Shown here: piece by piece, positions 1-64,000 of the stretch
How positions within the stretch are numbered: position 1 is the stretch's first letter
Layout: each line of letters opens with the position of its first letter
Source: Erigeron canadensis
Lineage: Eukaryota > Streptophyta > Magnoliopsida > Asterales > Asteraceae
Assembly: GCF_010389155.1 (NCBI RefSeq)
Contig: NC_057769.1
Coordinates: forward strand, 8,060,735 to 8,124,734
Reading direction: 5' to 3'
DNA length: 64,000 bases
Position numbers and translations under genes: made by a program
Notes under the pieces: model-generated
What the model was told of the DNA's origin: nothing
Databases searched by the model: none
What the model saw: only the letters and a program-made list of their open reading frames with translations

Positions 1-952
1 AATCAGTAAAACAAATATTATATATTAAGTTATGTGACTTGTAACTTAATAATATATGAAAAAAAATCAGTTGTGAATATTTTGAATGTAGCCATATGTG
101 TATTTCATCAAATACGGGTTACAATGGACGGTTCTTGACCATGTCCATAATTGTAACTTGTTCATATTTATATGTTGTGTAGATTCTAGCGACCTTGTTG
201 GATTTGCATAACTACTTGCTTGTTGAGGTGAGTTTCGTGGCCCCTTTTTATATTATTTCTTTGGGGGAAAATGATGCTCAAAATATTTTTATTTCTTTAC
301 TAGCTGTGCCAAAACTAGTTTGTTTTATTGGACATATACGTGTACTTATGAAATGTGTATGTTAGCTTGCTTGTATTGATTTCTTTGATGCAATAGATGT
401 CTTTTGATATCTATTGAAGACTATTGGAAAACTATCGACCAACTTTATACTCCAGCTGGTAGTTGTTGGTATTTAAAGCATGATTGAGTTGTTGGCATGG
501 GTGATGAGGATTTTGTTGTTGGATAACTATGATGGCATTGATCATTATTTAGTATGCTACTACATGTTTATATTTACGCTATTGTCCAAAACTTGATATA
601 TCATGCACAGCAAACTCATTTGTATTCCTTTAAACCTACGAACTCACCAACATTATGTTGACATTTTCGAGCATTCATTTTCAGGTAATAACAATGTTTA
701 AGAAGATTGAGCTTATGGACTTTAGGAAGACCAATAAAGAGATCCTTCATGGACTCCTAGATTGCATGTGAAACATTGAACGCTATTTGCAATTATTACT
801 TCTTTGCTATTTGAGGCGTGTTGCCTAGATTTTCGTTTATGGAATTTACATTTATTTGAATTTCATTTAGTATGACTCTATTATAAAGTCCATGTGCCAT
901 TGCTATATCTTTTAGTCATATCCTACGATTCCGTCTAAGGTGGGGTGTGACA
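1..952 (+). repeat. 5' LTR, 3' part only
   Basis: Direct repeat of 8595-9545. It ends in the same terminus (gtgtgaca) followed three bases later by the primer-binding site. The start lies outside the window. GTGAGT-like splice-donor sequences occur inside it (for example near 226-232). Confidence 0.95.
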
Positions 953-955
953 GAT

Positions 956-968
956 TGGTATCAAAGCC
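956..968 (+). other. Primer-binding site, initiator Met tRNA type
   Basis: tggtatcaaagcc lies three bases after the LTR end. It matches the complement of the 3' end of plant initiator Met tRNA (TGGTATCAGAGCC, from memory) with one mismatch. This is where minus-strand DNA synthesis would be primed. Confidence 0.85.
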
Positions 969-1200
969 GTGGTTATAGAGAATTAGGTGGTTTGGCCTAG
1001 ACTATAACCTAAGTACCCTCATATAGTGTACATTATAGGAACTATTTGTGCATCGTATATGTGTGAATACTTTCATTAGATAGCACTAGTTATGTGAGCC
1101 TTATATTTGCATTTAATTGTTAATTATGATGAAGCCTTATGTGCTTAGATTAGTGCAAAGTTTCAGCCTGTAATTTTAACGTAGCTAGTTTTACTTAGTC

Positions 1201-1626
1201 ATGGCACGTACAAAGAAAACAGCCCGTAAGAGTTCCGCATGGAGGGACATAATCATCCGTCGACAACTTAAAAGGGACGCCGCAGCTAACAAGGAAACCC
1301 CCGCTCAAGAACCATCTCAGAAGCCTAGAGTTTCCTCTGAAAGCGAACCGTCAGAAGATCCTAACTACTACTCCAAGACAGTTATAATCATCGATTCTGA
1401 CAGCGAGCCGGAGGAAGAACCGGACTATGATTCTAAGGCAGACCCCGAAAGCGTTCATAAGGGAAAGACAATGAAGGCTACGATAAAGGACAACAGAAGC
1501 TATAGTCCTACTAGCTCAGTAAGCTCTCAAGAGAGCCGGATCGGACCAGCACGACAACAAGCTCCTTATCCTCCCACCATTTCCTCCAACTCCCCTTATG
1601 ACGCCACTTGCACGTGGGAGGGCTAG
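1201..1626 (+). CDS. Leader ORF of the retrotransposon: histone H3 tail-like N-terminus plus SUMO-interacting motif
   Basis: A 141-codon ORF lies between primer-binding site and gag, in a different frame from gag-pol. The start has a good context (G at -3, G at +4). The protein begins MARTKKTARKSS; histone H3 begins MARTKQTARKST. After removal of Met the equivalents of R2, T3, K4, T6, R8, K9 and S10 are present; Q5 is K. A weaker resemblance may go on (RRQL against RKQL near residue 20, then AA and PA), but there is no histone fold. Residues 61-69 (VIIIDSDSE) followed by EEE form a typical SUMO-interacting motif in an acidic stretch, and the remainder is Ser/Pro-rich and probably disordered. 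The function is unknown. Possibilities are a decoy or ligand for H3-tail readers and writers, a partner of the element's own integrase tail, or a non-translated relic. I know of no named family for it. Confidence 0.7.
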   Translation: MARTKKTARKSSAWRDIIIRRQLKRDAAANKETPAQEPSQKPRVSSESEPSEDPNYYSKTVIIIDSDSEPEEEPDYDSKADPESVHKGKTMKATIKDNRSYSPTSSVSSQESRIGPARQQAPYPPTISSNSPYDATCTWEG

Positions 1627-1876
1627 CCTTTACGGACTATCTAGGAATCCTATCGAACTTGCATTAGCTTCTTTTTCTTACTTTCTTAGTTTTGGATTTT
1701 ATTCTTATGTCTTGGATTCCTACTTTCAAATTTGGAAATTTCTTGGATTTATAAATTTTTTTTAGATTGATTGATTAATCGAAATGTCGTGCTTGGTATA
1801 TGGATCTATGTGTTTTGTGGCAATTATTTATGAAGGATGTGCTGAATTTGTGACATATGAATTTGGACGATAAAAA

Positions 1877-1944
1877 CATGTGTGGTGGGATGTAGTTGTA
1901 ATTACGGTGCGCAACGTAATTACAAATACATCACAACACACATG
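1877..1944 (+). repeat. Long imperfect hairpin in the leader upstream of gag
   Basis: Arms 1877-1906 and 1915-1944 are 30 bases each and complementary except for three positions. The 8-base loop (gtgcgcaa) is itself partly palindromic. It lies in the 457-base spacer between leader ORF and gag. It could affect ribosome transit, packaging or small-RNA production; none of these is shown. Confidence 0.85.
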
Positions 1945-2083
1945 CGCTTATATGACCAAGTTTGCTGATCAAACTCAACACAATTAACAAATTGGACAAG
2001 GTGTAAGAATTTTGCCATGAGTAGTAGTTATTCATTGAAAGTCTTCATCAAGTACTTATAAATCCTTTCTCTTTGTGTAGAAA

Positions 2084-5000
2084 ATGAATAGAGGGGGAAG
2101 AAATGGAGGACGTGGAGGTAGAGGTGGTGGTCGTGGTGGAAATAATGGGGTTAATGATGGAGAAGGTGATGGTGGCAATCCGGATATTGCAAACATGATC
2201 ACTCAGCAAATAGCTGCCGCTATTCCTACTATTGTTACTCAAGTGACCGCTGCTGTTCTTAATGCAAACAACAATAACCCTAATAATAATAACAATAATG
2301 AGAATAACAATAACAACAATGAGAACAACACTAACAATAATGAGAACAATAATAACAATAATGAAAATAACAATGATGGTAATCAGAATAACAACATCAT
2401 TGGAGGCAATAATAATGGATGCACCTATAGGGAGTTTCAATATTGTAAACCACCAGATTTTGATGGCAAGGGAGGAGCATTGGCAGCCACTAGATGGATA
2501 GAGAAAATGGAAGCTGTCATGGATATTAGCAACTGTGCAGAGAATCAAAAGGTGAAGTATGCCGCAGCTTCACTGACTAATAAAGCATTGACATGGTGGA
2601 ACACTGAGATACAAGCTAGGGGTAGAGTAGCAGCTGTGGGGATGACATGGGACGAGTTTAAGGAATTACTACTGGAAGAATTCTGTCCGAAAAATGAAAT
2701 GCAAAAGTTGGAAAATGAATTTTGGAATCATTCAATGGTAGGAGCCAAACATGCCGCTTACACTGATCGGTTTTATGAGCTTGCCAAACTAGTACCTCAC
2801 CTTGTTAGACCTGAATCAAATAGGATCCAGAGATACATCTATGGTCTTGTTCCCCAAATTCGTGGGCTTGTGTCAGCAACTGAGCCAACCACGATTCAAA
2901 GTGCTATTCAGAAAGCAGGATCTTTAACGGATGAAATGGTGAGAAATGGGTCATTGTCTAAGGTTAATGAGAAAAGGAAGGATGGTACTGAGACAAGTAG
3001 GTCAAAGAATACTGATGGAAATAACAAGAAGGCAAAAATGGCAACAGGGTTGATGGCAACGGATGCGACTAAGATCGGATATACGGGTTCTGCTCCAAAG
3101 TGTACAAAATGTCAATTCCATCATTTCCAAAATTCACCTTGCCGTTTGTGTACAAACTGCAACCGATTTGGACACCTTGCTAGAGACTGTCGAGTGGGAG
3201 TCAAGCAGGTGGCTCCGGTGAATGCTGTTAACCCGATAAATAACCGTGGAACGTGCTATGAGTGCGGTAGTCATAACCATTACCGCAACACGTGTCCAAA
3301 TTTGAACCGAGCATGGGGTCAGAGGGGTAATAATCCAAATCAAGTACTAGCTATTGGTGGAACTCAGAATCAAGGAAATAATCAGGGACAAAGAGCTAAC
3401 AATCAGAATCAAGTGGTAGCTAATGGAGGGAATCGGAATCAAGGGAATAATGCCAACCAAGCCCGTGGTAGAGCTTTTGTCATGGTAGCAAATGAAGCTC
3501 GTCAAGATCCAAATATTGTGACGGGTACGTTTTCCTTAAACAATCACCTTGCTACAGTATTATTCGACTCTGGTGCTGAGTACAGTTTTGTTTCTATTAA
3601 GTTTATGCCACTCCTAGATAGAGAACCCAAAATATTGAATACTTATTTCTTGGTTGAGGTAGCTAATGGAAAATTTGATAGAGTTGATAGAATCATTAAT
3701 GATTGTACCTTAGAAATAGAAGGTCATCTGTTCAGTGTTAACCTTCTGCCTTTCTCGTTAAGGAGTTTTGACGTAGTTATTGGTATGGATTGGCTATCGA
3801 AGCATAGAGCCGAGATAATTTGCTATGAGAAGGTGGTCCGTATACCGCTAGGAAATAGTGAAATGCTACTCATATATGGGGAGCGGGTGGAGGAAAATCA
3901 GAAGCACCTCATGGGCATTCTGGCTAACGAGAAGAAACTCGAAGATATTCCTATCGTACGGGATTTTCCACAAGTTTTTCCCGAAGATCTAACAGGATTA
4001 CCTCCTGTAAGACAAGTTGAATTCCGTATAGATCTTATTCCGGGAGCGACGCCAGTCGCCAAAGCTCCATACCGTTTAGCACCTACCGAAATGCAAGAAC
4101 TGTCTAATCAACTCCAAGAGCTCCAAGAAAAAGGCTTCATCAGACCTAGTCATTCGCCTTGGGGAGCACCAGTATTGTTTGTCAAGAAAAAAGATGGTTC
4201 GTTTCGTATGTGCATCGATTACCGGGAGTTGAACAAACTGACAGTTAAGAATCGTTACCCTCTTCCTAGAATCGACGACTTATTCGATCAACTTCAAGGT
4301 GCGAAGTTCTTCTCGAAAATAGACCTTCGGTCCGGATATCATCAACTCAGAGTTAATGAAGCAGATATTCCAAAAACAGCATTCAGGACTCGATATGGAC
4401 ATTTTGAGTTCTTAGTCATGCCTTTCGGTTTGACTAATGCACCCGCAGTTTTCATGGATTTGATGAACCGTGTATGCAAACCCTATCTCGATAAGTTTGT
4501 TATTGTATTCATTGATGACATTTTAATCTATTCGAAGTCTAAGGAAGAACATGAATCTCACTTGAAAATGATTCTTGAACTACTTTGGAAAGAGAGATTG
4601 TTTGCTAAGTTTTCGAAGTGTGACTTTTGGTTACAAGAAGTTCATTTCCTTGGGCATGTAGTGAATAGTGAAGGAATCCATGTTGACCCCAGTAAGATCG
4701 AAGCAGTAAAAGATTGGAAGACTCCTACGACGCCATCAGAGGTTCGTTCATTTCTAGGCTTGGCCGGGTATTATCGACGATTCATCGCTAACTTCTCGAA
4801 AATCGCTCAACCACTTACTCAGTTAACCCAAAAGGATAAGAAGTTTGATTGGGGAGATAAGCAAGAAAAGGCATTCCAAACACTGAAAGAAAATCTATGT
4901 AACGCTCCTATTCTTACCCTCCCCGATGGTCTGGACGATTTTGTAGTTTATTGTGATGCTTCAAATCAAGGCTTGGGATGTGTGCTAATGCAAAGGGGTA

Positions 5001-6823
5001 AAGTGATTGCTTATGCCTCTCGGCAACTCAAAATCCATGAGAAAAACTACACCACCCATGACTTGGAGCTTGGTGCAGTAGTTTTTGCACTCAAATGTTG
5101 GAGGCACTATCTCTATGGGACGAAAAGTGTGATCTACACCGATCACAAGAGTCTTCAACATATTTTCAATCAAAAGGAGTTGAATATGCGACAGAGGCGG
5201 TGGATTGAATTATTTAGTGACTATGATTGTGAGATTCGTTACCATCCGGGTAAGGCGAATGTTGTGGCTGACGCGTTAAGTAGGAAAGAAAGAATTAAGC
5301 CAAAGCGAGTACGAGCATTGATCATGACAATTCATTTGGATATAAAATCAATGATAAGTCGGGCTCAAGATGAAGCATTGCAGAATATCAATGTAGAAAA
5401 AGAAGGGTTACGTGACCTTGATCAGCAAATGGAGCGTAAAGAGGATGGAGTACTGTACTTTGTAGGACGAATATGGATTCCACTTGCAGGTGGATTAAGA
5501 ACAGTGATTTTGGACGAGGCACATAGTACGAGATACTCCGTACACCCGGGAGCTGATAAAATGTATCACGACCTTAAGGATTTGTATTGGTGGCCGGGAA
5601 TGAAAAGAGATATAGCCAGTTATGTCAGTGGATGCTTAACATGTCTAAAAGTCAAAGCTGAACATAATAAACCACCGGGTTTATTAGTGCAACCACAACT
5701 TCCCGAATGGAAATGGGAAAGAATAACCATGGATTTTATTACAAAGCTGCCAAGAACTAGTAGTGGGCATGACAAGATTTGGGTGATAGTAGATAGATTG
5801 ACAAAGTCTGCGCACTTTATAGCTATCCGTGAGAGCTACACAATGGAGCAGTTAGCAAGGATTTATATAAAGGAGATAGTGGCAAAGCATGGAATTCCGG
5901 TGTCTATTATATCTGATCGTGATAGTCATTTCACATCACGATTTTGGCAGTCATTGCAAAAGGCATTGGGAACACGCTTAGACCTAAGTACGGCTTACCA
6001 TCCTCAAACCGACGGTCAAAGTGAGCGTACTATTCAGACCTTGGAGGATATGCTTAGGGCATGTGTGATGGACTTTGGGGGAAGCTGGGATATTCATCTT
6101 CCTCTAGTTGAGTTCTCGTACAATAATAGTTATCATTCAAGTATTAAGTGTGCTCCATTTGAAGCTTTATATGGACGGAAATGTCGCTCACCTGTTGTTT
6201 GGGCTGAGGTTGGAGAAAGTCAGTTGATTGGTCCGGAGATTGTACAAGAGACAACAGATAGGATTTTTCAAATTAAAGAAAGATTGAAAGCAGCTAGAGA
6301 TCGCCAAAAGAGCTACGCCGACAAACGGCGAAGGCCTTTAGAATTCAATGTTGGTGATAAAGTGTTACTTAAAGTGTCGCCTTGGAAGGGCATGGTTCGA
6401 TTTGGAAAGAAAGGAAAGTTGGCACCAAGGTACGTTGGACCGTTTGAAATTGTTGAACGGATTGGTCCGGTAGCTTATCGTTTAAGACTACCTCAAGAAC
6501 TAAGTAGGATACATGATACATTCCACGTGTCAAATCTCAAGAAGTGTCTCGCGGATAGAAGTTTGCATGTACCGCTAGACGACATTAAGATTGATGACAA
6601 GTTACATTTTGTGGAAGAACCAGTTGAGATCATGGATCGAGAACTTAAGACATTAAAACGTAGTAAAATTCAAATTGTCAAGGTCCGGTGGAATTCAAAG
6701 CGAGGGCCAGAGTTTACTTGGGAGCGAGAGGATCAAATGAAAATCAAATATCCACATCTATTTGATGCTACGTCTTTCAACCGTAACTCCAACAGAATTT
6801 CGAGACGAAATTCTCTCAAGTAG
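2084..6823 (+). CDS. Intact Gag-Pol polyprotein of Ty3/gypsy chromovirus
   Basis: A single frame of 1579 residues without stop or frameshift. The N-terminus is Gly/Arg-rich (RGG type), then comes an Asn-rich tract (about residues 60-110) and a retrotransposon Gag domain (about 130-260, [12 protein letters not shown] to YELAKLVP). Zinc knuckles follow ([14 protein letters not shown] and [14 protein letters not shown], with an extra Cys/His cluster just before). The aspartic protease has DSGA in [12 protein letters not shown]. The reverse transcriptase has FIDD in [10 protein letters not shown]. RNase H is marked by [17 protein letters not shown] and DALSRK. The integrase has an HHCC zinc-binding part (about [11 protein letters not shown] to CLTC), then DDE positions in [17 protein letters not shown] and the downstream [17 protein letters not shown]-type module ([19 protein letters not shown]) and a chromodomain-like tail ([18 protein letters not shown]) end the protein. 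The asparagine repeats produce spurious isoleucine-rich ORFs on the other strand. Confidence 0.96.
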
Positions 6824-6830
6824 GGGAGAC
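6820..6830 (+). other. Polypurine tract
   Basis: A purine-rich run (gtaggggagac) lies directly before the 3' LTR start tgtgacatct and overlaps the end of the gag-pol stop region. This is the standard plus-strand primer position. Confidence 0.75.
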
Positions 6831-9545
6831 TGTGACATCTGTCACCAAAAATGGTAATTTATTATAGTCTCTAACTTACATTCCAAATTTTTTTGACTAG
6901 TCAATATGCCTATATAGTATAACAAGCATAGAAATGTGGTGATCATTTCCAATATGGGATTTCTATTACTTGAATTTCAATAGTTTAGGATTGAGATATT
7001 TGATCTTCCTAAACGTAGATGACTATAACTATCCCCGTAATTTCTAGACTTGTAATTGTTAGTCATATTTATTTCTAGACATTGATAAATTAGTATACGC
7101 TATTTAGTGGTGAACGAAATCAATAATTATAAAAGTAATATATAATTAGTATAAGTAGTAAGATGGTAATAGTAATAGTAAAATATCATATGTTTAGAAA
7201 AAAATTTTAGTCATATATATATTACGACAATTTAATGGTGAGCAAGGAATTTTAATTCCATTAGAATTCTTATGATACATTAAGTCTAATCATAAACTAA
7301 CTAAAACACTTATCTCCATATATATATATATATATATAATAAACTATCTATCCTAATTATAAACTATATCAAACACTTATCCCTACAATTATAAAATATA
7401 TGTAAAATTAATGATCAAAACAAAAATCTCAAAACACAACTTCTTTTTGCTTCTCTGCCGTCGACTAGAACTCATCACCAAAGCCAAAGTTTATGAACTT
7501 GATTTTCAAGGCATTCATCCTAGAGAATTTTTGGATTTTGGTGAGTCTAAATTGACTTTTTTTTTATGTTTTTAAAAGATCTTTTATATAACAATGTATG
7601 GTCAAAATTCTTATAGAATTATATTTTATTTTGTCAAGGTATTTAAGGAGTGATCATCAATTTTGGGGTAAATTACTTATCTTTTCTTTATATATATATA
7701 TATATAAATATATCATTATATTTGTTGATCTTTTATTATAAGTAACCTATTTGATGAATATATATTATGGCAAATTTATAATAATGAATGAAAGGGTTTT
7801 TTTTAAAGGTTAAATCAAAAGATTGAAGTATAAATCATATTAATGTTAAAAGTTTACGTATTTATTGTAGCATAATAATTAATGTAATTAGAGAAATTTA
7901 ATTATGAAGGCATGGAAATCATAATAACATATGTAAATAGGTGTTGGAAAGATTTGAAAGTTTATATATGAATATTAGTTGTAGTAGTCTTTAAAACAGT
8001 AAGTTTGGGTTATTTCAGAATCTTGACAGATTCAGTTTGTTAACTTTAAGAGGTCGTATCTTGGTCATGGAAGATGGTTAAGTCACGTTTTTGGTGTCTA
8101 AAATTAATTTCAGGAAGTCTACTTTCTGGTGGAAGTGGTTTCGTGTCAAAATATGAAGTTTAAGGTTGTGAAACGAATTTTATAACAAAACTGCGCAAAG
8201 CTGAGTTTTCCGAACAGATTTTGGTCGACTTCAAATAGTCATATCTTATTCGATTTTATGAACTGGACAATTATTTTTCTCCAGAAACTCTTTTGAGATG
8301 TTAAGATTGTACAGTAAAAAAATTGGATTTTTTTGAATCTTCGAAGGCCCTTAACTTTTATAAAACTTTTCTGTGTGCGAACAGTGATTTTTCTGACTAG
8401 TCTGTAATCATTGAATTTTTAAAAATAGTTAACGTGCCAAATAAATTTATGTAAAAATTCATGTAAGTATATAACACTCTAAGGTAACAGTAGTTAAGAT
8501 TTGGAATCTTGAATCATTCGTTTCATCCTAATAAAAAAATAGATAAAGTTACAAAAAAATTTCAGTTAATATGAACTTGTAGAATTTAATCTTAAATCAG
8601 TAAAACAAATATTATATATTAAGTTATGTGACTTGTAACTTAATAATATATGAAAAAAAATCAGTTGTGAATATTTTGAATGTAGCCATATGTGTATTTC
8701 ATCAAATACGGGTTACAATGGACGGTTCTTGACCATGTCCATAATTGTAACTTGTTCATATTTATATGTTGTGTAGATTCTAGCGACCTTGTTGGATTTG
8801 CATAACTACTTGCTTGTTGAGGTGAGTTTCGTGGCCCCTTTTTATATTATTTCTTTGGGGGAAAATGATGCTCAAAATTTTTATTTCTTTACTAGCTGTG
8901 CCAAAACTAGTTTGTTTTATTGGACATATACGTGTACTTATGAAATGTGTATGTTAGCTTGCTTGTATTGATTTCTTTGATGCAATAGATGTCTTTTGAT
9001 ATCTATTGAAGACTATTGGAAAACTATCGACCAACTTTATACTCCAGCTGGTAGTTGTTGGTATTTAAAGCATGATTGAGTTGTTGGCATGGGTGATGAG
9101 GATTTTGTTGTTGGATAACTATGATGGCATTGATCATTATTTAGTATGCTACTACATGTTTATATTTACGCTATTGTCCAAAACTTGATATATCATGCAC
9201 AGCAAACTCATTTGTATTCCTTTAAACCTACGAACTCACCAACATTATGTTGACATTTTCGAGCATTCATTTTCAGGTAATAACAATGTTTAAGAAGATT
9301 GAGCTTATGGACTTTAGGAAGACCAATAAAGAGATCCTTCATGGACTCCTAGATTGCATGTGAAACATTGAACGCTATTTGCAATTATTACTTCTTTGCT
9401 ATTTGAGGCGTGTTGCCTAGATTTTCCGTTTATGGAATTTACATTTATTTGAATTTCATTTAGTATGACTCTATTATAAAGTCCATGTGCCATTGCTATA
9501 TCTTTTAGTCATATCCTACGATTCCGTCTAAGGTGGGGTGTGACA
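6831..9545 (+). repeat. 3' LTR, complete, 2715 bp
   Basis: It begins tgtgacatct and ends ggtgtgaca (TG...CA). Its last 951 bases repeat the start of the window. It contains AT microsatellites near 7311-7340 and 7687-7706 and GTGAGT donor-like sites near 7540 and 8821. The length is large but usual for Tekay-type elements. The small ORF at 8789-8971 is not considered coding. Confidence 0.95.
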
Positions 9546-9810
9546 GTAGAATTGAAGGAAGATTGCATGAAAAGAATGAAGGGGAAGAAAATGAGAGTGA
9601 GTGGGAATTTGACTCAAAGAAATTGGGTGGCTGGCACATTGTGGGGATGCCACGACCCATCCCATTTTTTGTGGGTATTTTACCCGCTATCCGTTAAAGT
9701 TCCAACTAAATTAACCCAATATCCAAAAATAAAATACTAGGAACTTAATTTAATGTCAAAACTATAAAAAGGGTTAATTTCTTTTACCTTAAAATCTTTA
9801 GGGTGTTACA
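9546..9810 (-). repeat. Fragment of an older LTR (minus orientation) interrupted by the chromovirus
   Basis: Read on the minus strand it starts tgtaacaccctaaagatttt at 9810, a start typical of gypsy LTRs (TGTAACACCC), and runs up to the junction with the young element. A matching continuation would be expected left of the window. Nearby bases to about 9900 show no recognisable gene. The ORF at 9540-9740 crosses the junction and is not credible. Confidence 0.45.
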
Positions 9811-10248
9811 TATATATACACCCTGCTATTACCTAATCATCTAATTAACATGTAGCAACCATTCACCTCAATTTCCCATGATTTGTTTAGCTTCCATGAT
9901 TTTTGTTGAATGAATTAAGTTTTAAACGTATTTTTCATTGATATAATGTTCATCCAAAATTATTTAGTATATAAAAAAAGATATTACGGTCAAATTTGAA
10001 AGAAAAAGACTTGAAAAATCAAACTAGGATACTTTAAATGGGACGGAGAGGGTAATATCTTCTAAAGATTTATGTTTTCTTTTCTTGATTTTGCAATATC
10101 TAGTTGCATTTTTATGCTTTCTTGTTGCCATTTTGCAATATCTTTTTGCAATTTTACATTCTTATTGTGATTTTTACATGTTTATTGCGATTTTGTTAAA
10201 TATTTTGTGAAACACCAAAAAATTTAGTTGTTTCAATACATTTTCATA

Positions 10249-10440
10249 GCCAAGTGGCTACCAACCGCCGCTTTTCAGTGAGGTCTTAGGTTCAAGTCTT
10301 GACAAAAACAAATTTGAGATATTCAGATGATTATTAAGTGGTTGAGAATCACCTAGACACTAGCGTGACCGAGGGATTAGTGGGTACCAAAATCCAAATA
10401 GTACATGGAATTATGAGGTTTCATCCAATTATTATTTTTT
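10249..10440 (+). mobile_element. tRNA-derived SINE
   Basis: A box A-like sequence (tagccaagtgg, starting at about 10247) and a box B-like sequence (ggttcaagtctt, 10289-10300) are spaced as in RNA polymerase III promoters. The body ends in a T-rich tail. It is flanked by near-identical 15-base direct repeats (10234-10248 and 10441-10455, two mismatches), as expected for target-primed insertion. Confidence 0.65.
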
Positions 10441-10769
10441 CAGTACATTTTGATAAATATATGGGTAACCATGTTATTTTCTCTTATTTTTAATATGGTA
10501 AAAATAATTATATATTATATAATTAATAGAAAATGGTTTATGATAAGTTGTGAATGCTAGTGAAAATTTGACTTTTGTTAGGATATGATTTTTAAATTAA
10601 AGGTTGGGTGGCGTTAGATCCTATATAGTTTATATTAATTTTAGTGTTAAACTTATGAGTTTTTGGGGTAGAATTTGGTTTTATTTGGGAAAGTGTTTTA
10701 TTTTTGATAATTTGTACTACAACTTAATATTATTGAATATGTTTAAATTATAATTTTTGTGGTATTACT

Positions 10770-11200
10770 TATGACATACCCCTCTATCGGTACGAAGGAC
10801 CTTTCACAAATGGGCTGCGATACAAAGGACCGTCTGTTACGAAGGCTTCCGAAGTAAGATAAAAAAGATAATAATTGTTCCCTTATAATTTCGGGATTTG
10901 ATCTTATCATTTCTAGCGAATAATTAAGGAAATAATATTCCTGGCCTAATATTTTAGGAAACCATATATAGGTTTAACTTTCTCTACAAGATAAATCCTC
11001 TTATAAAAGGAGGATCAAAAGACCTAAAAGGCACAATATGATCAACTCGCAATAAATCAGAGCATATTTAGAACACTAACGATTCCATCATAATCGGCTG
11101 GCGTAAAGGGCACGAACCCTACCTTTGAGGAATTGCCAACAAACAATCAAAAACACCCATCATTCCCTTTTCTAAACCTAATCTCAGTTTGGTGTACAAT
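10770..11200 (+). repeat. LTR-like fragment
   Basis: The region has a TATA-like ccttataaaagg (about 10998), a downstream GC-richer stretch around ggctggcgtaaagggcac and no ORF. This is the composition of the transcription-start part of a retroelement LTR. No paired copy or target duplication was found. Confidence 0.3.
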
Positions 11201-11368
11201 CAATTACTTTAATGAATGTATATTTTATCAAAAACCTAGTCATATCTCCTAGTTCAATAATGAATGAAAAATGATTAAGGTGAGATTACCACATTTTTGA
11301 AAGTCGATTGCGGGATCTTCGTAAAATTCTTTCATACTTGATGGTTTGTTTGGAGGAATTTTAGTAGT

Positions 11369-12065
11369 GAGGGGTGAGGAAAAACCAAACCGAAAACCAA
11401 AAAAACCATGAAAACCGAACCGAAAAAACCAAAAACAAAAAGCCATTATTTTTTTTTTCTAAAAACCGAAAGTTATGGTTCGGTTTTGGTTTTTAATGAA
11501 AAACCGAACCATAAAAACCGAACCGAACCAAAAATATATATTGTTTACTTTATTTTATGTCTATATAATTTTATATTTATTTTTGGTAAATATGTTAATA
11601 TATTTGCATTTTTAGGAGTATATATAATAATATCATTAATATGTTTTAAATGAAAATACACAACAAGATTGATTGTTTTAATAAATGTATAATTGAACAA
11701 CGGATAAAAGATATAAATAGTTATATATAAAATTTGTTTAAACTTTATACAACTTACGTTTATGGATTTATTGTCATTGTTGTTGTGTTATTATTACTAA
11801 TATTGTTTTAAAAATTTGTTGAGATTAATTATGGTGTAATTATAGGGTATAAACTTATAAACTTTTCAAGCTCAATTTGACTCAAACCACAAGTGGTTAA
11901 AAACCGACTAAAACAAAAAAACCGAACCAAAATAAACCTAAACCGAAAAAACCGAAACCGAAACCGAAAAACCTAATGATTTTAGTTTTCAAAAACCGAA
12001 TTATAGGGGTTCGGTTTCGGTTCTAATAAAAAACCGACCAAAACCGAACCGTATTCAACCACATG
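11369..12065 (+). mobile_element. hAT-like non-autonomous element (AACCG-rich MITE), degraded
   Basis: The left end gaggggtgagg is followed by arrays of aaaccgaacc-type sequence (11385-11530). A mirrored array lies at 11890-12050 with AT-rich DNA between. It resembles the element at 26694-27368, whose ends are better preserved. Translations of these arrays give FGFRFGF-type peptides, which explains the short ORFs here. Confidence 0.5.
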
Positions 12066-12294
12066 TTCTAAGTACAAACTACAAAGCTCGTAGAGTATTT
12101 TGCCAGTGCTAGATAAAAAGTCTTTGTTTACACTAATCCCAAATTTAGTGAAATGCGTTATTATACCATTTACATTCATTGAACCTATACGGCTATAAAA
12201 AAAACCGAACAAACGTTCACATCATCATCATTCACACGCGCGTATACATCACCCCATCATCATTCATCTTTCCATCTCACCATTTCACATTTAC

Positions 12295-12311
12295 ACACAC
12301 ACACACACACA
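12295..12311 (+). repeat. CA microsatellite in the BPM leader region
   Basis: Run of ca dinucleotides about 200 bases upstream of the BPM start codon. Confidence 0.85.
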
Positions 12312-12373
12312 CTATTTTTTCTTTTTTCCTTTTTCTTCTTTAACATCATTTCCCCCAAATTCAACAACCCCCG

Positions 12374-12430
12374 AAACCCTAATTTCCCAAAAAATCCCCA
12401 AATTTCATCGTCAAAATCAAAACCCTAAAA
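12374..12430 (+). promoter_or_regulatory. Telo-box-like motifs upstream of the BPM gene
   Basis: aaaccctaa at 12374-12382 and again aaaccctaaaa near 12420. Telo-boxes (AAACCCTAA) are known leader or promoter elements of many plant genes expressed in growing cells. Confidence 0.5.
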
Positions 12431-12512
12431 ATCAATCCCAAATTCCCCAAATCCAACAATCAATTCCCCTAAAAAAACTCTCAATTTTGCAGCAGAAATT
12501 CATCAAAATCAA

Positions 12513-15500
12513 ATGGGTAGGGGCTGTATAGAATCATCAGCATCATTAAAGTCACCATCTTCCTCATCACCCACATCGTTATCAACGTCATCGAAGTCAA
12601 TCAACGAAACGGTCAACGGGGAACACGATTTCAAGATTTCGGGTTATTCGTTATCGAAAGGGATAGGAATTGGGAAATATGTGGCGTCAGAGACATTTAT
12701 GGTCGGTGGGTATTCATGGGCGATATATTTTTACCCAGATGGAAAGAGTGTTGAGGATAATGCAGGTTATGTTTCATTGTTTATCGCTTTAGCGAGCGAA
12801 GGAACCGACGTTCGGGCGCTTTTCGAGTTGACTTTGATTGACCAGAGTGGGAAGGAGAGACATAAGGTTCATAGTCATTTTGGTAGAGCTTTGGAAAGTG
12901 GTCCTTATACTCTTAAGTACAGGGGTAGTATGTGGTAAGTAAATGAGTTTTTTTTTGGATAGATATAATTTTGATTGTTTATATAGGTTTTTATTACTAG
13001 TTTTATATATATCTTTGTTATGTATGGTTTTGATAGATGTAATTATGGGATTTGTGTGAATGAATGTACGTATTAGTGTTACGGTTTGAAAATGTATGTG
13101 AATGAATGTGTGGATTAGTATTAATTTTACGGTTTTACGTGGTATGATAAACAGTATGCACTTATTTGTTAATTGGTTATTGGTGGATATGTTTGATTAG
13201 ATTGACGTAATTATGTGAACGCATTTGTTTGTAACTTTTAAGATTAAGTAATGATGGTCATGATTGTTTTGATAAACAGTACTTGTATGTGGTATGATAA
13301 ACGGTATGCATTTATTTGTTAATTGGTTATTCGGGATTAGATAGGCGTAATTATGTGAACGCATTTTGTTTGTTAATTCTAAGATTAAGTAATGAACTAA
13401 TGATGGTTATGATTGTTTTGAGAAATTGTACTTGTATGTGGTATGATGAACGGTATGCATTTATTTGTAAATTGGTTGGTCGGAATACGTTTTATTAGAT
13501 AGATGTGATTATGTGAACGCATATTTTTCTTAATTTTAAGATTAAGTGATGATGGTTATGATCGTTGTGATAAAATGTATGTGGTAAGATAATTGTTATG
13601 CATTTATTCGGTTAATGGTTAATTGCTTTATGAATGGTTAGGTGGATTTGATTATGATGGTTTTGTGAAACTTTTAGCTTTTTAAATGTTTAGGTTTGAA
13701 TATGTTTATCTAATGTGAAGATGTATAGTTATAGATTCTGATGCATGAGATGGTGTTTCTGGGCCTTTGCGTTGGTTTTAATTATTCTTTTATTAAACAA
13801 TGCAAGTGTTTCATGATTTGTTTTATAATTGATGGTCATGGTTGTTTTAGTAAGTTGTTGACTTGTTGGACGTACATGTTTCTTAAAAGATGTATAGTAG
13901 AATGTGGTATATGAGACAGTGTTTTGACTTGTTTGATAATTGGTTCTGATGGCTTTGATTGTTTGACAAATTTAATCATTAAAGGGAGTTTTTGACAGTT
14001 TGGGTTTTTTTTTTTTTTTTATCAATTTAACTATGATCTTGATAATCAGTTTACTGCAGCTAGTATTGTTATAGTTATTGAACCTTTAAAGAGGTCAATA
14101 ACGATTAGAAGTAGCCTTTGGAATACGCGAAACTTACTTCTTAGTTGCATCTTTAAACACTTGCTAAGCTTTTATTTTTACGACAGGTTTGTGTGTTCCA
14201 TTGGTTCTCTCGGTTTTGGTGATATGAATGGTTTTTAGATGCATACTTGAGATTCCATTAATGAGATTTCATTGTTTATTGACATTGTGAATTATGGAAT
14301 ACTTGAGATCTTGATAATTAGTTTATTGAGATTTCACTTTTTTTTTTCTCAACTCTTGTGCCCTAAATATGCCAATAATATTTTTTAAGCTTGTTGAAAA
14401 TGCATCTGTTTTGCTCTCAAACAATTTTATCTTGAGTGATAGTCTCTGTTTGTTATATGTTCTTGTCAGAAGCTCAAACTAGAATAGTCCCATTACTCCA
14501 ATAAAATGAATGCTATAAAAAACCAGTATCTGAATGTAAGCAAAGTTCTGTACTTACAAAGTAAGAGAAAAGTTATTTCAAAAACCAGAGAGAGCTGGAT
14601 GTTGCACTTTAAAGCTTTTAGTGATGTTTATAGTTTTAGATCAGAAAGAGCTAAATTATGTCACCTGTCCTGTTGTTCTGGGTAACTAGGTTGGATTGTG
14701 TTGCCAAGGCAGCGTGCCAGCAGTGCTTTTACAATTTTATAAATAATTACTAGTTATGTTTACAAATAATCTTGTTATAATAAATTAATAACAAAGGTTG
14801 TACACTTCATTATATCCTTGGGCAACTTCTAAAAACTTAGACCAATTAAGCTTTTACTTGTCATCTTTTTCTTTGTACTCAGTTGTACGATTAGGAATTG
14901 GGAATGTATATACGGTCCAATTTGATTTGTATGTAGCTCTTATAATTCGGCTGCTGTTGGCAAGAATGAGCTGGATTACTTTGTATCGTACTTCTCTACA
15001 TATATTTCTAAAATTGTTTCAATAGTGCTTAACCTGAAACAGGTAGTAAAATGGGCTGGTTGGGCAACAGGAAAAAATGTTTGGGTTGACCTGCCAACAT
15101 CTGTTTTTTGCCTTTCTAATTCTACATTATAGTTACAGAAATTATACGACTGCAAACTACTAAAAAATTTCAGAAGTTATAATACATTTTAGAAGGCTGT
15201 ATTTACTTGAGCCATTTACAGAGCTATAAACTGTTCTGACTCATTTTCTTAAACTAAGCTCTCAGTATATATCTGTTTGGATTGTTACCAATCTAACAAA
15301 ACTCAAGATGACTCGTATTCTTATGGATGGTTCAAATTAACTGTTTTACTTAAAATTTTGGTTCTTTTGCAGTGAGCCTTTTTGGTTACTTTTGAGGGTT
15401 TTATCTAAATGGTAGTTTTCTGACTATGGATATATGATCTTGTTAATGCTGCAGGGGCTATAAACGATTTTTTAAAAGAACTGCTTTGGAATCATCAGAC

Positions 15501-17927
15501 TACTTAAAAGACGATTGTCTTCAGGTTCATTGCTGTGTTGGCGTTGTTAGGTCCCATACGAAGGCTCCTAAGTCGTACTCTATTCATGTACCACCTTCGG
15601 ATATAGGTCAGCATTTTGGGCAGCTTCTGGAATGTGGAAAGGGAACCGATGTTTGTTTTGATGTGGATGGAGAAAAATTTGGTGCCCACAAATTGGTTCT
15701 TGCAGCCCGCTCACCTGTTTTTAGGGCTCAACTTTTTGGTCCAATGAAAGATCAAAATGTCCGGAGGATCAATGTTGAGGACATACAAGCCCCCGTCTTC
15801 AAGGTTTGTTTTGACATCAGAACAGTTTGTGCAACTATCTATTTGTATTTTGCCTCAATTATATCTGGGTACTAAATTGTATGTGGCAAAATGGGCGGAT
15901 TGGAGGGTTGGGTAAAAGGATTGGGTCTTAGCAGTTATAGACTTTAATTAATATGGTGGACCAGTTTGTGTTGACCCCTCAACTTTTTCTTTGCTTAGTA
16001 TGTTAAATATATTCATGTTTTTGGCCAAATTTAATGGTTGATGCATACAAGCTCTTGAATGATTTCTTACTAGGATTTTGATTATTTTGTAGTAATGTTG
16101 TTTATGTTGTAACGCTTAGGGATAATATATACAGTATTACTACAGTCACTCAGCCCTTCGAGTTTGTTTTGTCCACCTAAACTGACCATACCAAAAGTGA
16201 GCCACCTGGGTTAATCCAAACCTGTTTACCCTGACCCACATGACATGACCATCTTGCTACATCTACCCAAAACAGAGCCATCTGTTTTTCACAAGCTGGT
16301 TACAATTGCCCTCTTTAGTAGCTGGTTACAATTGTCCTCTTTAGTAAAGTTGAATTTGGCTGAACTGCACTTTCTGGGAAGTGGCTAACCTTGTTAATTG
16401 TCAATGATTCTAATTTGTGCTATATGCTTTAACTTATTTTATTTGACTTTGTCATATGTGTTGTGTTTCTTGTACTATTTTACATATGTTTGTACTTGCA
16501 GGCATTGCTTCATTTTATATACTGGGACAGCCTGCCTGACATGCAAGAGCTTACGGGTTTGAATACAAAATGGGCATCAACGTTGATGTATCAACATCTT
16601 CTTGCTGCGGCTGATCGATATGGTTTGGAAAGGCTTTTGATGCTATGTGAGTCTAATCTCTGTGAGGATGTTGCCATCAACACCGTTGCTACAACATTAG
16701 CGTTGGCTGAACAGCACCATTGTCTCCAGTTGAAATCTGTGTGTCTGAAATTTGTTGCTATGCCTGAAAATCTGACAGGTAAGTGATCCTTTTTTTAGTT
16801 TTCACTTTTATTTATACGTTTTTGTCTATTACTTCATCTTGATGGCCGCCGCTGGACGCTAGTATAACATTGACCACTGCAACAAATATCTAGATTATGA
16901 TATTATAGAACATATTGAAGTAATATCTTGGCTTCATTTCTTAGATGGTTATCTTATAATTAGCAAACTTGGCAGCATGGGTGGTTGGTTATGGCAAAAG
17001 TGACTTATTTTATGTACAGATGAATTGGGTTGGGTCAATATGACCTGGAATACTTTCTGTCCATTTCTATTATTTTCTTGTTGTAAAGAAACCTACATTC
17101 TTACAAGATCTATCAAAAACTTAGTTGCAAAGAAAAAAATGTCATTTCAATAGGCTGTACACATTAAAACTACACTTTGGGCAATTCTGTACCTGTTTGA
17201 CATTTATATTAGTATATGGATTGAAATTGTTACCTAGTGAATGCCTTCATCTGTGTTTTGTGTGCAACAATGATGGATTGATGGATGAAGTTTTGTTACA
17301 AGGCTAATTGGTGTGTTTAGCAAATGCTGCACTCTGCTTAAAATGGGTGGTTTAGATCACTTGAAAAATTTAAGCTGGGTGAAAACAGGTTGGGTCTTCA
17401 TACCACTACCAAGATTTCATAAATTATCAGTAGTGTTTTACTGTATATATTAATTACAGTAACTGTCGGTAGAATTTGGAATAATGATTCATCCTTATTT
17501 TAATAAAGCAATGTAGGAATGTGTACAGTCTACTTCGGTCTATTTTAGTTATTCTTTGACTCTTTATATGGTTATTGAAGTATTTTATTCTACATTTACG
17601 GCCCTGTAGCAGTATAATATCAAATCTAAATGGGAGTATACGTTAGACTTGTTACTAGTTTCATTTCATTTCATATTTTTATCATCTTGGTCACCTTCTA
17701 ATCAAATGGGGTCGAATCTTGTCTCTTGTTTTTTGTTTTTATCAGCCGTGATGCAAACAGAAGGGTTCGACTACTTGAAAGAAAGTTGTCCACATGTTTT
17801 GACTGATCTCTTGGAGCACGTGGCTAGAATCAGTGAGCATTCTCTTGCCATATCCCCTCACTCAAATGCAATAATGATTGATGGAAGTGATGTTCATGGT
17901 AGAAGGGTCAAACCCAGATTATTGTAA
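12513..17927 (+). CDS. BPM: BTB/POZ and MATH domain protein (BPM family), CUL3 adaptor
   Basis: Substrate adaptor of cullin-3 ubiquitin ligases; plant BPMs bring transcription factors and other clients to CUL3. Four exons are predicted: 12513-12934, 15455-15803, 16502-16778 and 17746-17927. All introns are GT-AG, the joined frame is open, and the product is 409 aa, usual for the family. Exon 1 carries a Ser-rich N-terminus and most of the MATH domain ([19 protein letters not shown] to [12 protein letters not shown]). Exon 2 finishes MATH ([12 protein letters not shown]) and starts BTB ([25 protein letters not shown]). Exon 3 completes BTB ([10 protein letters not shown]) and the helical BACK-like part ([13 protein letters not shown]). 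Exon 4 ends with GRRVKPRLL, the basic tail seen in the BPM3/5/6 group, which may act as a nuclear signal. Intron 1 is about 2.5 kb and carries a tandem repeat. Assignment to BPM3 specifically is by resemblance only. Confidence 0.93.
13085..13640 (+). repeat. Diverged tandem repeat of about 150 bp in BPM intron 1
   Basis: The phrase ggtatgataaacggtatgca and its surroundings recur at 13141, 13291, 13440 and, more diverged, at 13582. Spacing is 150, 149 and 142 bases. The shared unit also includes gtaattatgtgaacgcatt and attaagtaatgatggt. Confidence 0.8.
15041..17400. repeat. Several copies of a MITE-like repeat in BPM introns
   Basis: Fragments with the signature aaaatgggc-ggttggg-ggtcaa or ttgaccc lie near 15045-15110 (intron 1), 15885-15980 (intron 2), and 16975-17050 and 17341-17400 (intron 3). 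They resemble copies in MED33 and PAC introns. Confidence 0.5.
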
Positions 17928-19350
17928 TTGTAGAGCTTGTCTAGCCGTAGGAAGTGTTCTATCAACTAGTGCTTTCTTTTTCACTGATGTATTGGCTTGT
18001 TGTGAGAAAAGATTTTAAAATTCTTCTAGTTTGTGTTTCATATTCTGTTGTTACCGAGTTTTATACATATATTGTAACTTGACCTCTGGAATCTGCATAT
18101 ATGCAGGAACTAATTCATCGAATATTCTATCTACTTTTCCTTCATTCTCCGCTATTTTGTTTGATATTGTTTTCTTTGTATTCTAAATTGTTGTGTTCGT
18201 TGTGTTGAAGTTGGTGTATATGTGTGCATATATATATGTTAGCAATGACATTATTGACAGTTTCTGATCAAATTTGTAGGCCTGGGTTGTGTTTGATCTT
18301 TATAGGTCAAATAGTAGACTAATATTTAAATGCAAGTACATGTAAAAGACTGGAGTATGGGTTGAATTTTTTTTTTCAAGTTAAAAGTAGCTGATCATGA
18401 AGTATGTAAACAATAATACTTTGACAATAATGGAATTATGTCTATTATGAGTGAGATATAAACGTAAAATACAATAATTAGTTTTAATGTTAATCACAAT
18501 ATCTTGGTTTTTTTAACTTTAATAATTATGATATCGAGAATTTAAAAAAAAAACGAAACAAATAGAATATAACCATAAGTCTACAACAAATTATAAAGTG
18601 AATTATCAACATAATATACCTATAATACTTTTAATTCAATTAATTAAGATGGTCTACAACTCACCTCCCGCATCAGGGATTTTGAGTCTTATTGTTGTTG
18701 TACTTTAAATTCTATTAATTTATAGTATCTATCTTTTCCAAAATTACTACATTATTCCTTTTACATTAATAACTTCATCAATAATATACATTACTCGCCG
18801 TTGTTGCTACAATAATCACCCTACCACCTCACTGTGCTATCGATCGAAACAAGAATAATGATATAATTTCATACATCTATACTAGGTTTTTTGGAAAAGA
18901 TATATCTATATCTATCTATATTAGTTAGTAAATGGGCAACTCCCCTCCTCCGTAAAAAAAATATGATTTTGCTCCTCACATCTAAACTATGTTCAATTAT
19001 CACATTTACAATTAACATTTAGCTAAATTATCTTTAATCAAATATTTTACAATCTAAACCATTCAACCTTTAAAATAACTACACTATCTTCGCCGCCACG
19101 CTATTGTTATCACAATCGACTTCGCATCTCCCGGACATACGTCTAGATATATAAACAATGCACCGACATAAATATGTATCAATAATTAGTGATTTAACTT
19201 AAAACAAAGTAAACGTAAACAAAAAAGAGTACATAAAAGAATTCAAAAATAAAAAATAGTAAAATAAAAGAGTACATCGGGGGGAGGCGGGCAGGCTTTA
19301 CTAATCTTTTTCTACTTGAGACTCACACAAACCCTAAACACACAAACAAC
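17928..19350. other. Intergenic, BPM 3' region to LSM2
   Basis: The first few hundred bases are probably the BPM 3' UTR and terminator region. The rest is AT-rich without ORFs. A (TA)n-like run lies near 18225. Sequences near 18780-18860 and 19060-19140 (gccgccac-type) recall the dispersed repeat found at 25105, 41700 and 50030. Confidence 0.5.
19329..19338 (+). promoter_or_regulatory. Telo-box in LSM2 leader
   Basis: aaaccctaaa lies 12 bases upstream of the LSM2 start codon. Confidence 0.5.
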
Positions 19351-22163
19351 ATGGTAATCGTCTTTCTCTATACACTCTTGTTTAAAATTATAGAGTACTT
19401 ACATTCAATTATATATATATATATATATATATACTTACAATATTATTTTTTTTGTTGTTTTTGGGGGATGGGCAGTTGTTTTTTTCATACTTTAAGGATC
19501 TGGTGGGAAGAGAAGTGACAGTAGAGCTGAAAAACGATTTAGCAATAAGAGGAACTCTCCATTCTGTGGATCAATATCTCAATATCAAACTTGAAAACAC
19601 TCGCGTTGTTGATCAAGATAAGTTCCCTCACATGGTACGCACGCCTTTCTTTAATCTTTTATTTATTTATTTCTAGGGTTTTAGGGCTATGTAGATTTTA
19701 TATGTTTTTTTTTAATGTGAATTTGTTAATTGTTATTGATTAACCTATTTTAGATTCTTCTAGGGCTTTGTTGTTGGTTTTCGAGATGCGAATTTGATAT
19801 CGAGTTTAGGATATTTGATAAAGATGTTATCTTTGTTGTTGAAATTTGTCTGACTACTTAAAATAGGTGTAAGTTCGGGGAAATTTGTTTTAATGTTTTG
19901 TATTTGGAACCCATATAAAACATAAGTCGCCTTCTTTTCTTTTCTTTTTTTTGGTAGTTAAAGTTGGGTTTTTTCTATAGAAGACAAAGATTACTAGTTA
20001 GGCTACTTATTATGGACATATCCCGTATTTCGCAAAACAAAATCACCAAGTATATCGAGTACTAGATAAACTGCCTATGAGTCATAAACTGCCGTATTAA
20101 TTTTTTGAATGCAATTATCCACGGGATGTCTGATCTCCCAAATGCTTTATCGTTTGAGTCTCACAATATTCAACTATGTGTCTAGTAGACCCAAAGATTG
20201 TCGTATTTAGCAATTAGCAGCAATGTCCTGTAGATGCTTCACCAGAAGGAGCCTCATTACAAACAAAGTTATTTTAACCCAACGCCCCATCATCTTTAGG
20301 ACTGCAAATCACCTTAAATGATACCTTTGCTTTCCCTTTAGTTGGTTCTCTCTGACATCATAGGAGTTTTTAAATTGATTTTTCAGTATCTTTCAACACA
20401 GTTGCTGGAATTAGAACTACAGAAGCCCAGTAGACTTCTATACCAGCCAAAACAGATGCAACAAGTTGCAATTGTCCAGCATATAAGAGTGGCTTCTTTT
20501 TTCTGTTCTGAACTCTGCTTCCCACCTTATCAACTGATTCCTTGCATCATTAATCCCCAATCTCTAAGCCAAGAGTGAGACACCTAAGTATCTGACATGC
20601 AGCCTACAATGAAAAATCCTTGAGACCTTTCCTTTTCACTCTTTCAAAACACTTTTAGTGAAGGTGGTGCTTTTGAGCATATCACGCGTTAGTCCAGCGT
20701 ACTGACTAAATTTCTATAATGTTTCTTTTATGACTCGTACATAAACATAAGTCTGAAAGAATAAAGGTGGATCTATTACATTATCTAGTTATTTATAACC
20801 GTGTTGTAGGTTTTATGTTGACGTCTTAATGGAAAACATGAATTGGCGAGATTATACAAAATTCGTACAAGTCATGTATGTTTTTCTTTTCTATTAAAAA
20901 GCTCAAAGATGCTTTTAGCTACAGGAAAATTTCTCTAATTTTTTGTTTTCGTGTATCAAGAAAGTGAAAGGTAGTTTTTATCCTTAGAAACCATTGAAAG
21001 TATTAAAATTGCAATTAATTGTTTCATTTTCAAGTTTGAGTATAAGAAGTGTACCATTTCTGACCGATTTTTCTATTTTTCTAGTTCTCTTTGAAATATT
21101 TTCAAAAAGTGCTCTATTTTTCTATAGCTAAATGACCTTAGGTATCTTCATTAACTTTGAAAATCGGAGGGGGTTTATATGCCTAGTAGTTACTTGTTTT
21201 TCCCTTTTTATTCTGGCATTAAGGGTATAGAGCTTGGACTCTTATCCTTCGTAATCTTTAGGAGAAGTTGAGCCTTTGGGGTTCTTTACTAGTTAATGAG
21301 TGTTACTAAACTTATTCAAATGCTAATTGGCATGCTAAGCATTGCAATAACATGGGAGCATCTTTGAAAGATTCTTGATTATTCGAATTATGTTCCCTCT
21401 GTTTTGTTATTTGAATGACTGCCAGCATATCTGGCACATACGTCAGGTCTTACAAAGTATGGGCTGTATATTAGAGGAAGTTCAGTTTACCTGATGATGC
21501 TTGTCCAAGGGGTTGGTGATTGATGTCTAAATGTTCCATTCTTTTTCATGTTCTAATGCTAAAACTTTACTTTTGTTAATACTTTTCTCACTTTTTGCTT
21601 TGTGGTTAAGCTATAAGTAAGGTTTGATACTTTTTTATAATAGAGATCAGGTATTTTTTACTTTGGCCAATCTCTAGGTGGACTCGAGTCAAACAACGTT
21701 AGGTTTTAGCCATGCTCAGGGTGAATGAAAAGTGTGAGGACAGTCTCAGTTTTGGAAGCTTGTGATTACAATTGTGAAGGATCATAAGTTTCTTATACAT
21801 GTATGGAACATGGATGAACTCCAACATTGACTGATCAGAAACCTTTTGGCTCCAGTTTTAGCAAAAGTGTAACACAAATCAGTGCTGCTAAATGCTGGAA
21901 TTGTTAGTCGTAGCATGCTTAAGTTAGTTTTATATAAATTTTGCATGAAAGCGTTGGTCATTATGTGGATAATAAATGTGGTCATTTATTTGTTTAAATT
22001 GTTAACGGATAGAGGTAATAGCTTCTTGTTGGTTGTATGGCAGATGTCAGTGAGGAACTGCTTTATCAGAGGATCAGTAGTCAGGTATGTGCAATTGCCC
22101 CCCGAGGGGGTGGACATTGAGCTGCTCCACGATGCCACCAGAAGAGAAGCCCGGGGTGGTTAG
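19351..22163 (+). CDS. LSM2: U6 snRNA-associated Sm-like protein LSm2
   Basis: A component of the heptameric LSm rings: LSm2-8 binds U6 snRNA in the nucleus and LSm1-7 promotes decapping in the cytoplasm. Exons are 19351-19353 (the start codon only), 19476-19634 and 22044-22163. They join to exactly 93 aa, the usual plant length. Exon 2 encodes the Sm1 motif (LFFSYFKDLVGREVTVELKN to VDQYLNIKLENTRVVDQ). Exon 3 encodes Sm2 (CFIRGSVVRYVQLP) and the C-terminal DIELLHDATRREARGG. The first exon is assumed because ATG is followed at once by a GT donor after a telo-box leader, and because family members begin M-L-F-F-S-Y-F. An upstream in-frame ATG at 19452 lies within the intron and would add residues foreign to the family. 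The junction gives HM-MSV where most plants have HM-LSV. The second intron is about 2.4 kb. Confidence 0.92.
19411..19432 (+). repeat. TA microsatellite in LSM2 intron 1
   Basis: Run of ta dinucleotides about 45 bases before the exon 2 acceptor. Confidence 0.85.
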
Positions 22164-22515
22164 AAATATGGAGCTGTATTTTATGGCAATTTTAACTAGA
22201 TATCTGTTGCACAACGTTGTACTTTGATACTTGAATTCTCCTGTTTTTAATGATTATCCGTTTGATATGATATATCATTGTATTCTCATATGGGGCGGCA
22301 CCATATATGTGCTACAGCCAAGGAATAGAAGTTATATATCGCTAAAGATTTGTTGTGTCATCGGTAGAGCTGGTAGTTTTAACTTGTAAAACTACAAATC
22401 GGTCAATTGATTTGGGTAAACTTTAAAGACCTGCTGATTATCTGGCAATGAAATGGGTCAATTCATTTTGCTATCTTCTGAGTTGCCCTGCCCCAAGTAT
22501 GTTAAAGAGCATATA

Positions 22516-22813
22516 AGCAAAATTAGTATAAACTAACCCTTTTAATCAGGGTGAGCAAAACAATACCATAAACTACAAAAACCATAAAAAACTGAAAAAA
22601 TCAAACCTCAAAACCATCCCATAATAAAAAACTGATTTTATGAATCTTGTATTTAGAAACACCAAGCAAAATTAGTATAAACTAACCCTTTTAATCAGGG
22701 TGAGCAAAACAATACCATAAACCACAAAAACCATAAAAAACCAAAAAAATCAAACCACAAAACCGTCCCATAATAAAAAACCGATTTTATGAATCTTGTA
22801 TTTAGAAACACCA
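22516..22813 (+). repeat. 149-bp tandem duplication at the edge of a MITE
   Basis: 22516-22664 and 22665-22813 are adjacent copies with a few T/C differences. They include the left end (cagggtgagcaaaac) of the hAT-like element. Confidence 0.9.
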
Positions 22814-23353
22814 AATTAATGGTTTGGATTTTGGATGCATATAAAAACCAAACCGAACCGTATTATAGATTATCAATAAAATTAAATTAAATTTTAATAT
22901 TAGTTAAGGTATATCTTTGTAGATGTTAATGATTTAATAGTCCTGTCTATTTACTTTCGTATTGTTTAAGATACCTTATACCCTAGCCTTTCATGTTGCC
23001 ACGTATATATTTTGTATACCCTAGCCGTAAGTTTTTTCAAAATCAACATTTGATAGTTCTTAACACCACATGTATATATATTGTATAGTTGTTTTGAAGT
23101 TGAAGTTGATACTTTGATAATTCTTTTTTATTATTATTTAAAAATTTGAATTTTGTTATGGATCATTGAAGTAGACTTTGAGTTTTTTGGTATTAATATT
23201 TACATGAATAAACCATGTAATTGAATATCTTGCTTTTTAATTTTTATTTGATCCGGTGTTTAAAAAAAACCAAATCCCACCCGTTTGAAACCAAAAAAAC
23301 CAAAAACTAATCCGAAAAAACAAAAAACCAAACCTCTAACTTACTCATCCTAC
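22546..23353 (+). mobile_element. hAT-like non-autonomous element with duplicated left end
   Basis: Left end tcagggtgagcaaaa, right end ttactcatcctac (imperfect inverted repeat), with aaaaaccaaa-rich arrays inside both ends and an AT-rich core. Same family layout as 26694-27368. No clear target duplication. Confidence 0.5.
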
Positions 23354-26300
23354 TTTTATTACAAATAAACATCTTTACCCCCGAATTTTACTTTTGCTGC
23401 AGCCAATTAGATGCAGCTAACACTTTATTTGTTGAAGTACTTCATTACAACCACCATAAGACCAACTTCCTAAACTATCTCTTGAATGCCATACGGCCCA
23501 TACCACTCTATTAACCTCCACAAAGAAGACCTGTCAATATTTTCATTTCTTTATTCTCTTTGTTTCTTATCTCAACTGAAATTATTTATAATAAATAATG
23601 TGTACAAGAGATGGTGATCAATATGATGTTTCTTTATAACTATTCTAGTATTCTTGCTCAGACATGTCTTGTAAACTAGGCGTTTTGGTACTTGAGTAAA
23701 TTACAAGGATTCTTCCTATGATTATCCGTCCCAGATATATTGTAGTAATTGAGAATTAATTATAGTAAAAAACGATCACCAACGGAACAATTGTAATAAA
23801 ATTCCAATAGGAACGAGACATGTAATACAACAAACTGTATAATCATATGTATAATTTACTCCAAAAGTTTTTGTTTTTGAAAAGAAAGAGCATCTATAAT
23901 ATGAGAATTGTAGAGGGGGTTTGGTGGGTTAACCTTTTGGAGTTGCTTATGGGTTTATAAAGTTTATTTTTGTTTTTGAACAGAAGGATTATAGAGTTTA
24001 CGGTAGACCCTTTAACTATGGTATAGTATTGAAGAAAGTTCGGGTTTTAAAATACGATTGATGTGGCCATCAATGACTAGCTTTTGTTATTAGAGATGTT
24101 CAGGAAGATTTATGTGTATGCTTTTGATGGTGGAAATTCCTTGAATAGGAAAACTAAAAAATTAACTATGCTAAAAATAAAAATAAAAATAAAAAATATA
24201 TGTAGTTGTGCAATTTATGACAATTAGAATTTGCAATAAATGCCACCTCGTTTTTTTTATGGAACGGCAATACATGTGACTTTCTATGTTATGTATCCAA
24301 GAGGCTATTGGAAATTAGGCCTTCGTAAAACCTTGCGCCATATTTGAAATGCAAGCTTGTAATGGATATGCAATTGGCCCCGAATTAATTAAAAAAGGAT
24401 GTGACCTTAGACCCATGCCAACAGTTTTCACTTTCAAAGTGACGAGCTCTTTACTTATGACACCATATGCCCTTTTCACTTGGCCTCATCAGTTAGTTGT
24501 CTTTGGTTAGGCAACGAGAGGGAGACGAGGACATGGAGTCCTTGATGGATATGTGTGTGAACAAAAAAAAGTTGAAAAAATAAGTGACAAAGTATTGTTG
24601 GTAAAGATGTGTTAATTTAAAAATATTAATATATGGTTAAGCTGACACACACCGACAAAAATAAAAGGGTGGCCTTATATGTGGAGTTCTATACTAAATT
24701 TACTCATATACTTTCCGAATGATATTGTTAATTAGCCTTGCATACTACTCACATATGTAAACTAAGTTAGTAGTTGTTTAGAGGTAACAAGTTTCCTTGA
24801 CTTCAATGTATCAGTATACAACCTAATCAGTGTAATTTTGTTTCGGAAATCGGAACCATTTCGAAAACCATCATCAAGCTATTTGCATATAACATAGGAT
24901 ATTTACATATTATCGACCGATGAAAATAGAAAAATATGATTGATAGAATTAAACTTCAGAATATATAGATAACTCAAAATTTAAATCTGAAATATATAGA
25001 TATTCTTATGATACTCAAATTGCTCTCATAGAAAGGAAATGATCTTTTTTTATTTTAGGTAATTCTAATTTTGAATTACCGGATTACCTTTGACTTTTTA
25101 TGTTTTGTCCTTAATAATTTATAATTTACACTTTACACCTTTATTTTAATAATTAACACTTTAAACCCTTATTATCTAAAAAGTTTCACTATCGCAATTA
25201 CATCAGCCTACACCAATTGACACCGCCACCACTAGACCGTCTTTCCCACCACCGCCGCCGCACTGCACGGATATCATGCTTGTTGATATAAAAAATCTTT
25301 AACCGTTAGACTATTTTGTTAAAAAAAAATATATTATATTATTTTACTATCTTAACGATATATTTATTGCTCAAAGAAAATCCCATGAAAAAGCCAATAT
25401 GAACTTTGTATCATAATCAAAACCCCTCAATTTATAGACACACTTTTTAATAGACACACTTTTTAATAGATTGTTTCATGTATTGCATAGACACACTTTT
25501 TAATAGATTGTTTTATGTTTCGAGGGTAATATGGACTGAAATCACATACCTTTTCTAAGAAATTTGATATTTTCAAAATCAATTATTTTGAGTAATTTTA
25601 TACTACATAATTATGGTTATCGTTATGATTATGGGTGCATTTTATAATTATCATGCTGACAAAACTGTGTCACTAATTTATAACCTTATCAAGATAGATT
25701 GTAACTTTCTATATGAACTTTTGAAAATCAAACAATCTTTATGATGATTGATAACGGAAAAAACATATATTAACAACAATAATTATTGAAGTAACCAAAA
25801 GTAAAGATAAAACATAACCATGTTTCTATTTGTTTATTGCCTTATGGAATATGATATTCAAAAAATCAGCATTCCACTACCTCATGGTTTTTTTTGAAAT
25901 ACCTTTTGATGTATGGCTAATATTTAAATAGTTTTCAATGCATGGCTAATTTGTAAACACTTTTTACTTTAAAATGCGTCAAAAAGTTCAATAAGACAAC
26001 GATTGCCCTTTTCTTCTGACTCCGAAAAGTTAAATGATTACTTTGATTAATTACCGAATCTTGCAGTTTATTATTATCTTATAAAGATGTCATAACCCTT
26101 ATAAATATGACAGTAAATTGAAATGTTTGATAATGAAATATTCGTCTTAATATATATATATAATAATCTATAAGCAAATTTCATATCGATCGTGAAAATA
26201 TTAGGTCCAATAAAAATTGGGTTTCTTCTATGTGAAATAATGTGTTTTTGAGACTATGAAAGCGTTAGATATATTATAAGAACTTTGGACTTAACCATTC

Positions 26301-26693
26301 TCATATAAGACTAGCACTCGGTGAGGCATGACCTTTTAGAAGTCTTCGGGTCTCTAAAAATAAAGTCGTGCGCCAACACACAAAATATATCACATCGTGC
26401 TCATGATTGACTTAATGTTACTATATATGTAGGGGTTGGGTATTGTAAAACAAGTATTAAAATAAAATAAATAAGACAAGATCTTGACCTTTAGATCATA
26501 GTTAGATTGATGCACGAAAATTCACGAAATAATTGATACACGATGATTTTCATGATGCACGGTGATTTTCAGTAAAGAGAAACCTATTGTTTTATTTGTT
26601 TTCCTTTAATACTTGTTTTATTTTACCTAAAACCACTATATGTATATGTATATTGGCATCGTGCAGAGAAACCATTATAGTTATAATATAACT
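23354..26693. other. Intergenic AT-rich DNA between LSM2 and MED33
   Basis: No gene seen. It holds a dispersed repeat copy at 25105-25285 (ttttaataattaacac then cctacaccaattgacacc then gccgccgcactgcacgg). A short tandem array lies at 25434-25511, where tagacacactttttaatag occurs three times. Confidence 0.5.
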
Positions 26694-27368
26694 TAGGGGT
26701 GAGCAAAAACCGAACCGGAAAACCAAAAACTGAAAAAAACCGACAAAACCGAATCGAAAAAACCGAAAACCGAACAAAATCCATTGGTTTGGTTTTCATT
26801 TTCTAAAAACCAAATGGATCGGTTCGGGTTTCGGTTTCATATGTCAAAAAACCGATCAAAAACCTAACCGAACCGAAACTAATATATTTTTATGTATTTT
26901 ATATTTATATCATATTACATTTATATTTATTACTTATAATTTGTAAAAGTGTTAACATTATTTAAATTTTTTTTATCTTTTTAGTGTAGAAATCTATATA
27001 AATTGTATATTTTAAATGAAAACGTACAATAAAAGCAATTTGTTTTATAAAAGTTATATCAATTTTAACACCTAAAAAATATAATTAGTTAATAAGAAAC
27101 ATCTCTATATTTTAGTTTCTATACCATAAATTTTTTCTTAAAAATCGAAACTTAAGTTTATAACATAATAAACTAAAAAAGTAAAAAAAAAATAATTAAT
27201 AAAAAACCGAAACAAAACCGAAACCAATCCAAACCGAACATGAAAACCGACAAAACCGAACCGAACAAAAACCGAATCCAATGGTTTTGGTTTTCTGAAA
27301 ACCAAATGTATCGGTTCGGTTTCGGTTTTAGGCAAAAACCGACCCAAACCGATCCATACTCACCCCTG
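26694..27368 (+). mobile_element. hAT-like MITE with recognisable terminal inverted repeats
   Basis: The left end taggggtgagcaaaaacc and the right end, read on the other strand, caggggtgagtatgg form terminal inverted repeats. They fit the hAT terminal consensus (C/T)A(A/G)NG. Inside each end are aaccgaaccg arrays; the core is AT-rich without coding capacity. An exact 8-bp target duplication was not found. Confidence 0.6.
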
Positions 27369-28411
27369 ATATTATAACTTATGTATGGATGTATGGATGT
27401 ATGAAGGTAAATAACTTTGATATGCCAAAACAATTTCACTTTTAGGAAAGATGTTATATCTTCCTTAGATTTCGAATGTTTTTTACACTGAAAGTTAATA
27501 GAGTATCAAGTTACTCTACATAACTATTATCTATATTTCTATTTATTTAAGAAAGTCATCACCAACTACTTATTGACAAACTAAAATATGTTCATGTTCG
27601 TTTTTTTCTTTAACGGAAAATTTACCAACATATCGCCTAAAATAAAATGTGTTCATTTTTACTCATTTTTGTTAATGAATGAACACAGCCGAATCCGAAT
27701 GCAAACAAACAAGAACAAATTAACCACACGTCAACTAATGTACAACTAGAAACTTTACAATGTGATTTAAACATTACAAATGATCCAAATTTTTTAAAAA
27801 TGGTTATTAATAGCTCAAAAAATGTCATACGTAGATAAATGCATGACTGATATGACTGATGTTCATGAAAAGTTTATCAAATGTTCACAAACACAACCGA
27901 GCGAATGAGTCTTATGTTTATGTTTGTTTGTTTGTTTAAGAGTTATTTTTGAACGATTCATTGTACGTCAATTTGTTTAGAACCCAATTTTAATCATATT
28001 TGAAGCAAAACATTGTCATTTTTAGCTCAAATATAAATGTCATTCATTAAGTAACTCGGTTTGAAAAAGATATAAACGAGTCACGTTCTTTGTATATTAC
28101 ACGAGGCTATAAAATACTCGTAGTAATCAAGAATACAATAATATACGAGTACTAATTAATTTTGATTTGATTTTTTATAATAGTATATTTCAAAAAGCTA
28201 TATACACACATACCCACATTGGGCCCCTATAATAAAATAAACTTTTATTTCAAACAATACAGAAAAATCCAATAAACTTTTTATTTTGCAGACCTCCCCC
28301 AAACTATCAAAAACTATACGTTGTTTTTTTTTTGTTTCCTCATTTTCTGACACTCCATTTTCTTCACCATCCCAATTTCTAATAGAAATTAACACTCATG
28401 CAAATTATCAC
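27369..28411. other. Intergenic region and presumed MED33 promoter
   Basis: AT-rich with no credible ORF. The last ~100 bases are presumably MED33 promoter or leader. Confidence 0.4.
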
Positions 28412-28427
28412 AAAACCCTAACCCTAA
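28412..28427 (+). promoter_or_regulatory. Double telo-box upstream of MED33
   Basis: aaaccctaaccctaac, two overlapping telo-box units, about 40 bases before the start codon. Confidence 0.5.
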
Positions 28428-28464
28428 CTCCGTTACATAAAACGTTAACTTTTAACAATTAACA

Positions 28465-31400
28465 ATGTCCGTTAACTCAAGTGTATGGGATGAAGTAATG
28501 GAGTTAACGAAATCTGCTCAAAGTAACGGTACGGAGGCTTCCGTTTGGGCCGTTAAACTTTCGTCAATGCTTTCGGCTGCCGGAATTGTAACGCCGTCAA
28601 CGGAAGTTGCTGAATTGCTTGTTGAACATATTGTTTGTTGGAGTAATAATGTTCCCGTTGTTTGGAAGTATTTGGAAAAAGCTATTGTTTTTAGGATCGC
28701 TCCGCCAATGCTTGTTCTTGCTCTTCTCTCTAACAGGTTGTTATGTGTATATGTATATATATGTATAGGTGTGTGTGTGTATGATATGCTAATTTTTTTT
28801 TTTTTTTTTTTTGTCATTTTGGTTGATTATCAGATAACTAATGTAAATTGTTAATTTGTTGTAGCGTAATTCCGAGTCGGAGAAGCCAACCGGTGGCATA
28901 CAGACTTTATCTGGAACTTCTTAGAAGACATATTTTTCCATTGGCTTCTGAAGTCAATGGTCCAAAGTATCGCAAGTAAGATTCTTATGCCCTATATGTC
29001 TGTTTCTTGGATTTAGTTACTTCGGTGTTTCACTTGGTTATGCATAGTTCTCTGATTTAGATCAACGTGCCCAGGAATTTGTATTTATTTTCATAGCCAG
29101 AGAGGTCATATGAGGGAAATTGCTTCTTACCACGGCATCGTTAGGTTACTAAATAGCACAAGAAATTAGCTTATCTTGAAATGTATCTGGGGATTGGGAT
29201 TCATATGCCCAACCCCCAAGTCGTATCTACTATCTAAGGCAGAGAGAAGAATAAACTAGCACTACTTGATATTATGAATTGAAAACCAATATACAGAGGT
29301 GATTACCACTATATATGAGGGTGATGAGTAGTCGTTTCTCTGAATACTCACTGTGCATATCCTGATGAGACCAGGGAATCTTACATCTTGAACCCTCGGG
29401 ATTATCCATGTACACGATGAAAAACTATCATTCCTTTGGAATTTGAGTCTGCCTGGAGTCCAGGACCGTTAACCGTCATATTCTATATGGTGTCTATATA
29501 TGTGTACTCCAATAGTTTAACAAAGTTTCTGTTTCATCCATATATGTGTACACTGTTTCTCCCGGTGCTATATACCTTTTGAAACCTTGCACAAGTAAAC
29601 AGTTATTAGTTGGCCTCCAGGCTAATGCAAAACCATTTTGATATTTTTTTGTCATCAATAATGTTGTGAAAGATATTCCTACAATGCTGTGTGTTGGTTA
29701 TACCCGAGGTTACCTAACATCTAAATACAAATTGCATAATCAGCTGTTCTGCAAATGCAACTATTTTATGATGGAAGGTTTTCCTGTCTCTTTCTATAAA
29801 AAATCAGTAAATATAAGAAGCTCGGGTGAAGTCCACGTGTAAAATTGAATTATATGTTTGACTAGAGCTGTAAGGTAATAATTCTACCGGTTTTTGTTTT
29901 CATGTATATTTAGCCAAGAAGGGGCTGACCTGTTGAGTTTCAAATTAAGTTTATATGTTTGGCACAGTGATCTTTATCTATTTCTTTTCATTACGATATT
30001 GTATATGGCGAGAATTACATATGCATCAGTTGTTGATTTGGTCATAGATGGCTTGACATGTCTTTGCGTTTGCAGAATCATGGAATCTATAAACAATGCT
30101 CTTCACCTATCCCGAAGATTTGGCATTTTATCTAGTGAACCTGGGGCTATCTTAGTTGAATTTGTCTTCGCGATAGTGTGGCAGTTGCTTGATGCATCAC
30201 TAGATGATGAAGGCTTGTTGGAACTTGTCCCCGAAAAGAAGTCTATCTGGCCAACTAAACCAAAACAGATGGACATTGATGATCCCAATATTGGAGATAA
30301 GAAAGTTGACCACAATGAAAGGTTGTACAAAACAAATACCACATTGGCCATTGAGATAATTGGGGAACTTTACAAAAATAGAGTAACTTCCAGGATGCTG
30401 TACTTGGCACGTCAAAATATGTGAGTGCTGAGGGTGTATGTATCTTGTGCTGTTTCTTTAGAGATCCAGTGTATTCACAGTTCATTTTTATCAGATTTAT
30501 TCCTTATTCTGTGTATGGTCTACGTTCGAGGTGGCAGTTTTGATCCATCTACTTATGAATGGGATCCGGGTTGTGTTTCATGTGTAATGGGTCAAATCAT
30601 AAATTTAATGCATAAAACCTTCTATTTTAAGTTTATTAAAAGCTATATTATAGGCTTAGTTTGTAGTCATATTTCACACACTATTTGTAAAATTTGCACA
30701 AAAAGTGTTTATGGTCAACTTGATCCGTCTCGTACCAAAAAGTACCTGTTTTGACTCATTTCTCAACCCTTGAGTCCCATCCATCTTCTCACCTCTAGTT
30801 AAATATTAATAATCTCTGATTTAAATTTTGATTTCTTCATTCTAATTCTCATGTTCTAATTTCTAAATTTTAGGCCCATACATTGGGGATATTTCAATCA
30901 TAATCTGACTCTGCTGGCAGCAAACTCATTGTCTTTAAGAAATTCCAAAGATATCACTCCTGAGGCTCTTTTGCAGTTAATATCTGATAACGACGTACTA
31001 TTGTCACGGGAATTTAAAACATCTTTACAACATTTCCGTACAGTATTGGCCGCTGGCTCTCTCGTGTCTTCTGCAGGTGCAAGTCATGGTGCTGGCCGCT
31101 CAGCTATTTGGCTACCTATTGATCTGTTCCTTGAAGACACTATTGAACGCACTGTGTTTGTCACCACAAGTGCTGCTGAAACTCTTACTGGTATACATAA
31201 TCTTGATACTGTGGCTGTGCTAAAGTTGTAAGTTCAACATAAAGAACATCTTCTACAATGTCCTCTAAACATATCAATTGTTAATATAGGTTTACTGAAA
31301 GCCCATCAAGCAATCACCCAGGCTTCCTGGCAGGAGGCATTTCTTGGCTTGTGGATTGCAGCTTTAAGGCTTGTTCAAAGGGTAAAAACAATTAAACATG

Positions 31401-34400
31401 TATTAGGTTCTCCGGGTTGATATCAAAGTAGTTACAGAGGTGACCTTTTTTTGACTGAAGAGGGACGAGTCAACATTTCCCATATTCCCATGAAACATGT
31501 TACCCATACTAGTCAAAACATGTAGTTAGGGTTCGTTCATAGCATATCCTCCTTTTTTGATCTTTTAAATTTCAATTTTCATAGGAAGCGGATGCTGTTG
31601 AGGGACCGATACATCGTCTTAATACATCCCTATGCCTACTATTATGTACAACGACCCTTGCCATTGGCAATATTGTAGATGAAGAGGAGAGTGCTCTTGT
31701 AGAGGAAAATGATTGTGGTTATATGCATGTACAGAGTGAAACAAATGCTCTTGGAATATGTCATAAGAGCCTAATTTCCTGCCTACAACAGTTGGGTGAT
31801 TTTGAAGACTTATTGAACCCACCACCATCTGTAATTTCTTTAGCAAATGAAGCAGCTGCGAAAGCTATTATATGTATTTCCAGCCTAGGAACTGGAAATG
31901 GTTATGTTGATAGTGCAAGCTTAATTGACATGCCAGTCACTTGTACGTAATTCTCTTTCATCGTAGTTAGGTTTTTTTGTTGCTCATTTTTCAAAATTGC
32001 TTTGAGGTCTTCATCCTACTTGTTTTTCACTACATACATACATACATATAGGTGTACATATATGTATGTATATTCCTTGCCACTGCCCCTATCCCCTAAA
32101 ATCCCAAGGTAGAGATCAAAGATCTTGAAAGACCAATCCAACAGAACAACTAAAAAGTTTGTGTCTCACTTTATCATATAGACACGCTCATACGCACACA
32201 CGCATGCATACGTTATATATATATGTATACATATGTACATACATAAACACACATATATACTGGCATACCTAAGTTAAATTTAGGCAGAGCACTATAGGAA
32301 TGTTATGGAAACGAGAAACACAAATTCAGAAAGGTACTACCGTCAAGAAAAGTTGAATCAAGGTGGTCTAAACTTTGGCTTGTAGTCTTTATCTCTTTTA
32401 TACTTTAACCAGCCTGCTTATCATGTTGATGAAGGTACCATGTAAGATCGTAAGCAAGATAAACAAAAACAACTACCTTTTCTTCTAATGTAAATTAAAT
32501 GGCACTTGCTCAATCCATTGTGCTCTTCTATTCCAAATATGTTTTTATATCTTGGTAATTCATTTCAGCATTGTGTGAGTTCTGATAGGATTCTCCAATT
32601 ATGTATAACCCATCTTATTTTTATAGTGATCCTTAATTCCTTAGGCACCTTTTCAGGTGGACTTTCCTGCTTTTCTTAACATTATGTTTTGTCAGATCTG
32701 TTTCACGGTGCATGTGTGTCATTTTTTCTTCTTGTGGAGATCTGGTTGTTGGAACAGTCATTTTGCTGATCAGTTGCTTGATGTTTGCAGCTGGTGATTT
32801 GAGACATCTGATTGTAGAGGCCTGTATTGCAAGACATCTTTTAGACACGAAAGCATATACGTGGCCTGGCTATGTTAAGGGACATACAAAGCAAGTATCT
32901 TACCCCATATCTGGCCAGATGCCTGGCTGGTCATCATTGATGAAGGGATCCTCTTTAACTCCTTCAATGGTTCATGCCTTGGTTTCAACTCCAGCTTCAA
33001 GGTATGATTGCACTGGTTATTATCTTTCTGCAAAATACATGGTCTGGGCTATCTACAAAGACTTCCCTCCCAACTAGAGGTGGAAAAATGGGCTGGTTGG
33101 GTAACTTCAGTAGGAGGAAAAACTTATTGCAGGTTAACATGACCCAGGTAAGTTGGGATTGAGCTGCAGGCAGTTTTTTCCCCACTTTTTTGATTAACAA
33201 GCAAAGCGTCAAATCAGATGAAAAGATCACGTAATTTAAATGTTCAAATAAAGCAGTTTGGCGATATTACTACACTTAGGGCGACCTGGCAACTGTTTGA
33301 CATGTTTTTTTAGCCAATCTGTTTATTTGACCCATTAAATTAGTTGGTGATAAGCTTAACTAAAATCAATCTATCAACTTGGGTTGAAGTTGTGACTACT
33401 CTGTCACTCCCAGCTATCAAATGTTTTAAGGAGCATTGGTTCACGAGGATTGTCAGTGAAAAAATTCATAAGTTCTGATTTGCTTCTATTTAATAGCCGT
33501 ATAGATTAATTGCTTTCTGCTTTCTAGCAATTTAATCTAATGCTCTTAAAGTGCGTTACAGATTTATTATGTGAGTTATGCTGATTAAGTTATTGCTGAT
33601 TAATTGCTAATATTACACAAGATGATTCAAATTATGCGAGTTATACTGATTAAATTGTTGCATAGCTATTTGTTTAAAAAAATAAAAGTGTGTTACATAA
33701 TGGTAGGTAAAAAAGGATTCTTTCCAAAATCTTTAAGATAACTAAGCTTAACAGTTAATGCACAGTTTTAACTAACCGATAGTTATCTATATCAGAAACC
33801 AATAATTATTACTGAAAAAATTCAATATGCCTTGTACCAGGTCAGAATATATAAAGAAAATTTCTTTTTTGTTCGGATTAGTATCTCATCTCTTTCTAGA
33901 AAGTGAGTTGTTGCTCTCTATATCTTTAAATGTCAGAGGTAGATTAGTATTTTTCATTTTTGTTCCTGGATCTGAACTTTGCTATCACATGTGACTACAT
34001 AATACTGATTACCATAGATGTCAAGTGATGATTAAAATTGCTAGAAAATGGGAAAGCCAAATTCCTTCAAGTGATGCGTATTTAGCATGCATTGCTACCA
34101 TCCAAATGTGTTAGACAGCTGAATTTAATTTGGTTAGGGGCATGCGGCTAAAGATTTGAAAGTGGTAGTGTTGAACTTGGTGCTCTCATTTCATAACTAT
34201 ACTTGATTTGCACCTTGCTGTACTTGCAGTCAGGATAACTAGATTCTGGAATATTGTTAATAGGCTTTTAATTTAGTGTTGGTTCACAGGCCCACTCTAC
34301 TCACTCACAAGTCACGTATGAAAATAAAACTTGCAGAAAAACTATATATATGAGACTTGCAAAAGAGATAATGTGGAAAAGCTTGCTGTATTCTTTCAAA

Positions 34401-37400
34401 AGGGGTACAAAACCTACTGCTACCTACATGCTATTTATAAAAGTAAACTAAACAAACACATTAGCACATGCACACCTCGTAGCCTCCTGATTTTATGCAA
34501 GAACACGTTCACTTTCCTTTCATCCTTTTTACCCGGTCAATAGCAACTACCAAGTCTATATATTCACTTATTCAGACTAAAATACTATGAAATAAAAACC
34601 AAATAAATACTACTGAATAGAAACCAACTATTAATCACGATTAAACCCAACAATGGGTTGGTAGAAACTGAATTTAAGCTCTTTGATTTGATGGAAGCTT
34701 AGCTGAAATTGAGAAAATATACGGGATTGCAACTGATGGTTCGGATGCAGAGAAGATTTCTGCTGCTACTATTCTATGTGGGGCGTCATTAACTCGTGGT
34801 TGGAATATACAGGTAAGTTTTTCTTGTTAATAGAGAGTTTTCATATCTAACCAGTCGTCTTTTGTAAATCTGAATCCAATAATGTTATTATTATTATCAT
34901 CATTATTTTATTTTGTTTATTATCATGCTACCTCATATCTTATTAGTGACTCAGTTACGTTAAAGTGTAATTATGAATATTTTGAGTTTTTCCAAATCTA
35001 TTGTTCATTTCTAAAATAGGTTAGATAAATCACCACCAAGGTTCTTTAGTGGTCAAGCGTTCTAAGGTTCTTACAAGAGGTCTCAAATTTGAACCTCCCT
35101 AGGTAAACATCACTTTTGGGGTGGCCAAGGAAAAAGTAAGGAAACGGTCATGGGGAAGCCCCAGTTAGACCGCATGCGTATACCTGAGTCAGAAATCCAC
35201 CTTCCCCGGTTAAACTAAGCAGAAAAATCCCCCACCCCCCCTATTTTTTTCCGTCACAAACCTTGAATGAAAATGAAGTATTTAATTGTTGTGTGGAGAA
35301 TAAAATAGGTAAACCAGTTATTCTACAAAAGAAGGCTGCATGCGGTCTTCTGAACTACGTGTTTTTGTTTGCTGGACCGTAATTGTGGGTTGTGTTCGCA
35401 GGAACATGCTGGACTTTTTATTATTAAACTGTTGACACCTCCGGTTCCTCAAGATTATACTGGGAGCGGGAGTCATTTGTTAACTTGTGCTCCTCTACTA
35501 AATGCTCTTCTCATGGGGATATCATCTATTGATTGTCTTCTCATATTTTCGTTACATGGCTTGGTAGGTAAACATCAATTTGTGTCCTCTCTTTATATTT
35601 AATGTAACTTATGTGGAGAAAGGGTAACAGATTTACAATATATATAGATAAAAAATGTTAAAAATTCTGTAAGCTATAGATTCAGCTTATAACAGGACAA
35701 CAAGTTTAAAGTTATCTTGTTTCCAGGTTGCACAGCTTGCTGGTGTCTTGATGCCAATATGTGAGGTCTTTGGATCATGTTCACCCACGGTTTCTTGGTC
35801 TCTTCCAACAGGGGAGCATTTATGCCCACGTATTGTGTTCTCGAACGGCTTTACTCTTTTGTTGAAGCTATGGAGGTTTGATCAACCACCTCTTGAGCAT
35901 GCCATGGGGGATGCAACTCCTGTAGGATCTCAACTAACACCAGAATACCTTTTGCTGGTTCGCAATTCGCAATTATCATCATGTGGAAATTCATCTAAAG
36001 GCCAAAAGAAAAGAAAGAGGTCTATCAAAGAGTGTGATATGTCATCTATGGACCCCATATTTTTAGATTCTTTTCCAAAATTAAAACTTTGGTACCGACA
36101 GCATCAAGCATGTATTGCTTCGACACTATCTGATCCTAAACCTGGGACTTCTGTTTACCAGATCTTTGATGCACTTATGAGCATGATGTTAGAAATGATA
36201 AAGAGTGGTGGTCAAACTTTGACTTCTTCAACATCTGGAAGTAGCAAAACAGCTGGATCTGTAGCTGAGGACTGCATTCTTCGTCTTAAACTTCCTGCTT
36301 GGGATATTCTGGACGCTGTTCCATTTGTACTTGATGCTGTATTGAGAGCCTGTGAACATGGAAGAATGTCGCCACGTGAACTTACTAAGGGTTAGCTCCC
36401 TGTGCTTATCTAAATGCTTTATTGCCACGTATATCATGAGGTGAAAAGGGGTTGGTTGGGTGGGTTAGGTAACAGGTCAAAAGGCTAAAATGTGCAGGTC
36501 GTGTTAACCTATAATACTTTGTCCCTTTTTATACAAATAGTTATGGTGTCAAATATGATTACAGAAAGTAAAATATGATGCTTTAGGCTGTTTTCTGCAT
36601 GAAGCATCCATCTTTAAGTATTCCTTATAGTTAACTTTGTAAAGAACTAAAGAACAGTTTACAATTGCTAATACTATAGTTTTGTTTGTTTGATCGGTCT
36701 CCCGATGTTCAAGCCGTTGATTTGCCTAAGATGTCTTTTGGTCAAATAGTTTGTTTGTTAACATCACACTTATTTACAATTTATTATCCATGTGTAATGG
36801 TAGGACTGAAACTGCAACGAAGTTTTCTAATGTAATCAATTTCGCACTTGTTGGCTTTATAATAGATGTTGCACCAGGCTTAAACTATGTACATGCACCT
36901 CTTATAAATGGTAGATCAGACTAACATTGGAGCTGAATAGGAAACATACCCACCAGTAGTTTTCCTTTCTTTTCATGGTAGTTTTCTAATGTCAGACAAG
37001 TGGAATATAAAATAGGCAATTTGTATAAATTTACTCTATGCTGCTCAAGTTATACTGTTAAAGCTTTAGCGAGACATCTTTGAGATTACTGAGTGTTTAT
37101 GTGCATTGAGAACTGAGTAATGAGATTATTTGTGTTGACTGCAATTTGTAATATTCTCCTATTGACATTTTATTGAATCCAATTTGTGGTAGGGCTAAGA
37201 GCTCTTGCGGACTTTTTTCCTGCTTCTATGGCAACTATAGTAAGTTACCTTTCAGCTGAAACAACAAGGGGTCTCTGGAAGCCTGCGTCTATGAATGGAA
37301 CTGATTGGCCAAGTCCTGCTACAAACTTGTCTATGGTGGAGCAGAATTTGAACAAAATATTAGCTTCAACTGGAGTTGATGTTCCAAGTCTTTCTTCAGG

Positions 37401-39979
37401 TATGGCTTCATGGCAATTACTTACATATCGTATGCCGCTACTTTGCAACTTTAGCATATCTATATATAAAACCTTTTAATTTTTATTTTTGGATAAAGGG
37501 TTTTACCCCAAAAAGTATACATCCTTTTAGTTGTGCTCACTATTTGTGCATTCTAAGTTAAGAATGACCCCAACACTGCCATAAGCAAAAGTATAAATTG
37601 GCGAGCATATGTGTAGATGTGCTTTTCTGAACTAATTCCTTTGATCTTTATTATTTTATTTTTAGTTAAAATACCATATAGACATATCTATTTAAAAAAA
37701 AAAATATTCCCTTAATTTATCTATAAGATTTTGAAAGCATACCTCTGTAAGAGTTATAAAACAGACCTCAAAATATGTACCTTTTGTGATGCCACATTTA
37801 ATGTCTCCAAGGAATATGACATGATAAGTTATTGAAGTGACCATAATAAAGTACCCTTCGGCCCTTCCACATGTCACTTAGAACGTCGTCGAATTATATG
37901 CAAACAATGCTTTGACATAAGTCTTCCCTATACACCTAGTTTTTGGAATATGATATTTAATATGTAGTAAATGACAGATTGCCTCTTTTGCACAATTGGT
38001 TTGTATGCTTTGTAGTCAATATTTACTAGATTTTTTTACAAGAGTAGCTGTTGTCACCCATTTATGTATGAATGTGTTGATTAATATAAAAACAGTTAGC
38101 TTAAATGCCATGGGTCAAAGAGTTGAATTCGTCATAGATTGCCCAAAGTTTACTTTAATGCTTTCATCAATGTGATATAGTTGTCTATCCAAAATGTAAG
38201 AGTGTCAATCAAAATAATGAGTTTTGAGTTTTGTTAATCATAATTGGTTCCAAATACATTTATGCTAAAATTTTGAAGTGCTTGATTTATGTCTCACTTG
38301 TTAATTGATGAGAGAAATTCACTCTTTTACTTGCAGGGGGGGCTTCTTCGGCTACTCTTCCTTTACCTCTTGCTGCTTTAGTGAGCCTCACGATAACTTA
38401 CCCAGTTGACGGATTCTCTGAATCTGTGTTGAATTTGGCTGGCCCAGCCTTGAACACCCTTGGTGCAGGTTGTCCATGGCCATGTATGGCTATCATAGCC
38501 GCTCTATGGATCCAAAAAGCCAAACGTTGGACAGACTTTCTTGTTTTCTCTGCATCCAAAACCATATTCCGCCACAACAATGATGCCATAGTCCAGCTTC
38601 TCAGAGTCTGTTTCCAATCAACTCTTGGCCTAAACTCACCTCCCATTATCCCAAATAGCTGTGGAATTGGTAATCATATCATAACTTACAGTTTTTAGGA
38701 TAACAATAATTGTGTGCATTACTCAGAAAAACCATTAACCAAAGCGGAACCAATATATAAAATTATAAAAGATCTGAAGCTTGTATTTGGCCCTTGGTCC
38801 GATCCAAAATGGAGTTCTGTACTTCTATATTAGTGAAACAATGCCGTTTAGGTAAGATATAACTCTTGAATCAGTACTCCGAAGTTTTATGTTGACCACA
38901 GTCCGGTTTGGGACATTAAAGCTTTTAAACCAACATCGAAGTGATTTTGGAGTAGCAATATACTATCAGGATTTTTATCCCCATAACATCAAAATTTTGG
39001 TTCCGGTAGGGAATGAGTAAAAGTAGACTGAAGATGAAATGTAAACAAAATGGTTTTGTGGGAAGTAATTTCCTGGTGTAGAAAGTAGAAACCACATCCC
39101 TTCTCATATATAATAATAATAAGCTATGTACGGATTTGATTCGTTACAGAGAGGCTGACTGTAAATTCTGATTAGCTAATATCCTTGACAGGTAACCTTC
39201 TAGGTCACGGCTTCGTGTATGACTGTTCAGGTGGGATCGCTCCAGTAGCTCCTGGGATCCTGTACTTGCGTGTCCACCGCAGTGTTAGAGATGTCATGTT
39301 CATGACAGAAGAAATTATCTCCCTACTAATGCTTTCTGTTAAAGATATCTTATCTATCAGTATACCAGTTGACGGTTTTAAAAGACCCAAAAGTGGAACT
39401 ATCATAAGATATGGGGAGGTTTCTCTTTCTGTAGCAATGACTCGTATTAGGCTAGCTGCCTGTCTGGGGGCTTCACTTCTTTGGATAACAGGTGGGGTAA
39501 ACATCATACAGAATTTAATAAAAGAAATCTTGCCCTCATGGTTCATATCAGTGGACAGGTCAGACATAAACAAAGTTGACTCAGGTGGGATGATTGGTAT
39601 GCTTAAAGGGTATGCTCTTGCATACTTCACTGTTCTTTCTGGTGCATTTGCTTGGGGTGTGGACGCGGCATCTTTAGCATCTAAAAAGCGCCCGGTTATC
39701 CTTGGGACCCATCTCGAGTTCATGGCAAAGGTACTCGATGGTAAGATTTTACTTGGTTGTAATAAAGCAACTTGGCAGGCTTATGTGTCTGGCTTTGTGG
39801 GCTTGATGGTTTCATGTACACCCAAGTGGGCTTGTGAGGTTGATGTGGAAGTCTTGAAGAGCCTGAGCAGGGGGCTAAGGAAAGGGGGCGAGGAAGAACT
39901 AGCATTGGCTCTGCTCGGGATTGGTGGGATCGATGCAATGGGCACGGCTGCAGAGTTTATCGTAGCATCTTCGGTGTAA
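28465..39979 (+). CDS. MED33: Mediator of RNA polymerase II transcription subunit 33 (REF4/RFR1 family)
   Basis: A large tail-module subunit of plant Mediator (MED5-like). Arabidopsis members REF4 and RFR1 restrain phenylpropanoid gene expression. Thirteen exons: 28465-28736, 28865-28975, 30076-30420, 30874-31190, 31290-31381, 31585-31942, 32791-33001, 34698-34812, 35402-35563, 35727-36390, 37193-37399, 38337-38669 and 39192-39979. All junctions are GT-AG and in frame, giving 1324 aa against roughly 1300 for the Arabidopsis proteins. Recognisable stretches are LVEHIVCWSNNVPVVWKYLE, SRRSQPVAYRLYLELLRRH, LEDTIERTVFVTTSAAETLT, RHLIVEACIARHLLDT, WKPASMNGTDWPSPATNL and LGIGGIDAMGTAAEFI. The protein is helical throughout, with no catalytic motif. 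A short basic patch (KGQKKRKRSIKE) in exon 10 may be a nuclear signal. Paralogue A or B cannot be decided here. Confidence 0.94.
30525..30799 (+). mobile_element. MITE in MED33 intron 3
   Basis: Left end tcgaggtggcag and right end cacctcta form an imperfect terminal inverted repeat (TAGAGGTGG type), with an internal ttgatccatct and tttgactc pair. It lies wholly within the intron. The overlapping 109-codon ORF is not credible. Confidence 0.5.
32036..32265. repeat. TACA/TATG microsatellite with inverted repeats in MED33 intron 6
   Basis: Runs of tacatacata and tatgtatgtata face each other and can fold back; more TA/CA-rich alternations follow to 32265. Confidence 0.6.
33074..33420 (+). mobile_element. 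MITE in MED33 intron 7
   Basis: Starts tagaggtggaaaaatgggctgg then ttgggtaac, with a later tttgacccattaaattagtt. Same family as the copies near 36440, 45187 and 30525. The right end is vague. Confidence 0.45.
35040..35235 (+). mobile_element. Possible SINE in MED33 intron 8
   Basis: A promoter-like start (tttagtggtcaagcgttct), a ggtctcaaatttgaacctcc segment and a conserved-looking GC-rich body (ggggaagccccagttagacc) with no coding capacity resemble plant tRNA-derived SINEs. No target duplication identified. Confidence 0.35.
36437..36540 (+). repeat. MITE fragment in MED33 intron 10
   Basis: gaggtgaaaaggggttgg then tgggttaggtaacaggtcaaa: the shared signature of the intron-lodged family. Confidence 0.45.
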
Positions 39980-42900
39980 ACGATTAGTTCAAAGCTGGTT
40001 TTGTACATCTTTATGCTTAAAGCGTATACTGTATTAAGAGATATCTAGGAACATGACCAAGTGGTAAAACAATACCCTTTGAAGTTTTTTTTGAGGGAAA
40101 TAGCTTTAGTGGCTTCTAACATATTCACCACATTGATACATTTTATGACCACGGGTGCTAAAGTATTACAGCGGTTGGCGACAATATAATGGCGAAGGCA
40201 TTATACGTGATGATAAAATAACTGGTAATAAAGGCCAAATTGACAAAATATTTTTAAATAACGAACTGTACTTTTATTTTTAAACTACATGATCAAGTAA
40301 ATTGACGAAACAATGGTGTATTGTGTTACTAAGTTTTTGTGAAATGACATACTTTTAGTTTGATCTACACAAGCTTTATTGTTTAGGAAAATTACATAAA
40401 TGGTCTAATTTTAATGAGTATATATCCAAATATAGACACCAACCAAATTTTTTATCTATTAGGTCAATTAATTCTTACCCTCTAATTTTTTTAGTAAGAA
40501 ATAAAAATACTCAATAAAATCATGCCAATTGTCAAAACTTGTACCCTTTACTTCCTGCTACAACTTTGTTTACACATTCTCATAATCTTATCTATGGACT
40601 CTTACATCTTCTATCTATCGTATGGACTATCAAATTGTTCATAGACATTCACATTCTTATTGATATCCTAATAGTTGAGATTTTATGATCTTGTGCTTGT
40701 ACTCAAATATACCAGTCCAACTTGATTATTCAATTTGGTTCATTTTTTATCTTGCAAAGTATAACACGTATTCAGCATTCATTTTCATATTTACATTTAT
40801 TATGGAAGTTTCTTAGAAGAACATCTTGTTTCTTTTTACTACTTGTACTCGAGTACTGGCCCAACTTGGTTTTAGACTTCGTCTCATTATTATTTTGCAT
40901 AATATAACATGTAAGTTTTTCTATACAATTCATTTTTACTTTTATTAATTTGGAAGTTTTTAAAATGAAATCTTAAAACAAGATTTTTGATATAGTATAG
41001 AGGTGGTTTGGAGAAGTTAGTACAAATTTTGGAGTATGGCCACTTCGCATAATTTTGTTGGATAGTTTTGATTCTTACTAAAAAGGGTAGTCGGTAAGAA
41101 TTCATTGACCAAATATGTAAGAATATTGATAAGTGTTTATATTTTGATATAAACCATAAAATTAGATCTTAAGTTATTTTCCTTTATTTTTATTCGCACT
41201 TCATATTGGGATAATGGTTAAATGTAAAGCAAAAAAAGAAGTTAGAAGTGAAAATGTAAATAAATACTCCGTATAAGTTTAATAGTCAAAATAAAAAAGG
41301 TTTAGAAAAGATATCGGAATCAGAAATCAAAAGGTGTTGAAGGACTACATTATGGATAATAAGTTCACGTTAATAAATCAGCGATATCAACTTACTAATG
41401 AGTTATTTGTTTGATTTCTGGTAATAAAACACTTGGAATTAGATTTAATGCATCATGGGTCGAAAATTACATTAGCAGACTTAAATACTGTAAATTTATA
41501 ACTACTTTTTTTTTTACAATACGTTGACAAATTTACATCGAACGACACCAATTCTTGCCAACTAATGGTTACATTTTTTTTCGATTTCTATACCAAATAT
41601 ACACCAACGATCTAATATATATCTCTATCTCTACTCCTTTATAAAACAAAAAGGGCCCTTTATATTTTTAATAATTTCTGTCAATAAATTATCAGAATTG
41701 ACCTTGACATTTATTTTAATAATTAACATTTTAAGCTCTTATCTTTTTAAATATTCTACTATCACCTTTATATCAACCTACACCATTTGAGACTTGACAT
41801 CGCCACCACCAGAAATAATACCATCACCGACAATACCAGACCATCGTGCCCACTACCAACGCCGCATTGCGCGGGTACCATGCTCGTATCATAGAAAATG
41901 GATTCCACACAAACATCTTTAGTAACGAATCTCTTCCTATTTCTAGCAATCCAAATGCACCACAACCAATCATTACAATTCCTTTGAGTGCTTTCATTTC
42001 CCTTTTTACCACCCCACGTAGTCATGTATTTCCAAATAGATCCTTAATGGAGAACAAAAAAATGAAGTATGAATTGCACTAAATACTGATTTATGCCAAA
42101 TCAAAGTTGCCACACCACAGAATAAAGTAGCTTGATGTTTTGTACCTATCTAAACGATCTAGCTGATCATAATAATACTAGTATACTACTAATCAAATTC
42201 TAAAATTCGCATTTCTTATCAATTTCATGTTTTTAGTATATCAAATTAAACTATAAATAATATATGTTAACTTATCTTTACAACTTTATAAAAATCACAC
42301 TTAATTGTTAAAAGTTATTCAAATTCAATAATATGAAGATGAAATATTCGATATACAAGTTCAATTATTGGAAGTTATAGGTCATTTTCTATCTTTGGTG
42401 GAATCTAAAAGCAACATCTCTACCCTTGGTACAGGTAAGATTTAGTCAAACATTATGTCTCTACAATTAATTCATTTCATTTTATACCAGCACGTTACCT
42501 ACGGAATGCGGCAGTGATTGTGACGACGACGGTGTGGTGATGGGGGCGATTGTTGGTGGTAGAGGCGGCGTCGAGTGGTATAGATTATTGGTGTAAAAAT
42601 GATTGATGTAAGGGTTTATAGAAATATTTTAAAAGATACATTATTAATAGTGTAATTTAATGTTAACGGAATAATGTAAATAAAAGTATTTTAAAAGGTT
42701 TTAAGTGTATAAATTATACAACTTTTTAACACTTCTAAATATGTCTTTTAACTTTTTTCTAATTTTTATCATGTAATCACAAAATATGTCGCAAAAATGA
42801 ACGTAATTTTAATAACCAAACAAAAACTATCCTAAAAAATCATCGAGTACTATCGGTAGGACTTACTAGCATTTTATAATAAGTATTCAAATAATCAAAT

Positions 42901-43035
42901 ATCATTACACACATAAAGTCATAAACCATTCAAAAAGTTTAATGTATAGTATTTTTTTTTTAATCTACCCGTTTATGTAAAGCTACAAATTCATAACTAA
43001 CAAATTGTCACCCATTAAGAAAAATAAAATAAAAA
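39980..43035. other. Intergenic, MED33 to PALE CRESS
   Basis: No gene seen. Two copies of a dispersed repeat lie here: 41700-41885 forward and about 42485-42640 reversed. The short ORFs at 41768-42082 fall within the forward copy. The last 100 bases are the presumed PAC promoter and leader. Confidence 0.5.
41700..41885 (+). repeat. Dispersed repeat copy
   Basis: attttaataattaacatttt, then cctacaccatttgag, then ccaccaccag and a GC-rich end gccgcattgcgcgggtacca. It matches the layout at 25105-25285 and 50030-50185. Confidence 0.6.
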
Positions 43036-46000
43036 ATGCAGGCACAAGTCTTTGCTGGTGTCTCCTTTCTCCCTCCCACCATTTCCATTACCACACTTCC
43101 AACTTCTTTAAATCTTTGTCTTCCCAACAAATTCTCATGTGAGTTCATCCATTATTTCTTTATATATACATAATATATACTTCTTATAATCTTTCTTATA
43201 GGATTTTTTGTGTTTTTAGTTGTGTGTAAAAGCAAGAAGCTAGAAGATGAAGTCTTAGCTGGTCTTCCCAAAGAATTTCATGATGAGGTAACTCAAATTA
43301 TCACAAATTTCAATATTTTATTTTTATTTTAACTGTTTTTTCTAAATATTTGTTTTATTTTCTTCCTTTTTTGATATGTCTGTTAATTTCTAGAAATGGT
43401 TGAAAATTACTAGTTTATCTTTTGTATTTTTTAGTTTTTTTATATACATATAATAAAGGGGATTTTATGGGTTTTTTTTGTTAAGTTTATCTGGGATTTT
43501 ATAGCTAGAGGATTACAAGTTTGTTATTTTCTTGAAATTCTTGAAATTTGTAGCTTCTATATAATGGGTTCTGCTCTGCAGCTCATCTATTGCCCAAATA
43601 AACAAAAAATTTAATGTCTTTTTAGCTAATTATTTGTAATCAAGAATTTAAGTCTAAATATGAAAGAAAGAAAGATAAAGATGAAATTTTTTAGTGTTTT
43701 CAGTTTATCTTCTTGAATAAAAGTAAGTAGTATATAAAGTTGTCACCATAGTTCATCCCCTTCACTTAGGTTTAGGTTACATCGAGTATTCAAGCTGGAA
43801 AGTCTATAAAACGGGCTGTATATACATAATTTCGTATCGAAAACCTAAAGTGATTTAGTTTTAGTTTATACTGAAACAGGAAAACACCTTCATTTCAGAA
43901 AATGTACTAGTTTACTTCACCACTAGTTTACGGATTTGGGGTTTAAGAGTTACAGTTTAGGTTGGTTTAGGTTTGTAGGCAGGAAGTTGAGTGTTCTATT
44001 TTGAAAAAGTTTTTTTTTGGTAGATCTTATGTTGAGTTGTTTTTAGGAATGGCAAGCCCGTCAACGTGAAAAGACAAAAGAGCTGGAGCGGTTACGTAAA
44101 GAAGAAGACGAAGAAGAAGAAAGGATAGTTGAAGAGTATCGGGAGATTGGCATGTTGTTGAAGAATTATCCTCAAGAAGATGTTTTTAAGGCGAAAAAAC
44201 TGGTGTCCAGTTTTATAAAATCTGCTGAAGAAGTCGAAGAGGTAATTGTTTGCCATGAATTCTTCTAAACTCGTCTATTTTTTAATGACAATAATTTGAA
44301 TGCATTTTTTCTAAGTAATTATTGCCACGTCAAGTATCATATTCAAAATTAGAGGGTATGCTTGTTAGGGATGTTGGATAAGTATGGATGCTTTTATGCT
44401 TCAGCAGTGTGATCAGGGACTAAGTCAGTGTTCAGATCAAAGACCAATCTGATCGGCACAAGTTGATGATTCGGTGTTTTCTTTGTTCAGAACAGTTATG
44501 ACCAAGTTTCTTCGTCCTGGATACCAGGAGATGGAAATTTTGACCCAATATTCTGAAAAAGGGTTATCTATGTTATAAAACAAAGAGTCCGATTAACAAT
44601 GTGTTAGGTACATATGATACTCTACGGGTTCACAAAGGGTTAACAATGTTGTCACAGTTAGATTGTTATCATCATATTAGGGTAGTTCTATAATCATCAT
44701 TAATGCATCAAGTCTTTGAAAGAAGTGGTCAATGAAGAATTTGTGGGTCAACCTGGTATGGCTTATTCCGACTGATGTATGCTATGATATCTTGACTTGT
44801 TACCGGACCTGCCATTTTGTGACCTCTAGCACATTTATGTCGTGAAACCTTGTCTGCACTACTATACATCTTCCATAATCTTGACATACAGTTTCATAAA
44901 ATGGATTGTGGATTTAATTTAAAGCTATTGTTTTCAAATCTTCAGAAAATTGAGGAAGCTGCGGAGAAAGGGGAACTGAATGAACTTGTTCTTATGGTCA
45001 TCTGGACTCGTCTTGATCTTGCTCGCCGTGATGTATGCTACCCTTATCATTAAATTTCTTTTTTTTTTTGTCAAACTTTCCTTTTTCTGAGATATTGTTG
45101 CTTTTCAAAGCATGGGACGGTTTTATTTGAACAAAAACATTGAAAAAACGTCCATACATGCGGCTTATACAGAAAGTTACAAATAGGGTGAAGTGGCAAC
45201 ATGGACGGGGTGGGTAACGGGTCAAAGTGGCTTGTTAATGGTAGATTGGGGTTCCCCTAGTTTGAATTTAAATGATGCTACTATGATTAACACAAATTGT
45301 GCAATAGTGTATATCTTATTTTTAGTAAAATGATAGTAGATTTTTATAATTTAAAATAACTTGATAGACTTAGTTTAGTTTGGGAGACTCTTTGATCAGT
45401 TTCATTTCTAGCTTATTTTTATTCATTTACCCATTTGATCCGTTGGTGATAAAACATTGCCCAGCTCATCCCTAAGTAATTGCGTCAAAATATGAACCCT
45501 TAGGGGATTGTGTTTAACCAATGTTTTTTATCCAATGCGAGCTCTAACGTTCACATAACTCACTTAATTTACCAGGAAGAAAAAGATGCAGTAAGAAGTC
45601 TAGATCTGTTATACAGGCGTGTCGAGGTTGGTCTTTCCATTACATTGTTATATCTAACTTTTATATTAGATGTCATGAAGGATTTATACTTTTCATTTCT
45701 TTTTTATTGAACTATCTACAAGTAAAAGCTTGTGCATTTCAGACTGAGATCTTGAAGAGGCAAGCTAGTCCAGCCATGAGACTTCTCAATGATCTTTTAA
45801 TCATGCATGATGGATTTGATGACGATGGTTGGCTCAAGGCATGTAAAAAACGCATGGTCGAAACTTTCCCACGAGAAGATCCATTCAGTCTCTTGGTCCC
45901 CTCAGGGTTTGATCTTGATAAGGTACCCCTAATATCTCGTATGTATTCATATTCATGCCAAAGGAACTACTTAAATAATGGGCCAAGACATGTTAGGGGT

Positions 46001-46871
46001 TAAAACTGGATAGATGTTGGGCTGGTCAATACATGTTTGTGCCAAGTATGACCCACTTGTATTCTCTCTATCTTCTATAAAATATATATTAATATTCGTT
46101 GATATATTAGATATCGTGAAATAATGATCTATTTTTGAAGAAAATATTTAGGAGATTGTAGATACTTAAACATACTGTGGTCGAATTTTAAAACAGTTAT
46201 TGAAAAAACTCGTGGCCTACTCTTTTCGTTTTGATTTTTAGTTGATTTGGAGGTTATTTGGTCATTTTACTAAATTTGGGTTTGCGGCATTAAAACTACT
46301 GGTCTGGTGATTTGGACAACGTGTCAAAAGGGGATAATGTTGGGACAAATAATAAAAGGTTGGGTTGATCCGCCAACAATTTTTTTTAGTTGTTTAATAC
46401 TATCACTGTATGACAATTGACAACTTAGGAGGTTGTGTGAACTTAAACATGCTTTGGGTGACTGTAAAAATTCGACCAATATGACCTGTTTCTGTTTCAG
46501 CTGAACTTTTATCTTCTGTTTGACCCGTCAACATTAAATTAAAATTGACCCCTTTTACTTAAGTGAGACATCATTGCCGTTTATTTATACCTATCAATCA
46601 TAACATGTGGTTCAACATTTCTTTTGTCCATCAGCACCATGGCCCTCTAGCAAGACCGGCAATGGAAGCAGATGATCTTCTTTTAAGAATTGATTTTATA
46701 AGAGAAGTCGACACGTTACTAAAAGAAGTTCGGCCAGCAGAAACCGAGGGATCAAAGATTGAAGCTCTTGATCCTCAATCCGTTGCAAATAGGTTGAAAG
46801 AACAAGAGAAGAAGAAGGTGATTCGCCAAGTTGAAGCTCTTTTGGACCTTGCCATAAAATTGAGTTGGTAG
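43036..46871 (+). CDS. PAC: PALE CRESS, chloroplast protein for plastid ribosome and RNA maturation
   Basis: The Arabidopsis protein acts in chloroplasts, binds 23S rRNA and is needed for the 50S subunit; loss gives pale plants. Seven exons: 43036-43138, 43220-43287, 44047-44241, 44946-45032, 45576-45626, 45743-45922 and 46635-46871. All are GT-AG and in frame, giving 306 aa (about 313 in Arabidopsis, from memory). Exon 1 encodes a Ser/Thr/Leu-rich start (MQAQVFAGVSFLPPTISITT) with few acidic residues, as in a plastid transit peptide. Exons 2-3 give a charged coiled-coil stretch (QREKTKELERLRKEEDEEEE). Family landmarks are EYREIGMLLKNYPQEDV, ELVLMVIWTRLDLARRD, RSLDLLYRRVETEILK, ACKKRMVETFPREDPF and RQVEALLDLAIKLSW at the end. 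The start is the first ATG giving a transit peptide joined in frame. Confidence 0.92.
45187..45470 (+). mobile_element. MITE in PAC intron 4
   Basis: gggtgaagtggcaacatgg, then gggtgggtaacgggtcaaag at the left and catttgatccgttggtgat near the right. Same family as in MED33 introns. Further fragments lie in PAC intron 6 (46000-46080 and 46310-46560). Confidence 0.5.
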
Positions 46872-47260
46872 TTCTGTAGGGAGGTGATAGATAAAACTAT
46901 AGTTCAATTTTGGGGGCTTTTTAGTAGCATAATACCAGGGATGTTCAAAATCATAAAGGTTTAATACAGTAGTTTACAAGTTACTCGTACATTTACCACC
47001 TAGTGAACTCAAATTTATAATGGTTAATTACCTAAAATTTCAACCTAGTTTTTACATTTATGATTTATCACATTCTATTTTTGTTAAAAAAGTTTGATGG
47101 CTATAAAGTGATGATGTGAAAAGCTTAATGATTAAGAAGATACAAATTCCATCAGGTACCGCTCCCCCTCAGGGAAAAGTGACACATTAAGAAAACGAGC
47201 TGTGTCAAGGGGAGTTTGCTACCTGCCTACCTCAAGGAACATGTTTTGTCAGAGGCACGC
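46872..47260. other. PAC 3' region and unassigned sequence
   Basis: The first part is presumably PAC 3' UTR. From about 47090 the sequence is non-coding and seems to resume after the LTR-like insert at about 48766 (both flanks have gtcaaggg- and cctgcct-type phrases), suggesting an older repeat that was interrupted. Confidence 0.4.
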
Positions 47261-48765
47261 TGATATGTCGTATTTTATACTCATTTCCCACAGTTAATAT
47301 GGTTGATTTAGCATGTTTAATGAGTCGTTTTTGTATACAATTGGTGCGTTTATGGTATTTGTTAGTGTTTCAGGTTAATAACAAGTACTTGAGCGTATTT
47401 CTGAAGAAAACGACATTCTTGAAGTGAAATAAGTGCTTACGGATGATTAAGGGTCGTTTGGATGAAGTTTGGAGAAAGTCAACAAAAGTCAAACCTGGAA
47501 TCAAGAAGAGCTGTACAGCAGCTAGTTAGCTGAGCCGCAGCTCCTCTAATACTGATCTATGCAAAGTCAATGGAAGTCAAAAAGTCAACAACAGTCAAGG
47601 TTAGCTGCGCCGCAGCTTACTAGCTGCCCCGCAGCTTATGCCGAATCTGCACAAGAATTTTTAGAAACATATAAATAGCATGCTTAATCATTCCAAAACC
47701 TAACCTTACTTTCTCCAGCCGATTTTTGCATCTTTAGAGGAGGGTTTTCATCAGTTTATTCATCCTTGAAGATCAAGATTACAATTGGATTATTCTCATC
47801 ATTCCGTATTAGATATTTAGTCATTCTTGGAAGGATTTCTACATTTGGTACATTATGTTTTCATATACTATTGTTTGTTTTCATCTTTTCATTATGAGAG
47901 GCTAAATCTCTTTACACCCGCTTGGGTAGTAAACACGTCATAGGGTCGTTTTGAATGTTACTTGCAATCGTTGGACAAGATTTTTCATGTTGAATCGAAG
48001 ATCCATATTTATTTGAGTTTAAATATTGTTTTTATCTTTTATATTTATTGATTGATAATCGTAATTAGAAGTTTGGAAGAAATCTATGTCATTGTCAATT
48101 AGTTTATGAAAAGGTTAATCGGTCTATAATTAACATAAAATTGTTGGAGTTTGGAAGAAACCAACGGTAAAGATTTTAAAGAATTAAATTCATTTTGAAT
48201 GTGTAAACACTTATGATAGAGGAATCTGATTAGGTGAATAAGCAGTTTGGAAGAAAGCTTTTATAGGTTAAATCGTGAAAATAAACTCAAAAACTTAATG
48301 CTTCATTGTTTTGGATAGAAATTAAACGCGGAAGCGATAACTATATTTAGAGCAATTAAAGTGTCAAGTATAACGGAAGTTCGTCTTGTCTATCTTTTGA
48401 GTCGTTCAACAAATGCAAGTAATGTTTAGACCCGATGATTGGCATGTGAGCTGATCCAAGTGGGTGTCCATTTAAATTATTGTTTGAAATTCAACAACAA
48501 ATATTCTCTTGCGATTAATCCTACGAGATTACTGACTTTTCAACTAACTCTTGCAAAGTGACAATTCGGCCACAAAACCCCCTTTTAATCTGAATCACTT
48601 TATTGTAATAATTGCTTAATAAGTCCTTGTGTTCGACCTCGTACTTACCAAGTCATTATATTGCATACGAACGGGTACATTGCCCGCAAGTTTGTAGTAG
48701 ACAGTTACTAGGTATTTCGTGATATAAATTTAAAACTAGAAAATACACATCAACGTGATACATCA
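47261..48765 (+). mobile_element. Solo-LTR candidate, about 1.5 kb
   Basis: Begins tgatatgtcgta and ends in acacatca (48752) or gatacatca (48765), so TG...CA either way. A TATA-like sequence (catataaatagc, about 47669) lies some 410 bases in, and there is no coding capacity. Late phrases such as gtgttcgacctcg followed by cgggtacattgcccgc recall non-autonomous gypsy-type LTR ends. No target duplication was confirmed and no second copy is in the window. Confidence 0.5.
47529..47636 (+). repeat. Three copies of a near-palindromic motif AGCTGNNCCGCAGCT
   Basis: agctgagccgcagct (47529-47543), agctgcgccgcagct (47603-47617) and agctgccccgcagct (47622-47636), just upstream of the TATA-like box of the LTR candidate. 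A related gctgtacagcagct occurs near 47509. Confidence 0.8.
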
Positions 48766-50282
48766 GGGACTGTATTAGGGTGGTGCCTCATCATGAGACT
48801 TGACATGTGCGGGGCTGTGCGACGTCAAGGGACATGTCTCGTGAGGGAACCTGACTCGAGAGTGGCGAGAGACCTGCCTCAAGAGTGGTGAAGAAAGTCT
48901 TAGCTCAGTCTGGCAAGATATGTCCACAGTGAGGATTACCCAACATATCGTGAAGCAACTAATTAACGATCTGAGTCGGTCAATGTAAGGTGTAAGATAC
49001 AAACACGGTCGGTTACAAAGGATACAAATTCGGAAAGTAGAATGGCTATATGAAACCAAAATGGTTAAAAACGAGATAAATTGAAAAGTAAGATGTTATT
49101 TTAAATAATTAACACAATTTATACTTTAAGACTCGATTTACGGGATATCCGAAGATCTAAACTGAATATAATGATCAGCCTATAATGGTTGGCCGACTTT
49201 TAAGGCCAATAGTGGTGTAAGAAAACAACTTTGTACGATTTAAATAACATTTTTAGGAAAGAGATTGGTTAAATATCTTATGGTCTTTTAGATGTGTCAT
49301 AGAAAGTAGAGGTTACCCACAAAGCTCAAAACTAAACATATGGTCTTTTAGATGTGTGATGGAGACTACCGACTTATGTACAATGAAAATAATTTATAAA
49401 AGGAAAATAATACCCGTGAATGTTCATAAAAAGAAACTAATTCTTGTGAATGTTCATAATAAAAAATTTAAAGAAAATGTCGTCCCATGGTTATTCATAT
49501 TAGCATTTTGTGTCATTTGGTTTTTCATTTTCATTACCATCAATTGGAAATTTTTATTAAAAGCTAGAAGGTCTAAAAAGATACTTTGCCACTGCGCAAA
49601 TGGGTATTCAGCAGCCCACCAGGGTGGGGAAAGACCTCACCCATAATAATAACTTTTTATATAATATTAGAGAAGGTTCATAAAATTATCTATTTACTCT
49701 TTTATAAAAATTATTTATCCCCTATAAATAGTTTACTCAAATGTTACATACGAAGATAGGCGGTACTAGGAAAAAAATTTCAAAGAGGGCAAAATTAAAA
49801 AAATTTATGAAATATAAATCTAAAAGGGGGCAAATTTTAAAAAACTAAAGTAAAATTTTTAAAATTTATGAAAAATTTAAGAATACATAATAAAATTTAA
49901 ATTTTGAAGAGCCCCCCTTGCCCCTACTTTAGGCACACCCCTGCATACAAAAGTACTAAATTTTCTTTAATAAATACCTACTATGAAAATAGTTTTTATA
50001 AATTACTAAATTTGACCTCAATAAATTAATTTACACCTTAAACTTTTATTTTAATAATTAACATTTTAAGCCTTTTACATTAACCTACACCACTTGACAC
50101 TAGCACCACAACCAATAATACAGTTACCGACACTACTATACCGTCATCCCCGGCATCGCCATCGCATTGTGCGGGTGTCGTACTCGTTATCCGTTAACTT
50201 ATAATTACTTGATCATTTTTTGTTAACCATCAAATAAACCCCCTGCATAATACTAGCAAATCCTATATCGATAGTCTCGTAG
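48766..50282. other. Repeat-rich intergenic DNA
   Basis: No credible gene. A 96-codon ORF at 49356-49646 has one hydrophobic segment but no family resemblance. A MITE-like stretch lies at about 49755-49943 (ends taggcggtactagg and ggcacacccctgc). A dispersed repeat copy lies at 50030-50185. Confidence 0.45.
50030..50185 (+). repeat. Dispersed repeat copy
   Basis: ttttattttaataattaaca, then cctacaccacttgac, then the GC-rich end atcgcattgtgcgggtgtcg. Parallel to 25105-25285 and 41700-41885. Confidence 0.6.
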
Positions 50283-50460
50283 TAGGGGTGTTCATCGGTT
50301 CGGTTTTCGGTTATTCGGTCTATTTGGTTCGGGTTTTTCGGTTTTTTTTTATTTTTGTTTTTCAAAACCAAAATCGAACCAAAACCTAATTTAAAATGAA
50401 AAAAACCAAATTAGAATTTGGTCCGGTTTCAGTTTAAAATTGAAAAAACCAAATTCACAA
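50283..50460 (+). mobile_element. hAT-like MITE end (cggttcggtt type)
   Basis: Starts taggggtgttcatcggttcg and continues with cggttttcgg arrays and then complementary aaaccaaaa arrays. The right end could not be fixed. Confidence 0.4.
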
Positions 50461-50639
50461 TTTTTGTTTGTCTAGGTTGTGTTTCAACCAAAATAATTTC
50501 AATTTTCATCGAAGTAGTAAAGTTAGACTTCAAGTACAATATGGATAAATAAGTAACATAACTGAAACAACTAAACTTTTATTTGTTATCCTTATTAAAA
50601 AAATTTTATCAAGTCTTACATTGTTTGTCAATTGAATTA

Positions 50640-51250
50640 TGTTAAGTCTGAGATTCGCTAAAGAAGACTTGCTCGCTGACACACGTCGTCAGCAAGTATG
50701 TTAACAAGTCGTCAGCAGATGAAGAAAAATCTTTAGCGAGATGCATGCTGACCTAAGTTTGTCTTGGCGGGAAATATTCAAACTACATAAAGACAAAAAG
50801 GTCACATGGTGGTTAACCAACTGTAATTTGCCTAGAATGGAAAATGTACATGTTGGGACCAAAGCAAGGGTTCTCTCTCTCTCTTACCGGATTTGGTATA
50901 GAAGACAATAGGCACATGATTCAAGTACCATGAGCCAACTGGAAGTCGACAACCACCATCAAGTCACAATCAAAGTAGGCTGTGTTGCCTCATATCTTTC
51001 TCTATATAAAGCAACACAACCACATTGTGCTAAGTGCGTCTGGCCGTCTAAAAGTGTGTAATTGCTTAAGTTTTTCTTATCTTCTAGACTTAGCAATTAT
51101 ATTTGTTCTTTTGTATTCTTGTAAGTCAAGTGTAAGATCAACCATGTATTCATCGTTTAATCAATGATACATATGATTATCCTTGCATTGATGTATTGCA
51201 ATTGAACTTTATATTGTTCTTGTTGTTTACTTACCTGCTTACTTTCTTTC
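50640..51250 (+). repeat. LTR-like sequence, possible solo LTR
   Basis: A TATA-like ctctatataaagcaac (about 51000) is followed by a transcript-like stretch with T-rich tracts, and no ORF. The upstream part has direct repeats (gtcgtcagcaa / gtcgtcagcag near 50687-50720). Boundaries are uncertain. Confidence 0.35.
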
Positions 51251-51400
51251 TTGTATTCTAAATTTAAACATAAGTTGTGCAATCGTGGACCATCAAATTA
51301 TTCTAATTTCAAAAGAAATCAATTATATAATATACAAATAGAAAACAAAAGTAAAAAATACATTAATAACTATCCATACAAATATATATATATATATATA

Positions 51401-51429
51401 CTAGGTCTTTTACCCGCACGTTGCGCGGA
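51401..51429 (-). other. Helitron 3' terminus: hairpin and CTAG
   Basis: On the minus strand, ccgcgc-aac-gtgcgg forms a 6-bp stem (one G-T pair) with a 3-base loop. CTAG follows about 10 bases later and is itself followed by T in a TA run. Helitrons end in CTRR after a subterminal hairpin and insert between A and T. Confidence 0.85.
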
Positions 51430-51671
51430 AGTTTTAAACTCAGTTTGTATTTTTTTTTCGATTGTATGGAAGATTAAGGAATGAATTATTTTAAGTGAGA
51501 TGAAATTATATGGTACATATGTATGTGTGTAAATGAATCATTTAGAATATGGATGTTTAAATGCTTGAATAATATTCTTTAAAATCTAAAGACAATAAAT
51601 GACTAACATGAAATTAGTAAATAATATAGTGCAACATTGGAATATAAGAAGCGACAAATTTAATCGATCAA

Positions 51672-52787
51672 CTACATATTTGCTAGATGTTCAACTCCAG
51701 CGATATGAGTATTTATGAACATTTTGGTAGATGAATATGAATCCCATTCAGTTATCCACATAATACCTGTTAAATAGTGAATAAACGTTAGTATTGGTAA
51801 AGAATATATTAAAATATAAAGATGATTTTGGTAGTTTAGACATTGTGATACCTCCTATTGTTTTAACTCGATCAAATTGCAAAATGATAACAATATTGTC
51901 TTTAGAAGGTTGTGAAGCAATGTAAGATGAGAATTGAGTTGCAAATGTCCCAGCGAGCATGCAATATATGCTATAATTGCTGAGCAAAGAAATGTAATTT
52001 TAATTAAGTTGAATAAAATACGCAAAAAATAATTAGTTATTAAAGATGATGTTTAGAAGAAAATCCATACGTTGTGTTTTGTAGATGCAGTAATAAAACC
52101 TTTGTCTCTTTGTCATTTTGTACCTCATCTAGTATATCATATTGAAGAATACGTCCGATAATATCTACGCATTGAAGTAAATAAATTATTAATAGTATAT
52201 TACAATAATAAAAATTGTATAAGAATAAAAAATAGGTAAAATAACATTATTTATATAATATACTGATCATGGAAGTATAAAATAACATACCAATACCGAA
52301 TGAAATAGGTTTGTTTAAATTGTAGATGTCTTTAAAATTAGTAAAGTTGAATCCATAAAGAGGTCCTCGAAATTGATTTGATTTAGACCACTTAGTTGAT
52401 CGATTGAGTAGTAGTTTGTAAGAATTTTGAATAGGAAAGCTTGTTAAATTGTTTGGTAGAACGTCAAAAATTTGTAGTGTAACAATAGTTCCTTTTGGAA
52501 ATTCAAGTTCAAATTTGTTGATCAATGCTTTTTCTAACACAGCAAGTATCTTGTCTCCCTGTAAAAAAACGTTATTATAATGTTGTCAAATGTATGATAT
52601 TGAAATAAAATTTAAAATTATTTTATTTCAATATTACCATATAGTCCATTAAGAACAAACGTATCGTTCCCGTGGATGGTAGATTATAATCGTAAGGCGT
52701 AATAACCAAACGAATAATTCTGACTTTTATTTTTCAAGATGTTTTGATGGGTGTAAGTTGATATAGGTATTTTAGTTTTTGAGCCAT
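51672..52787 (-). pseudogene. RPA70-like single-stranded DNA-binding protein (Helitron copy 2), interrupted
   Basis: Starts MAQKLKYLYQLTPIKTS at 52787. The 18th codon (52736-52734) is TGA where the family has Trp. Downstream, the OB-fold pattern continues over several GT-AG exons: IRLFLMDYM joined to GDKILAVLEKALI (intron about 52561-52640), then DIIGRILQYDILDEVQ, then MLAGTFATQFSSYIA with DNIVIILQFDRVKT, and finally SYSSTKMFINTHI with a stop at 51672. In active elements this protein presumably protects single strands during rolling-circle transposition. The nonsense codon suggests loss of function, unless translation starts elsewhere. Confidence 0.7.
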
Positions 52788-52797
52788 ATGAAATTGA

Positions 52798-54861
52798 AGA
52801 TAATTTTGAAAGTAATTGAAGAAGAATGATGAATATATGAGAAAATAGATACAGGACATGTGATTTTATATAGATGTTTTGGATTTTTGCAAGTTAATTA
52901 TCTTTGTGTTCAAGACAAATATCTTTATATCGTAGGCATGTTAATTAAATATGAGAGTAAATAAAAAAATTTATTAGTTTATTAAGTATTTTTATTTAGT
53001 TTAGTAAATTATGATCATATATTTTATAATTATAAAATATTTGAAACGGATCATATATCCCATTTAGTTATTTGTTACTCAAGTAACTTTTTAAATTATA
53101 TATATCAAAATGTAGTTTTAGTTATTTGACATTATTGCCGAAGAATGTTTAAACTTTGAGATTCTAATATTATTTAAAGATTTATATTTAATTAAAAATC
53201 AAATAAATGAGGTTTATTGTAAAAGAAAAAATGGACATGACACATAGAATAAAATCCAACGTGGCAAAGATTTAAGATAGCCCCGAGGCGCGTTTTGAGG
53301 CGAGGCGTACTTGTATCATGTATGAGGCGGTATAGAAGCGCAAGAGGTGTTTAAGTAGTCCGAGGCGTTTTACGGTCACAATCTTTCGGTTCATCATTGA
53401 AAAAGAGAGGCTGTGAAAAGATGTTTTTTTTTAACATAACAACATAAAACGATGCACGTATAGATAATGTAACACAGAGGATGAATGTTGAATCAAAAAT
53501 TTATTAGATGATCTCGGTAAACGTAAGTCTATGAAAATATAAAATAACAAAAAAATTTTATATTTTGTTGTTTACATTTATTATGGTTCTCATTCTTTCC
53601 ATTTTTTCATCTAGTTCGGCAAACACTTTTTCCACCTTAATCGCAACTTTGTCGGCTTCTTCATCTATCTTGTTAAACTTTTCCAAATTAACTTGTCGTC
53701 GTTCTTCAATTTTTTGCATTTTCTTTCGATGTTTCTCTCGTGATTCAACAATAGTAAGCTCCAAGCTTTAGAGTTTGCAACCATCCGTAAAATATAATCC
53801 TGTAGTACACATTAAAACAAATTTTACGTTATAATTTTGTAAGTAAAAATAGGATCTATATTTAAGAGTACCAAAAGAGAAAGAGTCAGCTAAAAAAAAG
53901 AGTTAACCATTAGATTGTATGAAATCCATTGAAAGTGATGGTTGTTATCAACAAAAGTATAGTTTATATAGGTAATAATGAATATTTTAAAAAAGTAAAT
54001 GATGTTGTAGGTGATCGCCAAGTATATTAGATAGTTTTGTTTCCATGTTTATAGAATTTAAATACATTTAATTGAAGTTGATGTTATATTTTAATTTGGT
54101 TGTAGATTACTGTATCTATTAAAATAAGATAATATTGTCTTAAAAAGATTCATAGGTATTTCATATATAGTTGATTTAAATGTTATGTTATACACTTGTC
54201 GATGGTTGCCTGTGAATCACCAATTGGAATTATCGTTGATGACTCATTCCACTCTTTTAAGCAGTTAAGCACCGATCAACAAAGTAAATATTTTTTTATA
54301 AGCAGTCTAACGTGAAGGTTTGTGGGTATCATATAAGTTATGCGAAAAGTACGTTATATAAAAATGGGTATGTTAAGAGAAGTAATCAAAGTGTTGCTTA
54401 CGACTAACCATTAAATTAAGTAACAAAAACATGTATTAAAAGTAGTGAATGATGATAGCGAAAATGCTCAGATTGATCAACATAGCAATTCTTTGTGTAT
54501 ATTAGATGAAATTTTTGATCGATATTTGAAAAGGCTGAAAGTAACACTGGTCGATTTTAAGATCATGCTCACCAGAGCGATAGGTAAGTCACCACTTGGA
54601 ACCATCTTTGATGACTGGTAGTTGATATATATGACAATTTAAAGCATTTAGGCATCAATTAAGAAATTAATGTTCTTCTTAGCAGCAAAGTAACCTATAG
54701 GTTGTAGGTATCATATATCTGCTAAAAGTACCTTAGATAGAAATTGGTATATAAAGAGAAGTAACGACAGTCCTGTTTACGACTAAACAATACAGTTAAA
54801 AAAATATCTAGAAAAGCTTTCATAATAGAAGTATAATTATAAGTAGCCAAAGAAGTAAAAG
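52798..54861. other. Helitron internal non-coding DNA between RPA copy 2 and Rep/helicase
   Basis: AT-rich. It contains a short stretch with repeated gaggcg units (53283-53370) that is GC-richer than its surroundings, and a 68-codon ORF at 53558-53764. No other coding signal. Confidence 0.5.
53558..53764 (-). CDS. Possible captured gene fragment, coiled coil
   Basis: 68 codons, highly charged with heptad-like spacing (ESREKHRKKMQKIEERR, then VEKVFAELDEKMERMR). No family recognised. Helitrons often carry host gene fragments, so a captured exon is plausible; chance is also possible, although the antisense frame is open over the same stretch only because of codon complementarity. Confidence 0.3.
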   Translation of the reverse strand: MELTIVESREKHRKKMQKIEERRQVNLEKFNKIDEEADKVAIKVEKVFAELDEKMERMRTIINVNNKI

Positions 54862-57800
54862 TTACAGAGAGTGCAAGACTTCTTTATACACAACATTTGT
54901 TGTAGTCTTCGAAATTTTCTTGTTTTTATCACATATCAAAACTTTCAATCCTTTTTTGCTTGTTACCCTTGAAAGTGCAACATATAATTGACCATGTGTG
55001 AAGACTGGACGTTCTAGATACAATCCAACCTTTGAGAGCGATTGTCCTTGGCTTTTATTGATGGTCATTGCAAAACAAACGGCCAATGAGAACTGTCTCC
55101 TTTGTAATCTAAAAGGAATCCGTTTATCTGATGGAGACAATGTCATTCTTGGAATAAATTTTTTTTTCCCAATATGGTTTCCTGAAATGATTCTTGCTTC
55201 AATAACACGATCACCAAGTGTAACAACTTGCAACCTTGTTCCATTACAAAGTCCGGCAGTTTGATCAATATTTCTAAGTAACATTACTGGAACATCTTTC
55301 TTCAAAGTCAACTTATGTTTGGGGAGACCGCCGACATTGATGGCATTGAGGAAATCTGGAGAATACAAATCTTTGTTGATATCTTGAGCAAGATCAGATT
55401 CAGGGATTTTGTCATAGCTTAGATATACCTTTTCTTCTTCGTTGATTAGGTCCATCATTTTGTCGTTGATAACATCTACAACATCATGTGTTGGAGCCAG
55501 AATTGCTCTTTGTTGAAAGTAAGAAGGGGTTGCTAAATTTCTATTCAACTCTGGATAGATGGTATCAATGATAGATTTGATAGGATCGGTTGTATCTGTT
55601 ATGAGTATATCTTCAGGAATTTCAACATCAGTTTCTCCATCATTTGGGTTATTTATTGTACCTTCTCCAATGCTCAATAGCCAATCCCCAAATGCTTTTG
55701 TCTCAACGATTTCTAATAGACTTGTTCCTCCATGAAGGCGCATGTTAACTGTAAGTTTAAGTACAGTACAATAGTTCCAAAGATAAGATGATTTAAGTGA
55801 AGCATTAACTATATCTTGACGTGTACCTTGTTGAACAACAGGAAGAATCTGTCTAAAATCACCACCGAAAACAACAACTTTACCTCCAAATGGTATGTGT
55901 GTGCTTTGAGGGTTAGTTGATTTTAAAATGTCTCGGAGAGTTCTATCTAAAGCTTCAAAGCAATGTTTGTTTGTCATTGGGGCTTCGTCCCATATGATCA
56001 ACTTTGTTTGCTGTAACAATACTGCTAGTGGACTATCTGGACGGATAGAGCATAATGAGTTTTGGTTATATTTATAGGAACACGGAATCTCGAATGTGCT
56101 ATTCTGCCACCGTCTAAGAAAAGAGCTCCTATTCCACTTGATGCAACATTCAAAACAATCTATCGTTTTGAACGTATTGCTGCTGATAATGTTTTCCAGA
56201 CAAAAGTTTTCCCGGTACCTCCATAACCGTATAAGAAAAAAACACCACCTTGTTGTGCACCAACAGCTGTAATGATTGTTTCATAAACATGCTTTTGTTC
56301 ATCTGTCAAACTTCGATACAAATTACCATGTTCGATCTGTAGTTGGTCAAATAGATAGTTCATTTCATCGTCAATAAGTCTATTTCCAACGTCAGATAGA
56401 GATGTACCAACTGGGTAAGGCATACCATGATATTTCTTTAGTGTACTGTTGTTACGTTGTAACAATTTCTCGATGTCAACCAACGCAACGTCAAGTATTT
56501 GTTCATGTGTGAGGTTCATATCTGAAATTTAAAAAAAAAAGGAAAAAGTGTTAAATTTTATATTAAAGGGTTATCACTGGGTGTGTATATATATATATAT
56601 AGATATAAGAAGAGTAATAACAAAAATGAATCTGAGGACCCTGTGATGAATATTCTAGTTGGTGAGTTGGTGGTTTAGTAATTAGAAACGATTTGTCAAA
56701 AAAAGTTTCAGGAGTATGCAAACCTGGTCTTTTTTGTACTTTGTGTTCCCTATGAAGAATGTCTTCGGCCAATAGATTTGATGTTTGTTGCCATACAACA
56801 ACTGGGTCGACCAAGCAGTCACTTAGAAGCATCATCACAAATAATGATCTCATAAAAGGACCAGATGCAGAGCGAGCTGCTTCTTTAATTGTCTCAATGT
56901 ATTCTTTGTCATCATCCAACAAACCCATAGCGTAGCAAGTCTCCTTAAAAGATTCATAGGTTCTACCTCCATAAGTCCTGATTTCTTTATAAGATGCAGG
57001 TCCTTTTACATGGTTCAACAAAATTCTTAGGTAAAAAAGTTGACTAGTGTTTAGAGAAACATTATGAATCCTTCCTATAGAAACCACTTTTCTGGATCGT
57101 CGAGCCCATTTTTTTTTATCCGTCTTCCATGTAAAATGTTCAGGGAATTGACCATACGTTAACGTACGTGCCAAAGAATTTTCCTTGTTGCACTTCATCC
57201 ATTCTAAAAACATTGAACAATTGACAGAAGTCTTGTTAAGAACATTTTCAATAGTTAATTCTTCGGTGAATGTTATATACTGTTCGCCTTCAAGATGGAA
57301 AGGCAACCTTATAACAGAAGGAAATATGCAATGAATATCGAATCCTAAAATCCTCCAAACTGATTCACATGCTGATAAATATTTACAATCATAGTAGTCT
57401 TGTACTTCGTCAATGTCTTCATCAACAACTGCAGCTGTAACTCGATCATTTTTCTTTGTTTATGTACTTGAATAGATACTTTATAGTTCCTAACTGGTTG
57501 CGCCACTCGATATTTAAATGGGCTTGATACCTTTTTGAAAGAGTAGGATTATAACCAACAACATACCTATTATCTAGGGGAATTTTGTTTTTAATTATTT
57601 TTCTACCGTTATCCGGTCTGCGGTAGTGAGGATAACCATCTTTGTCGATGGTTGTAATATCTGAAAAGTCTTTGGGGAAATTTTTAGAACATTTCTTGTC
57701 AACCATACATGCAGCATCCATATTGGTTTCACCACATGGACCGTGAACCATTAAGCTGCTTACGATTTTATAAAGATCTGGATCAACATTTTCATCTGGA

Positions 57801-60759
57801 ATCTCGGCAGAAATAAAATGATCTATTGAGTCGATGTCCTTGAGTTTATCTTTCTCATTCAAGAATAGACATATATGAGCATGAGGAAGTCCACGTTTTT
57901 GGAACTCAATTGTGTAAACAACTACAAATAGATTGAAATGAATTAATAAAGTTTCTTTTTAAAAAAAAGTTCTATAGAGTGGCAAGGTTAAATTATTTTA
58001 TAAAAACATACCTGCCTCAAGTTTACCAAAAATGTTGTTTTCTTTGATATCTTGCATCAACCGATCAACCTTAATCTTAAACATTTTGGATAAAGTATCG
58101 GCCCTATCTTCCAGATTTAGTTTGACCTGCTTCATATACCTAACAACTTCAGGCCATTGTGGATTGCATGTGAACGTTAAGAAGAGATCAGGATATCCAT
58201 AGGATCTGCATATTGCCATTGCGTCCAAGTAGTTCTGCATCATGTATCTATGACTACCGGTAAATGAATAAGGCAGTATAACTTTTGTACCTATGTTTGC
58301 ACTCTCGGTTATTCTACTATTTGAAGCTTGTTGTAAGTTCTTCAGTGAATCCGTTCTTAAATTGGACTGATTGTTCCTTACGTAGGAAATTCTTTCTGCC
58401 TCAACCATCGTGTACACATCAACCAAGTATTGTTGGTATAACTTTCTGCCATTATGCAATAAAGATGGTACATCGTCCCTAAATTGGATTTGGTATGCAA
58501 AATATCATGGTGACACGTTTTTTTTTTGTGAGGACTATTTTCATCTGCATTCTTATGATATATGTCAGTTTGATATCCATCTTCAGCATGTGGAAATAAC
58601 AGTGGATATTGAAGTGCAAGATACTGTGGATGCAATTCACTAATTCTTTTTAAATGTCCAGAATGACTTTCAATCAGAATATCACGTTCATCAAAAGACA
58701 TATCTATGTCACCAACAATCAGAGCTGCAATTTCATCAACACTTGGGAGATTGTATGTGCGACCATCCTTTTGTCTTCGACCGATAAGCTTTAGTTTGAA
58801 TTTTTCTAGTAGGCTTAAGAGTAACGCGATCTCTTGCCATTCTGAACGTTTTGACTAACGGGTTGCAATCGTTTAGTAATTCAACCAAATGAGCAATCAG
58901 ATCTGGATTTAGTTTCTGTTTGGTTACAGTAGAATCTGAAGCAGTTTTACTACATAAAGAATATAATATAATTTAATTAGTTTATTATATGTATATGTAT
59001 ATCTATATTTATATAGTTATATCGTATAATAAGATAATATTATATTGTACCTAACTGCATTTAGCCTGTGTGAAACCTCATTAATTGTGTCGTATATGTA
59101 CATCTGTGAAAACTTTGGAGCTTCACCTTCTATTGGAACCAATCCTCCCATCCGATGACAATTTTGTCCTTGTATCCGATAGATATAAGGTCCAGGACCG
59201 TTGTTCACTTTTTTATCAATTTTTCCACCCATTGACGTAAAAGCAAACATCATATTATACTGTCTGATGAATTCCATAAAGTTTTTACTCAATGGATGTC
59301 TATTGAAATAAAGATCAGATAGCAACGGGGGTGGTGGTTTGGAATTTGTTGGAAGAACAATTTTGCCGGTCTTACAACACATTGAGTATCTTCCATTTTT
59401 ACCCCCTTCTTTACCTCTTAAAGTTTCTGCATGCCACACCATTGCCCCACAACTTATACACTTGTAGATCGGGTCCCCTTCATCAGCATAATCTGAGTTA
59501 AGATTAATTCAAACTATATCACAGAAGGTTTTTTTTCCCCCTAAATTAAATTTTCTATTCATAAGAGCATGATACCTGTGGACATTCCAGCAGTGGTTAA
59601 GTATTCTTTAGGTACATGACTATGATTATGAGCAGCTTTTTTATTTTTCATATAAATTCTTAGTTTGAGCCGCATGCATCCAGCTGTATTTGCTCTTGAT
59701 ATTGCTTCCGGAAAAAGTTAAGAGAATATGTTAGTTAATACAGTTATAACGGTAGGTAGTTTACATATGAAGAGAAGCCATTATTGGTTGAAAATACCTG
59801 GAGAGACATTTGTTAAAGGAGTGATGATTGGAAAGTTAAGATTCTGCACATATGAATGATGCGATACATTTTTTGAACCATATATACATATCAGCAGAAT
59901 GAATTTAGGAGTCACTAAGGTGTGGCCTTTGAAGTTAAAGTTATTAGTCTACAAACGTTATTTCCTAAATATTTGATAAAGAGTTGGTACCATATAAATG
60001 TATAAAAAGGGAAAAGAGTTTTAATGGTACAATGGCCTTACCATTGTGGAAGGAGTGATGATGGGTGTGTTCATATTCTGCACAAATGAATGCTGCGATT
60101 CATTGTTAGCCTCATATATAATGGACTTACCTTTACGTTTGTCATGTGAAACATGGACAGGTGAGGCATCATTTGTGTTTTTTTTTGAAGCTATATACAT
60201 TCTGCGTTTTTTGCGCGCTTCTTTGGCATCGTTGGTAATGTCATCTAAATAGAATAATGAAAGCTAGTGTTTCAATAAGTTTACAAAGTAAAAAAATTTA
60301 ATAGTCGAAGTATGATGTATTACCGTGGGAAGCTGCATGGGAAGGTGCAGAGGTGTGTCCGTACTAGAGTAAATTGGGAGAATTGGAAACGGTTGAAAAG
60401 TGTTGAGGTACATTCCTAGATCTTTTGGAAGGTAGTAATCGATGAGAAGATGATATATGATGTGATATTAATGGCGACTGTGAAACATGGACATTTGAGT
60501 GAGTATTTGTGTGTTTTTTTGAATCTATATACATTCTACGCTTTATGCGTGCTTCTTTTGCATCGTTGATACTTTCCTCTAGATACAGTAGTTAATGAAA
60601 GTTAGTGCTTCAATCAGTTTACAAAGTAAATACAATTTAATTGGCATAATATAATGTATTACCATGAGATTGTGCAGAGCTGTGTATATGTCCATACTGG
60701 AGTAAATCGGTAGCATTCCTAGATCTTTTGGAAGGTAGTAATCGATGAGAAGATGACAT
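54862..60759 (-). pseudogene. Helitron Rep/helicase (HUH endonuclease plus Pif1-like helicase), disrupted
   Basis: Starts MSSSHRLLPSKRSRN at 60759 with a Ser-rich N-terminal part whose exons are partly duplicated. Next comes a cysteine/His-rich region (CISCGAMVWHAETL; YSMCCKTGKI) near 59450-59340. The Rep part follows: LFLTFTCNPQWPEV (about 58150), the HUH motif in GLPHAHICLFLNE (His-Ala-His codons about 57876-57884) and the paired tyrosines in KYLFKY (codons 57476-57478 and 57464-57466). The helicase part has Walker A GYGGTGKT (about 56210), Walker [21 protein letters not shown] and the C-terminal INKSQGQSL and YVALSRVTS. It ends [10 protein letters not shown] at 54862. Lesions: extra base in a T5/A5 run at 58801-58805, a small deletion near 58509, an extra base at 57449-57453, a stop at 56160-56162 and a frameshift near 56060-56078. 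The catalytic residues themselves are intact. Confidence 0.88.
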
Positions 60760-60760
60760 A
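60048..60760 (-). repeat. Tandem duplication of N-terminal exons of Rep/helicase
   Basis: The phrase tcttttggaaggtagtaatc occurs at 60421 and 60724, and gaagctatatacattctgcg at 60186 recurs almost exactly at 60521. Intron sequence is duplicated with it. A further related pair lies at about 59815-59880 and 60048-60110. Confidence 0.8.
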
Positions 60761-60951
60761 TTTTCCTAATCTTGCATTTGTGTATTTGTGCTTATTGGTT
60801 TTTGTTTATTTATAGTTTATTTATTTATGTTTATTGTTTATAGAGGAAGAGGTTCGATTATTTAGTTATAGATCTAGATATTTAGATATATAGAACGTAT
60901 ATAATATATATTTACAGATATTTACAGATATTCTTTTACATATATGTGAAG

Positions 60952-61235
60952 AAATATCTAGATTTTGAATATAATATCTTGTTTATAGTGATATGTTTGC
61001 TACATATATTTGATAAATATTTAATGGGAAATAAGTTAGAAAGAAAGAAGAATAAAATATAATATTTGATGTATGTGTAATTATGGATTTTAAAAAATAT
61101 CTAGATTTTGAATATAATATCTTGTTTATAGTGATATGTTTGCTACATATATTTGGTAAATATTTAATGGAAAATAAGTTACAAAGAAAGAAGAATAAAA
61201 TATAATATTTGATGTGAGTGTAAATATGGATTTTT
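60952..61235. repeat. 144-bp tandem duplication inside the Helitron
   Basis: gattttgaatataatatctt begins at 60961 and at 61105; the copies extend through tataatatttgatgt with only a few differences. Confidence 0.9.
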
Positions 61236-62052
61236 CCTTCAATCACCGACTGCAACTCACCTAAGTCTTTGACTATCCAATTTATATAAGTTGGATTACA
61301 TGATGTGCCTTTTTAATTTGCATTCGGTTGGAAAAGTTGGGGTCCTGGAGTATAACAATAATTTCGGGGCATGATTGGGCGACCTGTGCCTTTTTGAATT
61401 TTATTAATGCTTGTTGTTTGTATTTTTAACACAATCTCGCCTTTGCCAGGATAATGGGAAAAACAATATCATTTAAGATTTTTTTACATTTTGGAGGTGA
61501 GGTAAATGAAAGTGGAAAATGGCCAAATAATATGTTAGTGTTTTTGCAACGGTGGAATCCCATTGTAAGAGATTAGCTTATTTCTAACAATTGATAAGTG
61601 GGATGCCAAAAAAATTTGTAGGACCGTGTCCCAGTGGTGTCAAAGGAAACAAATAGAAGATTTAAATACTATGTTAATCGATTTTCATATATGAATGCTA
61701 CTGGACTTTTTTCATTTTAAACTTGGGTCATTAGATTTGTTGTTGTGATACGTTTTTGATGAAAATGGAATATGACCATACCGAAAATCGTCGGGCGAAA
61801 TCCATCTCCTGTTTCATGCACCTAATTATGTAATTTCCAAGAACGAATATTTAAATGGAATGATGCAATTTTATTAAGAACAACCGAAACAATTTAACAT
61901 TCATAAAAACTAATAATAATAATTAATGGAAAACACCCAATGGGTTAAAATGGATGGCACAACGTTGCATACCAATTTATTAAGCAAAAAGCAAGATAAG
62001 CGATTTAGATCTAGCCATAACTAATGGAAAGACATAGAGTTGTCACTCAGGT
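61236..62052. other. Helitron internal non-coding DNA
   Basis: No ORF or known motif seen between Rep/helicase and RPA copy 1. Confidence 0.5.
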
Positions 62053-64000
62053 TCAAGGATTTGAAACATCATTTTCAATGAGAATGCGTCTTCTCTTTGT
62101 GGTGGTCTTGGCACTTGATGGTTCCAAATCCGTATCATCATAATGAATAGCGGTTATTGAGTTCATAGTTTCTTCATTGTCTTTCATAATAGACTCCTGA
62201 GATGTTAGATACATAAATTAGAGAAGTAAATTTGGTGTAAAATATATTCTTAAATTTTAATTATAAGGGTTTGACAGTTTTATTAATGAATATTTGGAGG
62301 AGACAATAATAATCAAAAAATTTGTTAAATGAGTATTGGTGGGAAGATAAAATGGAAATTATGGATTTCGTATATACAATAAATGAATTATACCTGTTCT
62401 ACTCCATGTAGGTTACACCACTTTCTAATAATATTTTTGTCGTTGGTAAACTTGCCAACAGTATAAATCTTCCTAGTATATCTTAGATTGTAGGGAGTAA
62501 CAGATACCCTCCAAAGGTACCTTTGACCGATGAGGACGTTAAGCTCATCGGGCAATGAGTCATTGTTGTTTGCCTGTTTTTTCTTTAGATCGTATGCAGT
62601 ACTACTCACCAATTGAATGACATCTCTTTCAAAGAGGGTGAAAGCGAATGAGCCTGTTTCATCTTCTACTATGATATTGACTTTGTACCTAAGGTAAATA
62701 AACCATAGGGATTAACATTAGTATGCTAATGGTATATAAAATCACAAAATCAACAGTATGTTTATTATGATTAGGAATTAAGCGTTAATGTAAATGTAAA
62801 CAAACCTTAGATAGAGAGGGGGTGATCGCCGCACTTGTTACATCTGAAGGGATTACCAACTGTTCGTCAATTGAGCCAACAATTTCTTGTTCTGGATCTA
62901 TGGTTACAACCTTTCTAGTGCATTTTTTGCAGGCAATATAAGACCATTCATCCTCATCAAGAAATCCTTCTATAGTTGATAAGTTTGTGTACCAAGTAGT
63001 CTGAATAAAGTTTGTAAAATATGTGAAAAACAACACATATGGTGCAATAATGAGATGCAAGTTTTAAATATATACCTTTTTTTGATTATCAATTGTGGCT
63101 AAAGGTTGACGGTCTATGTCCACCAAAAAATCATCTTCTGTAGTTACACTTGATTGTGACTGTTTGGGGGGGATCTTATTTAACCCAGAAAGTTGAATGC
63201 CGTTATCGCTCATCGTATAATTGGCATAAATAAATAGTGTCTTCACATAGCTACAAAGTAGTGTAATAATATCTATTAAAAAATAAAGTATATTCTAGGT
63301 GTTGAGTACCTTTGCTTGAAATCTTCAACCTCATCAATAGAAGCATTGATCAAGAGTCTAGTTCCATAATAATCATTTTGAACTATGGGGTGCTCTGCAT
63401 CAATAAAATTAAGGAAGTTCATTACTGGGGAACGTAAATACCAAAAAGACAAACACATTGGTGACATTTTAGTTGCTACCATTCCAAATCTTCATTCTTG
63501 CAAACTGTAGTGTTATTATAATTGGCTTTTCCATATCATGAGAAGCAACAAATGTCAAAAACTGTTCGGCATAAACACCAAACAAAGTGCAATCAATCTG
63601 GTCCCTCCTGCGTAAATTGGAAAATATATTATATAATGTCTAGTTAAACATACGACTTTAAACCAAAAAGTTACTCCGTATTCATTAGAGTGGTTGATCA
63701 GAAATTTCTATTCTTTTTTATCTCCAAACGGTTGAGGATCACTATAATAACCACGCAGCCAATGACATCTGTAATAGCACATATTAAAGTCATACTATAA
63801 ATCATGTGTACGGACCGAATGATAGGGAAAAGATGTTATAAGTAACAGGATATAATTAATAAAATTACCGATAGGGTCACAACAATGACAACTTTTGGTT
63901 GGTAATGTTGGTAAAAGATTCAAATTAAATCGCAACTTTGATGGTTGTCTTTAGTAAGAGTGAGCTTATATGGATATTCGGTAAGCTTATATTTCGAGTT
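62053..64000 (-). pseudogene. RPA70-like gene (Helitron copy 1), partial, frame damaged
   Basis: Only the 3' portion is in the window. On the minus strand, segments resemble successive RPA70 DNA-binding domains: KYKLTEYPYKLTLTKD (about 63990), RRDQIDCTLFGVYAEQFLTF with KPIIITLQFARMKIWNG (about 63610-63480), TRLLINASIDEVEDFKQR (to about 63300), and then the zinc-ribbon exon WSYIACKKCTRKV (about 62920). The exon 62688-62394 has YKVNIIVEDETGSFAFTLF, and the last exon 62196-62053 ends RRRILIENDVSNP. The second Cys pair of the zinc ribbon (CNKCGDHPL) is present only in another frame near 62815-62845, indicating compensating indels. Likely role in active elements: binding displaced single strands. 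Confidence 0.72.

Follow-up and report, generated by a model that had tools for sequence, protein, structure and literature searches.

An accessory leader ORF with a histone H3 tail-like start in a putative Tekay-type chromovirus of Erigeron canadensis

The element and its leader ORF

The window, that is the whole 64,000-nucleotide stretch of Erigeron canadensis DNA analysed here, opens within a complete and young Ty3/gypsy chromovirus with long LTRs. The 3' part of its 5' LTR occupies positions 1..952 (+), with the LTR start lying upstream of the window at genome position C9:8058972, and the 3' LTR (2715 bp, TGTGACA...TGTGACA) extends over 6831..9545 (+). Both LTRs are 99.7% identical over 954 aligned columns (1-952 versus 8595-9546), and the element is flanked by a 5-bp target site duplication, GTAGA, at 9546..9550 (+), the second copy of which stands immediately before the 5' LTR. 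The primer-binding site TGGTATCAAAGCC, recognised by its sequence at 956..968 (+), is presumably of the tRNA-Met type. In five of the eight sister loci that were read, TGGTATCAGAGCC directly follows an LTR-end-like GGGGTGT[TG]ACA. The gag-pol polyprotein at 2084..6823 (+) carries Pfam matches to gag, zinc knuckles, protease, RT, RNase H, integrase and a Tf2-1-like SH3 domain, and the order gag-protease-RT-RNase H-integrase is that of a Tekay-type chromovirus (Ty3/gypsy). Its integrase C-terminus at 6626..6766 (+) is weakly chromodomain-like (Pfam Chromo, E = 0.044, below the cut-off); according to excerpts of PMC6317226 and PMC3350952, type II chromodomains lack the aromatic cage residues, hence weak Pfam matches are expected of them. 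From the layout, the long LTRs and the 5' accessory ORF (aORF), we infer that the element belongs to the Tekay type.

Between the primer-binding site and gag lies the 5' accessory ORF (P0001) at 1201..1626 (+), which encodes 141 aa plus a stop and begins with MARTKKTARKSS. The first-pass annotation had placed a leader ORF here, and its coordinates proved exact. The protein opens with the H3-tail-like block MARTKKTARKS (codons 1-11; 1201..1233, +) and continues as a fast-evolving linker that is rich in S, P, D and E and carries in-frame indels (codons 12-93; 1234..1479, +), followed by a C-terminal segment (codons 94-141; 1480..1623, +). Inside the linker stands VIIIDSDSEPEEE (codons 61-73; 1381-1419, +), present in the young family, which we take to resemble a SUMO-interacting motif. 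The C-terminal segment can be aligned in L010-L012, L014, L017, L021, L022 and the main family and has no match in L009 and L013. Charge-hydropathy values class the tail and the acidic Ser/Pro-rich linker as disordered, and the C-terminal segment only just so. Directly 5' of the ATG, 15 aligned copies have a U-rich tract ending in TTAG, for which a splice acceptor for a separate RNA is a possible, speculative reading.

The ORF protein has no histone match in Pfam, and so no sign of the histone fold that defines H3. A Pfam BLM_N match (E = 8e-4, 19.1 bits against a cut-off of 27) was taken as compositional; it is absent from L012 and L013. A search of the whole protein against PDB sequences gave H3.Y, Cse4 and H3 (E 0.74-2.9) together with two carrier proteins (E 4.5-5.1), none of them significant. 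No relatives were found in the viral and bacterial collections; three plasmid records carry reverse transcriptases at 27-35% identity.

The genome searched comprises 426,212,758 bases in 356 contigs. It holds 55 matches to the ORF protein, some of them fragments of the same locus; 25 matches cover residues 1-141 in full, all but three of them (22) being free of internal stops. The ORF lies 2.2-2.7 kb upstream of 15 of the 17 RT places that are 91-100% like the window's among the best 91 of about 4900 candidates, the two exceptions within that set being C4:4250151 and C3:7853417. A sense ORF between the 5' LTR and gag, which is the hallmark of a 5' aORF/ORF0, is thus found in most family copies listed. 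When the window was compared with nine divergent copies, 9/13 distinct indels in the ORF kept the frame versus 0/11 in the leader and 2/9 in the spacer before gag, or 2/20 for the flanking non-coding DNA pooled; four of the 13 ORF indels fall at one site and perhaps reflect one insertion of changing length, which makes the counts partly interdependent. The ORF has a G+C content of 0.50, compared with 0.41 for gag-pol, 0.34 for the leader and 0.32 for the spacer. Shuffling reached 145 open codons in 1/2000 trials for 954-2083 and in 6/2000 for the ORF segment alone. We regard the ORF as a gene that codes for protein, or did so until recently. Five ATGs lie between the LTR and the ORF start (window 1059-1208), so that translation of the ORF is not obvious, a point that counts against a mimic function of its product.

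Likeness to the H3 tail

The claim of a near-exact H3 tail stands, as the first 12 residues match H3 (MARTKQTARKST) at 10 positions. Among the 1317 ATG starts of the window with 11 open codons behind them, the start at 1201 matches H3 at 9/11 residues after Met, and the remaining 1316 reach at most 4/11. Under a composition model, the probability is 1.8e-10 per start and the expectation 0.0016 occurrences per 426-Mb genome, a figure to be read as a floor, with H3 chosen post hoc and basic starts frequent among related gag-position ORFs. In the whole genome, the exact degenerate DNA pattern for MARTKxTARK occurs at 48 places (30 loci of the leader-ORF family and 18 H3-like gene starts) and its reversed control at none. 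The pattern with Gln at position 5, searched with two mismatches allowed, occurs at 52 places versus two for the control; 34 belong to the leader-ORF family and 18 are H3-type starts, of which C1:23767327 was classed from its 30 bases alone. These two DNA patterns revealed no further H3-tail families in the genome. When the most divergent copy, in its open stretch, served as the query, all 43 matches lay at places of the leader-ORF family and no other family emerged. We count the H3 match of the ORF start as a non-chance one, in favour of a mimic. The H3-tail sequence stands at the very terminus, as a tail mimic requires, and its exposure would follow from the N-terminal Met-Ala. Unusual H3-like starts also occur in the host, with Val at position 5 (L073), APKKQL (L057, L058), APRKSI (L072) and QLSTQ (L074).

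Conservation of the tail among copies

Thirty-seven copies with an alignable start were compared in H3 numbering. They derive from 40 fetched loci, with L014 counted twice and with L015 and L023-L025 omitted, the matches of which do not include residue 1; L015 is devoid of the N-terminal half of the ORF. R2, T6 and K9 are unchanged in all 37 copies, A1, T3, K4 and S10 are kept in 36, and A7 and R8 in 33. Position 5 is Lys in 33/37 copies and the H3-like Gln in the other four (L012, L013, L014a and L014b), all from divergent subfamilies. In a leader tree for which two distant sister elements served as root, the L014 pair branches deepest. On the other branches of this tree, K and Q at position 5 are mixed, which implies parallel change, reversal or recombination at this position and counts against a mimic. 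Gln5 is likely the older state, short of proof. L013 and L014 each hold two inverted leader-ORF copies or pieces a short distance apart, in divergent orientation in L013 and in convergent orientation in L014, an arrangement that could be a source of double-stranded RNA.

Codons 1-11 of ten divergent copies are 79-100% identical to the window copy and the next 11 codons 45-79%, with conservation falling past codon 11. Related subfamilies keep the tail though the matched stretches are otherwise 37-66% identical to the window ORF. The first-pass annotation had staked its reading on related elements conserving the first 12 residues and carrying no stops. For the most part this held, as with the stop-free share of the full-span matches given above; it failed in three copies with a 7-nt deletion inside the motif, and in that many divergent copies have stops. 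The deletion is common to L023, L024 and L025, in which codons 9-11 (R8-K9-S10) are lost and MARTKKTA is followed by a shifted frame, so that K9 is kept in 37/40 once these copies are counted. Either this lineage spread or it was duplicated without the full motif, which counts against a mimic. The three loci have gag pieces 93-100% like the window and are left with a short peptide; two of them lie about 12.5 kb apart, and local duplicates are an alternative to a spreading lineage.

Rate of change and selection

In a set of 21 recent copies, nonsynonymous and synonymous changes number 16 and 2 for the ORF versus 16 and 22 for gag (Fisher p = 0.0012); with two more copies added, the ratios become 28:3 and 49:42 (p = 0.0002). 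Set against a neutral expectation of about 28% synonymous changes, these ratios mean that the ORF as a whole bears no signal of purifying selection, whereas gag is under purifying selection. A comparison of dN/dS across copies, proposed in the first-pass annotation, was informative for the whole ORF and not for the tail. In seven divergent loci scored for both genes, dN/dS is 0.57-0.83 for the ORF (window versus divergent copies; up to 1.07 in other pairs) and 0.27-0.39 for gag, values that in old copies include decay after insertion. Codons 1-11 offer only about 7 synonymous sites, so dN/dS is not measurable there. With gag as the comparison gene, the ORF evolves faster by both dN/dS and the 16:2 versus 16:22 counts, as is characteristic of 5' aORF/ORF0 genes.

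Eight ORF changes are common to several of the 21 recent copies, and all eight lie outside codons 1-11; with an expectation of about 0.6 for these codons, this proves nothing alone. Changes found in a single recent copy are not depleted in these codons (2/10), which counts against a mimic. Fast change of the ORF beside a constrained gag resembles that of proteins in conflict with the host and is counted as for a mimic, and weak constraint would also fit the ORF dN/dS and the unconstrained recent changes.

Origin of the H3 likeness

The H3 likeness of the ORF protein stops at residue 11-12. That the element took up the first exon from an H3 gene of its host and retained the tail alone is very improbable. 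Such a capture would account for the near identity of the peptide to H3 1-10 in the Gln subfamilies; additionally, the downstream matches RxQL, AA, PA and KP are equalled by 38/5000 shuffles of residues 13-45, and in several host H3-like genes the H3 likeness itself ends, intron-like, after about residue 23. However, shuffling residues 13-141 equals the downstream score in 445/5000 cases and relatives mostly do not have the downstream matches, so that homology past residue ~11, as first claimed, did not hold up: in place of RRQL (H3 17-20), most relatives have RRQR or unrelated residues. The DNA speaks against capture as well. The element encodes Ser10 by AGT, and 18/18 host H3-like genes do so by TCN, a difference that requires two steps. 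Measured from the Gln form of the element, the nearest H3-like gene differs at 6/33 nt, and 14,976/20,000 random synonymous versions are equally close; in a 30-nt comparison, the nearest gene differs at 3 nt and 6,484/20,000 versions are equally close. The earlier impression that the DNA too looks H3-like, and with it a captured piece of H3 DNA, therefore finds no support, the likeness being no greater than synonymous expectation.

In four of the eight sister loci (80-84% RT identity; L076, L077, L079, L080), no sense ORF of at least 60 codons lies between the primer-binding site and gag; leader ORFs are present and unrelated in L082, and the other three have no visible primer-binding site and were not judged. 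The leader ORF was probably gained in this lineage specifically. On balance, the comparison of peptide and codons favours an H3 likeness that arose by convergence in the element's own leader ORF, and not by capture. The sister chromovirus L082 (C6:14831460-14833560) has a different leader ORF at L082:942-1415 (+), MANPHQNIPDVFIVPDLNLPLN..., in which DLNLPLN looks, by our assumption, like an EAR co-repressor motif. Chromatin-related short motifs may thus occur more than once among the leader ORFs of these elements.

Proposed function and competing explanations

It is generally the case that Met before Ala is removed, and N-terminal acetylation could block the exposed Ala1. Partners of the free H3 tail include SUVH4/KYP (K9), LDL-type demethylases (K4), Haspin (T3), Aurora (S10) and PHD fingers, and these would be the obvious partners of the ORF protein as well. 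Against this background, we consider the ORF as a Tekay-like chromovirus 5' aORF/ORF0 with an N-terminal mimic of H3 1-10 that would engage H3 writers, erasers or readers, the likeliest of the readings, to which we give somewhat less than an even chance. The product would be a small, probably disordered protein with an N-terminus imitating H3 Ala1-Arg-Thr-Lys4-[Gln/Lys]-Thr-Ala-Arg-Lys9-Ser10. Removal of Met would expose Ala1, as it does in H3, and the exposed tail might then be met by binders of free H3 N-termini or of the ARKS context. The protein could serve as a decoy substrate or competitor of silencing enzymes, namely SUVH4/KYP-type H3K9 methyltransferases or LDL/LSD1-type K4 demethylases; alternatively, it could act as a tether to H3 readers. 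In either case, the outcome would be weaker silencing of the element. As a second option, the tail might be bound by the element's own chromodomain, if that is of type II, a type with no established partner (excerpts of PMC6317226 and PMC3350952). We prefer to read the protein as a putative decoy or substrate-like inhibitor of silencing. The more specific proposal, a convergent N-terminal H3-tail decoy that disables or diverts host H3K9/H3K4 silencing and may also be the missing ligand of the element's own chromodomain, if of type II, is tentative and leans towards the unlikely.

Two other explanations dispense with mimicry. The tail may be a mere basic N-terminus for nuclear localisation or nucleic-acid binding, a feature frequent among chromovirus proteins, its H3 spelling accidental and the fast-drifting 5' aORF serving another role. 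Basic starts are indeed found in sister gag-position ORFs (MVRTRAN, MERPRRAG, MVRPKRVV, MPPKRGRK, MAPKRNPP), and excerpts of PMC11728184 describe the Tekay 5' aORF proteins of sunflower and grasses as nuclear by prediction. However, a role of charge alone would permit K/R exchange, and K9 and R2 are invariant in the 37 copies, with K4 changed once (to Thr); furthermore, the ten-residue match takes in the non-basic T3, T6 and S10. We regard this explanation as rather doubtful. It is improbable that the region from about -24 to +33 owes its conservation to an RNA element, be it a translation start, a splice acceptor or a packaging signal, for which the peptide is irrelevant. By sliding identity in 10 copies, the most conserved 33-nt stretch near the ORF start does lie at 1176..1208 (+), and the ATG context is strong, with G at -3 and G at +4. 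In copies other than L014, most leader windows show 80-98% identity, and in L014 the range is 63-88%. Codons 1-11 rank 33rd of 399 33-nt windows in the 10 copies, 65th of 399 in the four Gln copies and 130th of 400 in the L014 pair. The non-coding leader is conserved as strongly as codons 1-11, which counts against selection on the tail. On the other hand, the conserved block stops at codon 11, the same place as the H3 likeness, an H3 spelling is not expected of an RNA element, and Gln5 in the divergent subfamilies raises the H3 likeness of the peptide instead of lowering it.

Significance and comparison with known systems

Extra ORFs are frequent in plant LTR retrotransposons, and the match to H3 1-10 gives a directly testable question of function. 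If H3 writers and readers act on the tail, a transposable element would be practising histone mimicry, its N-terminus open to presentation in the manner of the H3 tail, within a host that writes silencing on H3K9. What is known here is the kind of gene, a 5' aORF; what is new is its H3-tail-like start. The protein falls outside the histones, and mimicry is a proposed role. The first-pass annotation was aware of no earlier description of such a protein from a plant retrotransposon, and none was found among the matches listed from the open-licence literature.

Histone mimics are known from viruses, such as influenza NS1 and SARS-CoV-2 ORF8. These likewise carry a short H3-like motif in a parasite protein; however, their motifs are internal or C-terminal and shorter, whereas here ten residues stand at the true N-terminus of a plant retrotransposon protein. 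SNAG domains (SNAIL/GFI1/INSM1), which bind LSD1, also imitate the H3 tail at the N-terminus, for a K4 demethylase. Their carriers are host transcription factors with little H3 identity, whereas the ORF start is near-exact. VANDAL DNA transposons encode the anti-silencing protein VANC, and we know of no histone mimicry by such proteins. They act on DNA in a sequence-specific manner, unlike the H3-tail mimicry proposed here. Like the leader ORF product, they are accessory proteins of transposable elements, with the anti-silencing function described in excerpts of PMC11728184 and, for the leader ORF, proposed.

According to excerpts of PMC4606454, the geminivirus protein TrAP binds and inhibits SUVH4/KYP, so plant parasites do attack the H3K9 silencing step, and a precedent exists. 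TrAP is likewise a plant parasite protein, with action against H3K9me2 silencing of the kind proposed here; it is a protein of a DNA virus and not of a retrotransposon, and those excerpts mention no likeness to the H3 tail (PMC4606454).

Among the closest systems are the 5' aORFs or ORF0s of Tekay/Retrosat2-type elements, which excerpts of PMC11728184 and PMC3485330 describe as fast-evolving and without established function; extra ORFs of retrotransposons in general are treated in excerpts of PMC7264820 and PMC12786077. The main survey, in the part that follows its SIRE example, asks whether extra ORFs function at all (PMC6317226), and the 250-codon minimum given there means that a 141-codon ORF would be missed. 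The 5' aORFs of Tekay (Del) elements (sunflower Tekay group 2, rice Retrosat2/RIRE3/RIRE8, maize and sorghum) occupy the same sense position between the 5' LTR and gag-pol, and in these chromoviruses, as here, the LTRs are often long and the aORFs change rapidly (excerpts of PMC11728184 and PMC3485330). The word 'histone' occurs 0 times in the main texts of these two papers. The sunflower Tekay aORF protein is largely disordered, as is probable for the protein here, and differs in length, with 402 aa versus 141 aa here (excerpts of PMC11728184).
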